From: Kiritimatiellia bacterium
GTDB taxonomy: Bacteria > Verrucomicrobiota > Kiritimatiellia > PWTM01
Assembly (NCBI GenBank): GCA_026417735.1
Contig: JAOACR010000021.1
Coordinates: 62,001-126,000, forward strand
DNA: 64,000 nt
Direction of reading: 5' to 3'
In this document: piece by piece, positions 1-64,000 of the stretch
Layout of the letters: every line of letters begins with the position of its first letter
How positions within the stretch are numbered: the stretch's first letter is position 1
Notes under the pieces: model-generated
Told to the model about the DNA's origin: nothing
The model's database searches: none
Seen by the model: the letters and a program-made list of their open reading frames with translations, nothing else
Made by a program: the position numbers and the translations under genes

Positions 1-502
1 GGTCGGCGAGCGCCATGGCGCGGCTATGCATCGCCAGCACGAAGCGGCGGGTCTGGTCCGTGTCGCCACCCAGATGACGTCCCGGCTCCGAGGGGGGGCG
101 GCCGGTGCGGACTGCGTGCGCGAGCCGGGCCCACAGCGGAAACAAATCGCGATTGATTGCGAGCGCAGGCAGGAGCGAACGCGGCGAGTCCGGGTTCAGA
201 TAGACCTGGAGTTCCTGAGCCGGTTGCCATCCGAGCGGTGTGGTGTGGACGACGCTCAGCGCCGCCAGGGCGCGGAGCAAGTCTTCCAGGTGCGGCCGGC
301 TGCACCCGCATCGGTCGGCGATATCGGCGGTGGTTCGGGCGCCGGCGGCGATCGCCTCGAAAACGCCCAGCTCGACTGCGGCGACCAACGCGGCAGACGC
401 CCAGTAACCGGTGGCGAGGTTCATCAGACGGGTGAGGCCCTCGTCGGTTCCGTCGAGGGCACGGGCGTTGGTGGGGCGGTGGGTCGTCGTCACGTCCCGC
501 AT
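1..502 (-). CDS. O-methyltransferase, N-terminal dimerisation part (cut by window edge)
   Basis: The reading frame opens with ATG at 502 and runs off the left edge, giving about 167 residues. The segment starting LMNLATGYWASAALVAAVEL, followed by GVFEAIAAG, an alpha-helical winged-helix stretch (TADIADRCGCSRPHLEDLLRAL) and a Trp/Leu-rich helix, is the dimerisation domain that precedes the SAM-binding fold in acetylserotonin/hydroxyneurosporene-type O-methyltransferases. The catalytic SAM domain lies outside the window, so the substrate cannot be judged. The gene is divergent from the acetyltransferase at 640, with a 137-base gap between them. The family call rests on pattern recognition of the N-terminal domain only. 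Confidence 0.75.
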   Translation of the reverse strand, partial: MRDVTTTHRPTNARALDGTDEGLTRLMNLATGYWASAALVAAVELGVFEAIAAGARTTADIADRCGCSRPHLEDLLRALAALSVVHTTPLGWQPAQELQVYLNPDSPRSLLPALAINRDLFPLWARLAHAVRTGRPPSEPGRHLGGDTDQTRRFVLAMHSRAMALAD

Positions 503-639
503 TCTAGTGGCCTACCGTCGGGGCTCCAAACAGGTTGGTTGAGTGTGAAGGTTCGTGATGCTCTGCCAGAAAGGGGCGGCGTCACGGCCGGCCCGTTCCA
601 ATCGTGTGACAGCGACCGTGGGGAGGGGTATAAGAGGGC

Positions 640-1764
640 ATGCTGTTGTCCACGACGCTGCGACTTTTTCTCGACGGTCTGGGGCGCCGCGAAGAGTACG
701 AGTACTATCTGCGCAAGTTTCAGACCGCACCGGGCACGTGTTTTGCGGCGATCGTGCCGGATGACACCGCAGTCGCGGAGTTTCTGCAGGCGGTGGAGTT
801 TGACCTGCAGTTTCTGCTGAAGCTGGAGTTGACCCCGATTGTGCTGTTGTGCGGCCGTGAGGCGGCGGCGGCGGCGCGCGCGATGGAGTCGGCAGTGCCT
901 GCCCTGATGCGATGGGCGCCGGCCGCTGGGGAAGGTTGGACGCGCGGCACGGCGGACCGTCTGGCGGAGTGTCGTGCGCGGCGCGGGGGGCTGATCCTGG
1001 AGATGCCGGCGCGAAGCCGGCTCGAAGCGCTGCTGCCCATGATTCCGGACCTCGTGCGCCGCGTCCAGTGGCTCCGGAGCCGCGGCATGTTCCGCGCGGT
1101 GGACGGTACTCCGGTCACACTGCACCTGTTGCAGGGCGAAAATGATCAGGAGCTTTCGGCCGACGATGCCGCCGACGAGGCGCTGTGTGTGGCGAGCGCG
1201 GCGCTGGACCGATATCCGTCACTGCATTTTTCGGTTGCGTCGCCGCTGGACCTTCTGCGGGAGCTGTTCACAGTGCGGGGCCGCGGAACGGTGATCCGGC
1301 GCGGCAGTCGGATCCTTCACGCATGCTGTTTGGAGGGGGTTGACGTGCACCGGCTGGTGGCTGTGCTCGAAGAAGCGTTTGGGCGGCGGCTGATCCGCCG
1401 AGAATGGTTGGCAGCGGTCAGCGATGTGTACTACGAGGAGCAGTACCGCGGGGCGGCGGTGCTCGAGCGCCATCCCGCAGGGCGCTATGTGTCGAAATTT
1501 GCGGTCGGTATGGCCGCACGGGGGGAGGGTCTTGCGCAGGAGCTGTGGCATCGGCTCCGGCGCGAACACGCCGCGTTGTTTTGGCGTTCGCGCGCCGACA
1601 ATCCCATCAACGGATGGTATGACCAGCAGGCAGAGGGACGGCTACGGGGTGCGCGATGGCATATATTTTGGCGCGGAGTCCGTATCGAAGACATTCCTCG
1701 CATTGTGGAGTACTGTTACAGTCGCCCACCGGACTTCGAGGAGGGGGGGGCGGGCGGTGCTTGA
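640..1764 (+). CDS. N-acetylglutamate synthase-like protein (degenerate kinase fold plus DUF619 acetyltransferase domain)
   Basis: 374 residues. The C-terminal part (about 235-365) is a DUF619/NAT domain of the kind that carries acetyl transfer in vertebrate-like N-acetylglutamate synthases: it contains YVSKFAVGMAARGEGLAQEL, then LFWRSRADNPINGWY near residues 312-326 and WHIFWRG just after. The N-terminal 230 residues have the spacing of the amino-acid kinase fold of these bifunctional ArgA/ArgB proteins, but I do not see a clear glycine-rich phosphate loop, so kinase activity is doubtful. The likely role is the first, acetylating step of arginine synthesis. No other arg gene is in view. The purine-rich GGGGAGGGG lies about 11 bases before ATG 640. 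The gene converges on the Mut7-C gene. Confidence 0.72.
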   Translation: MLLSTTLRLFLDGLGRREEYEYYLRKFQTAPGTCFAAIVPDDTAVAEFLQAVEFDLQFLLKLELTPIVLLCGREAAAAARAMESAVPALMRWAPAAGEGWTRGTADRLAECRARRGGLILEMPARSRLEALLPMIPDLVRRVQWLRSRGMFRAVDGTPVTLHLLQGENDQELSADDAADEALCVASAALDRYPSLHFSVASPLDLLRELFTVRGRGTVIRRGSRILHACCLEGVDVHRLVAVLEEAFGRRLIRREWLAAVSDVYYEEQYRGAAVLERHPAGRYVSKFAVGMAARGEGLAQELWHRLRREHAALFWRSRADNPINGWYDQQAEGRLRGARWHIFWRGVRIEDIPRIVEYCYSRPPDFEEGGAGGA

Positions 1765-1803
1765 GCGAGGGATGGCGCCGAGGGGAGAGAGGGGCGGATG
1801 TCG

Positions 1804-2340
1804 TCAGGGGGGCTGGGGCGCCCCGTTGGGTTCTCGCGGATCAAGACCTAGGAGGCGGGCGGTTCGCTCGACATGGGATCCGCGCCAGTAGAGGCGATCG
1901 CAGCTCTCGCACCGCCACAGAGAGGGGTGACGTTCGCGCACTCGGGGCGGTAGCCGCGCTTCCATCGCAGGGGATGGATCGGCGGGTACGAGCGGGTGGT
2001 TGCAGACTGCGCAACGACTGAACGCCTGCGCCGAAGGATCCAGCCGCAGCCGGCTGACGAGCTCGCGGAACTGCGGGAGCGGCGTTGAGGCGGTCAGGCG
2101 GACCCACTGGGTGGGGGCTGGAAAGTTATCGCGGATGTGGCTGTTGCAGGTTACGAACACTCGCTGCTCGGCGTTTGCCAGTCGGATCAGGTCCCGCGTG
2201 CGGAGTGCGGGGTTCCACACGGCATCATAGCCGCACAGACGCAGCCAGCGGCCGAGCCGGATTAGCATGTGGTCGATCACAAATGCGGGTGGAGAGGATA
2301 TGGTCGGATGCGGTGGCGCAGCGTGGCAAGGCGACGGCAT
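1804..2340 (-). CDS. Mut7-C RNase-domain protein with C-terminal zinc ribbon
   Basis: 178 residues. FVIDHMLIRLGRWLRLCGYDA (residues 20-40) is the signature start of the Mut7-C (PIN-like, former DUF82) domain, followed by RDLIRLANAEQRVFVTCN. The C-terminal half has two CxxC pairs (CAVC and CESC, with LYWRGSH after the second), the zinc ribbon usually fused to this domain. Family members are predicted nucleases; the RNA substrate is unknown. ATG 2340 lies 6 bases after the stop of the upstream SDR gene, so the two are probably co-transcribed. The first 18 residues are Pro-rich and may not be native; a start closer to FVIDHM is possible. Confidence 0.82.
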   Translation of the reverse strand: MPSPCHAAPPHPTISSPPAFVIDHMLIRLGRWLRLCGYDAVWNPALRTRDLIRLANAEQRVFVTCNSHIRDNFPAPTQWVRLTASTPLPQFRELVSRLRLDPSAQAFSRCAVCNHPLVPADPSPAMEARLPPRVRERHPSLWRCESCDRLYWRGSHVERTARLLGLDPREPNGAPQPP

Positions 2341-2346
2341 TGGGGC

Positions 2347-3093
2347 TCAGGCCGATGGCTCGGCCCCCAGGAGGTGCTGTCCGCCATCGACGAAAAGGAC
2401 TTGGCCGGTGATATAGCGGGCACGAACGAGGAACAGTACCGCCTCCGCGACCGCCTCCGGTGGAATGGGGCCACCGAGGGGGATGCGGCCGGCGCGATCG
2501 CGCAGGTAGTGGGCGCCCTCACCCGGCGGCGGCAGCACCGCGCCGGGGGCGACCGCGTTGACGCGGATGCTGGGGGCCCACGCGAGCGCCGCCGACCGGG
2601 TTGCCGCTGCCAGCGCCTTTTTTGAGAGCTCGTAGGGTACGCATGTCGGGTCGACACTCGCGATCCGCCGGTCCAAGAGGTTCACGATCACGCCGGTGCG
2701 GACGCGTAGCGCGAAGGCCTGCATCAGCAGTACAGGCGCGCAAAGGTTAACCTGCAGCTCGGCGTCCAGTGCAGAGTCCGTGACCGCCCCCCAGCCATGT
2801 TTGTGGAACACGGCCGCGTTGTTGACCAGAATTGTGAGCTGGCCGGCCCGGGCGAGCGCTTCGCGGATGAGATCGTCGGGGGCGGCGGGATCGGCGAGGT
2901 CTGCGGGGATCGTCCAGGCTTGCGCGCCTTCGTGGTGAAGTTGCGCGGCCAGTTCGCGAGCTGCGTCAGCCGACCGGCGGTAGTGGATGACCACGTGAGC
3001 GCCCGCCCGGGCCAACGCAAGGGTAACGGCACGGCCGATGCGGACCGCTCCGCCGGTCACCAGCGCCGTATGGCCAGCAAGCTCCGTCATCAT
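2347..3093 (-). CDS. short-chain dehydrogenase/reductase, pteridine reductase (FolM/PTR1) type
   Basis: 248 residues from ATG 3093. The cofactor motif TGGAVRIG (13-20) and HYRRS (38-42) fit NADPH-dependent pteridine reductases, which have TGxxxRIG instead of the common TGxxxGIG. NNAA is at 91-94 and the catalytic Tyr/Lys are in YELSKKA (Y154, K158). Where classical SDRs have the catalytic Ser, this protein reads NLLDRR with Asp141, as in FolM and PTR1. The role would be reduction of dihydromonapterin or dihydrofolate. An upstream ATG at 3174 directly follows the TGA of the membrane-protein gene, but the 27 added residues lie before the Rossmann fold and look non-conserved; I prefer the internal start. 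It sits in a minus-strand operon between the membrane protein and the Mut7-C protein. Confidence 0.82.
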   Translation of the reverse strand: MMTELAGHTALVTGGAVRIGRAVTLALARAGAHVVIHYRRSADAARELAAQLHHEGAQAWTIPADLADPAAPDDLIREALARAGQLTILVNNAAVFHKHGWGAVTDSALDAELQVNLCAPVLLMQAFALRVRTGVIVNLLDRRIASVDPTCVPYELSKKALAAATRSAALAWAPSIRVNAVAPGAVLPPPGEGAHYLRDRAGRIPLGGPIPPEAVAEAVLFLVRARYITGQVLFVDGGQHLLGAEPSA

Positions 3094-3174
3094 CGGGGTT
3101 TCGGCCGAACTATCGGACGTAGGCAGTCCACTGGCAAGCGCACCGGCCGCCTCTGGCCGTCGAGGCTGATGCAT

Positions 3175-4326
3175 TCAGACCAGTCCGAGGGAGAACGCAG
3201 TGACGAAGCCGGCGCTCAAGACGCCCCAGACCGTCAAGAGGGCCGAGCCAAGCCGCGGCCACGGAAAGTGTGGGCGCGCCAGCACCGCCATCGGCACCAC
3301 GTTCGCGTACACCCGCAGAAAGTCGATGTGATAGCCGAGGATGTGCAGCCGGGACAGGAGGAAGAATCCCAGATAGGCGAGTGCGCACAGCGTGGGGGGG
3401 GAGACTGGCCGTTGGCTCACTGCAGCGGTGACCAGCAGCACGAAAGTTGCACTGATCGCGGCGAAGGCGACGGCATCGAACAGCCATTTTGCGCTCACCG
3501 GGCTTGCGATGATGTCCGCGAACTTCGCGAAAATACCGGCGCACGGCAGGCCGAAGCTTTCGGTCACGCCGAGCGAGCTGCGGTGAGCCGGCAGGTGGGC
3601 GAGAACGAACAGGTTCCATGCGATTGGCGGCGTTGCGCCGGCGAGCGCGATGGCGACGTGCCGCCAGCGGCGTTCAGCCAGCCACGGCAGGACGAGGATC
3701 CCGGCCGTGAGGAGCATCGTTTCGTGTGCGAGGGCCGCCAGGCTGTAGCAGAACGAGAACAGCGCGGCGCGGCGGCGCACGGTTGCGGTGATTGCGAGCA
3801 GCAAGAACACTGCGGCGAGCAGGTCGGCGGTGGTGAACAGAAGGGCAATCCAGTGGCCGGGCGAGGCCAGCACCATCAGTGCGCTCCACGGCGCGACGGA
3901 TTGCGCGTGCAACAGCCGGGCGACGATCGCTACGATCGCGACGTAGCAGACGGCGTTGATCGCGATCAGCGCGTACGGAATCGCGGGGCGGTGACCGAAA
4001 GTCACCAGATGGCCGAGCAGTGGGAACAGAATCCGGCGGTAGCGGAATCTCGGATTATCCAGCGCGGCGCGACTGCCCGGGTGGCGCAACGCCGGATCGA
4101 GTGCGATGGCGAGGTACATCTGGCCGTCGTACCCGACTTCTCCCCGGGCCAGAACGTGGGGGGGCGGCGTGACGAAGGGAGAGTGGGGGCGCTGGCTGCC
4201 GATTCGATAGAAGCCCAACACCTCGCCGCGGAACGTGACCTGCCAGTTCCAGCCGAGCACCGCGGTGATGATCGCGGCCGCGACCGCGATCGTTCCGAGT
4301 GAGGTGTTGGCCGCGGCTGGCTTCAC
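3175..4326 (-). CDS. multi-pass integral membrane protein, glycosyltransferase-like N-terminal motif
   Basis: 383 residues with about nine hydrophobic segments. After the first membrane helix comes a periplasmic loop with GEVGYDGQMYLAIALDP, then RYRRILFPLLGHL; the YDGQxY...DP motif recurs in a family of putative integral membrane proteins whose topology resembles GT-C glycosyltransferases. No substrate can be named. The TGA stop at 3175-3177 abuts an ATG at 3174 of the SDR gene, so the two messages are likely coupled. It is divergent from the peptidase gene, and the 242 bases 4327-4568 between them must hold both promoters. Confidence 0.6.
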   Translation of the reverse strand: MKPAAANTSLGTIAVAAAIITAVLGWNWQVTFRGEVLGFYRIGSQRPHSPFVTPPPHVLARGEVGYDGQMYLAIALDPALRHPGSRAALDNPRFRYRRILFPLLGHLVTFGHRPAIPYALIAINAVCYVAIVAIVARLLHAQSVAPWSALMVLASPGHWIALLFTTADLLAAVFLLLAITATVRRRAALFSFCYSLAALAHETMLLTAGILVLPWLAERRWRHVAIALAGATPPIAWNLFVLAHLPAHRSSLGVTESFGLPCAGIFAKFADIIASPVSAKWLFDAVAFAAISATFVLLVTAAVSQRPVSPPTLCALAYLGFFLLSRLHILGYHIDFLRVYANVVPMAVLARPHFPWPRLGSALLTVWGVLSAGFVTAFSLGLV

Positions 4327-4568
4327 TTGCGCGTTCCTCCGACCTGGCCGCTGACACTAACGAGCGGCCGGCTGCTGAGTCAAGGGGACGGGACGATGAT
4401 TCCGCGCGGTGAACCCTTCGGCCGCAGGGAGTGGGCGCCGCGCAGCGTCGCATCCGAACCGGTGCGAGACGGGCCGCCGCAGAGCCACCCCCGCAGTGGC
4501 GGCGGTGGGGGTGGCTTGCGAAGCACGGGTGAAGGGGATTCAGTACTGGTGCGTTGAGAGGAAACCCG

Positions 4569-5750
4569 ATGAGCACGGACAGGCACATTGTGGACAGTCG
4601 CGCGATCGAGCATCTGATGTCGTTTCTGCGGATCGAAGGGCTCAGCGGTGACGAGGGGAGGGTTGCGCAGGAGGTTCGGCGGCGGCTGCTCGCGGCGGGC
4701 TGTCCGCGGGCGGCAATTCTCGAGGACGACGCGGCGCGACGCCTGGGTGGGCGGTTTCGGCAGGGAAACCTGATCGTGCGGCTGCCGGGCACACGGAGAG
4801 GGCCGCGGCGATTGTTTTTGGGTCACATGGACACCGTTCCGCTCTGTCGTGGTGCGGTGCCGGTTCGACGGGGCAACCGGATTGTTGCGCGGGGTGCGAG
4901 CGCGGTACGGGCAGACAACCGCACGGCGGTGGCGGCGCTGGTGACGGCCGCGGAGGCGCTTTTGCGCAGCGGTACGGATCACGGGCCGATCACACTGCTG
5001 TTCACGATCGGAGAGGAGATCGGCCTGTATGGGGCGAAGGCGGTGCGGCCCTCCGATCTGGGGCGGCCGGCGATCGGCTTCAATCTGGATGCGGGCGATC
5101 CGGCTCGAGTGATTGTTGGCGCGATTGGTGCTTCACGGTGGACCGCGGTGGTGCGCGGCCGGTCGAGTCACGCGGGCATGTGGCCCGAGAGGGGGGTGTC
5201 GGCGATGTTGGCAGCGGCCCGCGCGATCGAGCGGGCGGCAGCGGAGGGGTGGTTTGGAAAAATCGAGCGGCGCAGGGGGCGCGGCACCGCGAACGCGGGC
5301 ATCATTGCCGGGGGGGAGGCGACAAACCAGGTGACGGACCGGGTCGACGTTCATGGTGAGTGTCGGAGTCACAGCGCCGCGTTTCTCCGCCGGATTGTCG
5401 CGGCGTGGCGCCGCGCATTCGAGCGCGCGGCGGCGTCGGTCCGCAACGTGCAAGGCGATCGGGCGAGCGTTGAGTTTTCCGAGCGGTCGGACTATCGCGC
5501 GTTTCGTCTTTCGCGCAGTCATCCGGCGGTCCGGACCGCCATCCGCGCGGTTCGGGCGATTGGTCTTTCGCCGGTCACCGAGGTGGTCAATGGTGGTTTG
5601 GATGCGAATCCTCTTGTCGAGAAGGGGATTCCAACGGTCACGCTGGGCGCCGGCCAGCACAACGCGCACAGTGTCGAGGAGTACGTGGAGCTGTCGGAAT
5701 ATTTGGCGGGCTGCCGGCTGGTGTTCGAGCTGATGAGGCAGCCGGGCTGA
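4569..5750 (+). CDS. M20-family metallopeptidase (PepT/tripeptidase-like)
   Basis: 393 residues. FLGHMDTVP gives metal-ligand His86 with Asp88; ADNRTAVAAL holds the bridging Asp116; TIGEEIGLYG holds the catalytic base Glu149 and metal ligand Glu150; NLDAGDP supplies the next Asp; GQHNAHSVEEYVEL near the C-terminus supplies the last His. Order and spacing match cytosolic M20 dizinc peptidases of the PepT/carboxypeptidase G2 group, with the dimerisation domain (about 180-295) inserted between catalytic halves. The start was chosen at ATG 4569 because GAGAGGA ends five bases before it; a TTG at 4554 in the same frame overlaps that site. The exact peptide substrate is unknown. Confidence 0.85.
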   Translation: MSTDRHIVDSRAIEHLMSFLRIEGLSGDEGRVAQEVRRRLLAAGCPRAAILEDDAARRLGGRFRQGNLIVRLPGTRRGPRRLFLGHMDTVPLCRGAVPVRRGNRIVARGASAVRADNRTAVAALVTAAEALLRSGTDHGPITLLFTIGEEIGLYGAKAVRPSDLGRPAIGFNLDAGDPARVIVGAIGASRWTAVVRGRSSHAGMWPERGVSAMLAAARAIERAAAEGWFGKIERRRGRGTANAGIIAGGEATNQVTDRVDVHGECRSHSAAFLRRIVAAWRRAFERAAASVRNVQGDRASVEFSERSDYRAFRLSRSHPAVRTAIRAVRAIGLSPVTEVVNGGLDANPLVEKGIPTVTLGAGQHNAHSVEEYVELSEYLAGCRLVFELMRQPG

Positions 5751-5804
5751 GCGGCCGTTCGCCCGGTGGCGCGGCGCCGCTTGAGGCCGTTGTTCGGGGA
5801 CGGG

Positions 5805-6458
5805 ATGATGGGCGGGATGGATGCGTACTGGGTGGCAGGTTGCGTGTTGGCCGGCTACTGGCTGGGGTCGGTGCCGTTCGCGTACCTAATCGGGCGCGCG
5901 CATGGAGTGGACATCCGACGAGTCGGCAGTGGGAATGTGGGGGCAACGAATGTCGGGCGGACCTTGGGGTGGGGGTGGGGAGTGCTGACATTCGTGTTGG
6001 ACACGGCGAAGGGGTGGGTGGCGGCGGTCGGTTCGCCGTGGGTCGGCGAGCGGATGGCCGCGGCTGCGTCGCCGCCATGGTTGGGGCTGCTGTGCGGGGC
6101 GGCGGCGGTCGCGGGGCACATTTGGCCGATATGGCTGCGATTTCGCGGAGGGAAAGGGGTTGCGACCTGTGCGGGGGTGTTGCTGGGGGTAGCGCCGGCG
6201 GCGGCGGTGGTGGGGGTGGCGACGTGGGCGGTGGTGTTCGCGATGCGCCGGATAATTTCACTCGCCTCGTTGGCGGCGGCGTTGGCAGTGCCGCTGGCCG
6301 CCTGGGTGGTCTATGCGCGGGTTGATGTGTGGCGTCCCTGGGCGCTGACGGTGCTCGGCGCGTTGGTAGTCTGGCGGCACCGTTCAAACATTCGGCGTTT
6401 GCTGGAGGGGACGGAGCCGGCGATCGGTGTGAAACGGGCCGGCGAGGGGGGTCAGTAA
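5805..6458 (+). CDS. plsY: glycerol-3-phosphate acyltransferase PlsY
   Basis: About 217 residues and five membrane helices. GSGNVGATNVGR and RFRGGKGVATCAGVL are the two conserved PlsY motifs that bind glycerol-3-phosphate and acyl phosphate. The enzyme transfers the acyl group from acyl-phosphate to sn-glycerol-3-phosphate, giving lysophosphatidic acid at the inner membrane. ATG 5805 has GGGGA four bases upstream; ATG codons at 5808 and 5817 are alternatives. It lies three bases upstream of gpsA, which makes its substrate, so the pair forms a metabolic unit. Confidence 0.93.
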   Translation: MMGGMDAYWVAGCVLAGYWLGSVPFAYLIGRAHGVDIRRVGSGNVGATNVGRTLGWGWGVLTFVLDTAKGWVAAVGSPWVGERMAAAASPPWLGLLCGAAAVAGHIWPIWLRFRGGKGVATCAGVLLGVAPAAAVVGVATWAVVFAMRRIISLASLAAALAVPLAAWVVYARVDVWRPWALTVLGALVVWRHRSNIRRLLEGTEPAIGVKRAGEGGQ

Positions 6459-6461
6459 CTC

Positions 6462-7484
6462 ATGGCGCGGGCAGCGGTGATTGGTGATGGGGCGTGGGGG
6501 ACCGCGCTGGCGCTGTGTCTGTGTCGCAACGGTCACCGCGTTTGCGTTTGGGGGCCCGACCCCGACCTGATTGCGGACACACGGAAGAGTCGGGAAAACC
6601 GTCGGTTTTTGCCGGGGGTGCCGCTACCGGATGCGATCGAGTGGACGGCCGAGCCCGCCGAGGCAGTGCAAAAAGCGGACGTGGTCGTGTTCGCGGTGCC
6701 CTCTCGTTTTGCCGCCGCGGTGCTCGCACGCTTTCGCCCGGCCGGCCCGGCCGGTCCGTTGTGGTTGAGTGTGACGAAAGGGCTAGATCCGGAGCGGGCG
6801 CGCACGATGAGTGCGCTGATTGCGGCGGTGATGGGAGAGGTTGACATCGCGGTGATGTCCGGACCGAGCTTTGCGGACGAGGTGGCGCGCGGCGTGCCGA
6901 CTGCGGTGGTGGTCGCGGCGGCCAAGCGGCAGGTGGCGGAGACGGTGCAGCGGTGGTTCGCGCAGCCGACTTTTCGCGTGTATACGAGTGATGACGTCGC
7001 GGGTGTGGAACTCGGAGGGGTGCTGAAGAACGTCGTGGCGATCGCGGCGGGGGCTTGTGACGGTCTGGGGCTGGGCGAGAACGCGAAGGCGGCGTTGGTC
7101 ACGCGCGGGTTGGCTGAAATGATTCGCATCGGGGTTGTGCTGGGGGCGCGGCCGGAGACATTCGCGGGCCTGAGTGGCGTCGGGGACCTGATGCTGACGT
7201 GTTACGGGCGGGCCAGCCGGAATCGCACATTTGGTGAACGGCTCGGGCGCGGTGAGCGAGCGGTGGATCTGCTGCGCGGCGCCGCGCCGACGGTGGAGGG
7301 CGCACTGAACTGCCGGCAGGTGGCGACTCTGGCTCGCGAGCATGGAGTGGAGATGCCCATCGCGGAGGCGGTGCGCGATGTGGTGGAGGGCGTGCTGACG
7401 TGCCGCGAGGCGGTCGACCGGCTGCTGCGTCGGGAGCCGAAGCCCGAGCAGTCGATGGTGTCGTTCGCGGGTGGAGGGCGGTGA
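6462..7484 (+). CDS. gpsA: NAD(P)-dependent glycerol-3-phosphate dehydrogenase GpsA
   Basis: 340 residues, the usual length. GDGAWGTALAL (8-18) is the dinucleotide-binding loop; SGPSFADEVARGVPT and GVLKNVVAIAAG (with the catalytic Lys) are the two GpsA signatures, and FAGLSGVGDLMLTC is the conserved C-terminal helix region. It reduces dihydroxyacetone phosphate to sn-glycerol-3-phosphate for phospholipid synthesis. It follows plsY after a three-base gap, with a G-rich ribosome site inside the plsY end. Another gene starts 26 bases downstream, so the transcript may extend into the lipoprotein pair. Confidence 0.95.
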   Translation: MARAAVIGDGAWGTALALCLCRNGHRVCVWGPDPDLIADTRKSRENRRFLPGVPLPDAIEWTAEPAEAVQKADVVVFAVPSRFAAAVLARFRPAGPAGPLWLSVTKGLDPERARTMSALIAAVMGEVDIAVMSGPSFADEVARGVPTAVVVAAAKRQVAETVQRWFAQPTFRVYTSDDVAGVELGGVLKNVVAIAAGACDGLGLGENAKAALVTRGLAEMIRIGVVLGARPETFAGLSGVGDLMLTCYGRASRNRTFGERLGRGERAVDLLRGAAPTVEGALNCRQVATLAREHGVEMPIAEAVRDVVEGVLTCREAVDRLLRREPKPEQSMVSFAGGGR

Positions 7485-7510
7485 CGCAGGGACGATACGG
7501 GGAGGTCAAC

Positions 7511-8557
7511 GTGCTGGCGAAACGGTATCGGTGGGCGTGGATCGCGGAGATTGCGGCGGTGGTGCTGTGCGCGGGGGGCTGCGGGGGAGGCGGGAGGCTG
7601 CTGCGGACGACCCCCGACGGGCGGCCGATTTCCGGTCTGCAGAACTCCGAGCGGGAGGTGCAGGCCTTTGTTCGGCGCGCTGTGGATCCGCGAGAGCTGG
7701 CGGTGTCGGTGGTGATCGGTGAGGGCGACGTGCCCGTTTTCATCAATGCACATCGGCCGCAACCGGGGCTTGACGCGGTGGCGGTGTTCATCTCGCCCGA
7801 GTACTCGCGGCTCCCGTTGATCGAGGGATCGTTGGAGGGGCGTGCCGCAAAGCTGCTGGTGGATCCGACCTCGTCGGCCAACTGGACCTCATTGGACCGC
7901 GCGCGCGCGTACGGGCTGCTGCCATTGGGTCCGCCGCTGGTGTACGGGGTGCCGGAGCATGTGCCGGATTCGAGCCGGGGCGCGCTGTGTGCGGCGCGGT
8001 CGCTGGTGGTGGACCTGGTGCCGGTGAACGCGGTGCTCTTTTATGCGAGGCCGCTGCGGGGACCGCTGTGGCCGCTCAGCCGTTCGGCGGATGCCCAAGA
8101 TGCCGATGTGGTGTTGGGTTGGAGTTTTCTGCGTGCCTTTGAGTGGGTCCGCTGGGAATTTCCCGCCCGGCGGATGTTGTTCTCCTCGCGGCCGGAGAGC
8201 GAGCCGGAAGGCGCCTCTGGCGCGACGCTGGCACGGTTGCGGCTCGAGCCCGGTTACAACGCGCCAGTGGTCAAGGGGACGGTGGAAGGGCAGACGCGGC
8301 TGCTGTTGCTGGATCTCGCCGGAGAGTTTGAGATCGCGATGGCGGCACCGCCGCCCGCTCCGCTGCGCCAGGTGACCGTCGGGGATCTGGTGCTGCGTGA
8401 GCTGCGGCCGGCGGCGCTCGGCGACCTGGGTCTGGGGTTTCCGGAGCTGACACGGCTGGGGCTTCGAGCGCTCGGTCGGTATGTGATTGTGCTGGACAAT
8501 CACCGGAACGAAATTCGCATCGAGCGCCCAGTGACGGAGCCGTCCGCCGAACCCTGA
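7511..8557 (+). CDS. lipoprotein with a degenerate double retropepsin-like fold (both Asp-Thr-Gly sites lost)
   Basis: 348 residues from GTG 7511, chosen because GGGGAGG ends five bases before it. The N-terminus (KRYRWAWIAEIAAVVLCAGGC) is a membrane signal ending in a weak lipobox. The body aligns in plan with the next gene: a first lobe with SLEGRAAKLLVDPTSS and a second lobe with VEGQTRLLLLDLAGEFEIAM. At the two places where the neighbour has Asp-Thr-Gly, this protein has D118-P-T and D268-L-A-G, so the Asp stays but the Thr-Gly needed for an aspartic protease is gone. I infer a catalytically dead paralogue, possibly a binding or regulatory partner anchored in the envelope. No known family name is claimed. 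Confidence 0.62.
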   Translation: MLAKRYRWAWIAEIAAVVLCAGGCGGGGRLLRTTPDGRPISGLQNSEREVQAFVRRAVDPRELAVSVVIGEGDVPVFINAHRPQPGLDAVAVFISPEYSRLPLIEGSLEGRAAKLLVDPTSSANWTSLDRARAYGLLPLGPPLVYGVPEHVPDSSRGALCAARSLVVDLVPVNAVLFYARPLRGPLWPLSRSADAQDADVVLGWSFLRAFEWVRWEFPARRMLFSSRPESEPEGASGATLARLRLEPGYNAPVVKGTVEGQTRLLLLDLAGEFEIAMAAPPPAPLRQVTVGDLVLRELRPAALGDLGLGFPELTRLGLRALGRYVIVLDNHRNEIRIERPVTEPSAEP

Positions 8558-8573
8558 GGCCGACGGTCGATCC

Positions 8574-9608
8574 GTGCGGTGCCGGTTTCCGTGTTATTGG
8601 CTTGCGTGCGGCGTGCTGACGGCGCTGGCGGCATGCCGGCAGATTGGGGAACCGGCGGCGCCGTGGATGCGGGGGCCGAACGCCGACCGCGGCGCGAGGG
8701 TGATGGCGGGGAGCAGCGGGGCGAGGGGGCCGGCGGCCGACGGCGTCGTGCTCTACTGGGAGGGCGGGCCGAACGGCGCCGACGCGCCGGTGGTCCGCGT
8801 AGCGGTGAACGGTCGGCTCGTGCTGGCGCTGGTGGATACCGGTTCAACGATCACGCTCCTGGAATCTTCGGCAGCGCGGCGGTGTGGTGTGGCGGCTGCG
8901 GCCGACCCGATGAATGGCGCGACCAACAAGCTGACTCCGTGGAGCGGACAGGGCCTTGGCGCTTCCTTTTGCGCGACGGCCGCACGAATCCGAGAGCTCC
9001 GGCTGGGCGACTGGCTGCTGACGAACGTGCCGGTCGGTATCGCCGATGCCGGTGGAGATCCGACGCGGCCGTTTGCGGGCGGTCGCAGCCGGGCGGCGGA
9101 GCTGATTCTGGGAGTGGACGTGGTCAGAGGTGCGGGACGGCTGGGTTGGGATGGACGACGCGGCGCAATCGTTCTGGGCGGCGCTGCGGTATTGAGGGAG
9201 ACGGAGACCGCGGTGGCGATCCCGCTGGTCGAGAACTCGTGGCTGCCCGTGTTGAGGATCGAAGTGGACGGTCGTTATCGGATGCATGCGGTGCTGGACA
9301 CGGGGAGCGAGTTCGCGCTGTACGTGCCGGGTCCGCTTTCCCGGACGGTCGGCCTGCCGCCTCCCCGCGGGCGGGCGGTGCTCGCCCACGGGATGGGGGG
9401 GCGCGTGGTCGCTCACGCGGCGGGGGAGGTGGAGCTTTCGGTGGGGGGGATGGGCTGGGGGAGAGTCCCGTTATGGATTGGCGCGACGGGTCAGGGCCAC
9501 GCTAACCTGCCGTTCGCGCTGATCGGGCGGGGGGCGTTTGAGCGCCGGCGGTGGGTGCTCGACTTCGAACAAGGGCGGTTGTGGGTGGTTCGTGAGGGCC
9601 GGGAATAA
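8574..9608 (+). CDS. lipoprotein with two retropepsin-like Asp-Thr-Gly sites (putative aspartic protease)
   Basis: 344 residues from GTG 8574. The signal ends LTALAAC, a good lipobox with Cys21. Two copies of the aspartic-protease loop are present: VLALVDTGSTITLLE (Asp88) and HAVLDTGSEFALYV (Asp242), each followed by a hydrophobic strand, as in single-chain bilobed or tandem retropepsin-like proteins. Each lobe also ends with a Gly-rich hydrophobic strand (ELILGVDVV, FALIGRGAF), like the second half of a retropepsin lobe. It starts 16 bases after its degenerate paralogue, so both are probably made together. Function in envelope proteolysis is an inference. Confidence 0.72.
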   Translation: MRCRFPCYWLACGVLTALAACRQIGEPAAPWMRGPNADRGARVMAGSSGARGPAADGVVLYWEGGPNGADAPVVRVAVNGRLVLALVDTGSTITLLESSAARRCGVAAAADPMNGATNKLTPWSGQGLGASFCATAARIRELRLGDWLLTNVPVGIADAGGDPTRPFAGGRSRAAELILGVDVVRGAGRLGWDGRRGAIVLGGAAVLRETETAVAIPLVENSWLPVLRIEVDGRYRMHAVLDTGSEFALYVPGPLSRTVGLPPPRGRAVLAHGMGGRVVAHAAGEVELSVGGMGWGRVPLWIGATGQGHANLPFALIGRGAFERRRWVLDFEQGRLWVVREGRE

Positions 9609-9649
9609 GTGGCCGTCGTCGCCGCGCCGGCCGCATGGCGCCGTTGTGG

Positions 9650-10432
9650 TCAGACGCCGTTGGACTTCATTGTGCGCTCCAGCTCTGCGAGTCCCTCAGG
9701 GGTGCCGATGTCGTGAAGGGGCGGTGGTGCTTCGATGCCGAGCAGACAACGCGCAGCAGCCCACCGGGGAAACCAGTCCAGCTCGATGGAGCTGGGGCGG
9801 TCTGCCGGGATGGAGGCGACCGCGCGTTGGGTCATTGCGTAAGCACCGGCATTGATCCAGCCGGCGCCCCCCGCCCCTTTTTCGGCGAAGCCGCTGATGA
9901 ATGGACCGTCGCGGCGCACGGTACCGAATCGGGTGGCGTCGGACACGGGTGTGATGGCGATCGCGGTCCAAGGGTTGGGCATCCGCACCAGTTCGCGCTC
10001 CAAGGATTGGAGGTTGAAATTGGGCAAGAGCGAATCGCCGTTCAGCACCAGCACCCGTTCGAATGGCGTGAGGGCGGCGAGCGCTCCGGCCGCATGCCGG
10101 AGGCCGCCGCCGGTGCCCAGCGGTGCGGGTTCCGCCGAGAGTGATATGTCGAGCGGGGGACTTTCGGGGTCGACCGGAATCTGCCAGCGCGCGGGCGTTG
10201 CGTTGGAGCCCGCGACGCGCTGGGCCGTTGCGTCGAGCCACGCAACAAGGCGGTCGGCGAGATGGCCGGCAGCCAGATGGATCCGACGGACCCCCTGGCG
10301 GGCGACCCATTCCAGCTGCCACATCAGGAACGGCCGGCCTGCCACCGGCACCAGCGCCTTTGGGGTGTTGGGGAAAAGCTGGGCCAGGCGCGTCGCACGT
10401 CCTCCGCAGAGAATGATCAGTGGGCAGCTCAC
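9650..10432 (-). CDS. sugar-1-phosphate nucleotidyltransferase (HddC/mannose-1-phosphate guanylyltransferase-like)
   Basis: 260 residues. CGGRATRLAQLFPNTPKALV is the nucleotide-binding signature of sugar nucleotidylyltransferases (GGxxTRL...PK), followed by VAGRPFLMWQLEW, LNGDSLL (metal-binding Asp) and GWINAGAYAM. The GTG start at 10432 overlaps the TGA of the methyltransferase by four bases. With a heptose-kinase-like GHMP kinase in the same operon, the best guess is activation of a heptose-1-phosphate or related sugar to its NDP form. The true nucleotide and sugar cannot be read from the sequence. Confidence 0.8.
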   Translation of the reverse strand: MSCPLIILCGGRATRLAQLFPNTPKALVPVAGRPFLMWQLEWVARQGVRRIHLAAGHLADRLVAWLDATAQRVAGSNATPARWQIPVDPESPPLDISLSAEPAPLGTGGGLRHAAGALAALTPFERVLVLNGDSLLPNFNLQSLERELVRMPNPWTAIAITPVSDATRFGTVRRDGPFISGFAEKGAGGAGWINAGAYAMTQRAVASIPADRPSSIELDWFPRWAAARCLLGIEAPPPLHDIGTPEGLAELERTMKSNGV

Positions 10433-11283
10433 GGCGGGGGACGGCGGGCAGCGACGAGCCAGCCGTCGCGCAAATCTGGCAGCAGTGTGCCGAGCAAGTG
10501 TTCGAGGAGCAGGTAGACACGCATCGCCGCGTTGCGCAGCGGGCGGCCCGCGGAGAAGAACGCGTTGGCCAGATAGGTGATGTGTTCGCGGCGGAGCGGC
10601 TCGAGGCCGGCCAGCCGGCACAGCGCCTCGAATTCGCCGGCGGTGAACAGATGAATATAGGGGTACGTTGCGCATCCGCCGACGTCCTCCGGCACGGGGA
10701 GGTGAAAGGGGCTGCGGCCCACCGCGATGAGGAAGCGGTTCAGCAACGACGTGAGGTTGGGAGAGGTGGCGACGAGCAATCCACCAGGCACGAGCACGCG
10801 CCGGATCTCGTGCAGTGTGGGCAGAAGGGCATTGGGAGGCAGATGCTCGGCGACTTCGGAAAACGATATCGCGAGGAACCCTGAGTCCGGGAACGGGATG
10901 CCTTGCCGGGTCAGATCGGCCTCGGTGAGCTCGACCTTTCGCTCGCGGAGCAGGGCGTCGAAGTCCGCCTGGTAGAGGGCGTGTCGGCGGGGGATGTCGA
11001 GGCCGTGCCACTGAATTTGCGGCACGAACTCCTGCAGCAGCAGCAACAGTGTTCCTTCGCCGACGCCGACCTCGAGGCCCCGGCCCGTCGGGGCCGGCAG
11101 TTCGAGGTCCTGGAATGCGGTGATGATCGCCCGGTACCGGTTCCACATTCCGCGGTAGGCCTCCGGGTGTACACGGACGGTGCGCAAGGTGGGATCCAGC
11201 CGGGTGCACAGCGCGTGCACGCGCCGCACGTCCGCGGCGCAGATTCGCGGCGGTCGGCAAGGTTGGGGGGGCGGAGTTTTCAT
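10429..11283 (-). CDS. class I SAM-dependent methyltransferase
   Basis: 284 residues. GRGLEVGVGEGTLLLLL is motif I of the SAM-binding fold; HGLDIP carries the acidic residue after strand 2, and FSEVAEHLPPNALL with EIRRVLVPGGLLVATSPN are the motifs usual in methyltransferase type 11 proteins. Codons for MKTPPP start at ATG 11283, which overlaps the stop of the glycosyltransferase by four bases (ATGA). Inside a sugar-nucleotide operon it most likely methylates a surface sugar or its carrier lipid; this is an inference from context. Confidence 0.82.
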   Translation of the reverse strand: MKTPPPQPCRPPRICAADVRRVHALCTRLDPTLRTVRVHPEAYRGMWNRYRAIITAFQDLELPAPTGRGLEVGVGEGTLLLLLQEFVPQIQWHGLDIPRRHALYQADFDALLRERKVELTEADLTRQGIPFPDSGFLAISFSEVAEHLPPNALLPTLHEIRRVLVPGGLLVATSPNLTSLLNRFLIAVGRSPFHLPVPEDVGGCATYPYIHLFTAGEFEALCRLAGLEPLRREHITYLANAFFSAGRPLRNAAMRVYLLLEHLLGTLLPDLRDGWLVAARRPPP

Positions 11284-12296
11284 CCGGTGGTGGTGGTCAG
11301 GCGCACGGCGGTGCGTCCCGCGATCAGAGCGCGCAGGTAGTACACTGTGAACACGTACATTGCTGCGATCGCAAAAGGCGGCACCGCGATGAGGCGCCAG
11401 CCGCGGACCTCGCGCCAGACGGGGGCGCTCCATAGCGACGCGAACGCCAGGACCACCAGAGGTGCCCACGGCCAGGCGGGCGGCACCAGTGTCGCGAGGC
11501 AGGCCACGCACAGCATCGTCCGCGCCACCAGGTGCCGCAGATAGCCGGGCTCGTGTTCGAGATGCCGCAGGTAGACGGGCACGGTTGCGCCCATGCACTC
11601 CGCGTTTCGCGCGTACTTCCGTAGCAGGCCGAGCGGTGTGTGGCGGCGGCCGTAGCCGTGGAGATGTTCGACCTCCACGCCCGTGTCCGCGAGCCGCCCT
11701 TCGCGCAGCAGGCGCACGCGGAAGTCGAAGTCCTCCCCGCCAAACGGGAACCTCGCCTCGTCAAAGCCGCCGATTTTCTCGAAGATCTCCCGGCGGACGC
11801 CGTTGAACTTCGTATCGAGGTCGTGTTCGCAGCGCAGGCGCTGATAGCGGGCCAGAAACACCTGGCCCCAGAAGTCGTAGCGATAAAAGTCCTCGCCGGC
11901 GCCCAACCCCGTGAAGGTCGTCGCGACCACGGTGGGGTCGTCGAATGCGCGGAGGACTTTCAGGAGTGCTTGCGGATCGCGGATGCGGACATCCGCCTGC
12001 ATGAACAGCAGGATCGGCGCGCGGGCGGCGCGCGCGCCGTCGTTGCGGGCATGGTTCATGCCCGTGCGACCGGCCGGGGATGAAAGAATGCGGACCTCGG
12101 CGCGCCGACCGAGCGGGTGGCTGCGGATGACCTCCACCGAGGGATCCGTCGAATGCCCGTCCACGAAGATCACCTCGAACGGCCGGTCGAACTGTTGCCT
12201 CGCGAGCGAGTCGAGGGCGAGGGGCAGCGTGGTGGCCTCGTTACGGAACGGAATGACGATGGAGATTGCGGGGGCGGGAGCTTCGGACATTGCCAT
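11280..12296 (-). CDS. family 2 glycosyltransferase with C-terminal membrane segments
   Basis: 338 residues. ISIVIPFRNEATTLPLALDS and FVDGHSTDPS open the GT-A fold; MQADVRI holds the DxD-like metal site; FGGEDFDFRVRL is the ED acceptor motif. The C-terminal third carries hydrophobic stretches (TMLCVACLATLVPPAW, LVVLAFASLW, FAIAAMYVFTVYYL), so the enzyme probably acts at the cytoplasmic face of the inner membrane on a lipid-linked glycan. Its ATG overlaps the TGA of the GHMP kinase by one base (TGATG). Confidence 0.87.
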   Translation of the reverse strand: MAMSEAPAPAISIVIPFRNEATTLPLALDSLARQQFDRPFEVIFVDGHSTDPSVEVIRSHPLGRRAEVRILSSPAGRTGMNHARNDGARAARAPILLFMQADVRIRDPQALLKVLRAFDDPTVVATTFTGLGAGEDFYRYDFWGQVFLARYQRLRCEHDLDTKFNGVRREIFEKIGGFDEARFPFGGEDFDFRVRLLREGRLADTGVEVEHLHGYGRRHTPLGLLRKYARNAECMGATVPVYLRHLEHEPGYLRHLVARTMLCVACLATLVPPAWPWAPLVVLAFASLWSAPVWREVRGWRLIAVPPFAIAAMYVFTVYYLRALIAGRTAVRLTTTTG

Positions 12297-13282
12297 CAGA
12301 GTTCGGGCTCCCGCAGCACGAGGGTTGCGCCGGTTTGCCCCAGCCGGACGGGGACCTCCTGGAGGCGGGCGAGGGAGTTCCGGATCCGGCGGTGGCGGGC
12401 GGGTTCGGCCATGATCAGCAAGAAGCCCCGGCCGCCGGCACCCAGCAGCTTGCCCCCGAGTGCTCCGGCGGCGCGGGCGGCGGCATAGGCGGCGTCAATC
12501 TCGCGGTTGGAAATGCCGGTGGCAAGGCCGCGTTTCAAGGTCCAACCTTCGTGCAGGAGACGCCCGAAGGAGGTCCAGTCGGCCGCCAGCAATGCGGCCT
12601 CGCCAAGCTCGACCAACTCGGTGAGGCGCCGCAGCGAACGCGTGTTGCCGGGCATCCGTCGGCGCTGTTCGGCGAGAATGTGCTGCGCGGAGTCCTCGCG
12701 CCCGAGGTAAAAAAGGAGGAACCGCTGTTCGAGTTCCGTCAGCGCCGCCGCGGGCAGACCGACGCGGTGCACCCGCACCCGATCGCCGGGACCAAAGTCG
12801 AGCCGCAGCAGGCCGCCGTAGGCGGCGAAGTACTGGTCTTGATGGCCGCCCGCGTCGCCCACGCGCACCCGTTCCACTTCGATCGCCTCGCGGGCGAGAT
12901 CCTCCGGGCCCACCCGGTCGCCGCGGAACGCATGCAGCGCATAGAGCAGCGCCACGGTGAACGCGGATGAAGAGCCGATGCCGGTGCGGCCGGGCAGGTC
13001 GGCGACGTGCGCGATCTCGACCCCTCCGCGCGTGGGCACCAGCCCGAGGCATTCTCGAATCAAGGGGTGCTGGAACTCCCTCGGCACGTCCACCAGCTCG
13101 GTCTTCGAGTAGCTGGCGCGGTAGCGGTGGGCGAAGATCGGGTTCAGACGGTGCAGCGCAATGTAGGCGTAGCGGTCCAGCGTAACGCCCAGCACCGCGC
13201 CCCCGTGCGCGCGGTAAAACTCCGGAAAGTCCGTGCCGCCACCGAAGAAGCTAATGCGGAACGGCGCGCGCGCGATGATCAT
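12296..13282 (-). CDS. GHMP-family sugar kinase, D-glycero-D-manno-heptose-7-phosphate kinase-like (HddA-like)
   Basis: 328 residues. IIARAPFRISFFGGGTDFPE at the N-terminus and LPGRTGIGSSSAFTVALLYA (the GHMP phosphate-binding loop) are closest in pattern to HddA and related capsule kinases, and GGHQDQYFAAYGG plus GALGGKLLGAGGRGFLL match the remaining GHMP motifs. It would phosphorylate the anomeric carbon of a heptose-7-phosphate or similar sugar before nucleotidylation. The ATG at 13282 overlaps the preceding stop as ATGA, which decides the start over the upstream ATG at 13309. GmhA and GmhB, the usual partners, are not in the window. Confidence 0.8.
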   Translation of the reverse strand: MIIARAPFRISFFGGGTDFPEFYRAHGGAVLGVTLDRYAYIALHRLNPIFAHRYRASYSKTELVDVPREFQHPLIRECLGLVPTRGGVEIAHVADLPGRTGIGSSSAFTVALLYALHAFRGDRVGPEDLAREAIEVERVRVGDAGGHQDQYFAAYGGLLRLDFGPGDRVRVHRVGLPAAALTELEQRFLLFYLGREDSAQHILAEQRRRMPGNTRSLRRLTELVELGEAALLAADWTSFGRLLHEGWTLKRGLATGISNREIDAAYAAARAAGALGGKLLGAGGRGFLLIMAEPARHRRIRNSLARLQEVPVRLGQTGATLVLREPEL

Positions 13283-14085
13283 CGTGGGATGCCCCCCGTG
13301 CGGCGGCACTCGTCGAGAAACCGCCGGACCGATTCGCGGGTGGACGGGGGCGGGCAGTAGCGCCGCAGCGTATCGAGAGAGATTTCATATCGCTCCACCG
13401 GCAGCATCCCGCCGACGTGTGCCGGAGCGTCGCGGCCCAGCCACTCGGCGACTTCCCGGAGCGTGACGATGCCCTCCCCGGCCACGTTGATCACGCGTTC
13501 CTCGACGCCCCGTTCAATCAGGTCGAACAAAATCCGGGCGAAATCGCGGGTGTCCAAGTACTGATACGCCGAGGCCAGATCCACGCGCAACGGGGCACCG
13601 GTCAGCAGGTCGTAGATGGAGTTCTTCCAAAGTCGGGGCCCGACGAACCCCCCCATGCGTAGAATCAACCAGCGGCGCGCATCGTGACGCACGATCTGTT
13701 CCGCAAGCCACTTGTGAAACCCATACTGGGAGAGCCGTGAGGATTCGATCGGCGAGTCTTCCGCCGTCGTCGCCGGTGAGGACGGATCGGGATAGACGTC
13801 ACAGGAAGACAGGTGCACGTACTGCGCGCAGCGGAATTCGTGGAGCGATCGCTGCACGCTGCGGACGGAAAGATCGAACTCAAGCGCAGGATCCTGCGTG
13901 GCGAGGTATTTTCTCGAATTGCCGTTTGCGTTGATGAGCAGCTCGCTCGTTGCGCCTCGGGCGGCGTCGTAGTTGTCCTTGTCCACCGCCAGCAATTCGA
14001 ATCCCCGCCGGGCAGCCTCCGCCGCCACCGCGGAGCCAACAAAGCCGTGCGCGCCGAGCACGACGCATCGTCGGCCCCCTTTCAT
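13279..14085 (-). CDS. NAD-dependent epimerase/dehydratase (extended SDR)
   Basis: 268 residues. VVLGAHGFVGSAVAAEA is the Rossmann loop, LSSCDVYPDPSS contains the Ser/Thr region, and YGFHKWLAEQIV carries the YxxxK catalytic pair. RMGGFVGP and INVAGEGIVTLREVAEWLG match the C-terminal half of extended SDRs. Reaction and sugar are unknown; the three epimerase-like enzymes of this operon probably remodel one nucleotide sugar in series. It overlaps genes on both sides by four bases. Confidence 0.82.
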   Translation of the reverse strand: MKGGRRCVVLGAHGFVGSAVAAEAARRGFELLAVDKDNYDAARGATSELLINANGNSRKYLATQDPALEFDLSVRSVQRSLHEFRCAQYVHLSSCDVYPDPSSPATTAEDSPIESSRLSQYGFHKWLAEQIVRHDARRWLILRMGGFVGPRLWKNSIYDLLTGAPLRVDLASAYQYLDTRDFARILFDLIERGVEERVINVAGEGIVTLREVAEWLGRDAPAHVGGMLPVERYEISLDTLRRYCPPPSTRESVRRFLDECRRTGGIPR

Positions 14086-15035
14086 AAGCGGACGTTACCC
14101 TCCCGACGGGCCCGTTCGAACCAGGCGACGGTGCGCCGCAACCCCTCCTCCAGCGAGGTGGAACAGCTCAGCCCTAGCGCGCGCAACCGCGACACGTCAA
14201 AGATTTTGTCCATCTGCCCGTCCGGTTTCGAGGTGTCCCAACGGATCCGGCCTTGGAACCCGACGACGCGCGCGACCGTCTCCGCCAGTTCGCGGATTGA
14301 GATTCGCGTGCCGGTCGAGATGTTGACCGGTTCGCTGGAGTCATAATGGGCGAGGAACCAGGGGATGGTCGCCGCGACATCGCCGGCGTAGACGAAGTCT
14401 CTGGTTGGTCGGCCGGTGCCCCACGCGACGACTTCCGCGTCACCGCGGTCCCGAGCTTCAATGTATTTGCGGATTAGCGCCGGGATCACGTGCGCCTGGG
14501 TGAGGTTGAAGTTGTCGTGCTCGCCGTACACGTTGCCGGGAATCAGCACGACGGAATTGAAGCCGTACTGTGCACGGTAGGCCCACGACTGGACGAGCAA
14601 CACTTTCTTCGCGACCGAGTAGCCGGCGCTTTCGATCTGAGGAAAACCGTTCCACATCTGATCCTCGCTGATCGGTGAAACCGCACGAGCGGGATAGGAA
14701 CAGCCGCCGATCAACGTGAGGAACTTTCGCACACCCACACGGAACGCGGCATGGAAGGTTGCGGTGTTGATCGCCAGATTCTCGTAAAAATAGTCCGCTG
14801 GTCGGAGGCGGTTGTCTTCGATGCCGCCGGATTTCGCGGCGAGGTGGACGACGGCGTCGGGCCGGACATCGGCCAGCAACCGATCCGCGGCATTGGGCTG
14901 CAGCAGGTCACAGTCGCGCCGGCCGACGGCGATGATGTCGGCGGTCGGAAAGCTGCTGCGCAGTGCCGGTACGATGTGGTGGCCCAGGAAGCCCGTGGCA
15001 CCGGTGACGAGGATCCGCTGAAAGGGAGTGCTCAT
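14082..15035 (-). CDS. GDP-L-fucose synthase-like NAD-dependent epimerase/reductase
   Basis: 317 residues. ILVTGATGFLGHHIVPAL is the cofactor loop; the fucose synthase hallmarks follow in order: VVHLAAKSGGI, ENLAINTATFHAA, LIGGCSYP, SAGYSVAKKVLLVQ (YxxxK) and VVLIPGNVYGEHDNFNLTQAH. Members of this family epimerise and reduce GDP-4-keto-6-deoxy sugars, and relatives act on GDP-heptoses in capsule synthesis. The stop overlaps the next gene by ATGA. There are 186 bases of non-coding sequence between this gene and the upstream epimerase, so this may be the first gene of the tightly packed group. Confidence 0.85.
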   Translation of the reverse strand: MSTPFQRILVTGATGFLGHHIVPALRSSFPTADIIAVGRRDCDLLQPNAADRLLADVRPDAVVHLAAKSGGIEDNRLRPADYFYENLAINTATFHAAFRVGVRKFLTLIGGCSYPARAVSPISEDQMWNGFPQIESAGYSVAKKVLLVQSWAYRAQYGFNSVVLIPGNVYGEHDNFNLTQAHVIPALIRKYIEARDRGDAEVVAWGTGRPTRDFVYAGDVAATIPWFLAHYDSSEPVNISTGTRISIRELAETVARVVGFQGRIRWDTSKPDGQMDKIFDVSRLRALGLSCSTSLEEGLRRTVAWFERARREGNVRL

Positions 15036-15221
15036 TGTCGCGCGCGGTGAGATCGGCTGCTCGCGAGCCTGCAGTGACGTTCTTTGTCGCTTGCTCGCGC
15101 GGGTCGCTGGCCAATTCGCGCTGGCCGGCAGGCGCCGGTTGTGCGGCCGGCGGAGCGGTGGGACGGCCAGAGCGCCGGCGCCGTCGCGCGTTGCGGCCGC
15201 TCGAGCGTGGTGAAAAACCGC

Positions 15222-16175
15222 TCAGACATTGGAAAAGCGGGGGCCACGGAGAATCTGGTATCCCTTGATCAGTTCAGCGATGCCCTGCTGGAGCGACACC
15301 TCTGGGCGGTAGCCGGTGGCTTCGATTTTCGCATTGCTGACGATGTAGTTCCGCTGATCGGGGTCCCGGCCGACGGGGGCCTCCATGATCGTGAACTCCG
15401 GCACCTGCTTCTTGATTTCGAGACAGAGCTCGAGCTTGGAGAGGTTCGCATCGCTGAGGCCCACGTTGTAGGCCTGCCCGGCCATGCGGTCGATGTTCTC
15501 CAGCGCGTGCAGAAATGCGCGGGCGACGTCGCGTACGTGGATGTAGTTGCGCTTGAAGTGCGCCTCAAACAGCACCACAAAACGGTCGGTGACGGCGCGC
15601 CAGGTGAAGTCGTTCACGAGAAGGTCGAGGCGCATGCGGGGGCTGATGCCGAACACGGTGGCGAGCCGAAGTGAGACGCTGTTGCCGGCCTCCAACACGA
15701 GACGTTCGGCTTCGACCTTGAGCCGGCCATACAACGAGACGGGACGAAGCGGTGACTCTTCGGTGCATTCGATTCCGGTCTCGCCGATGCCGTAGCCGCT
15801 GTTCGTGTTTGGGAAGACGATCCACTGGTCGGAGCGCCGCAGGCGGATCAGCGCGGCAATCGCGTCCAGGTTGATCGCTCGGGCTTCCGCCGGCCAGCGG
15901 TCGCAGGCGGGCGCACCGACGATGCAGGCGAGCGGGAGGATGGCCTCCACGTCCGAGTCGAGCAGCCGTCGCAGCAGCGGCTCATCGCGCGCGTCGCCGC
16001 GGACGAGCTCGAAGTTCGGATGGTGGCAGCAATCGAGCAGCGAGGTTTGCTGATAGAGGAAATTGTCGAGCACGGTGACGCGTCGGCCGGTGGCCAACAG
16101 CATCGGCACGAGTACTGAGCCGATGTAACCGGCGCCGCCGGTGACGAGCACGTGGCGAAAGCGAGGCGCGCTCAT
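15222..16175 (-). CDS. NAD-dependent epimerase/dehydratase (extended SDR)
   Basis: 317 residues from ATG 16175. VLVTGGAGYIGSVLVPMLL and VTVLDNFLY are the NAD-binding region, FPNTNSGYG the active-site strand, and SLYGRLKVEAERL the YxxxK segment. KRNYIHVRDVARAFLHALEN is the usual substrate-side motif. The protein is of the UDP-glucose epimerase/dTDP-glucose dehydratase kind, with substrate undetermined. A TTG at 16211 would add 12 residues; I saw no good ribosome site for either. The gene is the most upstream of the minus-strand surface-sugar group and is divergent from the gene at 16328. Confidence 0.82.
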   Translation of the reverse strand: MSAPRFRHVLVTGGAGYIGSVLVPMLLATGRRVTVLDNFLYQQTSLLDCCHHPNFELVRGDARDEPLLRRLLDSDVEAILPLACIVGAPACDRWPAEARAINLDAIAALIRLRRSDQWIVFPNTNSGYGIGETGIECTEESPLRPVSLYGRLKVEAERLVLEAGNSVSLRLATVFGISPRMRLDLLVNDFTWRAVTDRFVVLFEAHFKRNYIHVRDVARAFLHALENIDRMAGQAYNVGLSDANLSKLELCLEIKKQVPEFTIMEAPVGRDPDQRNYIVSNAKIEATGYRPEVSLQQGIAELIKGYQILRGPRFSNV

Positions 16176-16327
16176 GCGCGCCAGAGTAGCGGCCGTGGCG
16201 CTGCTCTTCAACCGGCTTGGCTGGATCGCAACCGCCGGCCGGGTTGGGGTCGGAAGCAGCGACCGTGAGGGCTCCCTCGTCGGTGGGGGGCGCGATTGGA
16301 GGTGCAGCTGAGCCGGGGTAGAGTGAG

Positions 16328-17560
16328 ATGGCCATGTTGAGCGTCGACATCCGTGCAGCGTTGGTCCAGCAGGGGGCGAACGTCGTGGAGACGTTCGACG
16401 GGGGGCGGATCGAACTGCCCTTCCGCCGGCCGAAGCCGGTCGTGGGCTTCCTGCTGGTGGGGGCGGGCATCGTCGTTGCCGCGTTCATGCTGATGTGGAT
16501 CATCGCTCCTCTTCGCGCGGCGCTGGCCAGCGAGGGCTCCGTCCGGTGGGTTGCGGTATTCTTCGGCATACTCGCGCTGCCGGGGCTATTGCTCGGAGCG
16601 GCGCTCATCGCGGCGGGTGTCGCGATTTATCAGGGGCGTTCGCGGACCATTCTTGAGGTTGGTCGTGGTCATCTTCGCCTGACGGAGGAGTTTCTTGGAT
16701 TCCGCCACACGTGGAGCCGGCGGCTTGAGCGAATTCGCGGCTTTTCCTGGGAGAGTGTCGGCGGGGGGACCTCCGCCTCGAGACCGCCGGCTCGCCTGTC
16801 CGGCTCGGTAGCGCTCCTGGCGGGTGTTGTGGGCGAAAAGCCGTTGTGCGTCGCTCCGTTCTATCCGGCGGGGCTGTTGCGGCCTTTGGCGGAGGCGCTG
16901 GCTCAGATGACGGGGCGGCCCGTTGCGGGGGGTGCCGAGGCGGCGGATTGCAGTGATGGTGTGAGAGGAGCGGCGGCCATCGAACCGGAGCCGCCCCCGC
17001 CGGTCCACACCAAGGTGACCGTGGTCGAAGGGCCGGAGGGGATTGCGATCGACGCGCCGCCGGCGGGGCTGTTACGTGGCAGCCACGGTCTGATCATTTT
17101 TGCAGCCATGTGGCTGGTGTTCTGGGGACTGATGGCCTGGGCCGCGCTGGCCGCGGGCGGTGGGATGGGGCGAATGTTCCTTCCTGTACTGCTTTTTGGC
17201 GGCGTGGGCGTGGCGCTGTTGCTCTGGTCGGTGCAGCTTGGTCGGCAGCGCGTCTTGATTGCCGCAAACGCGTCGGTGTTGGCGGTACGTCGTCGTGGTC
17301 CCCTTCGAAATCGCGAGGAGCGGTATCCGCGTACCGATCTGGCAGCGGTTCGGTGCGGGCCGAGCGGCATCGAGGTGAACAAACGGCCAGTGATGGAGTT
17401 GCAGTTCCATTTTCACAATCGGCCGAAGGTGGGATGCATGTCCCACTTGTCGGAGGAGGAACTGCGCTGGTTGGCGGCGAAACTGCGGCGCTGCCTTGGG
17501 GTGCCCGAGGTGGCCAGTGCATGGGGGCCAGAGGGGGACGCCGCGGCGATCGGGCGGTGA
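16328..17560 (+). CDS. membrane protein of unknown function with internal duplication (membrane pair plus beta domain, twice)
   Basis: 410 residues, not recognised. Two similar halves are visible. Half 1 (about 35-190) has helices around VVGFLLVGAGIVVAAFMLMW and FFGILALPGLLLGAALIAAG, then GRSRTILEVGRGHLRLTEEF and a basic stretch. Half 2 (about 245-395) has FAAMWLVFWGLMAWAAL and VLLFGGVGVALLLWSVQLG, then GRQRVLIAANASVLAVRRRG and a basic stretch. The soluble pieces look like small beta-rich domains facing the cytoplasm, by the positive-inside rule. A Pro-rich linker (EPEPPPPVH) joins them. It stands alone between the glycan operon and mfd. ATG 16334 is an alternative start. Confidence 0.55.
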   Translation: MAMLSVDIRAALVQQGANVVETFDGGRIELPFRRPKPVVGFLLVGAGIVVAAFMLMWIIAPLRAALASEGSVRWVAVFFGILALPGLLLGAALIAAGVAIYQGRSRTILEVGRGHLRLTEEFLGFRHTWSRRLERIRGFSWESVGGGTSASRPPARLSGSVALLAGVVGEKPLCVAPFYPAGLLRPLAEALAQMTGRPVAGGAEAADCSDGVRGAAAIEPEPPPPVHTKVTVVEGPEGIAIDAPPAGLLRGSHGLIIFAAMWLVFWGLMAWAALAAGGGMGRMFLPVLLFGGVGVALLLWSVQLGRQRVLIAANASVLAVRRRGPLRNREERYPRTDLAAVRCGPSGIEVNKRPVMELQFHFHNRPKVGCMSHLSEEELRWLAAKLRRCLGVPEVASAWGPEGDAAAIGR

Positions 17561-17703
17561 ACGAGGGGGTCATGCCGCGCTGGGGTTCTGCCCAGGTGGG
17601 CGGGAGGGCGCGAGCGGCCGCAAGTCCGAGAACATCGGCATGGAACGCTAGAGAGTGCTGGGTTTTGACGCTCCCAGCGGGCAGGTCTACGTTGGACGTT
17701 TGA

Positions 17704-20700
17704 ATGCGTGAGCGCCCACCACTGAAACTGTTGCCAAACGATCAGGAAGCCCTTTTGCGGGCGCTGGCCGGAGGGACGTGCCAGTTTGACCCGCTGCCCG
17801 CGGCAGCGCAGGCCTATGTGGCGTGGTGTCTGAGGGAGTTGGCCGCTGCGCCGGTGGTGTGGGTGACCGATACGCCGCACTCGCTTGAGACCCTCGCCGA
17901 CGATGTGGCGGCGCTCGCGCCCGAGGGCCGGCGATGGTGTGTGTTTCGCCGTCGCGAACCGGCGGACCGCATGATCTCGATGGAGGCGCGTCGGCGCATT
18001 GAGGGCGAACGGCTGAGGGTGGTGTGGGAATGCCAGCGGGAGCGGCCGCCGGATCTGATCGTCACGTGCATCGCGGCGCTGCTTCAGCCCACCGTGGCGG
18101 CGGAGGCGCTCGGCGCGTTTTTGGAGCTTGCGACCGGCCTGGCGATCCCGTTGGAGAGCGTTCGGGCGGTTCTGGCGGAGGGCGGCTACGAGTGGGTGGC
18201 GGAGGTGGATGGACCTGGGCAGGCGGCGGGTCGGGGCGGGATTTTGGACGTTTGGCCGCCGGCTGAACCGTGGCCGGTTCGGGTGGAGTGGCAGGGTGAA
18301 CGGATCGAGTCCATGCGCACGTTCGATCCGGTCCGCCAGCGGTCCATCGAGCGGGTGACGGCGGTCACACTTGGTCCGGCCCGCGAGGCGGCCGGTGGGG
18401 CGCTGTTGATGGATCATCTGCCGGCGGATGCGGTGCTCGTCTGGCACGACGAACCGCTGTTGCGCGAACATGCGGAGGCGCATCAGCGTCTGGAGGCTGC
18501 GACGGGATCGGACTTTGAGGACGTGCGGAGTCGGTGGGGGCGCCACCTTGTGTTTGCGCCGCAGTCGAGCGGAGGCGCCTCCTGGACGCTCGGTGTGCGG
18601 GCGCTCGATCCGTGGACTGCGAGGGAGGACACCGCGAGCGACCAGGTGGCGGCGGTCCGCGCGGAGCGAGTGAAAATGTGGCTGGCGCGAGCGCGGCGGG
18701 GGGGCGAGGTGTGGCTCCTGTTGGCGACGGAGGGATCGCTCGCTCGTTTCCGGGAGCTGTACGTGGAGGAGGCGCACTGGCCGGCCGGTGTTGTTCTGGG
18801 TGTCGCGCCGCTGTCCGGAGGGTTTGAGCTCGAGGACGGCTCGTTGACGGTGGTCGCGGAGCCGGATCTGTTCCCGCGGCGCGGTCCCACGGCGGCGCGG
18901 TTGGCGGGTGGACGCCGCCGGACGGCCGCTGCTGTGGAGGGCGAGCGTCTGCTCGACCCGGGGCGGATGGAGCCGGGCGAGCTGGTGGTGCACGTCGAGC
19001 ACGGTATCGGCCGATATTTAGGCATCACGAACGTGCGGGTGGGTGGGGAGCTGCAGGAAGTCCTCGCCGTAGAGTACGCGGAGGGCGGGCGGCTCTATGT
19101 GCCGCTGAATCAGGCCCACCTGTTGAGCCGGTACATCGGCGTGGGAGGGCGCCCACCGGCGCTGCACCGGCTGGGTAGCCGCCGCTGGGCACGGGAGCGG
19201 GGCGCGGCGGAAAAGGCGATTCGCGATCTCGCCGCTCGGCTGATCGAGACGCAGGCGCTGCGGCAGATATTGCCGGGGCACGCGGTCGGCCCGGACACAC
19301 CGTGGCAGGCCGAATTTGAAGCGGCGTTTCCGTATGTGGAAACCGAGGACCAAGCCCGTGCAATCGCCGAAGTGAAACGGGATCTCGAGGCGCCGCGGCC
19401 AGCGGATCGGCTCATCTGCGGGGATGTGGGTTATGGAAAAACCGAAGTCGCGATGCGCGCGGCGTTCAAAGTGGTGATGGACGGGCGGCAGGTTGCGGTC
19501 CTCGCGCCGACGACGGTGCTCGCGCAGCAGCATTTCGACACCTTCCGGGAGCGCATGGCCGCCTTTCCGGTGACGATCGCGATGCTGAGCCGGTTTTGTG
19601 CGCTATCGCAGCAGCGCGAGACCCTTCGCCGGCTTCGGGAAGGGACGGTGGACATCGTCATCGGCACTCACCGCTTGTTGCAGCCGGACGTCATGTTCCG
19701 AGATCTGGGGCTGGTGATCGTGGACGAGGAACAGCGCTTCGGGGTGGAGCACAAGGAGGCGCTGAAGCGTTGGCGGCCGACGGTGGATGTGATCGCGATG
19801 AGTGCGACGCCGATCCCTCGGACGCTCTACATGAGCCTGATCGGCGCTCGTGACCTCAGTGTGATTGAAACGCCCCCCCAGGACCGGCTGCCGATCGAGA
19901 CGATCATTCGCCCGTGGGACGACGCGCTGGTCCGCGAGGCAATTTTGCGGGAACTGGATCGGGGTGGGCAGGTGTTCTTTCTCCACAATCGAGTGGCGAC
20001 GATCGCGCACCGCCATGAGACGCTGCGCCAGCTGGTGCCGGAGGCGCGCATTGGCATTGCGCACGGCCAGATGCCCGAGCGGCAGCTCGCGGACGTGATG
20101 CGGCGGTTCGGGGAAGGCGCGCTGGACGTGCTGCTCTGCACGACCATCATCGAGAGCGGCCTCGACATGCCGCGGGTGAACACGATTTTGATCGAGCGGG
20201 CGGACCGGTTCGGCGTCGCGGATCTGTACCAGTTGCGCGGCCGCGTGGGCCGGTATCGGCATCAGGCGTACGCCTATTTGCTGTTACCGCGCCATGGGCG
20301 GTTGCTCGACACCGCGCGGCAGCGGATCGCCGCGCTGCGCCGCCACAGCGGCCTCGGCGCAGGATTCCGGCTCGCGATGCGCGATCTGGAGATCCGTGGG
20401 GCGGGCAACTTGCTGGGGGCCGAGCAGAGCGGGCACATCGCGGCGGTCGGTTTTGATCTGTATTGTCAGTTGCTGCGCCGGACGATCGCACAGCTTCGAG
20501 GGGAGGCGCCGCCGCCGCCGGCGACCGCACAGGTGCAGCTTGAGTTCATCCGCTATACGCCCGATCCGGTGTTCGCGGATGCCGCCGCCGCCCTGCCGGC
20601 CGACTACGTGGAGGATGAGTCGCTGCGGCTGCAGCTGTACCGCCGCATCGCGGGTGCACTGACCGAGGAGGAAATCGACGACCTCGCGGAGGAGCTGCGC

Positions 20701-20982
20701 GACCGGTTTGGCCCGCTGGCGCGGCCGGCGGCACGTCTGCTCGAGCTGACGCGGTTGCGCCTGCTGGCCAGCCGCGCCGGCTTTGAACGAGTGGAGACCG
20801 ACGGCGATCGGTTGCTGCTCTACCGAGAGGGCGAACCGTGGATGCCTGACGGGCGCGCACCGCGTCTGCGGGGGGAAACCACCGAGGCGCGGATTGCGGA
20901 AATCGTGTCGCTCTTGCGGCGGCTCGCTCGCGACGCCTCATCGTCGGCGGTCGGAGTTGCCGATCTGCGTCGTCTTGGCTAG
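17704..20982 (+). CDS. mfd: transcription-repair coupling factor Mfd
   Basis: 1092 residues, slightly short for the family. The N-terminal 400 residues hold the UvrB-like domains; a CarD-like RNA-polymerase interaction domain follows (about 417-475: GELVVHVEHGIGRY, LYVPLNQAHL). Helicase motifs: GDVGYGKTEVAMRAA (Walker A, about 575), VDEEQRFGV (DEEQ box, about 675), SATPIPRTL, and a conserved GLDMPRVNTILIERADRFG with LRGRVGR. The C-terminal TRCF domain ends near residue 1090. It releases stalled RNA polymerase and recruits UvrA. Only 15 bases separate it from the polysaccharide-export permease, so export genes may be read through from mfd. Confidence 0.96.
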   Translation: MRERPPLKLLPNDQEALLRALAGGTCQFDPLPAAAQAYVAWCLRELAAAPVVWVTDTPHSLETLADDVAALAPEGRRWCVFRRREPADRMISMEARRRIEGERLRVVWECQRERPPDLIVTCIAALLQPTVAAEALGAFLELATGLAIPLESVRAVLAEGGYEWVAEVDGPGQAAGRGGILDVWPPAEPWPVRVEWQGERIESMRTFDPVRQRSIERVTAVTLGPAREAAGGALLMDHLPADAVLVWHDEPLLREHAEAHQRLEAATGSDFEDVRSRWGRHLVFAPQSSGGASWTLGVRALDPWTAREDTASDQVAAVRAERVKMWLARARRGGEVWLLLATEGSLARFRELYVEEAHWPAGVVLGVAPLSGGFELEDGSLTVVAEPDLFPRRGPTAARLAGGRRRTAAAVEGERLLDPGRMEPGELVVHVEHGIGRYLGITNVRVGGELQEVLAVEYAEGGRLYVPLNQAHLLSRYIGVGGRPPALHRLGSRRWARERGAAEKAIRDLAARLIETQALRQILPGHAVGPDTPWQAEFEAAFPYVETEDQARAIAEVKRDLEAPRPADRLICGDVGYGKTEVAMRAAFKVVMDGRQVAVLAPTTVLAQQHFDTFRERMAAFPVTIAMLSRFCALSQQRETLRRLREGTVDIVIGTHRLLQPDVMFRDLGLVIVDEEQRFGVEHKEALKRWRPTVDVIAMSATPIPRTLYMSLIGARDLSVIETPPQDRLPIETIIRPWDDALVREAILRELDRGGQVFFLHNRVATIAHRHETLRQLVPEARIGIAHGQMPERQLADVMRRFGEGALDVLLCTTIIESGLDMPRVNTILIERADRFGVADLYQLRGRVGRYRHQAYAYLLLPRHGRLLDTARQRIAALRRHSGLGAGFRLAMRDLEIRGAGNLLGAEQSGHIAAVGFDLYCQLLRRTIAQLRGEAPPPPATAQVQLEFIRYTPDPVFADAAAALPADYVEDESLRLQLYRRIAGALTEEEIDDLAEELRDRFGPLARPAARLLELTRLRLLASRAGFERVETDGDRLLLYREGEPWMPDGRAPRLRGETTEARIAEIVSLLRRLARDASSSAVGVADLRRLG

Positions 20983-20997
20983 GTTCCGCACGGCTTC

Positions 20998-21813
20998 ATG
21001 CACCACGCGCAAGCGACACCGCCCCGGGAAACTCTCGCCGAAGTCTGGCGCTGGCGGTTTGCGATCGCGAATCTGATGCGGGCGGATTTTTGCGCGCGAT
21101 ACCGGAACATGTCGCTCGGTGTCGCGTGGTCGCTCCTCAACCCGCTGGTGCTGCTGGGCATGTTCGCGTTCGTGTTTACCTACGGGGTGCAGGGCGTTCA
21201 TCGGCCCTATTTCCCGGTGTTCCTGCTGCTGGGGATCGTGCCCTACAATTTCTTTTCGCTTTCGTTGGCGGCCGCGACGCCCTCGCTGCAGTTCAATGCC
21301 GCGATTGTGAAGCGGGTACCATTTCCTCGTGTGCTGCTGCCGGTCGCGACGGTGTGTTCCCAAGCACTGCACTTTGCGGTGCAGCTGGCGCTGTTGGGGC
21401 TGTTCGTTCTTTTCTGGCGCGTACCGCCGACCGCGCACTGGCTCTGGTTGCCGTTGCTAGCGGGACTGGAGCTGGCATGGGTCGCGGGTGCGGCGACGCT
21501 CGCGTGCATGCTGAACGTGCGGGTCCGCGACATGCGCTACCTGGTCGAGTCGGGTTTGGTGGTCCTGTTCTGGCTCACCCCTGTCTTTTACTCGGCGGAC
21601 GCGGTTCGCCTACGCGCCCCCCGATGGCTCTGGCATGTCTACTCGATGAATCCACTGGTGGGAATCATCGAGGGCGCTCGGAGGGCGGTTCTGGACGGCC
21701 GGCCCCCGGATTTCTCGACGCTGTCGGTCGCGGCGACGGTGACCGCACTGACTCTCGCGACGGCCTCGCTGGCGGCGCGCTGGATTGGACCGACCTGTGC
21801 GGACGAGCTGTAA
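20998..21813 (+). CDS. ABC-2 type polysaccharide export permease (Wzm/TagG-like)
   Basis: 271 residues, six membrane helices. RYRNMSLGVAWSLLNPLVLL and YFPVFLLLGIVPYNFFSLSL followed by FNAAIVKRVPFPRVLLPVAT are the usual segments of the lipopolysaccharide O-antigen/teichoic acid export permeases, and WLTPVFYSAD lies before the last helices. It would form the membrane channel moving a lipid-linked glycan across the inner membrane with the ATPase that follows. It is 15 bases after mfd. Confidence 0.92.
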   Translation: MHHAQATPPRETLAEVWRWRFAIANLMRADFCARYRNMSLGVAWSLLNPLVLLGMFAFVFTYGVQGVHRPYFPVFLLLGIVPYNFFSLSLAAATPSLQFNAAIVKRVPFPRVLLPVATVCSQALHFAVQLALLGLFVLFWRVPPTAHWLWLPLLAGLELAWVAGAATLACMLNVRVRDMRYLVESGLVVLFWLTPVFYSADAVRLRAPRWLWHVYSMNPLVGIIEGARRAVLDGRPPDFSTLSVAATVTALTLATASLAARWIGPTCADEL

Positions 21814-21835
21814 CGACGCTGGGGGTGGATCCAAC

Positions 21836-22576
21836 TTGCAAGCGACGGCGGACGTCTTGGCGCGGTTCGACGGTGTCGGCAAAGCGTTTCGGACGGTCCG
21901 GCATCCGCCGCTGTTGGCCGAGGCGCTGTGGCGGCGACTTACGCGGCGGGAGCGGCCGGCCATGCTGTGGGCGCTGCGGGGGGTTTCGCTGGAGTTGCGG
22001 CGGGGGGAGCGGGTGGCGCTGGTGGGGCCGAACGGCGCAGGGAAGTCCACGCTGTTGACATTGTTGGCCGGCACCACGCGGCCGACGATGGGAACCGTGG
22101 AGGTGCGCGGCCGGGTGGCGGCGTTGCTGGATCTGGGCGCAGGTGTTCATCCCGACCTCACCGGGCGTGAGAACATCTGGCTGCTCGGTTCGCTGCTGGG
22201 GCTGAGCCGCGCGCAGATTCAGGCGCGGGCCGACCAGATTGAAGCGTTCGCGGACATCCCGGAGTTTCTGGACGCCCCGCTGCGCACCTACTCGTCGGGG
22301 ATGCTGCTGCGGCTCGCATTTGCGGTGCTGATCCACACGGATCCGGACATTGTGGCGGTGGACGAGGTGCTCGCCGCCGCAGACCAGAAGTTTCAGGCAC
22401 GCTGCTTTGACTGGCTGGCGGAGTTCACCCGGCGCGGCGGCGCCGCGATCGTGGTGAGTCATGCGCTGGAGCGCATCCGTTGGTTCTGCGCTCGGGCGGT
22501 GTGGCTTGAGGGCGGGCAGGTGCGCGCGGACGGACCGATGGCGGACGTGATCCGGGCGTATGAGGGGGGCGCGTGA
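21836..22576 (+). CDS. ABC transporter ATPase for polysaccharide export (Wzt/TagH-like, no C-terminal sugar-binding domain)
   Basis: About 246 residues. GPNGAGKSTLLTLLAG is Walker A, DLGAGVHPDLTGRENI the Wzt-type signature, TYSSGMLLRLAFAV the ABC signature, and IVAVDEVLAA Walker B. The protein ends about 30 residues after the H-loop (VVSHALERI), so the C-terminal glycan-recognition domain of O9a-type Wzt is absent; export is then probably independent of a capped glycan end. The start is uncertain: TTG 21836 has GGGGGTGG seven bases upstream, and a TTG at 21785 inside the permease gene is in frame. Confidence 0.9.
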   Translation: MQATADVLARFDGVGKAFRTVRHPPLLAEALWRRLTRRERPAMLWALRGVSLELRRGERVALVGPNGAGKSTLLTLLAGTTRPTMGTVEVRGRVAALLDLGAGVHPDLTGRENIWLLGSLLGLSRAQIQARADQIEAFADIPEFLDAPLRTYSSGMLLRLAFAVLIHTDPDIVAVDEVLAAADQKFQARCFDWLAEFTRRGGAAIVVSHALERIRWFCARAVWLEGGQVRADGPMADVIRAYEGGA

Positions 22577-24768
22577 AGGGGCCGATCAGCTCCCCGCGGC
22601 GCCCGATCACGCCGCTCACTGCGATCGCAGTGCTGCTGGCTACGCTGTGGACGCTCGCGCAGTTTCGTGTGGTCAGCTATGTGGTCACCAGTGATCCGAA
22701 ACTTTATTTGACGCTCGCCCGCACACTGGCGAGCTCGCCCATCGGATCCTCGGAGTGGCGAACCGCGTTCGCGCAGATTTCTCCTCTGTGGCCTGTCATG
22801 CTGGCTCTGTGCTGGCGGTGGCTGGGGGCCTGGGCGCCGTACTGGCTCAATTGGGGGCTGGGGCTTCTTTGGCTGGTCGCACTGCGGTTGCTGATCGCGC
22901 GCCGATGGGCGGCGGGCGGGACGGGAGCGTTTGTGCTGGCCGCGGTTCCTGCGATCGTCGTTCGCGCCCATCCGCTGGAGTTGGAGTGGCTGCTGCATCC
23001 CTACCGCGAAATGTCCGCCATGCTGTTTCTGACGGCGCTCTGGGCGGTGTTGCCGGATGTGCCGCGGGCCGCGGGCCGGTGGCTGGGCGCGGGCACGCTC
23101 GGGCTGCTCGCCACGCTCGCGCGAGAGCCGACAGCGCTGGCGCTGGCCGGTCCGGTGTGCGTTGCGGTTGCCGCGCGGGACGAACCGTGGAGCGGGCGCG
23201 CCCGCGCAATCGCCGCGTTTGCGGCGCCATTTGCGGTTACGGCTGCACTATGGTGGTTCACTCGCACCGTGACGGGGCTGGAAGAATGGACGGGCCAGCT
23301 GCACGGCTTTCGCCACGAAATGTTCGAGCTGGAGCGGTGGCGACGGGCGGCGGCCAATCTGTGGCAACTGTGGCAATGGTGGGTGGGCGGCCTGGGGCTG
23401 CTGGGCAGCATTGGCGCGGCGATCGGCCTGGCCCGGGCGGTGCGACGTCGTGACCCTGCGGCATGGCTGGCGGCGGCAACGGTGATCACGATTCCCTTCT
23501 ATGCGCTGTATCTTGCGGCGCCGCGATATTTGACGATTGCCTGGCTGGGAGCCGCGTGGATGGCGGCGGAGGGATGGGCGGAGGTGCTCGAGTGGTTTCG
23601 TGCGCGATCGCCGCGCTATCGCGGTCCGTCAACCGCCCTCGCGGTGCTGGCGGCGCTGTTGGCGACAGCCGGCCGCACGATGATGGAGCCGTCCTTGACG
23701 CTCGGGCCCCGGTTCGGCTGGCAGGAGACCCGGCGCGCGGCGGCCGCGATTGATGCGGTGTGTGCGGGCGGCCCCTTGTTCATCGAGCGGGACTGTCGTG
23801 CGATCGAATCACTGGTGTTGCATCATGCGAATGCGCCGCTCCGGTGGCCGGAGACGGCGGGCGAGGGGGCTCCGTCCGGAGCGGTCTTTGCGAAACCGTT
23901 GAACGCCGCGTGTTACACGCCGGCGCGTGTTCGGCGGGGCGGCGTCCGCGTGGAGGAGTGGCTCCTGCAGGCGGGGCGGCTTTCCGTGCCTGCGGAAAAA
24001 ACGCCCGGCGGCTCAACAATCGTACTCGGCGAGGGGCGGTATCGGTTGCTCCGGTTCACGGCCTGGACGGACGGAGTGCCCGCCAGTGCTTCGGGGCGCA
24101 TGCGTTTGCCCGGTGGATCGCAGGCGGTATGGCTCGATCTGCGCAAAGCGCCCGTTGGTCGGTGGATGTTTGCCTGGCGTTCGGTCGATGGGGGGCTGCT
24201 CATGTGGAGCGGGGAGGGGTGCGGTCTGCATTCGCTTCTCATCGACGCGGTCACCGCGGAGCGCGAAGGGGAATGGTGGCTCCGCGCCGACGGGCCCGTG
24301 CCGGCCGATCCGATCGCCGCAATTCAGCAGGGCTCCGAGGTGGTGTGGTTTGAGATGGGCCCCATGCGCTGGTTGTCTGCGCAGCGTTGGTTTCAGCCCC
24401 CATTTGTGACCGGCAGCACGGCGGAGCGGCACGGCGCCGCACTGCTCGAGGGCGGACGGCTGCAATTGCCGCCAATGGCATTGGGAACCGCGGGAAGGGC
24501 GGCGCGCTTGGCGGTGACGCTGGAACTCGCGCCCGTCGGTACCCTCACCGGCACCACGATAAGCGTGCGAGGGAACGGACGGCAACTTGCCAGGCGCGTG
24601 ATGGGCAGGCAGGGGGGGACAGTCGCGTGGACGACGGAGCTTCAACCCGGCTCGGGGGCGGAGGTGGAGCTTGAATGTGTACCGCCGCTCTCCCCTCGGG
24701 GGTTCTTCCGGGTCCGCGCGATCGGGCTCATGCTTTCTGCGGTGGCGTCCCCGCCCGCCGAACAGTGA
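22573..24768 (+). CDS. large membrane protein: multi-helix GT-C-like N-terminal half, soluble C-terminal half
   Basis: 731 residues from GTG 22573, which overlaps the ATPase stop by four bases (GTGA). Residues 15-370 carry about ten hydrophobic helices with an early YVVTSDPKLYLTLARTLAS loop and HPLELEWLLHPYREMSAMLF, a layout like GT-C glycosyltransferases that use lipid-linked donors. Residues 380-731 are soluble and beta-rich, with no recognised family. Linkage to the exporter suggests a role in assembling or modifying the exported glycan. No catalytic residue can be assigned with confidence. Confidence 0.6.
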   Translation: MKGPISSPRRPITPLTAIAVLLATLWTLAQFRVVSYVVTSDPKLYLTLARTLASSPIGSSEWRTAFAQISPLWPVMLALCWRWLGAWAPYWLNWGLGLLWLVALRLLIARRWAAGGTGAFVLAAVPAIVVRAHPLELEWLLHPYREMSAMLFLTALWAVLPDVPRAAGRWLGAGTLGLLATLAREPTALALAGPVCVAVAARDEPWSGRARAIAAFAAPFAVTAALWWFTRTVTGLEEWTGQLHGFRHEMFELERWRRAAANLWQLWQWWVGGLGLLGSIGAAIGLARAVRRRDPAAWLAAATVITIPFYALYLAAPRYLTIAWLGAAWMAAEGWAEVLEWFRARSPRYRGPSTALAVLAALLATAGRTMMEPSLTLGPRFGWQETRRAAAAIDAVCAGGPLFIERDCRAIESLVLHHANAPLRWPETAGEGAPSGAVFAKPLNAACYTPARVRRGGVRVEEWLLQAGRLSVPAEKTPGGSTIVLGEGRYRLLRFTAWTDGVPASASGRMRLPGGSQAVWLDLRKAPVGRWMFAWRSVDGGLLMWSGEGCGLHSLLIDAVTAEREGEWWLRADGPVPADPIAAIQQGSEVVWFEMGPMRWLSAQRWFQPPFVTGSTAERHGAALLEGGRLQLPPMALGTAGRAARLAVTLELAPVGTLTGTTISVRGNGRQLARRVMGRQGGTVAWTTELQPGSGAEVELECVPPLSPRGFFRVRAIGLMLSAVASPPAEQ

Positions 24769-24779
24769 CCGCACCTCGA

Positions 24780-25770
24780 TGGCTGGGCTTTCCAGAGCAT
24801 ACTGCCGTGGTCGCCGCGGTCGGGCATCTCTGCAATGTCGGCGGAAGTGACGATCTCCGCATTGGTCGACACGTGCACGACCAGTCGTTCCTGCGCTCGA
24901 AAGATTGTTTCCCGCTCCGTCTCGGTGAGGAATCACTCCACGGGGCTTGCGCGGATATGGAACGGCGGAGATTTCGGCCACGCGGTCCGGGCGCCGCCCT
25001 CAGAATAGTTGGGGTTCTAAACCCGGGCCGTTGCGTCGATAGAAATCGTTTTCGCGGATTAGCACGGTCACCAATGGTGCTCGGGGTCCTGACCATCTTG
25101 CGCAAAGCGCATCGTACAAGGCCACGGGATCGAACCGCCCACGCTTCGGTCTCTCGAGAATGCCATTGGACCAGAAAAGCTCCGCGGCCCGGTCCGGTGT
25201 CGGCATGCCGGAGACGCTGAAATCGCTCGGGCACACCAGCAGGGTGCCGCGGTATTCAAAAGGTCAGTCTGGCGCAGTGCCGGTGTTGTGGCAGACCACG
25301 CGGACTGCCGCGTCGAGTTCTGCGCAAGCGCGCGCTTGAGTTTCCGCGACCGGGGCTGGGTCGTGCGAGGTGCCGATCGCGACCGGTAAAGGACTGAATG
25401 TCTTCGAGATCAGCCGCATTCCAGGCGTGCGCGATCGATCGAGCGCGCCGCTGGTCAGGTTCGAGGGCATACCTTTTGTAATCGCGCAGCAGATCGGCGA
25501 GCGCGGCTTCGGACTGCTCGCGGAGAGGCAAAGAGAAACCGCGCCCGAGCGGGTGGAGCGAGCGGACGTGACCACTGATCGTCACTCCGCTGTCGCGCAG
25601 GCGGCGGCCTCCGTCCGGCCGGCGCGAGAGGTATCGCTCGAGAAGTGGCGCGGTCAAATCAAAGCACCCCCCTCGCGATGGTGTTCGAGCGTGCCGATCA
25701 GTCGAAGCAGGGTGTCGGTGCTCGGGTCGACACAGCCCCAGTCGTGCGCGTAGACCACAGAAGTGACGCG
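24780..25770 (-). pseudogene. polysaccharide deacetylase-like pseudogene with at least four frameshifts and two in-frame stops
   Basis: On the minus strand, protein-like segments line up in order but in changing frames: VTSVVYAHDWGCVDPSTDTL (from 25767), then FDLTAPLLERYLSRRPDGG with GVTISGHVRSLHPLG (from about 25663), then LTSGALDRSRTPG to VVCHNTGTAPD (about 25450-25265), an in-frame TGA at 25264, PFEYRGTLLVCPSDFSVSG to NGPGLEP in the same frame, then another shift near 25010 giving TAWPKSPPFHIRASPVE, a TGA, and FLTETERETIFRAQERLVV to about 24800. The order resembles proteins of the polysaccharide deacetylase (NodB-like) superfamily that start with a VxxHDW motif. No frame can encode it whole, so I call it decayed. 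It lies directly downstream of an intact deacetylase-like gene and overlaps its 3' end. Confidence 0.66.
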
Positions 25771-27818
25771 AGGGCGGGGGCTGCTGAGGTGGCCGCCGGT
25801 CTTTGCTCGGGACGTGGCGAGGTGCCGGGGTTCGCGCGTTCCCAGGCGAGGTAAGCGTCGGCCATTTGTGAAAAGGTGGCCCACCGCGCACGGCCCTCCT
25901 TCACGAGCGGAGAGACGACCTGCGCGAACCATGCCTCGATGACGGCGAAGGGATGGTCGGGGCGGCCGCGGAACTCACCTGGATGGAGGGTGATGTGGAA
26001 CACGTTCACGCGGTCGGCCCGGGCGGCGCGCAGGGAGAGTTCGAGGCCTTCGGTCAGCATGTCAAAGTAGCGCCAGTCGCCGCCGGCGAGTTCAGCGCGC
26101 CGCATCCCCGCGTGATCGGGCCGCGAGAAGAGGCCGTCGGGGAGGTAGACGATTCTGGCGGTGGGATCATGGTGCGCGAACGCGTTGATGTCGTCATCGG
26201 CCGGGCCTCCGGCAGGTCGCCAGGGATGGATGCCGAGCAAGCGGATGTCGGTACTCTGGCGGCGTGGGTTTTTGTGGTCGCACATCACTTCCAGCCCGGC
26301 GGTGGCGGCCGCGGCGAGCACGCCGGTGTAGAGGTTGCCGCCGCTCCAGCAGCGAATGGGTCCGCGAGCGCCGGCTCGCCGGATCCATTCGACCTCGCTG
26401 CGCATCGCGGCCGCCCAGTCGGCGACGTCGAGGGTGTTACAGTCGGGGCCGAGGTGCGCGTCCTCGTGGAAGTGCAGCGCAATTTCGTGTCCCCGGCGTT
26501 CGAGCTCCAGGAGAATCGTTTCGCCGGTTTCGGCGGCGATGCGTGTGAACGGTGTCTGCGCCTGGACGGTGAGGCGGCCCCCGAATCTTTCGACAAGGTT
26601 GGCGAGCTGGCGGATGTCCGTCACATGGCGTCGGAAGAGTTCCGGATCGCGGTAGTCGAGACGGTGCGGTGCCGATGGTGGAGGGCGAGCGGGAGAGCGC
26701 GGCAACCAGTCGGCGGGAGGCGGCGGCGCGCGCACCGCACCAAACGGTTCGATGTGGAGGCCAACGCCGATGAGCAGCGGCGCATTGGTGGAGCCGGCGT
26801 CCTGCGGCACCGTCCGGGAGAGGCGGGGTGGGGCCGCTGGTGTCGATCCTCGTTCCCGCGGTGGGGTGGTTGGAGGAGCCTCGCGTCGAACCGGTTCGCT
26901 GGTAACTGCGATCAGCCAGGCGCCATCGCGCAGTCGGACTGCGGCGGGATCGGCGCCGCGAAGTGGCAGATTCACTGGCGCCGACCATCGCTCACCATCA
27001 CTGCTGCTGGCCATCCAGACGAGGGCGCCGGGCCCTTCGGCGGGCATCCCAGCGTCCGCGGTTCCGAAAAACACCAGACGGCCGCCGTCGACGACGACGT
27101 TGCCCAGCCATCGCCGGTTGCCGGGGATTCGTACATCCGGCGCACGCACGAAGTTCAGGCCGTCTCGGCTGACGGCGTGATACGCGATGCCCTGCCTCGG
27201 GGAGGGGGGTTCACCCAGAGGTTCTGAGGGCCCGTTGTCCGGTGCGTACAGGTGCACCACGCCGCGATACCCGACTGCCGCACAGTCAATCACGGGCCGG
27301 TTCGTGATCGCGAACCGCACGCCGGGCTCGAAGACATAGGCGACCCCGTCGGTGGTGATCGCAGAATAGATCGCGGGCACGGACTGCCCGCCCGCGGGCC
27401 GCCGACGGTTGCCGGTGAAATACAGTCGCAGGCGGCCGTCCGGCAGAGGGACGAGGGTGGGGTCAAAAGGGAATCGCATCCACTCGGGCAGGCCGGCCAT
27501 CTGGATCACGCGCGGCGGCGTCCAGGTGTGTCCCTCGTCGGAAGAGAACCGCACGGCGACAGTGTCGAAATTCTGCGGATCATCGGCGGGAAAGTGCTGA
27601 TGAGCGGCGATCAGTCGCCCGTCTCCAAGGCGAGCGAGCGTGACCACTCCCGCCCGCTCAAAGGTCGCCACCTTTTCGGTCTGGTGTGGATCTCCCCAAC
27701 GCCAGAGTTGGATGTCGCGGTTCCAAGGCCCGTCGTCGGGAGGAGGTGGTGGCCGCTGGGCGAGCACAGCGGTCGCGGTGCTAGACAGCGCGATCGACAA
27801 CAGGAGGACGCAGTTCAT
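25698..27818 (-). CDS. secreted sialidase-like/polysaccharide deacetylase-like two-domain protein
   Basis: 706 residues from ATG 27818. MNCVLLLSIALSSTATAVLA is a signal peptide. Residues 50-330 form a sialidase/BNR-type propeller with Asp boxes FSSDEGHTW (91-99) and SSSDGERWSAP. After a Pro/Arg-rich linker, residues from about 410 form a deacetylase-like domain: DYRDPELFRRHV, LERRGHEIALHFHEDAHLG and FHITLHPGEF. It probably acts on extracellular glycans; substrate and activity are unknown. The last 25 or so residues overlap the frame-broken pseudogene and look non-native, so the original stop may have been lost or the two were once one gene. Confidence 0.68.
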   Translation of the reverse strand: MNCVLLLSIALSSTATAVLAQRPPPPPDDGPWNRDIQLWRWGDPHQTEKVATFERAGVVTLARLGDGRLIAAHQHFPADDPQNFDTVAVRFSSDEGHTWTPPRVIQMAGLPEWMRFPFDPTLVPLPDGRLRLYFTGNRRRPAGGQSVPAIYSAITTDGVAYVFEPGVRFAITNRPVIDCAAVGYRGVVHLYAPDNGPSEPLGEPPSPRQGIAYHAVSRDGLNFVRAPDVRIPGNRRWLGNVVVDGGRLVFFGTADAGMPAEGPGALVWMASSSDGERWSAPVNLPLRGADPAAVRLRDGAWLIAVTSEPVRREAPPTTPPRERGSTPAAPPRLSRTVPQDAGSTNAPLLIGVGLHIEPFGAVRAPPPPADWLPRSPARPPPSAPHRLDYRDPELFRRHVTDIRQLANLVERFGGRLTVQAQTPFTRIAAETGETILLELERRGHEIALHFHEDAHLGPDCNTLDVADWAAAMRSEVEWIRRAGARGPIRCWSGGNLYTGVLAAAATAGLEVMCDHKNPRRQSTDIRLLGIHPWRPAGGPADDDINAFAHHDPTARIVYLPDGLFSRPDHAGMRRAELAGGDWRYFDMLTEGLELSLRAARADRVNVFHITLHPGEFRGRPDHPFAVIEAWFAQVVSPLVKEGRARWATFSQMADAYLAWERANPGTSPRPEQRPAATSAAPALASLLWSTRTTGAVSTRAPTPCFD

Positions 27819-28008
27819 GAGGGAATCCCGGCTCCAAGGTAAATGGTTTCCGTGCTGCTGCAAGCACGGGTGGCGGGTTCTCGAGGGTGATGAGGCGAAC
27901 CGCCGACGGTGTAAACCAACGATCGGTGCAATGGGCGGCGAGTGGGAGGTGAATGATTGACGGCCACGCGCGGCCGCGCCTATGCTACCTGCGGGCATTT
28001 TTGAGCGG

Positions 28009-29766
28009 ATGAACACGCCAGAGGGCCACTCCGCCTCGGCGCGGGCGCCCGTCGCGGCGCGCGGCGGCCGCGTCCGTGCTCTATTGGAACAGTGTGGGTT
28101 GTTGGATTCTGCGCAGGTGGAGGAGGTGTTCCGCCGCGCGCGGGAGAGTGGAACGACCGTGATCCAGGCCGCCCTGACGGCGGGACTGGTGAGGGAGACT
28201 GTGCTGTTGGAGGCGCTCGCCCGGGCGATGGAGGTGCCGTATGTCCGAGCCTCGGAGGTGACGATCCCGCGCGAGTCGCTGGAGGCGCTGCCGGCGAAGG
28301 CGGTGATGCAGTTTCGGGTGCTACCGTGGCGGATCGAGGATGGCGCACTTCGGGTGATTACGAGTGATCCATGGGTGCCCGGGCTGGCCGATGCGCTGCG
28401 TTTGGCGAGCGGACGTCGGGTGCGGTTTGCGCTGAGCCCCGCGGCGGAAATCGAGGCGGCGGCGAAGCGACTCTACGGGGTGGGCGCGGACACGCTCGAA
28501 CGGATGATCCAGGACAATCGGATCGAGGTGGCGCCGGAAGAAACGCTCGATAAGGTGGACCTCAGTTCGCTCGATCAGGAGGCTTCCGTCGTCAAGTTTG
28601 TCAACCAGATCATCTGGGAGGCCTACCAGGATCGTGCAACGGACATCCACATCGAGCCACAGGAGTTCGACCTGCGGGTGCGGTATCGGATCGACGGCGT
28701 GCTGCACCAGACGCCGGTGCCGGCGCAGCTGAAGCGGTTTCAATCGGCGGTGATCTCCCGCATCAAGGTGATGGCGGGGATGGACATCGCGGAGAAACGC
28801 TTGCCGCAGGACGGCCGGATCAGCCTTCGAATCCGCGGCGAAGAAATCGACGTGCGCGTCTCGACGATGCCGACCGTTTACGGAGAAAGCGTGAGTCTGC
28901 GGCTGCTGATGCGTTCGAGCGGACTGCTGGGAATGGACAAACTGGGGCTCTCGCCGCGGGATGAGGAGATTCTCCGTCGGCTGATCACCCGGCCGCACGG
29001 GATCCTGCTGGTGACCGGTCCGACCGGCTCGGGCAAGTCCACCTCGCTGTACGCGTGGCTGCACACGATCAATAAGACGGATCTGCGCATCATCACCGTT
29101 GAGGATCCGATAGAGTACGAGATGCCGGGGGTGAACCAGGTGCAGATTCGTCCCGAGATCGGGCTCACGTTCGCGGTGGGGCTGCGGCACATTCTGCGGC
29201 AGGATCCGGACGTGATCATGGTCGGTGAGATTCGTGACAAGGAGACCGCAGAGATCGCGATCCGCGCGGCGCTGACCGGGCATCTGGTGTTTAGCACCCT
29301 CCATACGAACGATGCGGCCGGCGCGGTGACACGGCTGCTCGACATGGGGATCGAGCCGTTTCTGGTCGCATCGTCGGTGGAAGGGCTGGTGGCCCAGCGT
29401 TTGGTGCGGCGGCTTTGCACCAGCTGTCGCCGGCCGGCATCGGTGGCGCCGGAATTCTTACGAAAGGTGGGGTTTCCGATCGCGCGGCTGGGGGAGGGAG
29501 GGATCTGGGAGCCGGTCGGCTGCGAGGAGTGCCGCGGCACGGGATTTCGCGGCCGAACGGGAATCTATGAGATTTTGGTGGTGGACGACGCGATTCGTGC
29601 GCTGGTCACCGCACGCGCGTCCGCCAACGAGATCAAGGCCGAGGCGATTCGGCGGGGTATGCGCACACTGCGCGACGATGGCTGGAGCAAGGTGTTGGAC
29701 GGGGTGACAACCATCGAGGAAGTGCTGCGCGTGTCGGAGGAGGACGAGGCGCTGGCGGAGGGCTGA
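28009..29766 (+). CDS. gspE: type II secretion/type IV pilus assembly ATPase (GspE/PilB family)
   Basis: 585 residues from ATG 28009. An N-terminal T2SSE_N/MshEN-like domain (about 15-150) precedes the motor. GPTGSGKSTSLYAW is Walker A, TVEDPIEYEMPG the Asp box, DPDVIMVGEIRDKETAEIAI Walker B, and HLVFSTLHTNDAAGA the His box. CTSC and CEEC pairs near residues 469 and 504 form the zinc-binding tetracysteine of PilB/GspE. It powers assembly of a pseudopilus or pilus from the cytoplasm. The gspF-like gene follows after 13 bases; the pilin, secretin and pilT genes are not here, so T2SS versus T4P cannot be decided. ATG 27982 is an alternative start. Confidence 0.93.
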   Translation: MNTPEGHSASARAPVAARGGRVRALLEQCGLLDSAQVEEVFRRARESGTTVIQAALTAGLVRETVLLEALARAMEVPYVRASEVTIPRESLEALPAKAVMQFRVLPWRIEDGALRVITSDPWVPGLADALRLASGRRVRFALSPAAEIEAAAKRLYGVGADTLERMIQDNRIEVAPEETLDKVDLSSLDQEASVVKFVNQIIWEAYQDRATDIHIEPQEFDLRVRYRIDGVLHQTPVPAQLKRFQSAVISRIKVMAGMDIAEKRLPQDGRISLRIRGEEIDVRVSTMPTVYGESVSLRLLMRSSGLLGMDKLGLSPRDEEILRRLITRPHGILLVTGPTGSGKSTSLYAWLHTINKTDLRIITVEDPIEYEMPGVNQVQIRPEIGLTFAVGLRHILRQDPDVIMVGEIRDKETAEIAIRAALTGHLVFSTLHTNDAAGAVTRLLDMGIEPFLVASSVEGLVAQRLVRRLCTSCRRPASVAPEFLRKVGFPIARLGEGGIWEPVGCEECRGTGFRGRTGIYEILVVDDAIRALVTARASANEIKAEAIRRGMRTLRDDGWSKVLDGVTTIEEVLRVSEEDEALAEG

Positions 29767-29779
29767 GCGCAGCGCGACG

Positions 29780-31021
29780 ATGGCGACCTTCCGCTATTTG
29801 GCGCGGGCGCGCGACGGGCGCCGACTGGAGGGTTGTCTGGAGGCGGCGGACCGTCACGCTGCGCTTGCAGAGCTGGCCCGGATGGACTGTGTACCGGTCC
29901 GAGTGGAGGAGGCCGCTGCGGTGGAACTGGCGCCATCCGCGGGGCGGTTTCGGCTGCGTCGTCGGGCCAGTCCGCCGCGCATGGCAACGCGCCAGATGCT
30001 GCAGTTTACGCGAGAGCTAAGCGACCTTGTGGGCTCGGGGATGACGTTGGGGGAGGCGTTGCACGCGCTCGCGCGGCGGGGCGGTGGCGGGGAGGCGGCC
30101 ACCGCGGTGATCAGCGATCTGCGTGACCAGATCGTGCAGGGCCGGAGCCTCTCCGATGCGCTGGCGGCCCACCCTGCCACATTCCCCCCGCTGTACGTCA
30201 GCATGGTTCGGGCGGGCGAGGCGGCGGGAACGCTGGCCGCTTCGTTGGAGCGGCTGGCGGCGCATTTTGAACGTGCGCAGGAGACACGCGAGAAGATTCT
30301 GATGGCGCTGACCTATCCCGGCATTGTGCTGTTGGTGGGCAGTCTCACGGTGGTCTTCATCATGGTCTTCGTCATTCCGCGGTTTGCGAGCATGTTCGCC
30401 GAGCTGGGCAGTACATTGCCGTTGCCCACGCGGATTTTGATTGGCCTCAGCCGCTCGCTGACGGGTGTGCGGGGACTGATCCTGATTGCGGCCATTCTGC
30501 TGGCGGTGATCGCGGCGCGACGCGGGCTGGCCACCGAGGCGGGCCGTGAATGGTGGCATCGAACGCAATTGCGATTGCCGGTGATCGGGCGGGTGGTGCG
30601 CGCCGCCGCATTTGCACAGTTCGCACAGACACTCGGTTCGCTGTTGGCGAATGGAGTGCCAGTGCTCTCAGCGTTGACGATCGTGGAGCGCACGATCGGC
30701 AACCGGGTAATCGCGCGTGAAATCCGTCAGGCACGGGAACGCGTGACGGACGGTTCCACTATCTCCCGCCCGCTGGCCGCGGGCAAGGTGTTTCCGACAT
30801 TGCTGACGGACATGCTCGCGGTCGGCGAGCGGACCGGCGACATGCCTGGCGCCCTCGCGCACATCGCGCGGCGCTACGAGGCGGAACTCGACCGCACGTT
30901 GAAGCTCTTCATTACGATCCTGGAGCCCGCGCTGATCGTGGCGATCGCGACCCTGGTGGGGTTTGTTGCCATCAGCATGCTGGCCGCCGTGTTCGACCTG
31001 ACCAGCGGCCTGCGCACCTGA
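29780..31021 (+). CDS. gspF: type II secretion/type IV pilus inner membrane platform protein (GspF/PilC family)
   Basis: 413 residues. Two T2SSF repeats are present, each starting with a soluble helical bundle (FTRELSDLVGSGMTLGEALH at about 75, FAQFAQTLGSLLANGVPVLS at about 278), followed by membrane helices (YPGIVLLVGSLTVVFIMVFV, LFITILEPALIVAIATLVGF). MVRAGEAAGTL and AVGERTGDMPGAL are the repeated conserved pieces. It couples the GspE-type ATPase to the growing filament. The gene is 13 bases after gspE, so they are co-expressed. Confidence 0.93.
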   Translation: MATFRYLARARDGRRLEGCLEAADRHAALAELARMDCVPVRVEEAAAVELAPSAGRFRLRRRASPPRMATRQMLQFTRELSDLVGSGMTLGEALHALARRGGGGEAATAVISDLRDQIVQGRSLSDALAAHPATFPPLYVSMVRAGEAAGTLAASLERLAAHFERAQETREKILMALTYPGIVLLVGSLTVVFIMVFVIPRFASMFAELGSTLPLPTRILIGLSRSLTGVRGLILIAAILLAVIAARRGLATEAGREWWHRTQLRLPVIGRVVRAAAFAQFAQTLGSLLANGVPVLSALTIVERTIGNRVIAREIRQARERVTDGSTISRPLAAGKVFPTLLTDMLAVGERTGDMPGALAHIARRYEAELDRTLKLFITILEPALIVAIATLVGFVAISMLAAVFDLTSGLRT

Positions 31022-31095
31022 GCACCGGGATGCGTTCTTGAAAGCCGCGAAAATTGACGTAGTGTGCAACCCAATGAACTGAAAGGACGGAGAGC

Positions 31096-31659
31096 ATGTG
31101 CCAGGTGCTGGTCGTGTACGCATCCGATTGGGGGCATACGAAACGAATGGCCGAAGCGGTCGCAGAGGGCGTTCTCTCGGTGTCCGGGACACGGGTGGAG
31201 GTGAAGAGTGCAGAGGCGGCAACCGCAGACGATCTGGTCGCGGCCGATGCGGTTGTGGTCGGTACCCCGGTCCACATGGGCAGCCCCGACTGGCGCGTGA
31301 AACGGTGGATTGACCAGGCGTGTAGTGCGCTCTGGCTGAAGGACGCGATGGTGGGCAAGGTCGGCGCGGTGTTTGCCACCGGCAGCGGCTTCGGCAATGC
31401 AGGTGGCGGCTGTGAGCTGGCGATGCTGGCGCTGCTGTCCAATTTTGCGGAACTCGGGATGATCATCGTGCCGTTGCCCAAAAACACGCCGGGATACGCG
31501 CGGGGCGGTCTGCACTGGGGGCCGTACGGGCGTTCGGCGTCTGAGACGATGACCCCTGGCGAGCTGTCCGCGGAAGCTTTGGAGACGGCTCGACGGCACG
31601 GGGCCAATGTCGCACGGGTCGCGGCGGCAGTGAGCAAGGCTCGTCTGCTGGGCGGCTGA
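31096..31659 (+). CDS. flavodoxin-fold NAD(P)H:quinone oxidoreductase-like protein (WrbA-like)
   Basis: 187 residues. VLVVYASDWGHTKRMAEAVA at the N-terminus is the FMN phosphate loop; VVVGTPVHMGSPDWRVKRWID and FATGSGFGNAGGGCELAML match the flavin-ring loops of the WrbA/flavodoxin family, and the LGMIIVPLP strand follows. It likely reduces quinones or serves as an electron carrier. GGACGGAGAG stands just upstream of ATG 31096. It is flanked downstream by a hairpin with T-rich tail, so it seems to be a single-gene unit. Confidence 0.85.
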   Translation: MCQVLVVYASDWGHTKRMAEAVAEGVLSVSGTRVEVKSAEAATADDLVAADAVVVGTPVHMGSPDWRVKRWIDQACSALWLKDAMVGKVGAVFATGSGFGNAGGGCELAMLALLSNFAELGMIIVPLPKNTPGYARGGLHWGPYGRSASETMTPGELSAEALETARRHGANVARVAAAVSKARLLGG

Positions 31660-31663
31660 ACGT

Positions 31664-31708
31664 CTCAGATCCCGGGTGTGGGGCCCCAAAGGGGCTGAGT
31701 TTCTTGTT
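31664..31708 (+). terminator. putative Rho-independent terminator after the flavodoxin gene
   Basis: Five bases after the flavodoxin stop, GGCCCC (31682-31687), an AAA loop and GGGGCT (31691-31696) form a short G+C-rich hairpin, enclosed by a possible outer CTCAG/CTGAG pairing (31664-31668 with 31695-31699). TTTCTTGTT follows at once. The stem is short, so the call is moderate. Confidence 0.45.
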
Positions 31709-31802
31709 CATCTCCCTTGCGTTGCGCCTGTGGCAGAGGGACAAATTCAGTCCGGCTGTCATTCTGTTCCGCTTTTTTGTCCGGGGGCATCAACTTTTTG
31801 TA

Positions 31803-31854
31803 GTCCTCCGCCTTGCCAGCAACGTTACGATATGTTCAAATGTACGCGGAGGAC
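31803..31854 (+). promoter_or_regulatory. 9-bp inverted repeat overlapping the ribosome binding site of the ROK regulator gene
   Basis: GTCCTCCGC at 31803-31811 is perfectly complementary to GCGGAGGAC at 31846-31854. The right arm contains GGAGGA, the ribosome binding site eight bases before ATG 31862. The dyad could be a DNA operator for autoregulation, or an RNA hairpin (34-base loop) that hides the ribosome site. Both readings are inferences. Confidence 0.5.
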
Positions 31855-31861
31855 CGCAGCG

Positions 31862-33133
31862 ATGACGTTTGGGCAAGGCAAGGCAACGCTTCGAATGGCG
31901 GGCGAGCACAATCGCAAGCTTGTCTTTCAAATCTTGAGAAGGTTCCGGAGAGCTTCACGTCAACAAATCTCTGAAATCACGGGTCTGCATCGATCGACGC
32001 TCTCGAAGATCATGGCCGAGTTTTTGTCGAGCGGGCTTGCGCGCGAAGTGGGCCCCGTACAGCCGCCGAGGCGAAGGGTTGGCAAGCGGCAGATTCATGT
32101 GGAGCTTTGCGGGGAGGCGGGCTGGACACTGGGGTTTGGGTTGAGTCCCGGTTTTGCGCAAATGGCGGTGGTGGATGTCGCCGGTGGGTTGGTGGGCTCG
32201 ACCCAGTTCGAAATTGAGCGGGATCTGGCGAAGGTGCCGGCGACGCTGAAAGTGCGGGCGGACGAGTGGTTCTCTTCGCACCCGACCCCGGCGGGACGCT
32301 TTTTCGGGGTTGGGGTCGCAGTGACCGGCATTACCGATCCGGACTCGGGTGTTGTGATCTACTCCGAGGGCTTCCGGGTGCGGAATCATCCGTTGGCCGC
32401 TGCCGTTCGGGAGGTGTTTGGCGCGCGCACAACCATTGACAATGACGCGCGGGCGGAGGCGATCGCGCACCTGAACCAGCCGACCGTGCCGACGGGATCA
32501 GATCTGCTGTTTTTGTATCTTCGGCACCGAGAGGTCGGCGATCGGGTTGAATTCACGGATGTGGGCGCCGCGATTGTGCTGGGCGGTCGAGTGTTCCGCG
32601 GCAGTCATCGCGGGGCCGGTGAGATTTGGGGAGATCTACGCCCGGCTCTGCCGCCGCCAGTGACCATGGCGGAGTTGAGAATGATTGAGACGCCAGACGC
32701 GGCGATCAATGACCACGTGGAGGCGGTGGTGGAGGCGCTGGCCCCGATTGCAGCGACTCTGGCAGGTTTTATGGATCCGGATACGGTGGTGCTTGGGGGC
32801 ACAGTGGATTGGCGGAACCGAACGGTTCTGAATGTGCTCGAGGCGCGCCTGAATGAGCGCATCCGGCCATGGTATGCGGAACGGCGAATACGGGTGGAAT
32901 GTGCGGAAGTGCCGGCAGCCGGCGCGGCCTACGGTGCGGCGCTGCTTGCGATGGATGAAGTGCCCGGTGACGAGTTGTTCGGCACTCCTGCCGCGCGTGA
33001 AATGGCAGTCCAAGCGCGCCGGCGCCATCGTCGCCGTCGGAACCGGCGCCGGCGAGCGATCACTCCGCCGACGGAGCCGCCCGCGGTCGGGGCCCTCGTT
33101 CCCGGCCAGACGGCCACGACAGAACCGGCCTGA
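31862..33133 (+). CDS. ROK-family protein with N-terminal winged helix (NagC/XylR-type regulator)
   Basis: 423 residues from ATG 31862, set by GGAGGA eight bases upstream; in-frame ATGs at 31832 and earlier lack such a site. Residues 13-80 form a winged helix: NRKLVFQILRRFRRASRQQI, then SEITGLHRSTLSKIMAEFL. The ROK domain follows: GFGLSPGFAQMAVVD, GVGVAVTGITDPDSG, DNDARAEAIAHL and DPDTVVLGGTVDW. I do not see the usual CxCGxxGC zinc motif. The C-terminus ends in an Arg-rich run (RRRHRRRRNRRRRA) and a Pro-rich tail that are not part of the family and may bind nucleic acid. It probably represses sugar genes in response to a sugar ligand; targets are unknown. Confidence 0.85.
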   Translation: MTFGQGKATLRMAGEHNRKLVFQILRRFRRASRQQISEITGLHRSTLSKIMAEFLSSGLAREVGPVQPPRRRVGKRQIHVELCGEAGWTLGFGLSPGFAQMAVVDVAGGLVGSTQFEIERDLAKVPATLKVRADEWFSSHPTPAGRFFGVGVAVTGITDPDSGVVIYSEGFRVRNHPLAAAVREVFGARTTIDNDARAEAIAHLNQPTVPTGSDLLFLYLRHREVGDRVEFTDVGAAIVLGGRVFRGSHRGAGEIWGDLRPALPPPVTMAELRMIETPDAAINDHVEAVVEALAPIAATLAGFMDPDTVVLGGTVDWRNRTVLNVLEARLNERIRPWYAERRIRVECAEVPAAGAAYGAALLAMDEVPGDELFGTPAAREMAVQARRRHRRRRNRRRRAITPPTEPPAVGALVPGQTATTEPA

Positions 33134-33138
33134 GGGGT

Positions 33139-33828
33139 CTACTGCTGGACGACTGTGGTCGAACGGGTCTGACCGCCCGACGCGACCCGGACGGTCTGAG
33201 TGCCAGCGATGTTGCCAGCCTGGTAGATCACCGACGACCCGCTGCCGTTGATCGAGCCAAGCGAGGGGTTTGCGACCGACCACGAGTAGGAACCTGTGCC
33301 ACCCGACGCAGTGAAAGTGGTGGTGCTGTTGCGGGCCACGGTGATCGTGCCCGCTGGGCTGATGGCGAGGTTACCACCGCCGCCACCCTGATTGGTCGGC
33401 ACGGTGGCCTGACCATAAACAGTCCCGTATAGAGTGGCTTCGATCCACGTGCCGCGCATCGTGGCCAGGTTTCCGCTGACGTCGACAGTAGCCTGGATCA
33501 CCCCGGAGACACCTGAGCTGGTGCGACCTTCCAGCGTGATCGTTGCGGAGGAAGGTGACGAGGCAATGACGCGACCCCGAAAAACCCTGCCGTTGTTGTC
33601 GATTCCCTGCAGCTGATCTCCGTTCTGAATCAGGTTCATGTTGACGATCGGCGCCCCGCTGTTCTGGGAGACGAGTCGGCCGTTCCCATTCGCGTAGAAT
33701 CCCGCGATATTGATGCCGACCTCACGGACTACTTCGTCGGGCGAGCCGATTTCGCAGCCGGCGATGGCGGCCATTAGCGCGCCGGCCACCAACATAACAC
33801 GGGCCTGCTCTCGGAGCTTGGGCGTCAT
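33139..33828 (-). CDS. lipoprotein of unknown function with Ig-like C-terminal domain
   Basis: 229 residues. The signal ends LMAAIAGC, a clear lipobox with Cys25. Residues 40-145 are beta-rich with NGDQLQGIDNNGRVFRGRV and RGTWIEATLYGTVYGQ. A Gly-rich linker follows, then a C-terminal domain of bacterial Ig-like kind (ITVARNSTTTFTASGGTGSY to QTVRVASGGQTRSTTVVQQ). Function is unknown; it likely faces the periplasm or the surface. Its stop is only five bases from the stop of the convergent ROK gene. Confidence 0.7.
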   Translation of the reverse strand: MTPKLREQARVMLVAGALMAAIAGCEIGSPDEVVREVGINIAGFYANGNGRLVSQNSGAPIVNMNLIQNGDQLQGIDNNGRVFRGRVIASSPSSATITLEGRTSSGVSGVIQATVDVSGNLATMRGTWIEATLYGTVYGQATVPTNQGGGGGNLAISPAGTITVARNSTTTFTASGGTGSYSWSVANPSLGSINGSGSSVIYQAGNIAGTQTVRVASGGQTRSTTVVQQ

Positions 33829-33922
33829 GGTTGCGACTCCACTGCGGCGATCACGGTATCCAATGTCACTCTACGGGTGGCGGAGCCGGGACGCAAACCC
33901 CCGCGTTGAACGGGCTTGCCGG

Positions 33923-34366
33923 TCACGTGGGCCGTCGCGACGGAACTACCAGCACGGGGCACCGTGCATGTTTGAGCACGCCGGAGGCGACACTCCCCAC
34001 CAGCAGATCGTAGAGCGCTCCATGCCCGTGAGAGCCCATCACGAGAAGGTCGGCGCCGAACTCTTGAGCGGCCGCAAGGATCTTCTGGACCGGGTCGCCC
34101 TGCACGACCAGCGCACTGACTGCGGGCGTCTCGTCGCGGAGGCTTTCCTCAATGGCATGGAGCTGCTGCCGCGCAGCCCGATATTCAGCGGCAATGCGCT
34201 CGCGCACCGTCGCCGGACCGGCCTCGTAACCCACGAAATCGGGCTCCGGAGGGACGGCATGAATCAGCCGTACGTCGGCGTGGAACGCGCGCGAGAGCGC
34301 GGCGACCACTCGGATCAGATCGCCGGTGACCGGCGAGAAGTCCACCGCCGCCAAGATCCGTTTCAC
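33923..34366 (-). CDS. universal stress protein (UspA family)
   Basis: 147 residues. RILAAVDFSPVTGDLIRVVA is the usual first strand, and VMGSHGHGALYDLLVGSVAS carries the G-x2-G-x9-G(S) nucleotide-binding motif of the ATP-binding UspA subgroup, ending with LKHARCPVLVV. It is 51 bases downstream of thiC on the same strand and may share its transcript. The role in stress survival is inferred from the family only. Confidence 0.9.
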   Translation of the reverse strand: MKRILAAVDFSPVTGDLIRVVAALSRAFHADVRLIHAVPPEPDFVGYEAGPATVRERIAAEYRAARQQLHAIEESLRDETPAVSALVVQGDPVQKILAAAQEFGADLLVMGSHGHGALYDLLVGSVASGVLKHARCPVLVVPSRRPT

Positions 34367-34417
34367 GAGGAAAGCATCGCACTGGGAAGCGGACCGGCCA
34401 AGCCAAATTCCGTCCGA

Positions 34418-35719
34418 TCATTCCCCGGTGACGATCCCGGCTCCCCGCATCGGGCAGAACTTCGGGCCGCACATCGTACAGGGCTCGGCCGCGCCCGGCT
34501 CCGGCGGAAGCCCGGCGGCGGCGCGTGTGCGCTCCCAAACCGCGCGCGCGCGAGGCGGATCGAGTGAGAGCCGAAACTGTTCGGGCCAGTCGAAGCGATG
34601 TCGCGCTCGTGACATCGCGTCGTCACGCTCGCGTGCTCCCGGCCGACGCAGGGCGGTGTCCGCCGCATGGGCGGCCAGCCGAAACACCGCGACACCTTCG
34701 CGCACGTCGTCCGCGTCCGGAAGACCGAGGTGTTCGGCTGGCGTGACGTAACAGAGCATCGCGGCGCCATGGAGTGCCGCCCAGGCGCCGCCGATCGCCG
34801 CGGCGATGTGGTCGCGGCCGGCCGCGCAGTCGGCCACGACCGGTCCCAGAACGTAGAACGGTGCGTCGTCGCAGAGTTCCCGTTCGCGGCGCATGTTGAA
34901 TTCGATCTGGTCGAGCGGTATGTGACCGGGACCTTCCACCATTGCCTGCACGCCGGCATTGCGGGCGCGCCGGACGAGTTCGCCGAGCACGGTGAGTTCG
35001 GCCATCTGCGCCTCGTCGGAAGCGTCGGCCAGACAGCCCGGCCGCAGACCGTCGCCGAGCGAGAGCGTAACTTCGTACGTGCGGCAGATTGCCAACACAT
35101 CCTCAAACCGGGTGTAGAGGGGGTTTTCTTCGCGACGACGGCTCATCCAGTGCGCGAGCAGGCCGCCGCCGCGGCTGACAATCCCGACGAGCCGACGGCG
35201 CGCCAGCGGGATGTGCGCGCGCAGCAGACCGGCGTGCACCGTCATGAAGTCCACGCCATCGGCCGCATGGCGCTCGATCGTCCGAAGCCAGTCCTCCGGT
35301 TCCAGATCAGCCGGGTCGTCCGCTGCAGCCGCCGCCTCGTACAGCGGGACAGTTCCGAACGGTTTGGGGCATCGGGCGAGGAGCTCGCGGCGAATCCTCG
35401 CGGATTCCGGTCCGGTGCTCAGGTCCATCACTGCATCGGCTCCGGCTTCCAGAGCGACCTGAAGTTTGGCGATCTCGCCCTCGAGTGAACCCGCCAGCGG
35501 GGAGCTTCCGATGTTCGCATTGACTTTGGTGCGGAGCGTGCGGCCCACCCCGACGGGCTGCAAATGGGTGTGCCGCCGATTTGCGGGAATCACAATCCTG
35601 CCCATCGCCAGCCCCGTTCGAATCTCCTCCGCCGAACGTCCCTCGTTGCGGGCGACCTCGAACACCTCTGGCGGCGTCTCGCCAGCGCGGGCCGACTCCA
35701 ACAGCGTGCGCTCGGACAT
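34418..35719 (-). CDS. thiC: phosphomethylpyrimidine synthase ThiC
   Basis: 433 residues. The radical-SAM cluster motif CTMCGPKFC stands near the C-terminus (C-x2-C-x4-C). VNANIGSSPLAGSLEGEIAK, ADAVMDLSTG, DFMTVHAGLLRA, SRGGGLLAHWMS, SLGDGLRPGC, VEGPGHIPLDQIEFNM and CYVTPAEHLGLP are the conserved ThiC blocks in order. It turns aminoimidazole ribotide into the pyrimidine half of thiamine. ATG 35719 was chosen because GGAGGT ends four bases upstream. A TPP riboswitch lies 62 bases upstream of the start, so expression falls when thiamine diphosphate is abundant. Confidence 0.97.
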   Translation of the reverse strand: MSERTLLESARAGETPPEVFEVARNEGRSAEEIRTGLAMGRIVIPANRRHTHLQPVGVGRTLRTKVNANIGSSPLAGSLEGEIAKLQVALEAGADAVMDLSTGPESARIRRELLARCPKPFGTVPLYEAAAAADDPADLEPEDWLRTIERHAADGVDFMTVHAGLLRAHIPLARRRLVGIVSRGGGLLAHWMSRRREENPLYTRFEDVLAICRTYEVTLSLGDGLRPGCLADASDEAQMAELTVLGELVRRARNAGVQAMVEGPGHIPLDQIEFNMRRERELCDDAPFYVLGPVVADCAAGRDHIAAAIGGAWAALHGAAMLCYVTPAEHLGLPDADDVREGVAVFRLAAHAADTALRRPGARERDDAMSRARHRFDWPEQFRLSLDPPRARAVWERTRAAAGLPPEPGAAEPCTMCGPKFCPMRGAGIVTGE

Positions 35720-35780
35720 GGGCACCTCCAGAACGTCTGCCGCGCGGGGAAAAGGGGACCGTCCGAGGGGCGGGTCGCTT

Positions 35781-35866
35781 CCCTACGCCGGCATGACCCG
35801 GATCAGGTTCGCGGGGTTTCCGCCGCCCTCGGCGGTCTCAGCTCCGCCCATCGGAGCTCCCCCAGC
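35781..35866 (-). ncRNA. TPP riboswitch (THI element) controlling thiC
   Basis: On the minus strand, GGAGCTCCGATGGGCGGAGC, then CTGAGA, a P3 hairpin (CCGCC...GGCGG), then GAACCTGATCCGGGTCATGC and CGGCGTAGGG are the conserved core of the thi box: the CUGAGA pyrimidine-binding loop and the ACCUGAUC...GUCAUGCCGG pyrophosphate side. It lies in the leader of thiC, 62 bases before the start. In high-G+C bacteria such elements often mask the ribosome binding site; I did not resolve the expression platform. Confidence 0.95.
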
Positions 35867-36030
35867 GACCAAACCCAAGCTACGGAATGGCGGGCGGGGG
35901 GTCAACCAACACCGTTGCGATGGGACCCCGCTTGCTTTTGCCGAGCTTGCGACGGGGCCGGCGATGGCCCAGTCTGAGTCTGCGGAAGGGCTGCTTTCGA
36001 GGGCCCGCGGATCGAACACGGAGGTGGCGG

Positions 36031-38400
36031 ATGCGTTCGCTGGCGGTTGTCCTTTTGGCCACCGCGTTCGGAGTGAGGGTGGGCCGGTGCACCACAACGC
36101 TGACCGTGGATCCCGCCGTGGTGCTGAACACGGTGGAGAGGGGCGTGTATGGACACTTTCTTGAGCACATTTATCACTCCTGCCACGGGGGCCTGTGGGG
36201 CGAGATCCTGTTGAATCGGAGCTTTGAAGAGGCGGGGCAGGGCGAGTGGAGCGTGGAAGGAGACGTGATCCGCCAGTCCTCGAACGAGCCGGACCAGCGA
36301 TTGGTCTTTGGCGATCCTGGCTGGACCGATGTGGAGTTTTCGTTCGAGGCACGGAAGCTCGGAGGGCGGGAGGGTTTTCTCGCGATAGTGAGAGCGGCGG
36401 GTCCCGACCAGTTTTACTGGGCGAATCTCGGCGGTTGGGGCAACGTTCGCCACCAGTTCGAAAAGTGTGCCCCCACCGCCGGCCGTCAGGCGCCGGTGGG
36501 GGAGGCCACGCTGGGCAGCATCGATACGGGGCGGTGGTATCGTGTGCGAGTGCGCGTGGAGGGCGGCCGACTGCAGGCCTGGCTCGATGATCAACCGATT
36601 TTGGAGTGGTTGGATCCATCGCCGATTTCTGCCGGGTGCGTGGGTATCGGGACGTGGGAGACCCGTGCAGAGTTCCGCAACCTCCGCGTGACGACGCCGG
36701 AAGGACAACCATTGTGGGAGGGCCTGCCTCCCATCCCGCTTTTGTCGGCACGGCACTGGGGGGCGTTCGGTGAGTCGTGCCAGGTGGCGTCGGTCAGCGG
36801 CGAGTCGGCGAATGGCCGCCGACATGTTCGCGTTCGCGGGGAGGGTCCCGCCGCCGCCGGTGGGGTACGCCAGTCGAACCTTTGCGTGCGAGCAGGCGAC
36901 GTGCTTCGGGGTAGTCTCTGGCTGTCGGGCCGTTTGCCCTCGGGACTGTGTGTGCGGCTGGTGGATGGGGAAGGGCTCCTCGGCGAGACGGCGCTGGCGC
37001 CAACGAACTCGGACGAATGGATCGAGCTACCGATCGCGCTCACGCCGGCGCGGGGTGCGCGCAACGCGGCGGTGGAACTGTTGGTTCGTGGACCGGCCGA
37101 TGTGCGGCTGGACCAGGTGGTGCTGATGCCGGATTCCGCGCGTGCGACCGGCGGGTTTCGCCCCGACCTGCTGGGGGCACTCGCGGAGCTCCGTCCGCCG
37201 TTGATCCGCTGGCCCGGCGGTGCCTATGCGGAACACTACCGTTGGCGACACGGCGTGGGCCCCCAAATCCAGCGCCGGCCGAATGCTCGGCCGCTCTGGG
37301 ATGACCTCGACGTGAACGCGTTCGGTACCGATGAGTTCCTTGCGCTCTGCCGCCGATTGGGGGCCGAACCGGTGCTCGTGATCAATACGGGCCGCCACGA
37401 CCCGGCGACTCCGCGTGCGACGTACCTGCAAGAGGCGTTGGAGTGGATTGAGTACTGCAACGGTCCCGCCGACTCGCCGATGGGCCGCGAACGAGCCCGC
37501 AACGGTCACCCGGAACCGTATCGAGTTCGCATGTGGGAAATCGACAACGAGGCGTGGATCATCAATGACGTGGAGACCTACATCCAGATCGTTCGCGAGT
37601 TCGCGCCGGCGTTGCGGAAGGCATGCCCGGAGGGGCTGCTGATTGCCTGCGGGGGCAGCGGCCTGTCCACAGAACGGCATGGGCGCTGGGATCCACGACT
37701 GATCGAGGCATGTGCGGAGCTGGTGGACGCGATCAGTATCCACCACTACGAACATCCCGATCGCTTCGCAAGGGGTCCCGCGGAGGCAGAGCGATGGTTC
37801 GCGGATCTGCGCGAGCTGATCCGGCGATCCAAGAACCCCAGGTTGAAAGTGTTCGTGTCGGAGTGGAACGCGCAGAGCACAGATTGGCGGACCGGCCTGT
37901 ATGCGGCGGGTCTGCTCAACGCGATGGAGCGGTGCGGGGACGTGGTGACGATGGCGTCACCCGCGCTTCTGTTGCGCCACGTGTCCGCTCGGGCGTGGGA
38001 CAATGCGCTGATCAATTTTGACAGTTGTGGTTGGTTCCCGGCTCCGAACTGGGTCGTAATGCGGCTCTGGCGAGAACATGCGGCCCGCGAACGTCTCGCG
38101 ATCTCTGTCGATGGGCCTTCGGTGGACGCCGTCGCCGTCCGCAGGGAAGACGGGAAGATCGTGGTGAAGTTGGTCAATCCCGCCGCAGAGCCGCAGGACA
38201 TTTCGGTTCGTTTGCGCAGCGGCCCCGTGGAAAAAGGCCGGCTGGTGCTGATTGCACCCGGGCATCTTCGGGCACGGAACACACTGGAGCAGCCTAACGC
38301 GGTGGCGCCCTGCGATGCGGCAGTGGAGATTCGGGAGGGCGCGGCGCGGTTTCAAATGCCCGCACTGTCGGCCGGCGTCCTGTTGTTCGACGGCCAGTGA
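36031..38400 (+). CDS. secreted GH51-type alpha-L-arabinofuranosidase with inserted LamG-like domain
   Basis: 789 residues from ATG 36031 (GGAGGT five bases upstream). MRSLAVVLLATAFGVRVGRC is a signal peptide, possibly with a lipobox-like Cys. The catalytic barrel begins with YGHFLEHIYHSCHGGLWGEI, is interrupted at about residues 70-230 by a beta-sandwich insertion (VFGDPGWTDVEFSFEARKLG, WYRVRVRVEGGRLQAWLDDQ), and resumes with LIRWPGGAYAEHYRWR. MWEIDNEAW carries the acid/base Glu507 and VFVSEWNAQ the nucleophile Glu611, at GH51-like spacing. The C-terminal part is the small beta domain. It would release arabinofuranose from plant polysaccharide outside the cytoplasm. Confidence 0.9.
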   Translation: MRSLAVVLLATAFGVRVGRCTTTLTVDPAVVLNTVERGVYGHFLEHIYHSCHGGLWGEILLNRSFEEAGQGEWSVEGDVIRQSSNEPDQRLVFGDPGWTDVEFSFEARKLGGREGFLAIVRAAGPDQFYWANLGGWGNVRHQFEKCAPTAGRQAPVGEATLGSIDTGRWYRVRVRVEGGRLQAWLDDQPILEWLDPSPISAGCVGIGTWETRAEFRNLRVTTPEGQPLWEGLPPIPLLSARHWGAFGESCQVASVSGESANGRRHVRVRGEGPAAAGGVRQSNLCVRAGDVLRGSLWLSGRLPSGLCVRLVDGEGLLGETALAPTNSDEWIELPIALTPARGARNAAVELLVRGPADVRLDQVVLMPDSARATGGFRPDLLGALAELRPPLIRWPGGAYAEHYRWRHGVGPQIQRRPNARPLWDDLDVNAFGTDEFLALCRRLGAEPVLVINTGRHDPATPRATYLQEALEWIEYCNGPADSPMGRERARNGHPEPYRVRMWEIDNEAWIINDVETYIQIVREFAPALRKACPEGLLIACGGSGLSTERHGRWDPRLIEACAELVDAISIHHYEHPDRFARGPAEAERWFADLRELIRRSKNPRLKVFVSEWNAQSTDWRTGLYAAGLLNAMERCGDVVTMASPALLLRHVSARAWDNALINFDSCGWFPAPNWVVMRLWREHAARERLAISVDGPSVDAVAVRREDGKIVVKLVNPAAEPQDISVRLRSGPVEKGRLVLIAPGHLRARNTLEQPNAVAPCDAAVEIREGAARFQMPALSAGVLLFDGQ

Positions 38401-39276
38401 GACGATCCTGTCGCAAGAGCCACCGCGGGTTGTGCAAGAGGGAGGCGATGGTGCTCCGGCCCGACGACGGGCCGCACAGCGTCTAAATGGCGGAGAACCT
38501 GATCTTCGTTTGATTGTGGAGGTCCGGCAGTCTTGCGGCTGTGCTTCGTTCAATGATGTTTGCGGCTCGACGAACGAGCGTGCTCAGCATCTCCCTGCGT
38601 TTCCGCTCGCAGAGCGACGGGCCCGGCAGAGTTGCAAGGTGGGGCCTCAGCAAGCCGGGAGGGAGAAACCGGTCGGATATTCCGACTGCTCGGTCCTTCC
38701 GCCGAGCCGCGCAGCGTGCGGCTTGGCGCTTGGCTGGGCAGATGCTCGTCACGGCCGCATTGGGCGAGACCTCTCCACGGGTTGAAAAGGAGGGAACACC
38801 ATGCGCGCCGGTGAGCTTTCGTGACAGGGGGGACCAGTGCTGGCGAGCGAGCGGAGAGTTGCCACGGTGCGCTCGGAGTGTCCCACTCTCAGCCGGTCTG
38901 CCACCTGCCGATCGTCGAGGGGCGTTGGCCGTGCTGCCGCGCGACCCTGCCCATCGTCACGCGGCGGGAGCGGTGGGTCGAGGTGGTCGAGGATCCCCTT
39001 TTGCAAACACGTCCATGAGTGGGAGCGGCAACTGAGCCAGGTGTATCTAGCGAGCAGACCGCCGACGATCAGTGCCGATCCATAAACCTGATACCCGCGG
39101 TGGCCGGGCGGCTATGTGAGGCAGAGGGATCTTGCCACGTTCGGCGCTGTCGCATCGGACGCTCACCGTGGCCGAGGTTGAGCGGGAGACGCAAAGCGGC
39201 GCTGGAAGCGCGTGAGCGCGATGGCGCTGATGAGAGAGGGGAGGAGTGCGAAGCGAGCGAGCGGCCGCGATGGTGT
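38401..39276 (+). other. gene-free, hairpin-rich stretch of 876 bases
   Basis: No frame on either strand gives a convincing protein. Stable hairpins are visible: GTCGGA-TAT-TCCGAC (38672-38686), and a ten-pair stem GCCGAGCCGC/GCGGCTTGGC with a seven-base loop (38701-38727, one G-T pair). A short GCTCG/CGAGC stem lies near 38567-38581. The hairpins cluster at 38560-38730. This could be a structured RNA, a repeat-family element or decayed sequence; strand is not known. Confidence 0.4.
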
Positions 39277-40326
39277 TTATCGTGAGGTTGGGGGGGGAGA
39301 TGAGGTTGCTGGAGCGGCGAGCTTGCCGGCTGGCTCAAAATCTGCGTGATGGTCGCCATAGCGGGCGCGCAGTGCATCGAGAGAGGTGGCAATTTCGTTC
39401 TCTGTGCCCACGACGAGCCAAAAACGATAGCGATATGTGGAGTGCGGCCCCATCGGGACCACGTCGATCGGCGCGAGATGAACGCATGGCGCGTCCGCCG
39501 GGCCGGCGGCGCGGTCGGCACCATGCGGTCCGTAGTTCCAGGGCTGCGTCGCAGCGGGGCTGAAGACCGCGACGCCCTGCCCATCATCATCGAACACCGC
39601 GACCGCGTTGAGCGGCGGTCGCGCTCTGCCCCACGGCGGCCCAGGTGCGGTGGGCTCCGCACGCCAGCGACCGTCTCCCAGATATGTGCGAAAACGATCG
39701 AACTTCCTCACAAAGTAACAGGCGGGGATCTCTTGGCCGTTGTTCGCCACCCGTCCCCAACGATCGGCCTCACCGTCGCGGCACGCGAGGAACTCGCATC
39801 GTACCGCGACGACGTTGCGCAGGTCCGGCTCGAAGTGAATCCACTGGCGCATCAGCGCCGAGGCGTCCTCGTTGGGCATGTCCCACAGTTTCGGAACGGT
39901 TTCGCTATAGAGCGCACCGTCCTGCAGCCGACGAAGCTCTCTGGCGAGCGCCCAAGCCCCGACTCCCCCTGCTTGTACGGGGTTCCAAGGCCATGGACTC
40001 CAATGGGGTGACTGACCATCCCGCTTGCGATCGAGTGGATGGCCAGCGTAATACGACTGCTGGATCAGCCGCCCGGGGTCGTGGTGATTCACGACGTTTT
40101 GAGGGTGGCCGGTCCAACTCAGCCATGCGATCGCGCCGCCCATCCCCCGGTGAATTCCAACCGTGACCATGCTGTTGTCCGTGCGGAGCAGCCCTCCTGA
40201 GTCAGGCTGGGGGAGAGGAGAGGCAAAACTCGTTGCGCCGACACCGAGCACGGTTGCGACGGTGAGAGCGAGGCCGGGTGGCGCGAGGCCAGCGTGTGGA
40301 TGAAGCCTCTTCGATTCGTTGTTCAT
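39277..40326 (-). CDS. secreted protein of unknown function
   Basis: 349 residues. A signal peptide is likely (LALTVATVLGVGATSFA, about 20-36). The body has AIAWLSWTGHPQNVVNHHDP, RLIQQSYYAGHPLDR, SPHWSPWPWNPVQAG and YRYRFWLVVGTENEIATSLD; proteins with the IQQSYYAG and WSPWPWNP blocks occur in polysaccharide-degrading bacteria but I know no activity for them. It lies downstream of the sulfatase and PQQ-like genes on the same strand, 140 bases after the PQQ stop, so a role in glycan breakdown is possible. The C-terminus is Pro/Ser-rich. Confidence 0.68.
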   Translation of the reverse strand: MNNESKRLHPHAGLAPPGLALTVATVLGVGATSFASPLPQPDSGGLLRTDNSMVTVGIHRGMGGAIAWLSWTGHPQNVVNHHDPGRLIQQSYYAGHPLDRKRDGQSPHWSPWPWNPVQAGGVGAWALARELRRLQDGALYSETVPKLWDMPNEDASALMRQWIHFEPDLRNVVAVRCEFLACRDGEADRWGRVANNGQEIPACYFVRKFDRFRTYLGDGRWRAEPTAPGPPWGRARPPLNAVAVFDDDGQGVAVFSPAATQPWNYGPHGADRAAGPADAPCVHLAPIDVVPMGPHSTYRYRFWLVVGTENEIATSLDALRARYGDHHADFEPAGKLAAPATSSPPPTSR

Positions 40327-40460
40327 CTCGAGACCCCCGCTTCCCGGCGATCAAGTGGAACGGTGCGCGATGAACCAACCCTGCCGGCGCAAGGTAAACA
40401 GCAGATCGAATTGCGTCAAACCGGCCGACGAGGCGCCGATCCACGATTCGCTGATGTCGC

Positions 40461-40490
40461 GCCGTTTCAGCGGGATGAGGTTGAAACGGC
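40461..40490 (-). terminator. 9-bp hairpin spanning the stop codon of the PQQ-like gene
   Basis: GCCGTTTCA (40461-40469) and TGAAACGGC (40482-40490) are perfect complements around a 12-base loop. On the minus strand the stop TGA lies in the 3' arm. No T-run follows, so it may slow ribosomes or RNase, or mark a 3' end, rather than act as a classical terminator. Confidence 0.4.
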
Positions 40491-41780
40491 AGGCAGTTCA
40501 AACGCGCGCAGGGTAGCGTCGTCGCGCACATATAGCTGGCGCCCATCCCATGCAGGGAGGCACCAGTTGGGGCCGCACACTTCGACCGGGCCCGCCAGCA
40601 ATCTGAATTCGGAGGGGTCCGCGGCCACCATCAGCAGGCGGCCGTTGCCGGCGAGAATGAGCAGCCGGTCGCCGCTCACGAGAAGGCCGGCCCAATCATT
40701 CTTGAGGGGCGCCCCGGTGAACTGTTCGCGCCACCACATCCGTTCGCCGGTGCGGGCGTCCACGCACATCAACCGGCGGGAGGGTCCCAGCCCGTAGAGG
40801 TGATGGCCGACAACCACGAAGGGCGCAACATTCACCGCGTGGGCGCGTGTCGTCCACATCGGCGTAAGCGTGTCCCCCTTGGGTCTGGCGGGCGGTTGGA
40901 CCGCGAAGAGGCCCGCTTGGTGCGAACTAGCCAGCACACGATCCGCGGCGATGCGGGGGCTCGTGATGTGTCGTCCGAACGACGTCTGCACCGGACACCG
41001 CCACAGTAGCTCTCCGGAGCGGGGCTCGAGCCCGATCAGTGCTTCCGCAGTGAATGCGATGAGCGTGGGCTGCCCAGCCACGTCGCCCACGGTGAGCGCC
41101 GCATAGCCGGCCGGATCGTTTTGCGAACGCCAGACGACGCGGCCGGTTCGTTTGTCGAGGCAGACCACCGATGCGTTCGGGCGGCCACCGGCCGCAACAA
41201 CGATGTGGTCGGCCACAATCCACGGCGCAGCGGTGTAGCCGTGGCGGGCCGCGCCGACGGCCTCGCCGACCTCCCCATGAAACTCGGCGCCGAAATCGCG
41301 GACGAAGTTGACGCTCCACAGCGCAGTGCCGTCCGCGGCCCGCAAACAGCGGAACTCGCCGCGGCAGGATTGAACGTAGACACGATCCTCATCGGCGAGC
41401 GCGGTGGCTCGGGGGCCGGTCGGAAGATGGTCGCGAAAGACGGAATCGAGATCGGCCTGCCAGAGGCGCCGGCCGGTCGTTGCGTCATACGCGCGCACCA
41501 CTTCGCGCTCCCCCTCGGCCTCGGGCAAGATCACCCTCCCGGCAGCAACGATCGGTGAAGCCATGCCCCCGCCGATGGGGATGGTCCAGCGGGGCCGGAG
41601 ATCGCTGGGGATACCGGCCGGCAGCGGCATGCTCGCGGGGATGTGACCGTCCCCCGAGGGCCCCTCCCAGCGCGGCCAGTCTTCGGCAAGGGTTGCGTGG
41701 GCGAGCGCCAGCGCGGCAATCGACGCGCGGCACACCCCCCTAGTATGGCGTCGGGCGCGGTGTGGGTGTGGGCGGCTCAT
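40467..41780 (-). CDS. secreted PQQ-like beta-propeller protein (BamB-like repeats)
   Basis: 437 residues with an N-terminal signal (SIAALALAHATLA). After DWPRWEGPSGDGHIP, repeated blades of the pyrrolo-quinoline-quinone type follow: RAYDATTGRRLWQADL, CLRAADGTALWSVNF, CLDKRTGRVVWRSQND, GLEPRSGELLWRCPV and CVDARTGERMWWREQF. The WPxWxGPxGDG opening is common in PVC-bacteria proteins of this type. A structural or electron-transfer role is possible; no cofactor-binding residue can be pinned down. Its ATG overlaps the sulfatase stop by four bases (ATGA), so the two are translated together. Confidence 0.83.
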   Translation of the reverse strand: MSRPHPHRARRHTRGVCRASIAALALAHATLAEDWPRWEGPSGDGHIPASMPLPAGIPSDLRPRWTIPIGGGMASPIVAAGRVILPEAEGEREVVRAYDATTGRRLWQADLDSVFRDHLPTGPRATALADEDRVYVQSCRGEFRCLRAADGTALWSVNFVRDFGAEFHGEVGEAVGAARHGYTAAPWIVADHIVVAAGGRPNASVVCLDKRTGRVVWRSQNDPAGYAALTVGDVAGQPTLIAFTAEALIGLEPRSGELLWRCPVQTSFGRHITSPRIAADRVLASSHQAGLFAVQPPARPKGDTLTPMWTTRAHAVNVAPFVVVGHHLYGLGPSRRLMCVDARTGERMWWREQFTGAPLKNDWAGLLVSGDRLLILAGNGRLLMVAADPSEFRLLAGPVEVCGPNWCLPAWDGRQLYVRDDATLRAFELPAVSTSSR

Positions 41781-43336
41781 TGGGCGCCCCGGTTCAGTGG
41801 CGCGGGGACAACGAGATGCGGCGGAAAGTCGGCCGCGCGCGCACCGCCCCGCGGTCCCAGACGTTTGTTGGCCGACCCCCCCATCGGCGCGTTCAACGGA
41901 ATCGCCATCGCACCACGCTCCGCGAGGATCTCGTAGAGGCGGCGCTCCATTGACGAAACGATCTCGCGATGTGCCGCGCTGTTGATAAGGTTCACCGTTT
42001 CGCCCGGATCTGTGTGCAGATCGTAAAGCTCATCGGTATCCCAGATGCCGTAGTAGGTGATGTACTTGTAACGATCGCCGCGGAGCGCGAAGACGGTCGG
42101 TGAATGCGGAAAGTTTTTCTCCCAGTAGTACACATACAGAAGCTCGGTGCGCCACGCGATCGGTTCACCGCGCGCCAAAGGGAGGAAACTGCGTCCGTCC
42201 CAATCGGCCGGAGGTTGAAGGCCGGCCAGTTCGAGGATCGTGGGTGCGATGTCCATGTTCGCGACCACTTGAGTCACCACGCTGCCCGGCCGGATGAGCT
42301 CCGGGCATCGCATCAGCAGGGGAATGCGGATGGATTCCTCATACGCGACGCGCTTGTCGATCAGTCCGTGCTCGCCGAAAAGGAAGCCGTTGTCGCTGAG
42401 GTAGATCACCGCCGTAGATTCGCGAAGCCCTCGGCGATCTAACCACTCCAGCACCCGGCCGACGCTGTCGTCCAGCGCGCGCAGCGTTTCACAGTAGTCG
42501 CGGTAGAAGCGTGCGATGTCGAGCTCAGAGTGGTACGGAAAGTCGATGCCGTGCCAGGAATTGCGTTGGTCCCGCATCCATCGCGGTTGCGAACGATAGC
42601 CCGGGTAGGCATCGGCGGCATTGGCCGGCGGCCGCCAGGCCGCGTCGCGGTAGCAGCCAGCGTGGCGCTCCGCCGGGAGGAAGTTCGCGTGTGCCGCCTT
42701 GTGGGAGAGATACAGCAGGAACGGGCGGGAGCGATCTACCCGCTCTAGCCAATCGATCGCATAATCGGTCAGCTCGTCGGTGAGGTAGCCTTTCTGCGGA
42801 ACACGTCGGCCGTTCACGTTCAGACCGGCCGGGGTGGGGAGATACGAGCCCTGGCCGCGAAAGCTGACCCAGTGATCAAAGCCGGGACGGGGGTCGTCGC
42901 GATCTCCTCCCATGTGCCACTTGCCAATGAACGCGGTTTGATAGCCCGCTGCTTGCAGATACTCAGGGAACGTTCGAACCCCCTCCGGCAAGGGTCGGTT
43001 GTTGTCGATGACGCGGTGGCGATGGGTGTAGAGGCCGGTCAGAATCGAGGCGCGACTGGGAGAACACAGGGAAGTGGTCACCATCGCATTGCGAAAGTGA
43101 ACCCCGTCGCGCGCGAGGGAGTCGAGGTGTGGAGTCTGCAGGAACGGATGACCCATGAAACTCATCGCGTCGTAACGGTGGTCGTCGGAGAGAATCAGCA
43201 CAATGCTTCGAGGCCGCGTTCCCTCGATGCGCGGTAAGCGCAGTCCCTCGGTGGTCGCAGATTCAGACGGGCCGGCGAACAGGGGCATGCAGCCGACAAA
43301 CCCGAGACGGATCGCATGTTTCAGGAGTGTCCTCAC
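41777..43336 (-). CDS. secreted formylglycine-dependent sulfatase
   Basis: 519 residues from GTG 43336 (GGAGGT six bases upstream). The N-terminus is a signal peptide. IVLILSDDHRYDAMSFMG holds the two metal Asp residues; SLCSPSRASILTG holds the sulfatase signature C-x-P-S-R with Cys91, which must be turned to formylglycine by a maturase not seen here. FIGKWHMGG and YLSDNGFLFGEHGLIDKR carry further active-site Lys, His, Asp and Asn. It would desulfate an extracellular glycan. It leads an operon with the PQQ-like protein. Confidence 0.93.
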   Translation of the reverse strand: MRTLLKHAIRLGFVGCMPLFAGPSESATTEGLRLPRIEGTRPRSIVLILSDDHRYDAMSFMGHPFLQTPHLDSLARDGVHFRNAMVTTSLCSPSRASILTGLYTHRHRVIDNNRPLPEGVRTFPEYLQAAGYQTAFIGKWHMGGDRDDPRPGFDHWVSFRGQGSYLPTPAGLNVNGRRVPQKGYLTDELTDYAIDWLERVDRSRPFLLYLSHKAAHANFLPAERHAGCYRDAAWRPPANAADAYPGYRSQPRWMRDQRNSWHGIDFPYHSELDIARFYRDYCETLRALDDSVGRVLEWLDRRGLRESTAVIYLSDNGFLFGEHGLIDKRVAYEESIRIPLLMRCPELIRPGSVVTQVVANMDIAPTILELAGLQPPADWDGRSFLPLARGEPIAWRTELLYVYYWEKNFPHSPTVFALRGDRYKYITYYGIWDTDELYDLHTDPGETVNLINSAAHREIVSSMERRLYEILAERGAMAIPLNAPMGGSANKRLGPRGGARAADFPPHLVVPAPLNRGAQ

Positions 43337-43638
43337 GGTTGTACCTCCGTAGCGCCGGCGACTCCGCGCCCATTCGCGTTACCGCATACTTTAGCGGGGA
43401 CCATCCCACCCTCCAAGAGCCGGCCGCCATTTGCCGCGGGCCGTCTCCGCAGCGAGGCGGCGGCCGCATCGTGGGTCATTGGTTTGCGGAGAAGCAAGAA
43501 ATGACGACCACATTGTGCGCTCGGCTCGCACGTTTGTTTGCCGGAAACACGGGCCGCGAATGAGCACGCCGAGCGGCACGGCGCTGCCTCGCCGTACTCT
43601 TCGCCCGAGGAGCCGGCCGTAGGCGAACAAGCCACGGG
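43337..43638. other. intergenic stretch between sulfatase start and DUF2905 gene
   Basis: About 300 bases with no protein-like frame. It must hold the sulfatase promoter, near its 43336 end, and the 3' end of the DUF2905 transcript. I saw no convincing terminator hairpin or repeat. Confidence 0.5.
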
Positions 43639-43866
43639 CTACCGTCCGCCGCGAAACCAGCGAAGCCACAAGTTCAAGGCGAGCGTGAGCAGCAGACTGA
43701 TCAGCAGGCAAGTGGTGATCGGAAAGTAAAATGACCCGGACTGGCCCTCGATCCGAATGTCACCCGGCAGGCGTCCCGGCACCGGTGGCCAGCGCCCGGT
43801 CAGCGCCGTAACGACCAACACCGCCACGATCGAGATCGTGCTGAGGAGAACCAATGCACCCCGCAT
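43639..43866 (-). CDS. DUF2905-family small membrane protein
   Basis: 75 residues from ATG 43866. A first helix (ALVLLSTISIVAVLVVTAL) is followed by GRLPGDIRIEGQSGSFYFPI, then a second helix (TTCLLISLLLTLALNLWL); the GRLPGDI...FYFPI centre is the DUF2905 hallmark. The role is unknown. A GTG at 43878 would add four residues. The gene starts 43 bases after the thioredoxin-like gene and is probably in its operon. Confidence 0.85.
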   Translation of the reverse strand: MRGALVLLSTISIVAVLVVTALTGRWPPVPGRLPGDIRIEGQSGSFYFPITTCLLISLLLTLALNLWLRWFRGGR

Positions 43867-43909
43867 GCTCGATCCCACAGTATGGAGGGAAGTGGTCTCC
43901 GTGCACCCT

Positions 43910-44365
43910 TTATTTCTGCGCGGCCTTCGCCTTCCCGATCAGCTCCTTGAGGTGTTCGACGTACGCTTCAGCACCACCCGGCTTGTAGCCGGTTCGGGCG
44001 ACCTCCTCGCCCTTCGGGTTCAGGATCAGCACCGTTGGAAAGCCGCGCACGCCGAATTTTTTCAGAAGCGCCTCGTTTTGCTCGCGGGTTTTTTTCGGGA
44101 GTTCCTTGCGACGCGGAAAGTCGAGAAGGACCAGTACCAGGTTCTCGTTCGCGTAGTCCTTGAACGCTTTCTTGGAGAACACTTCCTCGTCCAACTTGAT
44201 GCACCAGCCACACCAGTCAGAGCCGGAAAAGTCGACGAGCACGTACTTGTTCTCTTTCTGGGCGCGCTCGATCGCCTTCTCGAAATCGTCCTCCCATCCG
44301 GTTGCGCCCTGCGCAGCGACCGCCAGGGCGGCGCACACAACAACAGCCCATCGATTTGCGGACAT
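43910..44365 (-). CDS. exported thioredoxin-fold protein
   Basis: 151 residues from ATG 44365, chosen because AAAGGAG lies six bases upstream. A signal peptide (AVVVCAALAVAAQGATG) precedes the thioredoxin fold. DWCGWC gives Cys52 and Cys55, the redox pair, in the CGWC form; RGFPTVLIL has the cis-Pro. It resembles DUF255/thioredoxin_7 periplasmic reductases that keep envelope cysteines reduced. The DUF2905 gene follows. Confidence 0.87.
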   Translation of the reverse strand: MSANRWAVVVCAALAVAAQGATGWEDDFEKAIERAQKENKYVLVDFSGSDWCGWCIKLDEEVFSKKAFKDYANENLVLVLLDFPRRKELPKKTREQNEALLKKFGVRGFPTVLILNPKGEEVARTGYKPGGAEAYVEHLKELIGKAKAAQK

Positions 44366-44618
44366 ATCAGGCTCCTTTCCCATCGCTTGTTTCGCGGTCA
44401 TAAAAAAAGCTTACGCGTCGGAGCCCTGTAGCGCAACGGCGGGTGTGTCGGAAGCTTCGATCCCTCTCTTCGTGGCGGCGGAAGTGTTGTGATGGGGGTC
44501 CGGGAGCCGGCTTGTCAGGTGTCGGCGGGGCGGGCAGACTCCGTCGCAAGGGTATGGGTGGCGCGGGGAGCCGCGAAGAGCGGGAGTTCGCGCTGACAAG
44601 GTAGGTGCGGGGGCGGAC

Positions 44619-45974
44619 ATGTTTGGCCGTCTGCGGTTTTGGGGCGGTGGGTACGCTATGGGTTGGGCGCGCGCGCTGGTGGCTGTGAGCGCGAGCGCCA
44701 CGCTAGCAACGGCCGAGTTGATCGAGTCGCCCGAGCCTGGTTGGCCGCAATGGCGCGGACGCCGTCGCGATGGCATTTCCCCTGAGACGGGCTTGTTGCG
44801 GGAGTGGCCGGAGAACGGCCCCCCGCTGGTGTGGACGGTCCACGGCCTCGGTCGGGGGTGGTCGTCACCGGTGGTCTCGGGGGGACGGATCGTTGTGACC
44901 GGTGATCTCGGTGATGTGCTGGTGATTCACGCGCTGGATATGGAGGGACGTGTGCTCTGGCGGGCCACCAACGGCGCGGCCTGGAAGGGGCCCTATCCCG
45001 GTGCCCGGGCCTCCTGCGCGATCGCAGGAGAGCGCGTGGTTCACTTGAACGCGCACGGGCGGTGCGCCGCTTACGACGTGCGCGACGGTCGGGAGCTGTG
45101 GGCGGTGAACGTGCTGGAGCGCTTTGAGGCGCCCAACATCCGCTGGGCGATCAGCGAGTGCTTGCTTGTCGATCGCGGCCGGGTGTTGGTGACCGCCGGG
45201 GGCGCGCGGGCGCTGATTGCCGCGTTGGATCTGCGTGATGGCTCCACGGTTTGGGCTTCGCCACCTCTTCGACTGGGGCCATCACCGTCGGCGCAGCATC
45301 AACGGTTGGCAGATCCGGCGGGCGAGGCGGATCCGGCGGGCTACACATCGCCCGTTCTGCTTCGGGTGGGCGAGCGGCGGGTGGTTGTGAATTGCTCGAA
45401 TCGACATGCGTTCGGTGCGGATGCGGAAACCGGCCAGCTGCTGTGGACCCGGCCGTTACCGACGCGCTTTCAGGTGCTCGCCTGCACGCCGGTCGTCTGG
45501 CGCGATGCGGTGTTTGTCACCGGTCCAGATGGGGAGGGGGGCCTCATGGTGCGGATGCGGACGGCCAACGGGGAGCTGATGGTGGAGGACATGTGGCGAA
45601 GCCCGCTTGATACCGGTCAGCACGGTGCGGTGGTCGCGGGGGACGAGTTGTTCGCCTCGTTCTATCGGGAGCCGCGGCGGTGGATCGCGATGGAGCCGGC
45701 CACCGGTCGTATCCGGTACGAAGCACGGGACTGGCAGCGCGGCGCCCCGATCTGGGCCGACGGTCGGCTGGTGATTGTGTCGGAAACCGGCGAAGTGCTG
45801 CTGGTGGAGCCGACCGGCAGCGACTTCCGGATTCGGGGCCGGTTCAGAATTGCCGGTCCGGCCACGCGCGATGCCTGGGCACATCCCGTTCTGGTTGACG
45901 GGCACCTCTACCTGAGGCACCACGACCAGATGGAATGCCGGGATGTGCGCGGCGACCGCGCGGCCGCACGCTGA
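44619..45974 (+). CDS. secreted PQQ-like beta-propeller protein, second copy
   Basis: 451 residues. A signal peptide (GWARALVAVSASATLATA) is followed by PGWPQWRGRRRDGISPETGL, the same Trp-x-x-Trp-rich opening as in the gene at 40467, and then by propeller blades such as ALDMEGRVLWRATN, AYDVRDGRELWAVN, ALDLRDGSTVWASP and GADAETGQLLWTRPL. ATG 44661 is an internal alternative that would trim the signal's polar start. The two PQQ-like paralogues flank the sulfatase and thioredoxin genes on opposite strands. Function unknown. Confidence 0.82.
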   Translation: MFGRLRFWGGGYAMGWARALVAVSASATLATAELIESPEPGWPQWRGRRRDGISPETGLLREWPENGPPLVWTVHGLGRGWSSPVVSGGRIVVTGDLGDVLVIHALDMEGRVLWRATNGAAWKGPYPGARASCAIAGERVVHLNAHGRCAAYDVRDGRELWAVNVLERFEAPNIRWAISECLLVDRGRVLVTAGGARALIAALDLRDGSTVWASPPLRLGPSPSAQHQRLADPAGEADPAGYTSPVLLRVGERRVVVNCSNRHAFGADAETGQLLWTRPLPTRFQVLACTPVVWRDAVFVTGPDGEGGLMVRMRTANGELMVEDMWRSPLDTGQHGAVVAGDELFASFYREPRRWIAMEPATGRIRYEARDWQRGAPIWADGRLVIVSETGEVLLVEPTGSDFRIRGRFRIAGPATRDAWAHPVLVDGHLYLRHHDQMECRDVRGDRAAAR

Positions 45975-46025
45975 GCTTCGCAGCACGCCGCATCCGGGGT
46001 GTTGGGGGCGACCGCCGGTGCGGAA

Positions 46026-46706
46026 TCAGGCGCCGCCGCTGTCCGCGCCCCCCAGCTTCGAGTGCCGCACAATGCGCCCTTCCAGCAGGTATAGAACGTC
46101 CTCCGCGATGCTAACGGCGTGGTCCGCGATCCGCTCAAAATGCCGCGCAATGCCCATCAGGTTCAGATCGACGTCGAGCTGTTCGGGACGGGCACGGATG
46201 CGAGCCTTGATCTGGTCCACTAGCGCGCGGTTCTCGGCGTCGACCTCGTCATCGGAGCGGATCACTGCGGTCGCTTTTGCGCCATCGAGCTCAATCAGCG
46301 CGTCAATGCTCTGGTGGAGCATCGCGAGCGTTCGGCTCGCGAGCGGCCGGAAGTCGAGCGGCGGGCCAACCGGCGGCTCGCGGCAGATCTCGATCACGCG
46401 CTCGGCGATGTGCACCGCCAGATCGCCGATTCGCTCGAGGTCGCCGCTGAGGCGCATCACCGCGATGATGAACCGCAGATCTGTTGCGACGGGCTGATAC
46501 AGCGCGAGCACCTTGAGGCATTCTTCTTCAATCTCGACCTCGCAGCGATCGAGCACGTCATCCTCGTCCACCAGTCGGGCGGCGCGGTCCACATCGCGTT
46601 CCGCGAGGGACTGGACGGCCTCCTGCACGGCGCGCTCCGTGCGGGCGCACATGTCCAAAATGCGCTGCTTCAACCGCCCGGTCTCACGTTCCAGATGCAC
46701 CGACAT
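46026..46706 (-). CDS. phoU: phosphate signalling regulator PhoU
   Basis: 226 residues. Two PhoU repeats are visible, each with an E/D-rich helix: CEVEIEEECLKVLALYQPVA with RLSGDLERIGDLAVHIAERV in the first, and DAENRALVDQIKARI with GIARHFERIADHAVSIAEDV in the second. These metal-binding bundles restrain the PhoR kinase and the Pst transporter. The gene lies 29 bases after a putative porin on the same strand; pst and phoBR genes are not in the window. Confidence 0.94.
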   Translation of the reverse strand: MSVHLERETGRLKQRILDMCARTERAVQEAVQSLAERDVDRAARLVDEDDVLDRCEVEIEEECLKVLALYQPVATDLRFIIAVMRLSGDLERIGDLAVHIAERVIEICREPPVGPPLDFRPLASRTLAMLHQSIDALIELDGAKATAVIRSDDEVDAENRALVDQIKARIRARPEQLDVDLNLMGIARHFERIADHAVSIAEDVLYLLEGRIVRHSKLGGADSGGA

Positions 46707-46735
46707 GTTCAGGCACTCCCGCGGCTGGGATCACC

Positions 46736-47842
46736 TCAGAACTTTGCCATGAAATCCACCTGAAGGCGATGGTAATCGTGCGGGTCCGCAAGATGTTTTT
46801 CGTTGAGGTAGTAGGTGATGGCGCCCTGCACGTTCTTCAACAGCTGGACTGCTAGCTGCAGCCGATGTCCCTGCGCGTCGGTGCCGCCACCGAAGGAATC
46901 GGAGTCCGCGAACGCGCCGGGCGACACATCCGCCTCCAGCCGCCGGTAGTCGTAGCCCAACTGGATCGAGCCAGGTTTGGCCAACCGACCAATCCGCACG
47001 CCGGCCATCCAGCCGGTGTTGTGCTCGTCCGTCTCGGTGTTCACAGCGGCGGCCGCGAACGCGGCGACCGGGACCGAACTGTCCCACTTTACCAGCGCGA
47101 AGCCTTCCACCGTGGTGAAACCGGTCGCATATACCTGGTTCGACTGCGTACCGTTCAGGCGGGTGCGAGTGGTGTTGCCATACGGGCGGTTCTGCTGCCG
47201 CCAATCCAGAACCGGCCGATCCTGCATTTCGGTGAAACCGTACACGGTGCCGCCCGCCGTCACCGTGATCGGCTCGGCAACCGGCCCGCTGAGCGCGAGC
47301 TGACCACCGAGCATTTTTGAATCCTCGTCCGCGGGTCGTTCCTGAATCCAGTGGTACGCGGCATTCGCCAGCAGCTTCCACTGCTCACCGAGGCTCCAGT
47401 TCGCCGCGATACCTTCGGGTGTGTAGTCCATATCCCAAAGGTAGTCACCGACGCACAGGAAGGGATTGATCATCTTGCCGCCCGTGAGTTTGAGGCCCGG
47501 GATCTTCGAGGGCGTCCACTCGAGGTAGGCGAGATCGAGGAAAATTCCCTTCTTCGTCCCGAAATTCGAAAGCGCCTTGTTGCCGGAGATGGGATCACCT
47601 TCCCCGTTGACCTGCTCGGCGGTGGTCAGTCGCAAGCCCAGCGTCACCTCCTCGTGCGCCGGGGCAGTGAATCCCACCCGCGCGCGGACGCGGTCCGACT
47701 GCCGCGGCTCCTTGTGCTGCTCGTCAATGTACTCAATTCGGTAGCGCAGATCCGCTGACGGCTGGATGCTGTCATACCATGCCGCCCTCGTTGAAGCCGC
47801 CGCGAGGAAACCGTACAGAACCACCCCTGGACTGCGCATCAT
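46736..47842 (-). CDS. outer-membrane porin-like beta-barrel protein
   Basis: 368 residues if ATG 47842 is used (GGGGAGAG three bases upstream; ATG 47839 with a six-base gap is equally possible). MRSPGVVLYGFLAAASTRAA is a signal peptide. The body alternates aromatic and polar residues in strands such as ADLRYRIEYIDEQH, KGIFLDLAYLEWTPSKI, LKLTGGKMINPF and YHRLQVDFMAKF, and ends in Phe, the usual last residue of an outer-membrane barrel. The MINPF and DTDY-like loops resemble putative porins. Co-transcription with phoU suggests, but does not prove, phosphate uptake. Confidence 0.75.
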   Translation of the reverse strand: MMRSPGVVLYGFLAAASTRAAWYDSIQPSADLRYRIEYIDEQHKEPRQSDRVRARVGFTAPAHEEVTLGLRLTTAEQVNGEGDPISGNKALSNFGTKKGIFLDLAYLEWTPSKIPGLKLTGGKMINPFLCVGDYLWDMDYTPEGIAANWSLGEQWKLLANAAYHWIQERPADEDSKMLGGQLALSGPVAEPITVTAGGTVYGFTEMQDRPVLDWRQQNRPYGNTTRTRLNGTQSNQVYATGFTTVEGFALVKWDSSVPVAAFAAAAVNTETDEHNTGWMAGVRIGRLAKPGSIQLGYDYRRLEADVSPGAFADSDSFGGGTDAQGHRLQLAVQLLKNVQGAITYYLNEKHLADPHDYHRLQVDFMAKF

Positions 47843-47959
47843 CGACTCTCCCCAGCACCCCCGCTGCCGGCGGACGCGATCCGGTCGCGGCAACCGTGCA
47901 GCTCGACCCTTCTCAACGCGGCGGGGCACGTTCTGGGTTCAGATTCTGCTTTGAAAATG

Positions 47960-47988
47960 TTGAGATGGCGTAATGGCAACGTTAGGGT
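47960..47988 (+). promoter_or_regulatory. possible sigma-70 promoter upstream of the DUF362 gene
   Basis: In an A+T-richer gap, TTGAGA (47960-47965) and TAGGGT (47983-47988) are separated by 17 bases, about 85 bases before ATG 48074. The -10 box is weak, so the call is low. Confidence 0.25.
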
Positions 47989-48073
47989 TGCATTAGCTAT
48001 TGATTGCGCCCGTGGCGCCGCGAGATCAGGCAGAGGGTTGGTGCTCCCGAGAGGGGGCGCCTATGATGCGGGT

Positions 48074-49348
48074 ATGCGCAGTGTAGTGGCTGTGGTTCGC
48101 ACATCGCCGGCGACGGTGCTGCACGACATCCGCCGGGCGATGGAGCTGGCCCGCGCGCCGGACGTGTTGCGGCCGAGTTCCGAAACCGCTTTGAAGGTCA
48201 ATATCAGCTGGCACTATTTTTTCCCCGCCTGTTCGACGACTCCCTGGCAGCTGGACGGCGTTATCCGTGCGCTGCGCCACTTCGGACACGCGAGGGACCG
48301 GCTCTGGGCGTGTCACAACCGGACGGTCGTTGTGGACGCACGGCTGGGAGAGCGCGAGAACCGACATCTCCCAGTGGTGACCGCGCACCGCATCCAGAAC
48401 GTGCATCTCTACGAGCCGGAGACCGAGTGGATCCACATTCGCGACGCAGTCGGCGACCTGACCGGTCAGTTTCTCGCGTTGCATCGTGTTTATCCCGACG
48501 GCTTCCACATTCCGCGCCGGTTTCTGGGCGCAAACATCGTGCATCTGCCCACGGTGAAGACCCATGTGTTCACGACGACGACCGGCGCGATGAAAAATGC
48601 GTTCGGCGGCCTGCTGAACGAGCGGCGGCACTGGACGCATCCGGTGATTCACGAGACGCTGGTCGACCTGTTGAGGATCCAGCGCCACATTCACGCGGGT
48701 CTCTTTGCGGTGATGGACGGCACGTTTGCGGGGGACGGCCCCGGTCCGCGCTGCATGACGCCGCACGTGAAGAACGTGGTGTTGGCGTCCGCCGATATGG
48801 TCGCGATTGATGCCGTGAGCGCCCGAATGATGGGATTCGACCCGCTGCGCGATCTGAAGTACGTGCGGTTGGCCCACGAGGCGGGGCTGGGTTGCGGCGA
48901 CCCGCGGGAGATCCGGATTGCGGGCGACGAAGACGCTGCCGCGGAGAACTGGCGGTTCGAGGGACCGTTCCGTCGTATGACGTTTGCGGCTCGGATGCAG
49001 CATGCGATCTACTGGGGTGCGCTGCGTCGACCGCTTGAGTGGACGCTGCGCAGCCCGCTGGCGCCATGGTCCTATTTCGCCAGTGTGCTGTACCACGATT
49101 TTCTATGGTATCCGCGACATCGCACGGCAGTGGAGGCGGCACTGCACAGCGAGTGGGGGCGGCTGTTTGCGAACTGGGAGACGCTGGCGATTCCTCCCGA
49201 CGATCTGGACGCGGCCGGCTGGACGCACGTGGGACCACCTCCGTCCTCGCCGTATGTGCGGCGTCGCCGCCATTGGCAGACCGCCTTCGCGGTGCTGCGG
49301 GCCGCGTGGCGCGAGGCGCCGGAGCGTCAGCGGAGCCCCCGGCGATGA
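48074..49348 (+). CDS. DUF362-family protein
   Basis: 424 residues from ATG 48074. ALKVNISWHYFFPACSTTPW, then FHIPRRFLGANIVHLPTVKT and MKNAFGGLLNERRHWTHPVI, VMDGTFAGDGPGP and SADMVAIDAVSARMMGFDP are the conserved blocks of DUF362, a family often found with iron-sulfur domains; no ferredoxin Cys motif is present here. Function unknown. The stop overlaps the endonuclease III start by four bases (ATGA). Confidence 0.85.
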   Translation: MRSVVAVVRTSPATVLHDIRRAMELARAPDVLRPSSETALKVNISWHYFFPACSTTPWQLDGVIRALRHFGHARDRLWACHNRTVVVDARLGERENRHLPVVTAHRIQNVHLYEPETEWIHIRDAVGDLTGQFLALHRVYPDGFHIPRRFLGANIVHLPTVKTHVFTTTTGAMKNAFGGLLNERRHWTHPVIHETLVDLLRIQRHIHAGLFAVMDGTFAGDGPGPRCMTPHVKNVVLASADMVAIDAVSARMMGFDPLRDLKYVRLAHEAGLGCGDPREIRIAGDEDAAAENWRFEGPFRRMTFAARMQHAIYWGALRRPLEWTLRSPLAPWSYFASVLYHDFLWYPRHRTAVEAALHSEWGRLFANWETLAIPPDDLDAAGWTHVGPPPSSPYVRRRRHWQTAFAVLRAAWREAPERQRSPRR

Positions 49349-50037
49349 CGTTGGAAGGGCAGGGACGGGGGGCCACTGAAGTGGGCCGCAACGCGGTTCG
49401 TGAGGTCGCGGACATTTTGCGGGCGCGCTATGGGCGGCCGCGAATACCGCGACGTGCGCCGCTGGATGTACTGATCGCCACGGTGTTGTCCCAGCGCACG
49501 ACGGATCGAACGTCGCAGCGGGCGTTTCGCGAGCTGCGCCGGCGCTTCCCCCGATGGAGGGATGTCGTCGGCGCGCCAGAGGCGGCCGTTGCTGCGGCAG
49601 TTCGGGAAAGCGGGCTTGCGCGGGCGAAGGCGGGCAGGATTCTCGGGATCCTCGGCCGTCTCGCGGCGGTCTTCGGGCGGCCAACGCTTGCACCGCTGCG
49701 TCGCTGGCGGGACGGGCGCGCGTTGGAGTTGTTGACCTCCCTGCCCGGCGTGGGGCCAAAGACGGCCGCCTGTGTGCTGCTGTTCGGTCTGGGGCGGGAT
49801 GTCTGCCCGGCCGACACCCATGTCCACCGTCTCGCGCGGCGGTTGGGCTGGGTGGATCGCCGGGCGTCGCCGGCGGAGACACAGACGTGGCTGGCGCGTC
49901 ACATGCCGCGCGGACGGGCGGGGGAGCTGCACCTCAACCTCATTCGGCACGGGCGCGAGGTTTGCCGAGCGCTCCGGCCGCGTTGTGGGGAGTGTCCGCT
50001 CGCGCCGAGATGTCCGAGTGCGGCGGCGCGAAATTGA
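49345..50037 (+). CDS. nth: endonuclease III-like DNA glycosylase/AP lyase
   Basis: 230 residues. LIATVLSQRTTDRTSQRAF, the helix-hairpin-helix LPGVGPKTAACVLLFG (Lys nucleophile of bifunctional glycosylases), VCPADTHVHRLARRLGW (catalytic Asp) and a final C-x6-C-x2-C-x5-C iron-sulfur motif (CRALRPRCGECPLAPRC) match Nth. It removes oxidised pyrimidines from DNA. The start is ATG 49345, overlapping the DUF362 stop. It is 91 bases before the secreted TIM-barrel gene. Confidence 0.93.
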   Translation: MTLEGQGRGATEVGRNAVREVADILRARYGRPRIPRRAPLDVLIATVLSQRTTDRTSQRAFRELRRRFPRWRDVVGAPEAAVAAAVRESGLARAKAGRILGILGRLAAVFGRPTLAPLRRWRDGRALELLTSLPGVGPKTAACVLLFGLGRDVCPADTHVHRLARRLGWVDRRASPAETQTWLARHMPRGRAGELHLNLIRHGREVCRALRPRCGECPLAPRCPSAAARN

Positions 50038-50128
50038 TGCTGCGCTTGTGGGGCTGCGGATCGCGGTTAAACTATCGTTGCGGGGCGACGGCGATGGGCG
50101 CCGATGCCAAGCGGGAGATCCTTGAGCG

Positions 50129-51160
50129 ATGAACGGGGGCGCGGGCATTCGCACGAAGCTGGCGGGTTGGTTTGGCGTGGCGTTGGCGATGGCAGCGTGG
50201 GAGGCGGTGGCGGCTCCTCCGCCGCCTTCCGGGAACCCGGCGGACACACGCTTTCGCCCCTGTCTGCACTCGATCAGCTATTCGGGAATCTGGCGTGGGC
50301 AGGCGGTGCTATCGGTGGATGAGTTTCTCGTCAAGGCGAAGGAGCTGGGCTTCGAGGGGGTGATGCTGGTCGCGAAGCGGCCGCATGTGTCCCCGCTGGA
50401 TTATGATGCTGAGGCGCGCGCTCGGCTGCGCCGGCGGATTGAGGAGCTGGGTCTGACGCTGGTGTGTTTGGCCGGGTACACGGACTTTGTCGCCGGCGGC
50501 GACAAGGCGGGTATCCCGAATGTCGAACAGCAGGCGCTCTACGTGGGCGAGCTCGCGAAGCTTGCACGCGATCTCGGCACCGACATGGTGCGTGTGTTCA
50601 CCGGATACGAGCGGCCGGGAATCCCTTATGACCGGCAGTACGCGATGGTGGCCGAGGGGCTGAAGCTCGCGGGCCGCGAGGCAGCGAAATACGGTGTCAC
50701 GCTCGCGGTGCAGAACCACCACGACATCGCGATTCATCACGATCAGATGGCGTGGCTGCTTGCTGAGGTGAATCTCCCGAACGTGATGGCGACGTTCGAC
50801 GCGTGGGCGCCGACGTTGCAGGGGCTGACGCCGGCCGAGATCGAGGCGGCCGTCCACACGATGAAACCGTGGCTGGTGCACACCATTGTCGCGCAGTATG
50901 TGCGCCATCCCCGATTCCGCTACGCGGCCGAGTACACGCAGTATGTTCCGGACACTCCCGTGATGCGTGCGGTGCCGGTCAACCACCCACAGGGCGTGAT
51001 TGACTACGATCGGTTCTTCAAGGCGCTGCGATCGATCGGCTACCGCGGCTGGGTGGTGTACGAAATGTGCGAGGTTCTGGAGGGCGGGGGCAGTATCGAG
51101 AACCTCGACCGCACCGCGAAGGCGTTCCTGGAGTATCTGCGCCGGTATCAATCGCCCTGA
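50129..51160 (+). CDS. exported sugar phosphate isomerase/epimerase-like TIM-barrel protein
   Basis: 343 residues. A signal peptide (GWFGVALAMAAWEAVAA) precedes a xylose-isomerase-like barrel: FRPCLHSISYSGIWRGQAVL, FLVKAKELGFEGVMLV, LGTDMVRVFTGYERPG, YGVTLAVQNHHDIAIHHDQM, MATFDAWAP and YRGWVVYEMCEV. His and Asp/Glu residues near these strand ends would bind a divalent metal. Such exported relatives are common in PVC bacteria, often beside DUF1080 genes as here. The substrate is unknown. Its 3' end overlaps the convergent potassium channel gene by 13 bases. Confidence 0.85.
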   Translation: MNGGAGIRTKLAGWFGVALAMAAWEAVAAPPPPSGNPADTRFRPCLHSISYSGIWRGQAVLSVDEFLVKAKELGFEGVMLVAKRPHVSPLDYDAEARARLRRRIEELGLTLVCLAGYTDFVAGGDKAGIPNVEQQALYVGELAKLARDLGTDMVRVFTGYERPGIPYDRQYAMVAEGLKLAGREAAKYGVTLAVQNHHDIAIHHDQMAWLLAEVNLPNVMATFDAWAPTLQGLTPAEIEAAVHTMKPWLVHTIVAQYVRHPRFRYAAEYTQYVPDTPVMRAVPVNHPQGVIDYDRFFKALRSIGYRGWVVYEMCEVLEGGGSIENLDRTAKAFLEYLRRYQSP

Positions 51161-52188
51161 AGCTCGCGGCGCCAGGCGGCCAGGTCCGCCGGCGTGGTCA
51201 TCAGCACCACCACATCGCCGCGCTGCAGTGGCCAGGTGGGGAGGGGGTTGAACGTCCATCCGTCGCCGCGTCGAACTGCGAGCACGAGCGAGTCGCGCCG
51301 CTCCGACACAGGCACATCGGCCAGTCGCCGCCCTTCCGCGCGACTGCCCACGGCGACCTCCTCGACGCGTAGGGGCGGATCACTCTGGCGCAGCATCGTG
51401 TCAAGAAAGCTGACGACGGCCGGCCGAACCATCTCGGAGGCCATGCGCAACCCCGCGATCGAGCTGACTGTGACGGTCGCGTCCGCGCCGGCGCGGCGCA
51501 TTTTCGCCGCGTTGGCCTCGTCGCGGGCAGCGGCGACGACCCGAATGGAGGAGTTCAATCGCCGTGCGGAGAGCGAGATGATGATGTTGAGATGGTCATC
51601 ATCGGTGGCCGCGAAGATGCCGGCCGCCCGTGTGATGCCGGTCTCGGTCAAACGTTCGTCGTCTGTGGCATCGCCGACGATGGTCAGCTCCACGCCCTCG
51701 CGCACGGCGGCTGCCTGCGTGTCCTCACTCGGAACAATCGCCACCACGGTCCGCCCGGTTCGTCGCAGCTCGCGCGCGACCGCCGGCGCCAGCGTACCCC
51801 AGCCGGCGATCAGATAGTGGCCGGTCAGCGCATTCAGTTGTGCCTGCATCGCTCGCCTCCGCCATAGCGCCCTCAGTTCGCCGTCCACTGCGAATGAGGT
51901 CACGCTGCTCAGTGTATAGGTGATGATGCCGATGCCGGTGGCCGCAATCAGCATGTTGAACACCCGCAGACCCGGCCCGTACACCGCCGGGTCGAGGACC
52001 TCACCGTAGCCGATCGTCGTTACGGTGATCACTGTCATGTAGAGGCAGTCCAGCCATGATGCCGCGCCGGCGGAGAGCCGACGGTAGCCCAGCGTCCCCG
52101 CGACCAGCACCCCCAGGGTCAGGGCGGCGAGCAGCGCGACGCGCCGACCGAGCCGGCGAACAGCGTCGGATGTCAAAGGACTGCTCAC
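51148..52188 (-). CDS. two-helix potassium channel with RCK (TrkA-N/TrkA-C) domains
   Basis: 346 residues if started at GTG 52188. Helix 1 (about 17-35), pore loop TVITVTTIGYGE with the TIGYG selectivity filter (58-62), and helix 2 (about 74-95) are followed by the RCK domain beginning GHYLIAGWGTLAPAVA, with GDATDDERLTETGI and a C-terminal TrkA-C domain (about 255-345: VEEVAVGSRAEGRRLADVPV). It is an MthK/Kch-like channel gated by nucleotide or calcium. No strong ribosome site marks the start; GTG 52245 is an alternative, and the frame stays open further upstream. Confidence 0.9.
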   Translation of the reverse strand: MSSPLTSDAVRRLGRRVALLAALTLGVLVAGTLGYRRLSAGAASWLDCLYMTVITVTTIGYGEVLDPAVYGPGLRVFNMLIAATGIGIITYTLSSVTSFAVDGELRALWRRRAMQAQLNALTGHYLIAGWGTLAPAVARELRRTGRTVVAIVPSEDTQAAAVREGVELTIVGDATDDERLTETGITRAAGIFAATDDDHLNIIISLSARRLNSSIRVVAAARDEANAAKMRRAGADATVTVSSIAGLRMASEMVRPAVVSFLDTMLRQSDPPLRVEEVAVGSRAEGRRLADVPVSERRDSLVLAVRRGDGWTFNPLPTWPLQRGDVVVLMTTPADLAAWRRELQGD

Positions 52189-52264
52189 GGATGCCGGGGC
52201 AGTCGCCTGCGCGGACCAGCCCGCTGGAGCGGGACACCCCGCCACAGACAGGCCGGCCGCCGGT

Positions 52265-52546
52265 TCATAGCAGTTGTGTTTCGGTGTCCAGCAGCACCCA
52301 CCGAGGGGTGGAGGCCAGAAAGTTTCGCACGTCCGCAAGACGCCGCTCCACGACGTCGCGCGTCGCGGCCACGGTCACGAACGCCATTTCGGCAGACTGC
52401 CACAGGTCCTGATCTCCGACCTCGGCGACACTCACATTCATGTGCGCGACCAGGCGGTCCTTCAGGCTTCGCAGCGCGGAGCGCTTGTCTTTGAGGGAGT
52501 GAGCCTCCGGGATGCTGAGCCGCGCAGTGAGCAGCCCGACAACCAT
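52265..52546 (-). CDS. DUF503-family protein (YlxP-like)
   Basis: 93 residues. VGLLTARLSIPEAHSLKDKR followed by SALRSLKDRLVAHMNVSVAE and VGDQDLWQSAEMAFVTVA is the DUF503 pattern, normally found near ribosome maturation genes. Function is unclear. It is immediately downstream of the DUF1080 gene, with a ten-base gap, on the same strand. Confidence 0.92.
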   Translation of the reverse strand: MVVGLLTARLSIPEAHSLKDKRSALRSLKDRLVAHMNVSVAEVGDQDLWQSAEMAFVTVAATRDVVERRLADVRNFLASTPRWVLLDTETQLL

Positions 52547-52555
52547 GGCGGCACC

Positions 52556-53185
52556 TCAGTTCAGCGGACGGATGCGGATGTTGCGGAACGCAACGGTCGC
52601 GCCGTGATCCTGGAAGCCAATGTGTCCGCTACGGGCGAAGTCCTTCAACGCTCGCTTGTATTTGTTTTTCGAGCCGTCGGGATTGCGTCCCGCCTCCGTC
52701 CAGCGGTCCACGTCCATATCGATGATCGGTTCGCCGTTCAGTTCCACCTGCAGCCGGCTACCGCGCGCGACGATGCGCAGTCGGTTCCAACCGTCCTTTG
52801 CTGCGTTCCGCGTCGGCGCCTGCAGGTCGTAAATCGCGCCGACGCTGTGCCGGTTCGGGCCGCCGGGCGTGTGGATCTGCACCTCGATACCGGTCTGGAC
52901 CGGATCGCGGGGATTGTCGGTGCGGAAGAACACACCGCTGTTACCCTCGGTGCGGTACTCCAGCTCCAGCTCGAAGTCTCCGAATCGGTCGCGGGTCCAG
53001 ATGTAGCCCGCGCGACCCACGCGCCGCAGTTCGCCGTTCTCGACCACCCAGTTGGTGCTGGGTGCCCCCCCCTCGGAGGACATCCACCCTTCGAGGTTCT
53101 GGCCGTTGAAGAGCGGTCGCCAGTCGTCGGCCACGGCCGCCGTGCAGGTGAGAAACACCGCCCACGCCGCCACCTGTCGATTCAT
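52556..53185 (-). CDS. secreted DUF1080 (3-keto-disaccharide hydrolase-like) protein
   Basis: 209 residues. MNRQVAAWAVFLTCTAAVA is a signal peptide; DWRPLFNGQNLEGW is the family opening, followed by FGDFELELEYRTEGNSGVFF, GIEVQIHTPGG, DGWNRLRIVARGSRLQVELN and GHIGFQDHG. The family includes hydrolases of 3-keto-glycosides and concanavalin-like beta-sandwiches. GGAGGT lies five bases upstream of ATG 53185. With the exported TIM-barrel protein close by, it may take part in oxidative disaccharide use. Confidence 0.93.
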   Translation of the reverse strand: MNRQVAAWAVFLTCTAAVADDWRPLFNGQNLEGWMSSEGGAPSTNWVVENGELRRVGRAGYIWTRDRFGDFELELEYRTEGNSGVFFRTDNPRDPVQTGIEVQIHTPGGPNRHSVGAIYDLQAPTRNAAKDGWNRLRIVARGSRLQVELNGEPIIDMDVDRWTEAGRNPDGSKNKYKRALKDFARSGHIGFQDHGATVAFRNIRIRPLN

Positions 53186-53476
53186 CGGGTACCTCCATCA
53201 GTTTTCGTCAATGACAGCGTGGCGAAGAGTGATGCAAAACGCAAGGCTCTCCGTGCTCGGGCGGAGCATGCGGAGCGGGTTGCGGGAGGGACACGCTTGC
53301 CTGCCACCAGGATCAGACGCTGGCTCGGGGGATCGCGAGACCGGCGACGGCGAAGAGGGATGTCCAAGGGTTGGAGGTGAGAGGGTCTGGGCCGTCCTTC
53401 CGTTGGAGGCGACACGAGACGAGCCGACCAGCCACCAGTTGCAGGTGCGGCGAGCGGCACGGTATAAGGCACGGTG
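53186..53476. other. divergent intergenic region before the ABC importer operon
   Basis: About 290 bases without a protein-like frame, between the DUF1080 start and the start-region duplication described next. It should hold promoters for both directions; I could not fix their boxes. Confidence 0.4.
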
Positions 53477-53548
53477 GTGAACGGGTTGCGTGGTGGGCAG
53501 CAGGACCGCCGGGACATAGCCGCAGAGGCTGTTCGTGCGGTGACGTGA
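53477..53548 (+). CDS. possible 23-residue upstream ORF made by duplication of the next gene's start
   Basis: GTG 53477 opens 23 codons beginning MNGLRGGQQDRR and stops at TGA 53546-53548, overlapping the GTG 53545 of the binding-protein gene by four bases (GTGA). Its first 12 codons copy the start of that gene (MNGLRGEQQDRR) with one change. It may be a fortuitous by-product of a tandem duplication, or a leader that couples translation; no clear ribosome site is seen (only AAGG ten bases upstream). Confidence 0.3.
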   Translation: MNGLRGGQQDRRDIAAEAVRAVT

Positions 53549-53580
53549 ACGGGTTGCGTGGTGAGCAGCAGGACCGCCGG
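53477..53580 (+). repeat. two direct copies of a 36-base unit, 68 bases apart
   Basis: Copy 1 (53477-53512) and copy 2 (53545-53580) both begin GTGAACGGGTTGCGTGGTG and end GCAGCAGGACCGCCGG; only base 20 differs (G versus A). Each copy begins with a candidate GTG start codon. The 68-base period shifts the frame, so only copy 2 leads into the binding-protein gene. Confidence 0.85.
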
Positions 53581-55782
53581 CGCTGGGCTGGCATCGCGGC
53601 GGGGGCGGTGGTGATTGCGGCGACCGGTCTGGTGCTCAGCCGCTGCGACAACTCGCCCCATCCGCCAGAGGAGGAGGGGACGGCGACGCTCTACTTCGCG
53701 GTGGGCGCTCCGTTCAATAAACTGGATCCGGCCACGTCATATTACTCCCACGAGGCCGAGGTGGTGGACAACGTTTACGAGCCCCCCTTTGAGTACCATC
53801 ACCTGCGTCGGCCTTACCAGCTGCAGCCGCTGGCGGCGGCGGAGATGCCGTCGCCGGTGTTTCGTGCTGCGGACGGTCGCGTGTTGGAGGGGGACCCGCC
53901 GCCGGAGGATGTGGCGCGCGTCGAGTACACGATTCGAATCCGGCCCGGCATGTTTTATGCGGACCACCCCTGTTTTGCGACGAACGCGGCGGGAGAGCCC
54001 ATGTATCGCGGCGTCAGGGCGCGCGACGTCCGGCGCTGGCGAACCCCCTGCGACTTTCCCGTCCTGGGCACCCGGGAGGTGGTGGCCGCCGACTATGTGC
54101 GGGGCTTGCGACGGCTCGCCGACCCCCGGCTACCGTGCCCCGTCTACGCAACGTTCAAACGCGCAATTCTCGGCTTCGGAGAGTACAGCGATGCGCTTGC
54201 CCGTGAGCTGGCTGCGGAGCGGGCGCGGCGAGCGGCGGAGGGTGCTGGCGAGGACGAGGACCGCCGTCCGATCGTGCTGGACTATCTCGCAACACCGTGC
54301 GCCGGCATTGAAGTGATTGACCGGTACACGTTCCGCCTCGTGCTCGCCCGCAAATATCCTCAGATTCTGTACTGGCTCGCGATGCACTTTGCCGCACCGA
54401 TTCCGGAGGAGGCGCTGCGCTTTTATGCGGAGCCCGCGATCGCCGCCCGTCAGATGGATTTGAACCGGTGGCCGGTTGGTAGCGGTCCGTTTTTTGTGCG
54501 GCACTGTGACCCCGACCGCCGCATTGTGCTGCAGCGGAACCCGAGATATCGGGGAGGGGTCTACCCTTCGGACGGTGCACCCGGTGATCGTGAAGCGGGA
54601 CTGCTCGACGATGCGGGCCGGCCGATTCCGTTTTTGGACCGTGTCGCGATTGTGGTGGAACGGGAGTCGATTCCGGCGTGGAACAAGTTTCTGCAGGGGT
54701 ATTACGACTACACCTATGTGACGCCGGAGGTCTTCGAGCAGACGATTCAAATGTCAGGCTCGGGCGAGGCGATCCTGTCGGACCGCATGCGGGCTCGTGG
54801 AATCCGACTGCATTCGTCGGTCGCGGCGGCGATCTACTGGGTGGGATTCAACATGGCGGACCCGGTCATCGGCGGGCTGAACGAGCGCGCGGCGGCGCTG
54901 CGGCGCGCGATCTCGACGGCGCTAGACTACAACGAGTATCTCGACATCTTTTTCAACGGTCAGGGGCGGTCGGCGCAAGGGCCGATACCGCCGGGCATTT
55001 TCGGCGCGCTGGAGGGGGAGGCCGGCGTAAACCGTTGGACGGACCGGTGGGATCCGGTCGGGCGACGGCCGGTGAGGCGGCCGATTGAGGAGGCACGGCA
55101 GTGGATGGCACAAGCGGGCTGGCCCGACGGCCGGGGGCCGGACGGCCGTCCGTTGGTGCTCCATTTGGATCACGCGCTGGCGGGGGAACCGTCGTTCGTG
55201 GCGGTGTTCGAATGGATGCGGGGGCGGCTGCGGCAGCTCGGGGTTGAGCTGCGCGAACGGGGGACGGATCTGTCGCGGTATCGCGACAAGCTCGAGCGCG
55301 GTCACTTCCAGCTCTTCCGGCAGGGGTGGTTCGCCGACTATCCGGATCCCGAAAATTTTCTATTTCTGTTCTACGGGCCGAATGCGAAACTGCGTTCCGG
55401 TGGTGCGAATATCTGCAATTACGAAAATCCCGAATATGACCGACTGTTCGAGCGGATGGAGGGAATGCGGGACGGGCCGGAGCGCGCGGCGATGGTCTCG
55501 AACATGGTGGAGATTCTGCGCCGGGATGCGCCGATGTGCTGGGGGTTTCACCCGACGTTTTATGTGCTGAGCCATTCGTGGCACCGCAACGGGAAGCCTC
55601 GGGAGATGACACACAACACGCTGAAATATCAACGGGTGGACGCCGCGGAGCGTGCCCGGCGGCGGCGAGAATGGAACCGGCCGGTGGTCGCACCGGTGCT
55701 CGCGTTGGAGGCGGCCGCGCTGGCGATCGCGGCGATGTTGATCCGACGGCGGCCTCCCGGAGCGGAGACGGCAGGATGCTGA
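53545..55782 (+). CDS. oligopeptide ABC transporter substrate-binding protein (SBP family 5), membrane-anchored at both ends
   Basis: 745 residues, long for the family (about 540). A helix at 14-33 (GIAAGAVVIAATGLVLS) is followed by Arg-Cys rather than a proper lipobox, so it is likely an uncleaved anchor. The SBP_bac_5 fold runs from LYFAVGAPFNKLDPATSYYS through TPCAGIEVIDRYTFRLVL, YWLAMHFAAPIPEEAL, WPVGSGPFFVRHCDPDRRIV and YYDYTYVTPEVFEQ to FRQGWFADYPDPENFLFLFY. The C-terminus carries a second helix (VAPVLALEAAALAIAAMLI) ending in RRR, which is unusual. It heads an importer operon; its stop overlaps the first permease by seven bases. Confidence 0.85.
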   Translation: MNGLRGEQQDRRRWAGIAAGAVVIAATGLVLSRCDNSPHPPEEEGTATLYFAVGAPFNKLDPATSYYSHEAEVVDNVYEPPFEYHHLRRPYQLQPLAAAEMPSPVFRAADGRVLEGDPPPEDVARVEYTIRIRPGMFYADHPCFATNAAGEPMYRGVRARDVRRWRTPCDFPVLGTREVVAADYVRGLRRLADPRLPCPVYATFKRAILGFGEYSDALARELAAERARRAAEGAGEDEDRRPIVLDYLATPCAGIEVIDRYTFRLVLARKYPQILYWLAMHFAAPIPEEALRFYAEPAIAARQMDLNRWPVGSGPFFVRHCDPDRRIVLQRNPRYRGGVYPSDGAPGDREAGLLDDAGRPIPFLDRVAIVVERESIPAWNKFLQGYYDYTYVTPEVFEQTIQMSGSGEAILSDRMRARGIRLHSSVAAAIYWVGFNMADPVIGGLNERAAALRRAISTALDYNEYLDIFFNGQGRSAQGPIPPGIFGALEGEAGVNRWTDRWDPVGRRPVRRPIEEARQWMAQAGWPDGRGPDGRPLVLHLDHALAGEPSFVAVFEWMRGRLRQLGVELRERGTDLSRYRDKLERGHFQLFRQGWFADYPDPENFLFLFYGPNAKLRSGGANICNYENPEYDRLFERMEGMRDGPERAAMVSNMVEILRRDAPMCWGFHPTFYVLSHSWHRNGKPREMTHNTLKYQRVDAAERARRRREWNRPVVAPVLALEAAALAIAAMLIRRRPPGAETAGC

Positions 55783-56756
55783 GATACCTCGTGCGACGGT
55801 TCGCGTACGCGGTGCCGATCTTGATCGGCGTGAACCTGCTTACGTTTGCGTTATTTTTCGGCGTGCATTCCCCCGACAGCATCGCCCGCACGATTCTGGG
55901 CGACAAGCAGGTGGACGCGGAGATGATCGCACGGTGGAAACGCGAGCGCGGCTACGACCTGCCCAGGTTCTGGAATTCCGCCGAGCGGGGGATCCGGCGG
56001 ATCAGCCGGACGATTTTCTGGCAGACGAGCGTCCCGCTGTTGCGGCTCCAGCTCGGACGTTCAGACATTGACCGCCACTCGATCGGCGAGGCGGTGCTGG
56101 CGCGTATGAGCCCCTCGCTGGCGATTACGCTCCCGATGTTCCTGATCTCGCTGGTGGTGACCATCGCTGTGGCGATGCTGGCCGCGTTTCATCGCGGGAC
56201 CGCCTTCGACGCGGTGGTGCTGGTCGGATGCGTGGTGCTGATGTCGGTGTCGACGTTGTTCTACATCATCGGAGGCCAGTTTTTGTTCGCGCGCGTACTG
56301 AAGTGGTTTCCATTTTCCGGTTACGTGGCCGGTCCGGGGGCGTTGAGGTTTTTGTGGATGCCGGTGCTGATCGGGGTGCTGGCGGGGCTCGGCGGCCAGA
56401 TTCGGTTTGACCGCACCGTGTTCCTGGAGGAGATCCACCGGGACTACATTCGCACAGCACGGGCGAAGGGGTTGGGAGAGGGGGCAGTGCTGTTCCGGCA
56501 CGCGCTGAAGAATGCGATGATTCCGATTCTCACATCCGTGGTGGTGACGATTCCGTTTCTCATCATGGGCAACCTGCTGCTGGAAAACTTCTTCGGCATC
56601 CCCGGCCTCGGCAGCTACGTGATGGACGCGATCCAGCGCCAGGATTTCGCGGTGGTGCGGGCGATGGTGTACGTGGGGTCGCTGCTGTACATCGCGGGGC
56701 TGTTGATGGTGGACATCGCCTACGTGCTGGTGGATCCGCGGGTTCGGCTGAGCTGA
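55776..56756 (+). CDS. oligopeptide ABC transporter permease (DppB/OppB-like)
   Basis: 326 residues from ATG 55776. LRYLVRRFAYAVPILIGVNL is the usual OppB start, followed by a periplasmic loop, six helices, and the ATPase-contacting EAA loop YIRTARAKGLGEGAVLFRHA. LENFFGIPGLGSYVMDAIQR is the conserved C-terminal block. It pairs with the second permease to form the channel. It overlaps the binding-protein gene by seven bases. Confidence 0.92.
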   Translation: MLRYLVRRFAYAVPILIGVNLLTFALFFGVHSPDSIARTILGDKQVDAEMIARWKRERGYDLPRFWNSAERGIRRISRTIFWQTSVPLLRLQLGRSDIDRHSIGEAVLARMSPSLAITLPMFLISLVVTIAVAMLAAFHRGTAFDAVVLVGCVVLMSVSTLFYIIGGQFLFARVLKWFPFSGYVAGPGALRFLWMPVLIGVLAGLGGQIRFDRTVFLEEIHRDYIRTARAKGLGEGAVLFRHALKNAMIPILTSVVVTIPFLIMGNLLLENFFGIPGLGSYVMDAIQRQDFAVVRAMVYVGSLLYIAGLLMVDIAYVLVDPRVRLS

Positions 56757-56769
56757 GCCGGAGGCGGCG

Positions 56770-57879
56770 GTGGTCTATTGGTTCGATAATCTGGTGGTTG
56801 CCGCGCTCGTGCTGGGGGGCGTGGCGGCGGGTCGCGCGGTGCGTCGGTCTCCGCAGTGGCGACAGGCGATCGCGGAGGTCGCCCGGCGACGCGCTGCGCG
56901 CATTTCTGCGCGGATTGTGGCGGTGTACGCGTTGATTGCGCTGCTTGATAGCGTGGGATGGCATCCGCCGGCCCGAGATGCGTCCGGCGCGGTGCTGCGC
57001 GATGCGGCCGGGCGCACGGTACGGGATGCGCGGGGGCTGACGCTGCTGGATGTGCTGCTCACGCCCTGGCGCACCGCGCGCGAGAAGACATACTCTGCGC
57101 CATTCGCAACGCGGCAGTTCACGGCGGAGTTTGTGCGCGGCGTGGACGGCGCACTGGTGCGAACGCACCCTCCGCTGCGGTACCCGCGCAGGCACCCCCT
57201 GGGCACGGACCGGATCGGCGAGGACGTGTTTTACCAGGCGCTGAAGGGCGTGCGCACTGGCATGCTGCTGGGGGTGTTCACCACCCTGATTGTGGTGCCG
57301 TTCGCGCTGCTCTTCGGCCTGCTGGCCGGCTATTACGGGGGGTGGGTGGACGATGTGGTGCAGTACGTCTACACGGTGCTGGCCTCGATCCCTGCGGTGC
57401 TGTTGGTGATGGCGTTCATGGTGCTGTTCGGTCGCGGGCTTACGCAGTTGTGCGTGATTCTCGGGGTGACCACCTGGACGGGGCTCTGCCGGGTGCTGCG
57501 CGGCGAAACGATGAAACTCCGCGAGAGCGATTTTGTCGCCGCGGCGCGGGCGATGTCGGCCTCGTCCGCCAGAATCCTGTGGCGCCACATCGTGCCCAAC
57601 GTGATGCATCTGGTTCTGATCACGACGGTACTCGGCTTTTCGGGACGGGTGCTCTCCGAGGCGGCGCTCACGTACATGGGGATCGGTGTGGGGGTGGACA
57701 CCTACTCGTGGGGCCGAATGATCAACGACGCTCGGCTCGAACTGGCGCGGGATCCGGTGATCTGGTGGAAGCTGGCGGCCGCGTTTGCGGCGATGGTGGG
57801 CCTGGTGCTGCCAGCGAACGTGTTGGGGGACGCGCTGCGCGACGCGCTGGATCCCCGGCTGCGGAGCGAACCGGTGTGA
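56770..57879 (+). CDS. oligopeptide ABC transporter permease (DppC/OppC-like)
   Basis: 369 residues from GTG 56770 (GGAGG upstream). An extra N-terminal helix (LVVAALVLGGVAAG) precedes the usual first helix near residue 50, and a long periplasmic segment (60-150) follows. HPLGTDRIGEDVFYQALKGV, LLAGYYGGWVDDVVQYVYTV and the EAA loop FVAAARAMSASSARILWRHI with PNVMHLVLITT are DppC signatures. ALTYMGIGVGVDTYSWGRMI lies near the C-terminus. The stop TGA overlaps the ATPase start (GTGA). Confidence 0.9.
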   Translation: MVYWFDNLVVAALVLGGVAAGRAVRRSPQWRQAIAEVARRRAARISARIVAVYALIALLDSVGWHPPARDASGAVLRDAAGRTVRDARGLTLLDVLLTPWRTAREKTYSAPFATRQFTAEFVRGVDGALVRTHPPLRYPRRHPLGTDRIGEDVFYQALKGVRTGMLLGVFTTLIVVPFALLFGLLAGYYGGWVDDVVQYVYTVLASIPAVLLVMAFMVLFGRGLTQLCVILGVTTWTGLCRVLRGETMKLRESDFVAAARAMSASSARILWRHIVPNVMHLVLITTVLGFSGRVLSEAALTYMGIGVGVDTYSWGRMINDARLELARDPVIWWKLAAAFAAMVGLVLPANVLGDALRDALDPRLRSEPV

Positions 57880-59963
57880 CCGAGGTGCTTCGATCCGCCG
57901 ACGAGCGCGAGCAGATGGACGCGGCGGCGCCGGTCCTGGAGGTCGAGGATCTCGGCATCGAGTTTGCGAGCGAGCGGGGGCGCGTGCCGGTGGTCGATGG
58001 CGTGTCGTTCGGGGTCGGCCGGGGCAAGGTGCTGGCGCTCGTCGGGGAGTCGGGCTGTGGCAAATCGTTGACCGCGCTTTCGCTGCTGGGATTGCTGCCG
58101 CCGGGTGCGCGGATCTCCACTGGCGCCATCCGGTTTGAGGGGCAGGACCTCGCGCGGGCGGCACCGAGGGAACTGCGCGCGATCCGCGGCAATCGCATTG
58201 CGATGGTGTTCCAGGAGCCGATGACTGCCCTGAATCCGGTGCTGACGATCGGTGCACAGGTCGCCGAAGCGTTGCGGCTGCATCGCGGCCTTCCGCGTTC
58301 TGCCGCATGGCGCCGGGCGGCGGAGCTGCTGGCCGGCGTCGGGCTTCCGGACGCGGAACGTCGCTGCGTCGAATACCCTCATCAGCTTTCGGGCGGGCAG
58401 CGGCAACGCGTGATGATCGCGATGGCGATCGCGTGCGATCCGGTGCTGTTGATCGCGGACGAGCCGACCACGGCGCTCGATGTGACGGTTCAGGCGCAGG
58501 TGTTCGAACTGCTGCGGGAGGTCACGGTCCGGCGAGGGCGGGCGTTGCTGCTGATTACGCATGATTTGGGTGTGGTGTATGAGAACGCCGATCGGGTCGC
58601 GGTGATGTACGCGGGGCGAATTGTGGAGGAAGCGGAACGTGAAGCGCTGTTCAGCCGGCCGGCGCATCCCTACACGCAAATGCTGCTGCGCGCGGTGCCG
58701 GCCCGGGCTGCGCCCGGCGAGCGTCTTGCCGTGATCCCAGGTCAGGTTCCGCCGGTGGCGCGGTGGGCGGAAGGATGCCGGTTTGCGGACCGCTGCCCGC
58801 TGGCAATCGCGGAATGCCGCGCCCGCCGGCCCCCGTGGCGTGTGCTGAACGATGCCCACCGGGTGGCGTGCATCCGGGCTCCCTGCCGGGTGGGTGAGGC
58901 CCGAAACGGAGCTGGCGTACGTCGAAGTGCTTCGACCGCAGCGGAGCGTTTGCGCATCGAGCGCCTTTGCGTGCATTTTCCGTTGCGGCGCCGCATTGGG
59001 GGGCGGCGGTTGGTGGTGCGGGCGGTGGATGGCGTGGACCTCATCGTGCGCGCCGGCGAGACGCTTGCACTGGTAGGGGAATCGGGTTGCGGGAAGACGA
59101 CGGTCGGGCGCGCAGTGGTCGGGCTGGCACCGGTCACTGCCGGCGAGATCCGGTTGGACGGGGAGCGCATGCTGGGCCAGCCGTTCCATGTGCTGAAGCC
59201 GTTGCGGCGGCGCGTTCAGATGGTGTTTCAGGACCCCGCCTCAAGTCTGGATCCCCGAATGCCGGTGGGACAGGCGATCCTCGAGGGGATGGAGATCCAC
59301 CGGATCGGCCGGGATGACGCAGAGCGGCGCGAACGGGTAGCCGCGCTGCTCGAACGGGTTGGTCTGCCGGCCGCGGCGGCGAGCCGCTATCCGCACCAGT
59401 TCTCCGGTGGTCAGCGTCAGCGCATCGGCCTCGCACGCGCGCTTGCGGTGGAGCCCGAGGTGATCATCTGCGATGAAGCGACCTCCTCGCTCGACGTGAG
59501 TGTACAGGCGCAGATGTTGAACCTGTTGCGCGACCTGCAAGCCGAGCGAGGCCTTTCGTATCTGTTCATCACGCACGACCTCGCTGTGGTGCGGCATTTG
59601 GCCGATCGTGTCGCAGTCATGTACCTCGGTGAGATCGTCGAGACGGGCCCGGCCACAGAGGTGTTGGAGGCGCCGCTGCATCCCTACACCGTTGCGCTAG
59701 TCGCCGCGGTGCCGCGCATTGGGGCGGACGGGCGGCGCCGCATTGTGCTGGCGGGGGATGTGCCCTCCCCCATCGCACCACCCCCCGGCTGCCGGTTTCA
59801 CCCTCGGTGCCCCCACGCAATGGCGCACTGCCGCCTGAAACCGCCGCCGTGGTTCGGTGCCAGCGGCGATCGGAGGGCGCGCTGCTGGCTCCTCGAAGCG
59901 TCTACATCTCGGCCGCCGGACGAGCCCCCGGCCGGGAACGTCACCGTTCAGGCCGCGCAATAA
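57876..59963 (+). CDS. fused double ATPase of oligopeptide ABC importer (DppD-DppF in one chain)
   Basis: 695 residues from GTG 57876; ATG 57915 is an alternative. Two full ABC modules follow each other. Module 1: [54 protein letters not shown] and the C-terminal [15 protein letters not shown] Cys cluster. Module 2: [53 protein letters not shown] and [15 protein letters not shown]. Each module ends with the oligopeptide-transporter C-terminal Cys motif. The pair is normally encoded by two genes (dppD, dppF), here joined with a linker near residues 335-350. Confidence 0.95.
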
Positions 59964-60053
59964 GCTGCGAAACGGACCGTCCCGGCGCAACCACGGCGCT
60001 CAGTCGTTCACGCCAGGAAACGAAACCAGGGGGGCAGCCGGCCGACCGTACCA

Positions 60054-61601
60054 CTAGCGGCGAAGCGTCGGCGGTGTCCGGTCTTCCACAAACCCCTCGT
60101 TGTCTCGAAGGACCGCATTCGCCTGGTTCATCAGCTTCGCGCCGCCTTTCGCAGTGCAACGGTTGCGTTCGACCACGACCTCCGACGCCGGCTCGCCGCC
60201 CACCTGAATCGGTCCGCTGGTCACGTTCTCCGCGATTCGCACCCGGCGGATCGGATGGCGGGACTTGTTCCGGTCGGCAACGACCATGATGTTTGGCACC
60301 TGGTTACGTTCCACCACCAGGCCGTCAATTCCGCCGGTCTTGTAGATCGAGATGTAGGTGTTGCCGCGGTTCCCGATCAGCGCGCTATCCAGCACGGTCG
60401 AGTTGCAGTGGTCTTCGTGCATGAGACCTTCGCCGTCGTTGATGAGATACTTGCGGTCATACGCCCAGTTTCGGTGCACTTCGTAGTCGTTATCCTCAAC
60501 CCGCCATCGCCAGCCGCGCATTTCCACCGCGCGGTTGTCGTTCGTTGAAGCGCCGGTGGTGGTTTGCCGGCCGGTGGTGGTGGGCCGCCACACGTCTCGG
60601 GCGAAGCGGATCACGTTGCCGCGGCACATCACGCCATCGCCGGCGAAGCCGACGCCCATCCGGCCGCTCAGCCAGATGTAGTTGTCCGCAATCACAAGGC
60701 CACGTCGGAAACCGTGCGGATGAGTCTGCGGTGTGCCGTCGGGTCCCTCGGCGCCCGCCCCGCCCAGCGAGAAATGGTTCACGTAGATGCCAGGACGGTT
60801 GTCGTAGTCAAAGATAACTCCGTCCACCTCGATGGTTTCGTTCTTGTGCCGCAGCCGATATCCGTTCATCGTGAAGTGCGCGTCGCTGGGAGGCAGGCGG
60901 TTGTTAGCGACGAGGACATCACCGGCGGCTTCGATCTCGATCGCGGCGGCGTGGCGGGCAGTGAAGCGCTGCCAGCCATGCTGGCCGATCGTCCGATCGG
61001 GGACCTCAGGATCGGCTGCGGCGGCATGCCGCAATATGCAGCCATAGACGAGCCGGCCGGGGCGGCTCCGGTGGCCCTCCGCCTCACGCCAGTGAACGCG
61101 GGCGTGCTCAATGTGGAGATGCACCAGACCGCAGCCGGCGCCATTCTCAGGGTTCGCAAGTTCGATGACTTTGAATGCGGAATCCGTCGGCGCCCCGTCC
61201 CCCGTGGGCTGAAAACGGTACGCTGGAAACTCTAGCCTCGTGGCCAGCCGATAGCTGCCGTCCCGTGCGTCGTTTCGCTCCGGCGGAGCGCCGCGAAGGA
61301 TCACACCGTCCAGCAGCCGGATGGAATCGCGGAATCGGTAGACACCGGCCGGCAAGAACACCACTCCACCGCCGAGTTCGGCGGCTCGCCGCTGCGCGTT
61401 GTTCAGACGTTCGTCGTCGGTAGCGCCCGGCATGTCCGCGAGGTTCACCACTCGGTCCCATGGGAGACGTGCGACCCAGTCCAGCCCATACCGCGCCGCC
61501 GGGTTGTCCGACGGCACAGCCGGGGCACTCGCCTTCACGCGAGGTTGGTAGAGCAGACTCAGCGCAGCAGCGCCCTTCAGAAAACGACGACGGTGCAGCA
61601 T
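60054..61601 (-). CDS. twin-arginine-exported pectate-lyase-like right-handed beta-helix protein
   Basis: 515 residues. HRRRFLKGAAALSLLYQPRV is a twin-arginine signal (RRxFLK). The body starts with RVVNLADMPGATDDERLNNA and AAELGGGVVFLPAGVYRF, typical of pectate-lyase_3 proteins, and continues with right-handed helix rungs such as RRGLVIADNYIWLSGRMGVG, NSTVLDSALIGNRGNTYISI and GLVVERNQVPNIMVVADRN. No lyase catalytic residues can be fixed. It may bind or cleave a polysaccharide. GGGGTGAG precedes the ATG. It is 53 bases downstream of the PEP-CTERM gene's stop on the same strand in map order; transcription runs from the PEP-CTERM side outward to lower coordinates, so the two may share an operon. 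Confidence 0.82.
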   Translation of the reverse strand: MLHRRRFLKGAAALSLLYQPRVKASAPAVPSDNPAARYGLDWVARLPWDRVVNLADMPGATDDERLNNAQRRAAELGGGVVFLPAGVYRFRDSIRLLDGVILRGAPPERNDARDGSYRLATRLEFPAYRFQPTGDGAPTDSAFKVIELANPENGAGCGLVHLHIEHARVHWREAEGHRSRPGRLVYGCILRHAAAADPEVPDRTIGQHGWQRFTARHAAAIEIEAAGDVLVANNRLPPSDAHFTMNGYRLRHKNETIEVDGVIFDYDNRPGIYVNHFSLGGAGAEGPDGTPQTHPHGFRRGLVIADNYIWLSGRMGVGFAGDGVMCRGNVIRFARDVWRPTTTGRQTTTGASTNDNRAVEMRGWRWRVEDNDYEVHRNWAYDRKYLINDGEGLMHEDHCNSTVLDSALIGNRGNTYISIYKTGGIDGLVVERNQVPNIMVVADRNKSRHPIRRVRIAENVTSGPIQVGGEPASEVVVERNRCTAKGGAKLMNQANAVLRDNEGFVEDRTPPTLRR

Positions 61602-61654
61602 CTCTCACCCCTGCCGCGGTGTGCGGCGAACGCAGTTCAACACGCGCGGAGCGC

Positions 61655-64000
61655 CTACCGGAGCCGGCGTCGCAATATGAGGAGTAGGCCGATCAGGCCG
61701 GGCACGGTGAGGGTACCCGGCTCCGGCACGACGGTCAGCGTCACGCTATTCGCATAGCCGGAGAGCGTTCCGTAGTTGATCTGGAACTGGTTCGCGCCGG
61801 CGGTGAACACCGTGCCGTCCGGCATGCCGCTGAAGGTGGAGGTGTCAATGGTTCCCCAGCCGCTGATGATCGGGAAAACCGTGAGCAGGGGCAGCGGTGT
61901 GGGCGAGATCACCGACAGCGTTGCCCCTCCGAGCGTGAGGGTTGACGTGGACTGCATCGCGAGAACGTCGTACTGACCGGCCAACGGACCGAGAATCTCC
62001 GCTTCAAAGATGGTGCCTGATGCCATGGTCACATTGCCGGTCACCGTCAGCGTTCCGGGGCTGGCACCAGGGGCCAGCGTGCTGTTCGCGTCGGCAGCCA
62101 AGAGATGGCCACCAATCAGGCCGGTCCCCTGAAGTCGACCACCGTTCACCACGGCGACCGCGGGCGACCCCGCGAGCGAACCGTCGACCTGCAACACGCC
62201 GCCGCTCACGACGGTGAAGCCGCTGTACAGACCAACGAAGTTGGTGCCCAGGATCTGGGTGCCGGCGCCCGACTTGATCAGACCCATCACACGGCCCGCC
62301 GCACCATCGGTCATCGCGCCTTCGAACTGATAGGTTCCGGAGCCGGGCGCAACCACGAGCATGCCGGTAGAGATCCCCGACCCCGCAATCCAGGCCGACA
62401 CTGCACCGGCGCCTGAGAGACCGCCGATCGTGTCCATGGAGTTGGCCGTGCCGCCGGCGATCAGGCGCCCGTAGGCGTTCACGACGACGTCGTTGCCATT
62501 CGCGGCATTGAAGTGGAAGCGCGCCGCGCCACCGTTGATCCAAATGCCACCGGTGAAGGTGTTGAAGATGTTCGTGATGTTCAGTGTCTGGGAGGTTCCC
62601 ATGATCACCAAGCCGGCGGTGCCGGTGATCTTCGAACGCAGGTGCGCCTGCGCCGCGGCGTTGTAAGCGCCGATATAGGCTGGCACGTTACCAAAATTCA
62701 ACGTGCCGTCTCCTTGGATCGTTTGGGATGTCAGCAGCAAGCCGCCGCTGCCGATCGTCAGCGTGACACCAGGGTTCAGAGTGAGTGCCTGTCCGAGCCG
62801 AAGCGCGTAGATCGTTTTCGAGCTCGTGAGCGTCTGCGCTGAAGCGCCGATATTGACCAGGTCGGTGGGGCCGGCGGTGTTGATGTCGGTGCTGGTGTAG
62901 GTCGCCGGCACGATGCGATTGGTCACCGTCGCGCCGTACGTCACGAAATGCCCCAGCGCGTTTCCACCCTCGTAGGTTTGGATGGACGGCGGCAGCATGC
63001 CGTTGGTCACCGCCGGCCGTGCGCCGCCGGTCTGGATCGCAATCGAGTTCAGCGATGCTGACTCGCCCAACGCCGGTGACGACAGCGCGTCGGTCTCGAT
63101 CAACAATGAGCTTCCCGGGTTGGGCGTCGCGAGGCTTGCCGGCGAAAGCACCACGCCGGAGCCCGAGCCGTTCTGGCGGCGCAAGAGGACATGGGCGCCG
63201 CCGACGACCGACATTGCGCCGACGACCTCGTCGATCGGACTGCTCGCAGCATTGCGGCCGTTGATCGCGAGCTGGTTGTTCGTCATCGCCAGCGGTGCGG
63301 CGTCCGGGTAGCGGTTGTTCACCGCGTTTTGGAAATTGTCCAAAAACAGCATGCCGCCGGCGGGGATCCGTGCCATCGGCGCCGTGACCGCGGTGAGCGT
63401 ACCCGCGTCACCTCGTGCCGCCAGCCCCCCTCGCGGTCCCAACTTCACGTTCGCCAGAAGCGCATCGGTCAGCCCAAACTCCACGCCGAGCGTACCCCCG
63501 TCGCGGACGGTGATGCCGCTGGCGTTTGGAAACATCGCGGTCGCGTTGGTAAACCATGTTACCGTCGGCCGAGTGGTCGCCGCCACCGGCGTCACCATCC
63601 CCGTGTAGACGATGGTGACCGGCCCGAAAAACCCGCTGTTGTTACCAGCAAGCTGCAAACCCGCGTTCGCACCGGCGCCAGGGTTGCCCCAGGACATCAG
63701 CGTGAGTGGACCGCTGCCGCTGATCGCATTCGTGAAGTTGTAGCGGGTCTGGTTCGCCGTGTACTGCACGCGAATGGTCCCGCCCGCCGCGCCTACCACG
63801 ACGGGGTTCGGCACGAGGTAGGCGACACTGTTGTCTGCGCCGAATGAGATGATTCCGCCACTCAGATGAACGATTGAAGTTGACACGCCGACCGACGTCG
63901 CGCGAGTGAGACGCAGCTCAGAACCGTTCGCGATCAGTGTCGCGCCGGTCCAACTCAGGCCCAAGAGCGGCTGATTCTGCATGTTGCCAAACTGCACAAT
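61655..64000 (-). CDS. autotransporter-type beta-strand repeat protein with PEP-CTERM anchor (N-terminus outside window)
   Basis: At least 782 residues; the frame runs off the right edge. Repeated short beta-strand units rich in Gly, Thr, Asn and Ala (for example SGGVLQVDGSLAGSPAVAVV, NGGRLQGTGLIGGHLLAAD, NSTLAPGASPGTLTVTGN) match autotransporter-associated beta-strand repeats. The C-terminus is VPEPGTLTVPGLIGLLLILR plus an Arg cluster, the PEP-CTERM sorting signal that exosortase processes at the membrane. It should be an exported, surface-linked protein, possibly an adhesin or matrix protein. The passenger's role is unknown. Confidence 0.9.
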   Translation of the reverse strand: MVQFGNMQNQPLLGLSWTGATLIANGSELRLTRATSVGVSTSIVHLSGGIISFGADNSVAYLVPNPVVVGAAGGTIRVQYTANQTRYNFTNAISGSGPLTLMSWGNPGAGANAGLQLAGNNSGFFGPVTIVYTGMVTPVAATTRPTVTWFTNATAMFPNASGITVRDGGTLGVEFGLTDALLANVKLGPRGGLAARGDAGTLTAVTAPMARIPAGGMLFLDNFQNAVNNRYPDAAPLAMTNNQLAINGRNAASSPIDEVVGAMSVVGGAHVLLRRQNGSGSGVVLSPASLATPNPGSSLLIETDALSSPALGESASLNSIAIQTGGARPAVTNGMLPPSIQTYEGGNALGHFVTYGATVTNRIVPATYTSTDINTAGPTDLVNIGASAQTLTSSKTIYALRLGQALTLNPGVTLTIGSGGLLLTSQTIQGDGTLNFGNVPAYIGAYNAAAQAHLRSKITGTAGLVIMGTSQTLNITNIFNTFTGGIWINGGAARFHFNAANGNDVVVNAYGRLIAGGTANSMDTIGGLSGAGAVSAWIAGSGISTGMLVVAPGSGTYQFEGAMTDGAAGRVMGLIKSGAGTQILGTNFVGLYSGFTVVSGGVLQVDGSLAGSPAVAVVNGGRLQGTGLIGGHLLAADANSTLAPGASPGTLTVTGNVTMASGTIFEAEILGPLAGQYDVLAMQSTSTLTLGGATLSVISPTPLPLLTVFPIISGWGTIDTSTFSGMPDGTVFTAGANQFQINYGTLSGYANSVTLTVVPEPGTLTVPGLIGLLLILRRRLR

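Follow-up and report, generated by a model that had tools for sequence, protein, structure and literature searches.

We identified a duplicated translation start ahead of the gene for the family-5 solute-binding protein that serves an importer of the Dpp/Opp type, where a 36-nt unit beginning with the GTG start codon occurs twice (53477-53512 and 53545-53580) and flanks a 32-nt insert, hereafter X (53513-53544). The dimensions of this element are those of the repeats and spacers in the CRISPR array of the same genome. We hypothesize that the likeliest origin of the 36+32+36 element is off-target spacer integration by Cas1-Cas2, an origin that we favor with some reserve. The best overall explanation, to which we assign a probability of roughly 0.57, combines a Cas1-Cas2 scar at a leaderless start with translation of the first copy and reinitiation at a GTGA junction. 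Coordinates refer to the window, meaning the whole 64-kb stretch of DNA that was analyzed, and all features of this locus lie on its plus strand.

The two copies are identical at 35 of 36 positions, the sole mismatch being the 20th base of the unit, and their starts lie 68 nt apart; sequence comparison thus bore out the repeat described in the first-pass annotation. The unit is the longest direct repeat of the window, and a search for the same repeat elsewhere found no further site at up to 3 mismatches in the genome (G000, a 3.09-Mb assembly of 24 contigs). X likewise has no second site in this assembly when up to 3 mismatches are allowed. Near-direct repeats that span 20 nt or more with a period of 30-300 are rare: only 10 were found in 2,363,262 bases of the genome, a count that leaves out the CRISPR array and low-complexity matches, and 8 of these have periods of at least 119. 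The two short ones are the element in the window (36 nt, period 68) and a repeat at C11:9675 (37 nt, period 66). Given its rank in the window, its uniqueness in the genome, and the rarity of such repeats, the duplication is not a chance resemblance, and because 32 unique bases separate the copies, which are not adjacent, a simple tandem duplication does not describe it either. The earlier suggestion of a tandem duplication leaves the unique insert and the exact CRISPR-unit size of 36+32 out of account. An assembly artefact is unlikely, judging from the mismatch between the copies, the unique insert, and the total length of only 104 bp.

To place the element in its evolutionary context, gene-start regions were lined up for this gene and seven relatives, and the promoter was compared in this gene and its five closest orthologues. 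Three more distant family genomes (G005, G007, and G008) also gave matches. The closest relative with a name is an 'uncultured bacterium' MAG at 84% identity, and a match at 29% is labelled Kiritimatiellae. A repeat scan found no such repeat in the start regions of any of the seven relatives, and the five close orthologues contain neither the repeat nor the insert; a comparison with related genomes had been proposed in the first-pass annotation. The -10 element is 8 nt from the start codon both for copy 1 and for the nearest relative, G001, and a conserved SRC motif follows the copy-2 GTG at 34 codons, compared to 33 codons in G001 by a count made by eye. Judging from these two distances, the upstream flank belongs with copy 1 and the downstream flank, including the coding body, with copy 2, and the locus has therefore gained 68 bp relative to its relatives. 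In another relative, G006, the upstream part of the -250 to +150 region of the binding-protein gene contains a different, unrelated direct repeat, of 24 nt with exact copies and a period of 119.

The promoter upstream of copy 1 is conserved. Its -35 element, TTGCAG (53439-53444), corresponds to a TTG hexamer located 16-18 nt ahead of the -10 element in all six orthologues, and its -10 element, TATAAG (53463-53468), is retained as TATAAG in five of the six and replaced by TAGAAT in the sixth. In five of the six, the start codon follows the -10 element at 8, 8, 11, 9, and 6 nt; G003 lies outside this pattern, with about 30 nt between the -10 element and its ATG. A start codon 6-11 nt past a -10 element implies an mRNA that begins at the start codon or within a few bases of it, and the ancestral gene was thus probably leaderless. 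By the same conserved geometry, transcription would now begin at 53474-53477, at copy 1. A strict consensus promoter scan matched no promoter at the site because it required the -10 hexamer to end in T; our promoter assignment rests on conservation.

Start modes across the genome were surveyed with a simple codon-usage caller, which yielded 806 genes on 1,162,143 bases. The pattern TTG-N16-19-TANNNT (or TATAAN) with a start codon 5-11 nt behind it was found 44 times, compared to 15-24 in other 7-nt bins, and in the genome-wide sample Shine-Dalgarno (SD) motifs peak 5-10 nt ahead of starts. Together, the SD peak and the excess of leaderless-like promoters indicate that the genome uses both start modes. 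Leaderless expression seems to be common in this lineage, judging from the excess of sigma70-like promoters 5-11 nt before starts in the same 1,162,143 bases.

The GTG of copy 1 opens a mini-ORF of 23 codons (53477-53548), whose TGA (53546-53548) overlaps the GTG of the binding-protein gene at 53545 and forms the junction GTGA (53545-53548), exactly as first read; an in-frame GTG at 53474 would lengthen the mini-ORF to 24 codons. Nothing suggests a function of its own for the mini-peptide. The main frame has no ATG, GTG, or TTG in frame between the promoter and 53545, which rules out an N-terminal extension of the binding protein (53545-55782; PF00496, E 8e-41), and the gene caller also starts this gene at 53545. 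The next gene encodes the first importer permease (55776-56756, PF00528) and overlaps the binding-protein gene by ATGCTGA (55776-55782). It is followed by the second permease (56770-57879, PF00528) and by a fused two-domain importer ATPase (57876-59963), whose start overlaps the stop of the second permease as GTGA (57876-57879). This order of binding protein, two permeases, and fused ATPase is the layout of a Dpp/Opp importer, and both permeases adjoin the binding-protein gene in five relatives, in a comparison that covered the permeases only. With these further junctions overlapping as well, overlap is a common feature of this operon. Copy 2 has no SD core ahead of 53545. Among 376 close same-strand gene pairs in the surveyed bases of the genome, 178 overlap as NTGA, and an SD core is missing from 90 of these; given these numbers and the other GTGA in the operon, an SD-less GTGA junction is ordinary. 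Ribosomes probably initiate on copy 1 and then reinitiate at the GTGA junction.

Both steps of this expression scheme have precedents. Shell et al. 2015 (PMC4633059) described small leaderless ORFs in mycobacteria that are linked through RTGA to the gene behind them and termed these 'coupled'. As in those cases, the TGA of the small ORF here overlaps the RTG with which the main gene begins, and by its geometry the promoter would place an RTG at the 5' end of the transcript; the mycobacterial ORFs differ in being supported by ribosome data, whereas ours is read from sequence and is made up of a duplicate of the gene's start together with inserted DNA. Huber et al. 2019 (PMC6728339) reported reinitiation at 4-nt gene overlaps, for which the need for an SD motif ranged from essential to none. 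The present junction is likewise an NTGA overlap of the kind in which an SD is at times dispensable, although its upstream ORF has 23 codons and is not a gene.

The size of the element points to the CRISPR system of the genome. The only CRISPR array found in the genome, on contig C10, comprises 18 repeats of 36 nt and 17 spacers (13 of 32 nt, 3 of 33 nt, and 1 of 31 nt) with a period of 68, so that the element in the window, at 36+32, has the unit size of the array (36 plus 31-33) and X has the length of 13 of the 17 spacers. The GC content of X is 0.63, compared to 0.65 for the array spacers, and its uniqueness in the genome is what one would expect of a spacer of foreign origin. By a hand estimate, a random repeat length of 20-50 and a period of 30-300 would hit 36 and 68 (within 1 base) about once per thousand, which over the ten near-direct repeats gives a chance of approximately 1% for matching both unit and period. 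The array is preceded by genes for a 1180-aa Cas9, Cas1, and Cas2, in that order, a gene set that suggests a putative subtype II-C system. Within the genus, Cas9 was found in this genome but in none of the 3 other species, one of which is represented by a genome that is 68% complete, and a search for the array repeat found it in none of the 8 other family genomes. That Cas9 and the scar are each confined to this genome within the genus is consistent with a Cas1-Cas2 origin, at small numbers. There are two cas1 genes in the genome, one of them on C10; the second (C4:19213-20229) lies behind a gene with a helicase-type-ATPase-like start, and no array was found in positions 1-160000 of C4.

During CRISPR adaptation, Cas1-Cas2 inserts a new spacer, which ends up with a copy of the target repeat on either side. 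Because the target is copied, an attack outside the array would leave a target-insert-target arrangement with lengths of 36 and 32. The locus shows a duplication of repeat length around an insert of spacer length, an empty site in the relatives, and cas1 and cas2 genes are present in the same genome beside cas9 and the array. The borders of the target carry a G on the top strand and a C on the bottom strand, and the array's own borders likewise carry one G and one C. The target shows no likeness beyond chance to the array repeat or to the leader-repeat junction, being equalled by random sites in 8-87% of draws; the 36-nt unit itself matches the array repeat at 13 of 36 positions, and 8% of random sites are as good. 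A functional two-repeat CRISPR array can accordingly be dismissed, the unit being neither the array repeat nor present in any further copy in the genome. For X, no exact protospacer was found in viral_contigs, its 20-mers gave 0, 0, and 1 matches, that single one agreeing with X at 23 of 32 positions overall, and comparisons with phages and plasmids returned partial matches only. Since two true array spacers used as controls also gave 0 protospacers, the missing protospacer of X is uninformative; the whole array gave one weak match against phages.

Off-target integration by CRISPR integrases is known in vitro and, as cited, under overexpression. Kim et al. (PMC6895254) observed that a type II-A Cas1-Cas2 integrates in vitro, at a low level, into non-CRISPR sites across a plasmid, with G preferred at the attacked base (approximately 55%) and with events that are likely half-site; the G on the top-strand border of our target agrees with this preference and the C on its bottom-strand border does not. 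Leader-repeat-junction likeness, which our target does not have, is in that paper a preference and no strict requirement. Two further articles (PMC11788318 and PMC9456107) cite Nivala et al. 2018 for non-canonical integration into non-array regions. The element described here shares with these events an insert of spacer length outside CRISPR arrays, flanked by a target duplicated over the length of a repeat, and differs in that it is apparently natural, resides in an environmental genome, and lies at the start of a coding gene, with a putative enzyme and protospacer. Within the mostly open-access literature covered, we found no report of natural off-target integration scars.

We therefore propose, as a working model, that the Cas1-Cas2 of the Cas9-type system on C10 inserted a 32-bp fragment at a leaderless start and that the 36-bp target was thereby duplicated on both sides, so that copy 1 would have stayed behind the promoter and copy 2 on the gene. 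Transcription would then begin at 53474-53477, at or next to the copy-1 GTG, as the conserved promoter geometry suggests. The 5' GTG may be translated for 23 or 24 codons, for which the coupled ORFs of PMC4633059 offer a precedent, and the ribosome might stop at the GTGA and reinitiate on the real GTG in the manner of the overlaps in PMC6728339. As for the larger claim, that a natural off-target integration remodelled a host gene by duplicating its start and giving birth to a new, translated, GTGA-coupled small ORF, we consider the case for and against it evenly balanced.

The main competitor to this model is an ordinary short duplication with filler DNA, produced by end joining, template switching, or slippage, in which 36+32 would be an accident and the outcome for expression would be unchanged. 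We regard this as a possible but rather unlikely origin. It draws on the other short spaced direct repeats of the genome, including the 37+29 example on C11, and on the dissimilarity of the target to the CRISPR repeat or leader. X also weakly resembles the sequence after copy 2, as a degenerate duplication would; this likeness is loose, being equalled in 131 of 5000 shuffles under loose scoring and in 598 of 5000 under strict scoring, and the idea that X derives by divergence from what lies downstream was accordingly rejected, the likeness being borderline with loose scoring and not significant with strict. Against an ordinary duplication stand the exact agreement of both lengths with the genome's own array, the absence of a genomic source for X, and the long periods of most near-direct repeats.

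Two other explanations concern expression. Copy 2 might be translated independently, from its own promoter or by direct ribosome binding, with copy 1 silent, and the gene caller does pick 53545; it does so on coding potential alone, no SD core or -10-like hexamer at the right distance precedes 53545, and the conserved promoter sits 8 nt ahead of copy 1, which together make this reading improbable. More improbable still is a selected regulatory leader, in which the mini-ORF would sense or tune translation and be retained to couple the importer operon. The GTGA junction is exact, as such a leader would have it, and in the part of the genome examined there is a mild excess of leaderless-like promoters combined with small ORFs coupled by RTGA (5 of 16 genes, compared to 232 of 2222 control ORFs; Fisher p 0.02, a weak and post hoc result). 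A distinct class of leaderless RTGA-coupled small ORFs was nonetheless rejected, since promoterless ORFs peak at RTGA too (the same 232 of 2222) and the raw peak misleads because a TGA is built into every RTGA start. For the same reason coupling is cheap: GTGA brings its own TGA, any insert suffices that stays open and displaces the reading frame by 2 (modulo 3), and 8182 of 29095 random genomic spacers (28%) produced the same coupling. An attenuator or hairpin leader was rejected, as no terminator was found in the region and its RNA fold is weaker than that of shuffles (z +1.4), and a known RNA element was rejected for want of an Rfam match. Of the first-pass proposal of a leader that couples translation, the coupling remains plausible, given the promoter at copy 1 and the frequency of SD-less NTGA overlaps, while an origin as a regulatory leader finds no support, given its absence from the five orthologues, the ease with which it arises by chance, and the unremarkable fold. 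The coupling is likely a consequence, and the interest of the locus lies in its probable origin as a CRISPR-unit-sized scar on a start codon.

The proposed Cas1-Cas2 scar bears on whether off-target integration leaves lasting marks in natural genomes and affects genes, and it offers an example of a coupled small ORF that would have arisen in one step. If this origin is correct, CRISPR adaptation would supply host genomes with new upstream ORFs and start sites. Its signature, a repeat-length duplication with a spacer-length insert, can be searched for and counted across Cas-bearing versus Cas-less genomes.

A possible second case in the same genome, if the Cas1-Cas2 origin holds, is the repeat on C11 (36-37+29-30). 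This repeat of 37 nt with one mismatch and a period of 66 (37+29) occupies C11:9675-9777, an intergenic position close to where a minus-strand gene starts, and encloses an insert rich in CCA/CCG. It may be a second scar, of 36+30 plus a chance matching base, or it may indicate that short spaced duplications arise without CRISPR. Separately, intergenic near-tandem units with TGGAGGG...CGCC motifs occur from C10:10362 onward and at C9:368080, and resemble dispersed palindromic intergenic elements.
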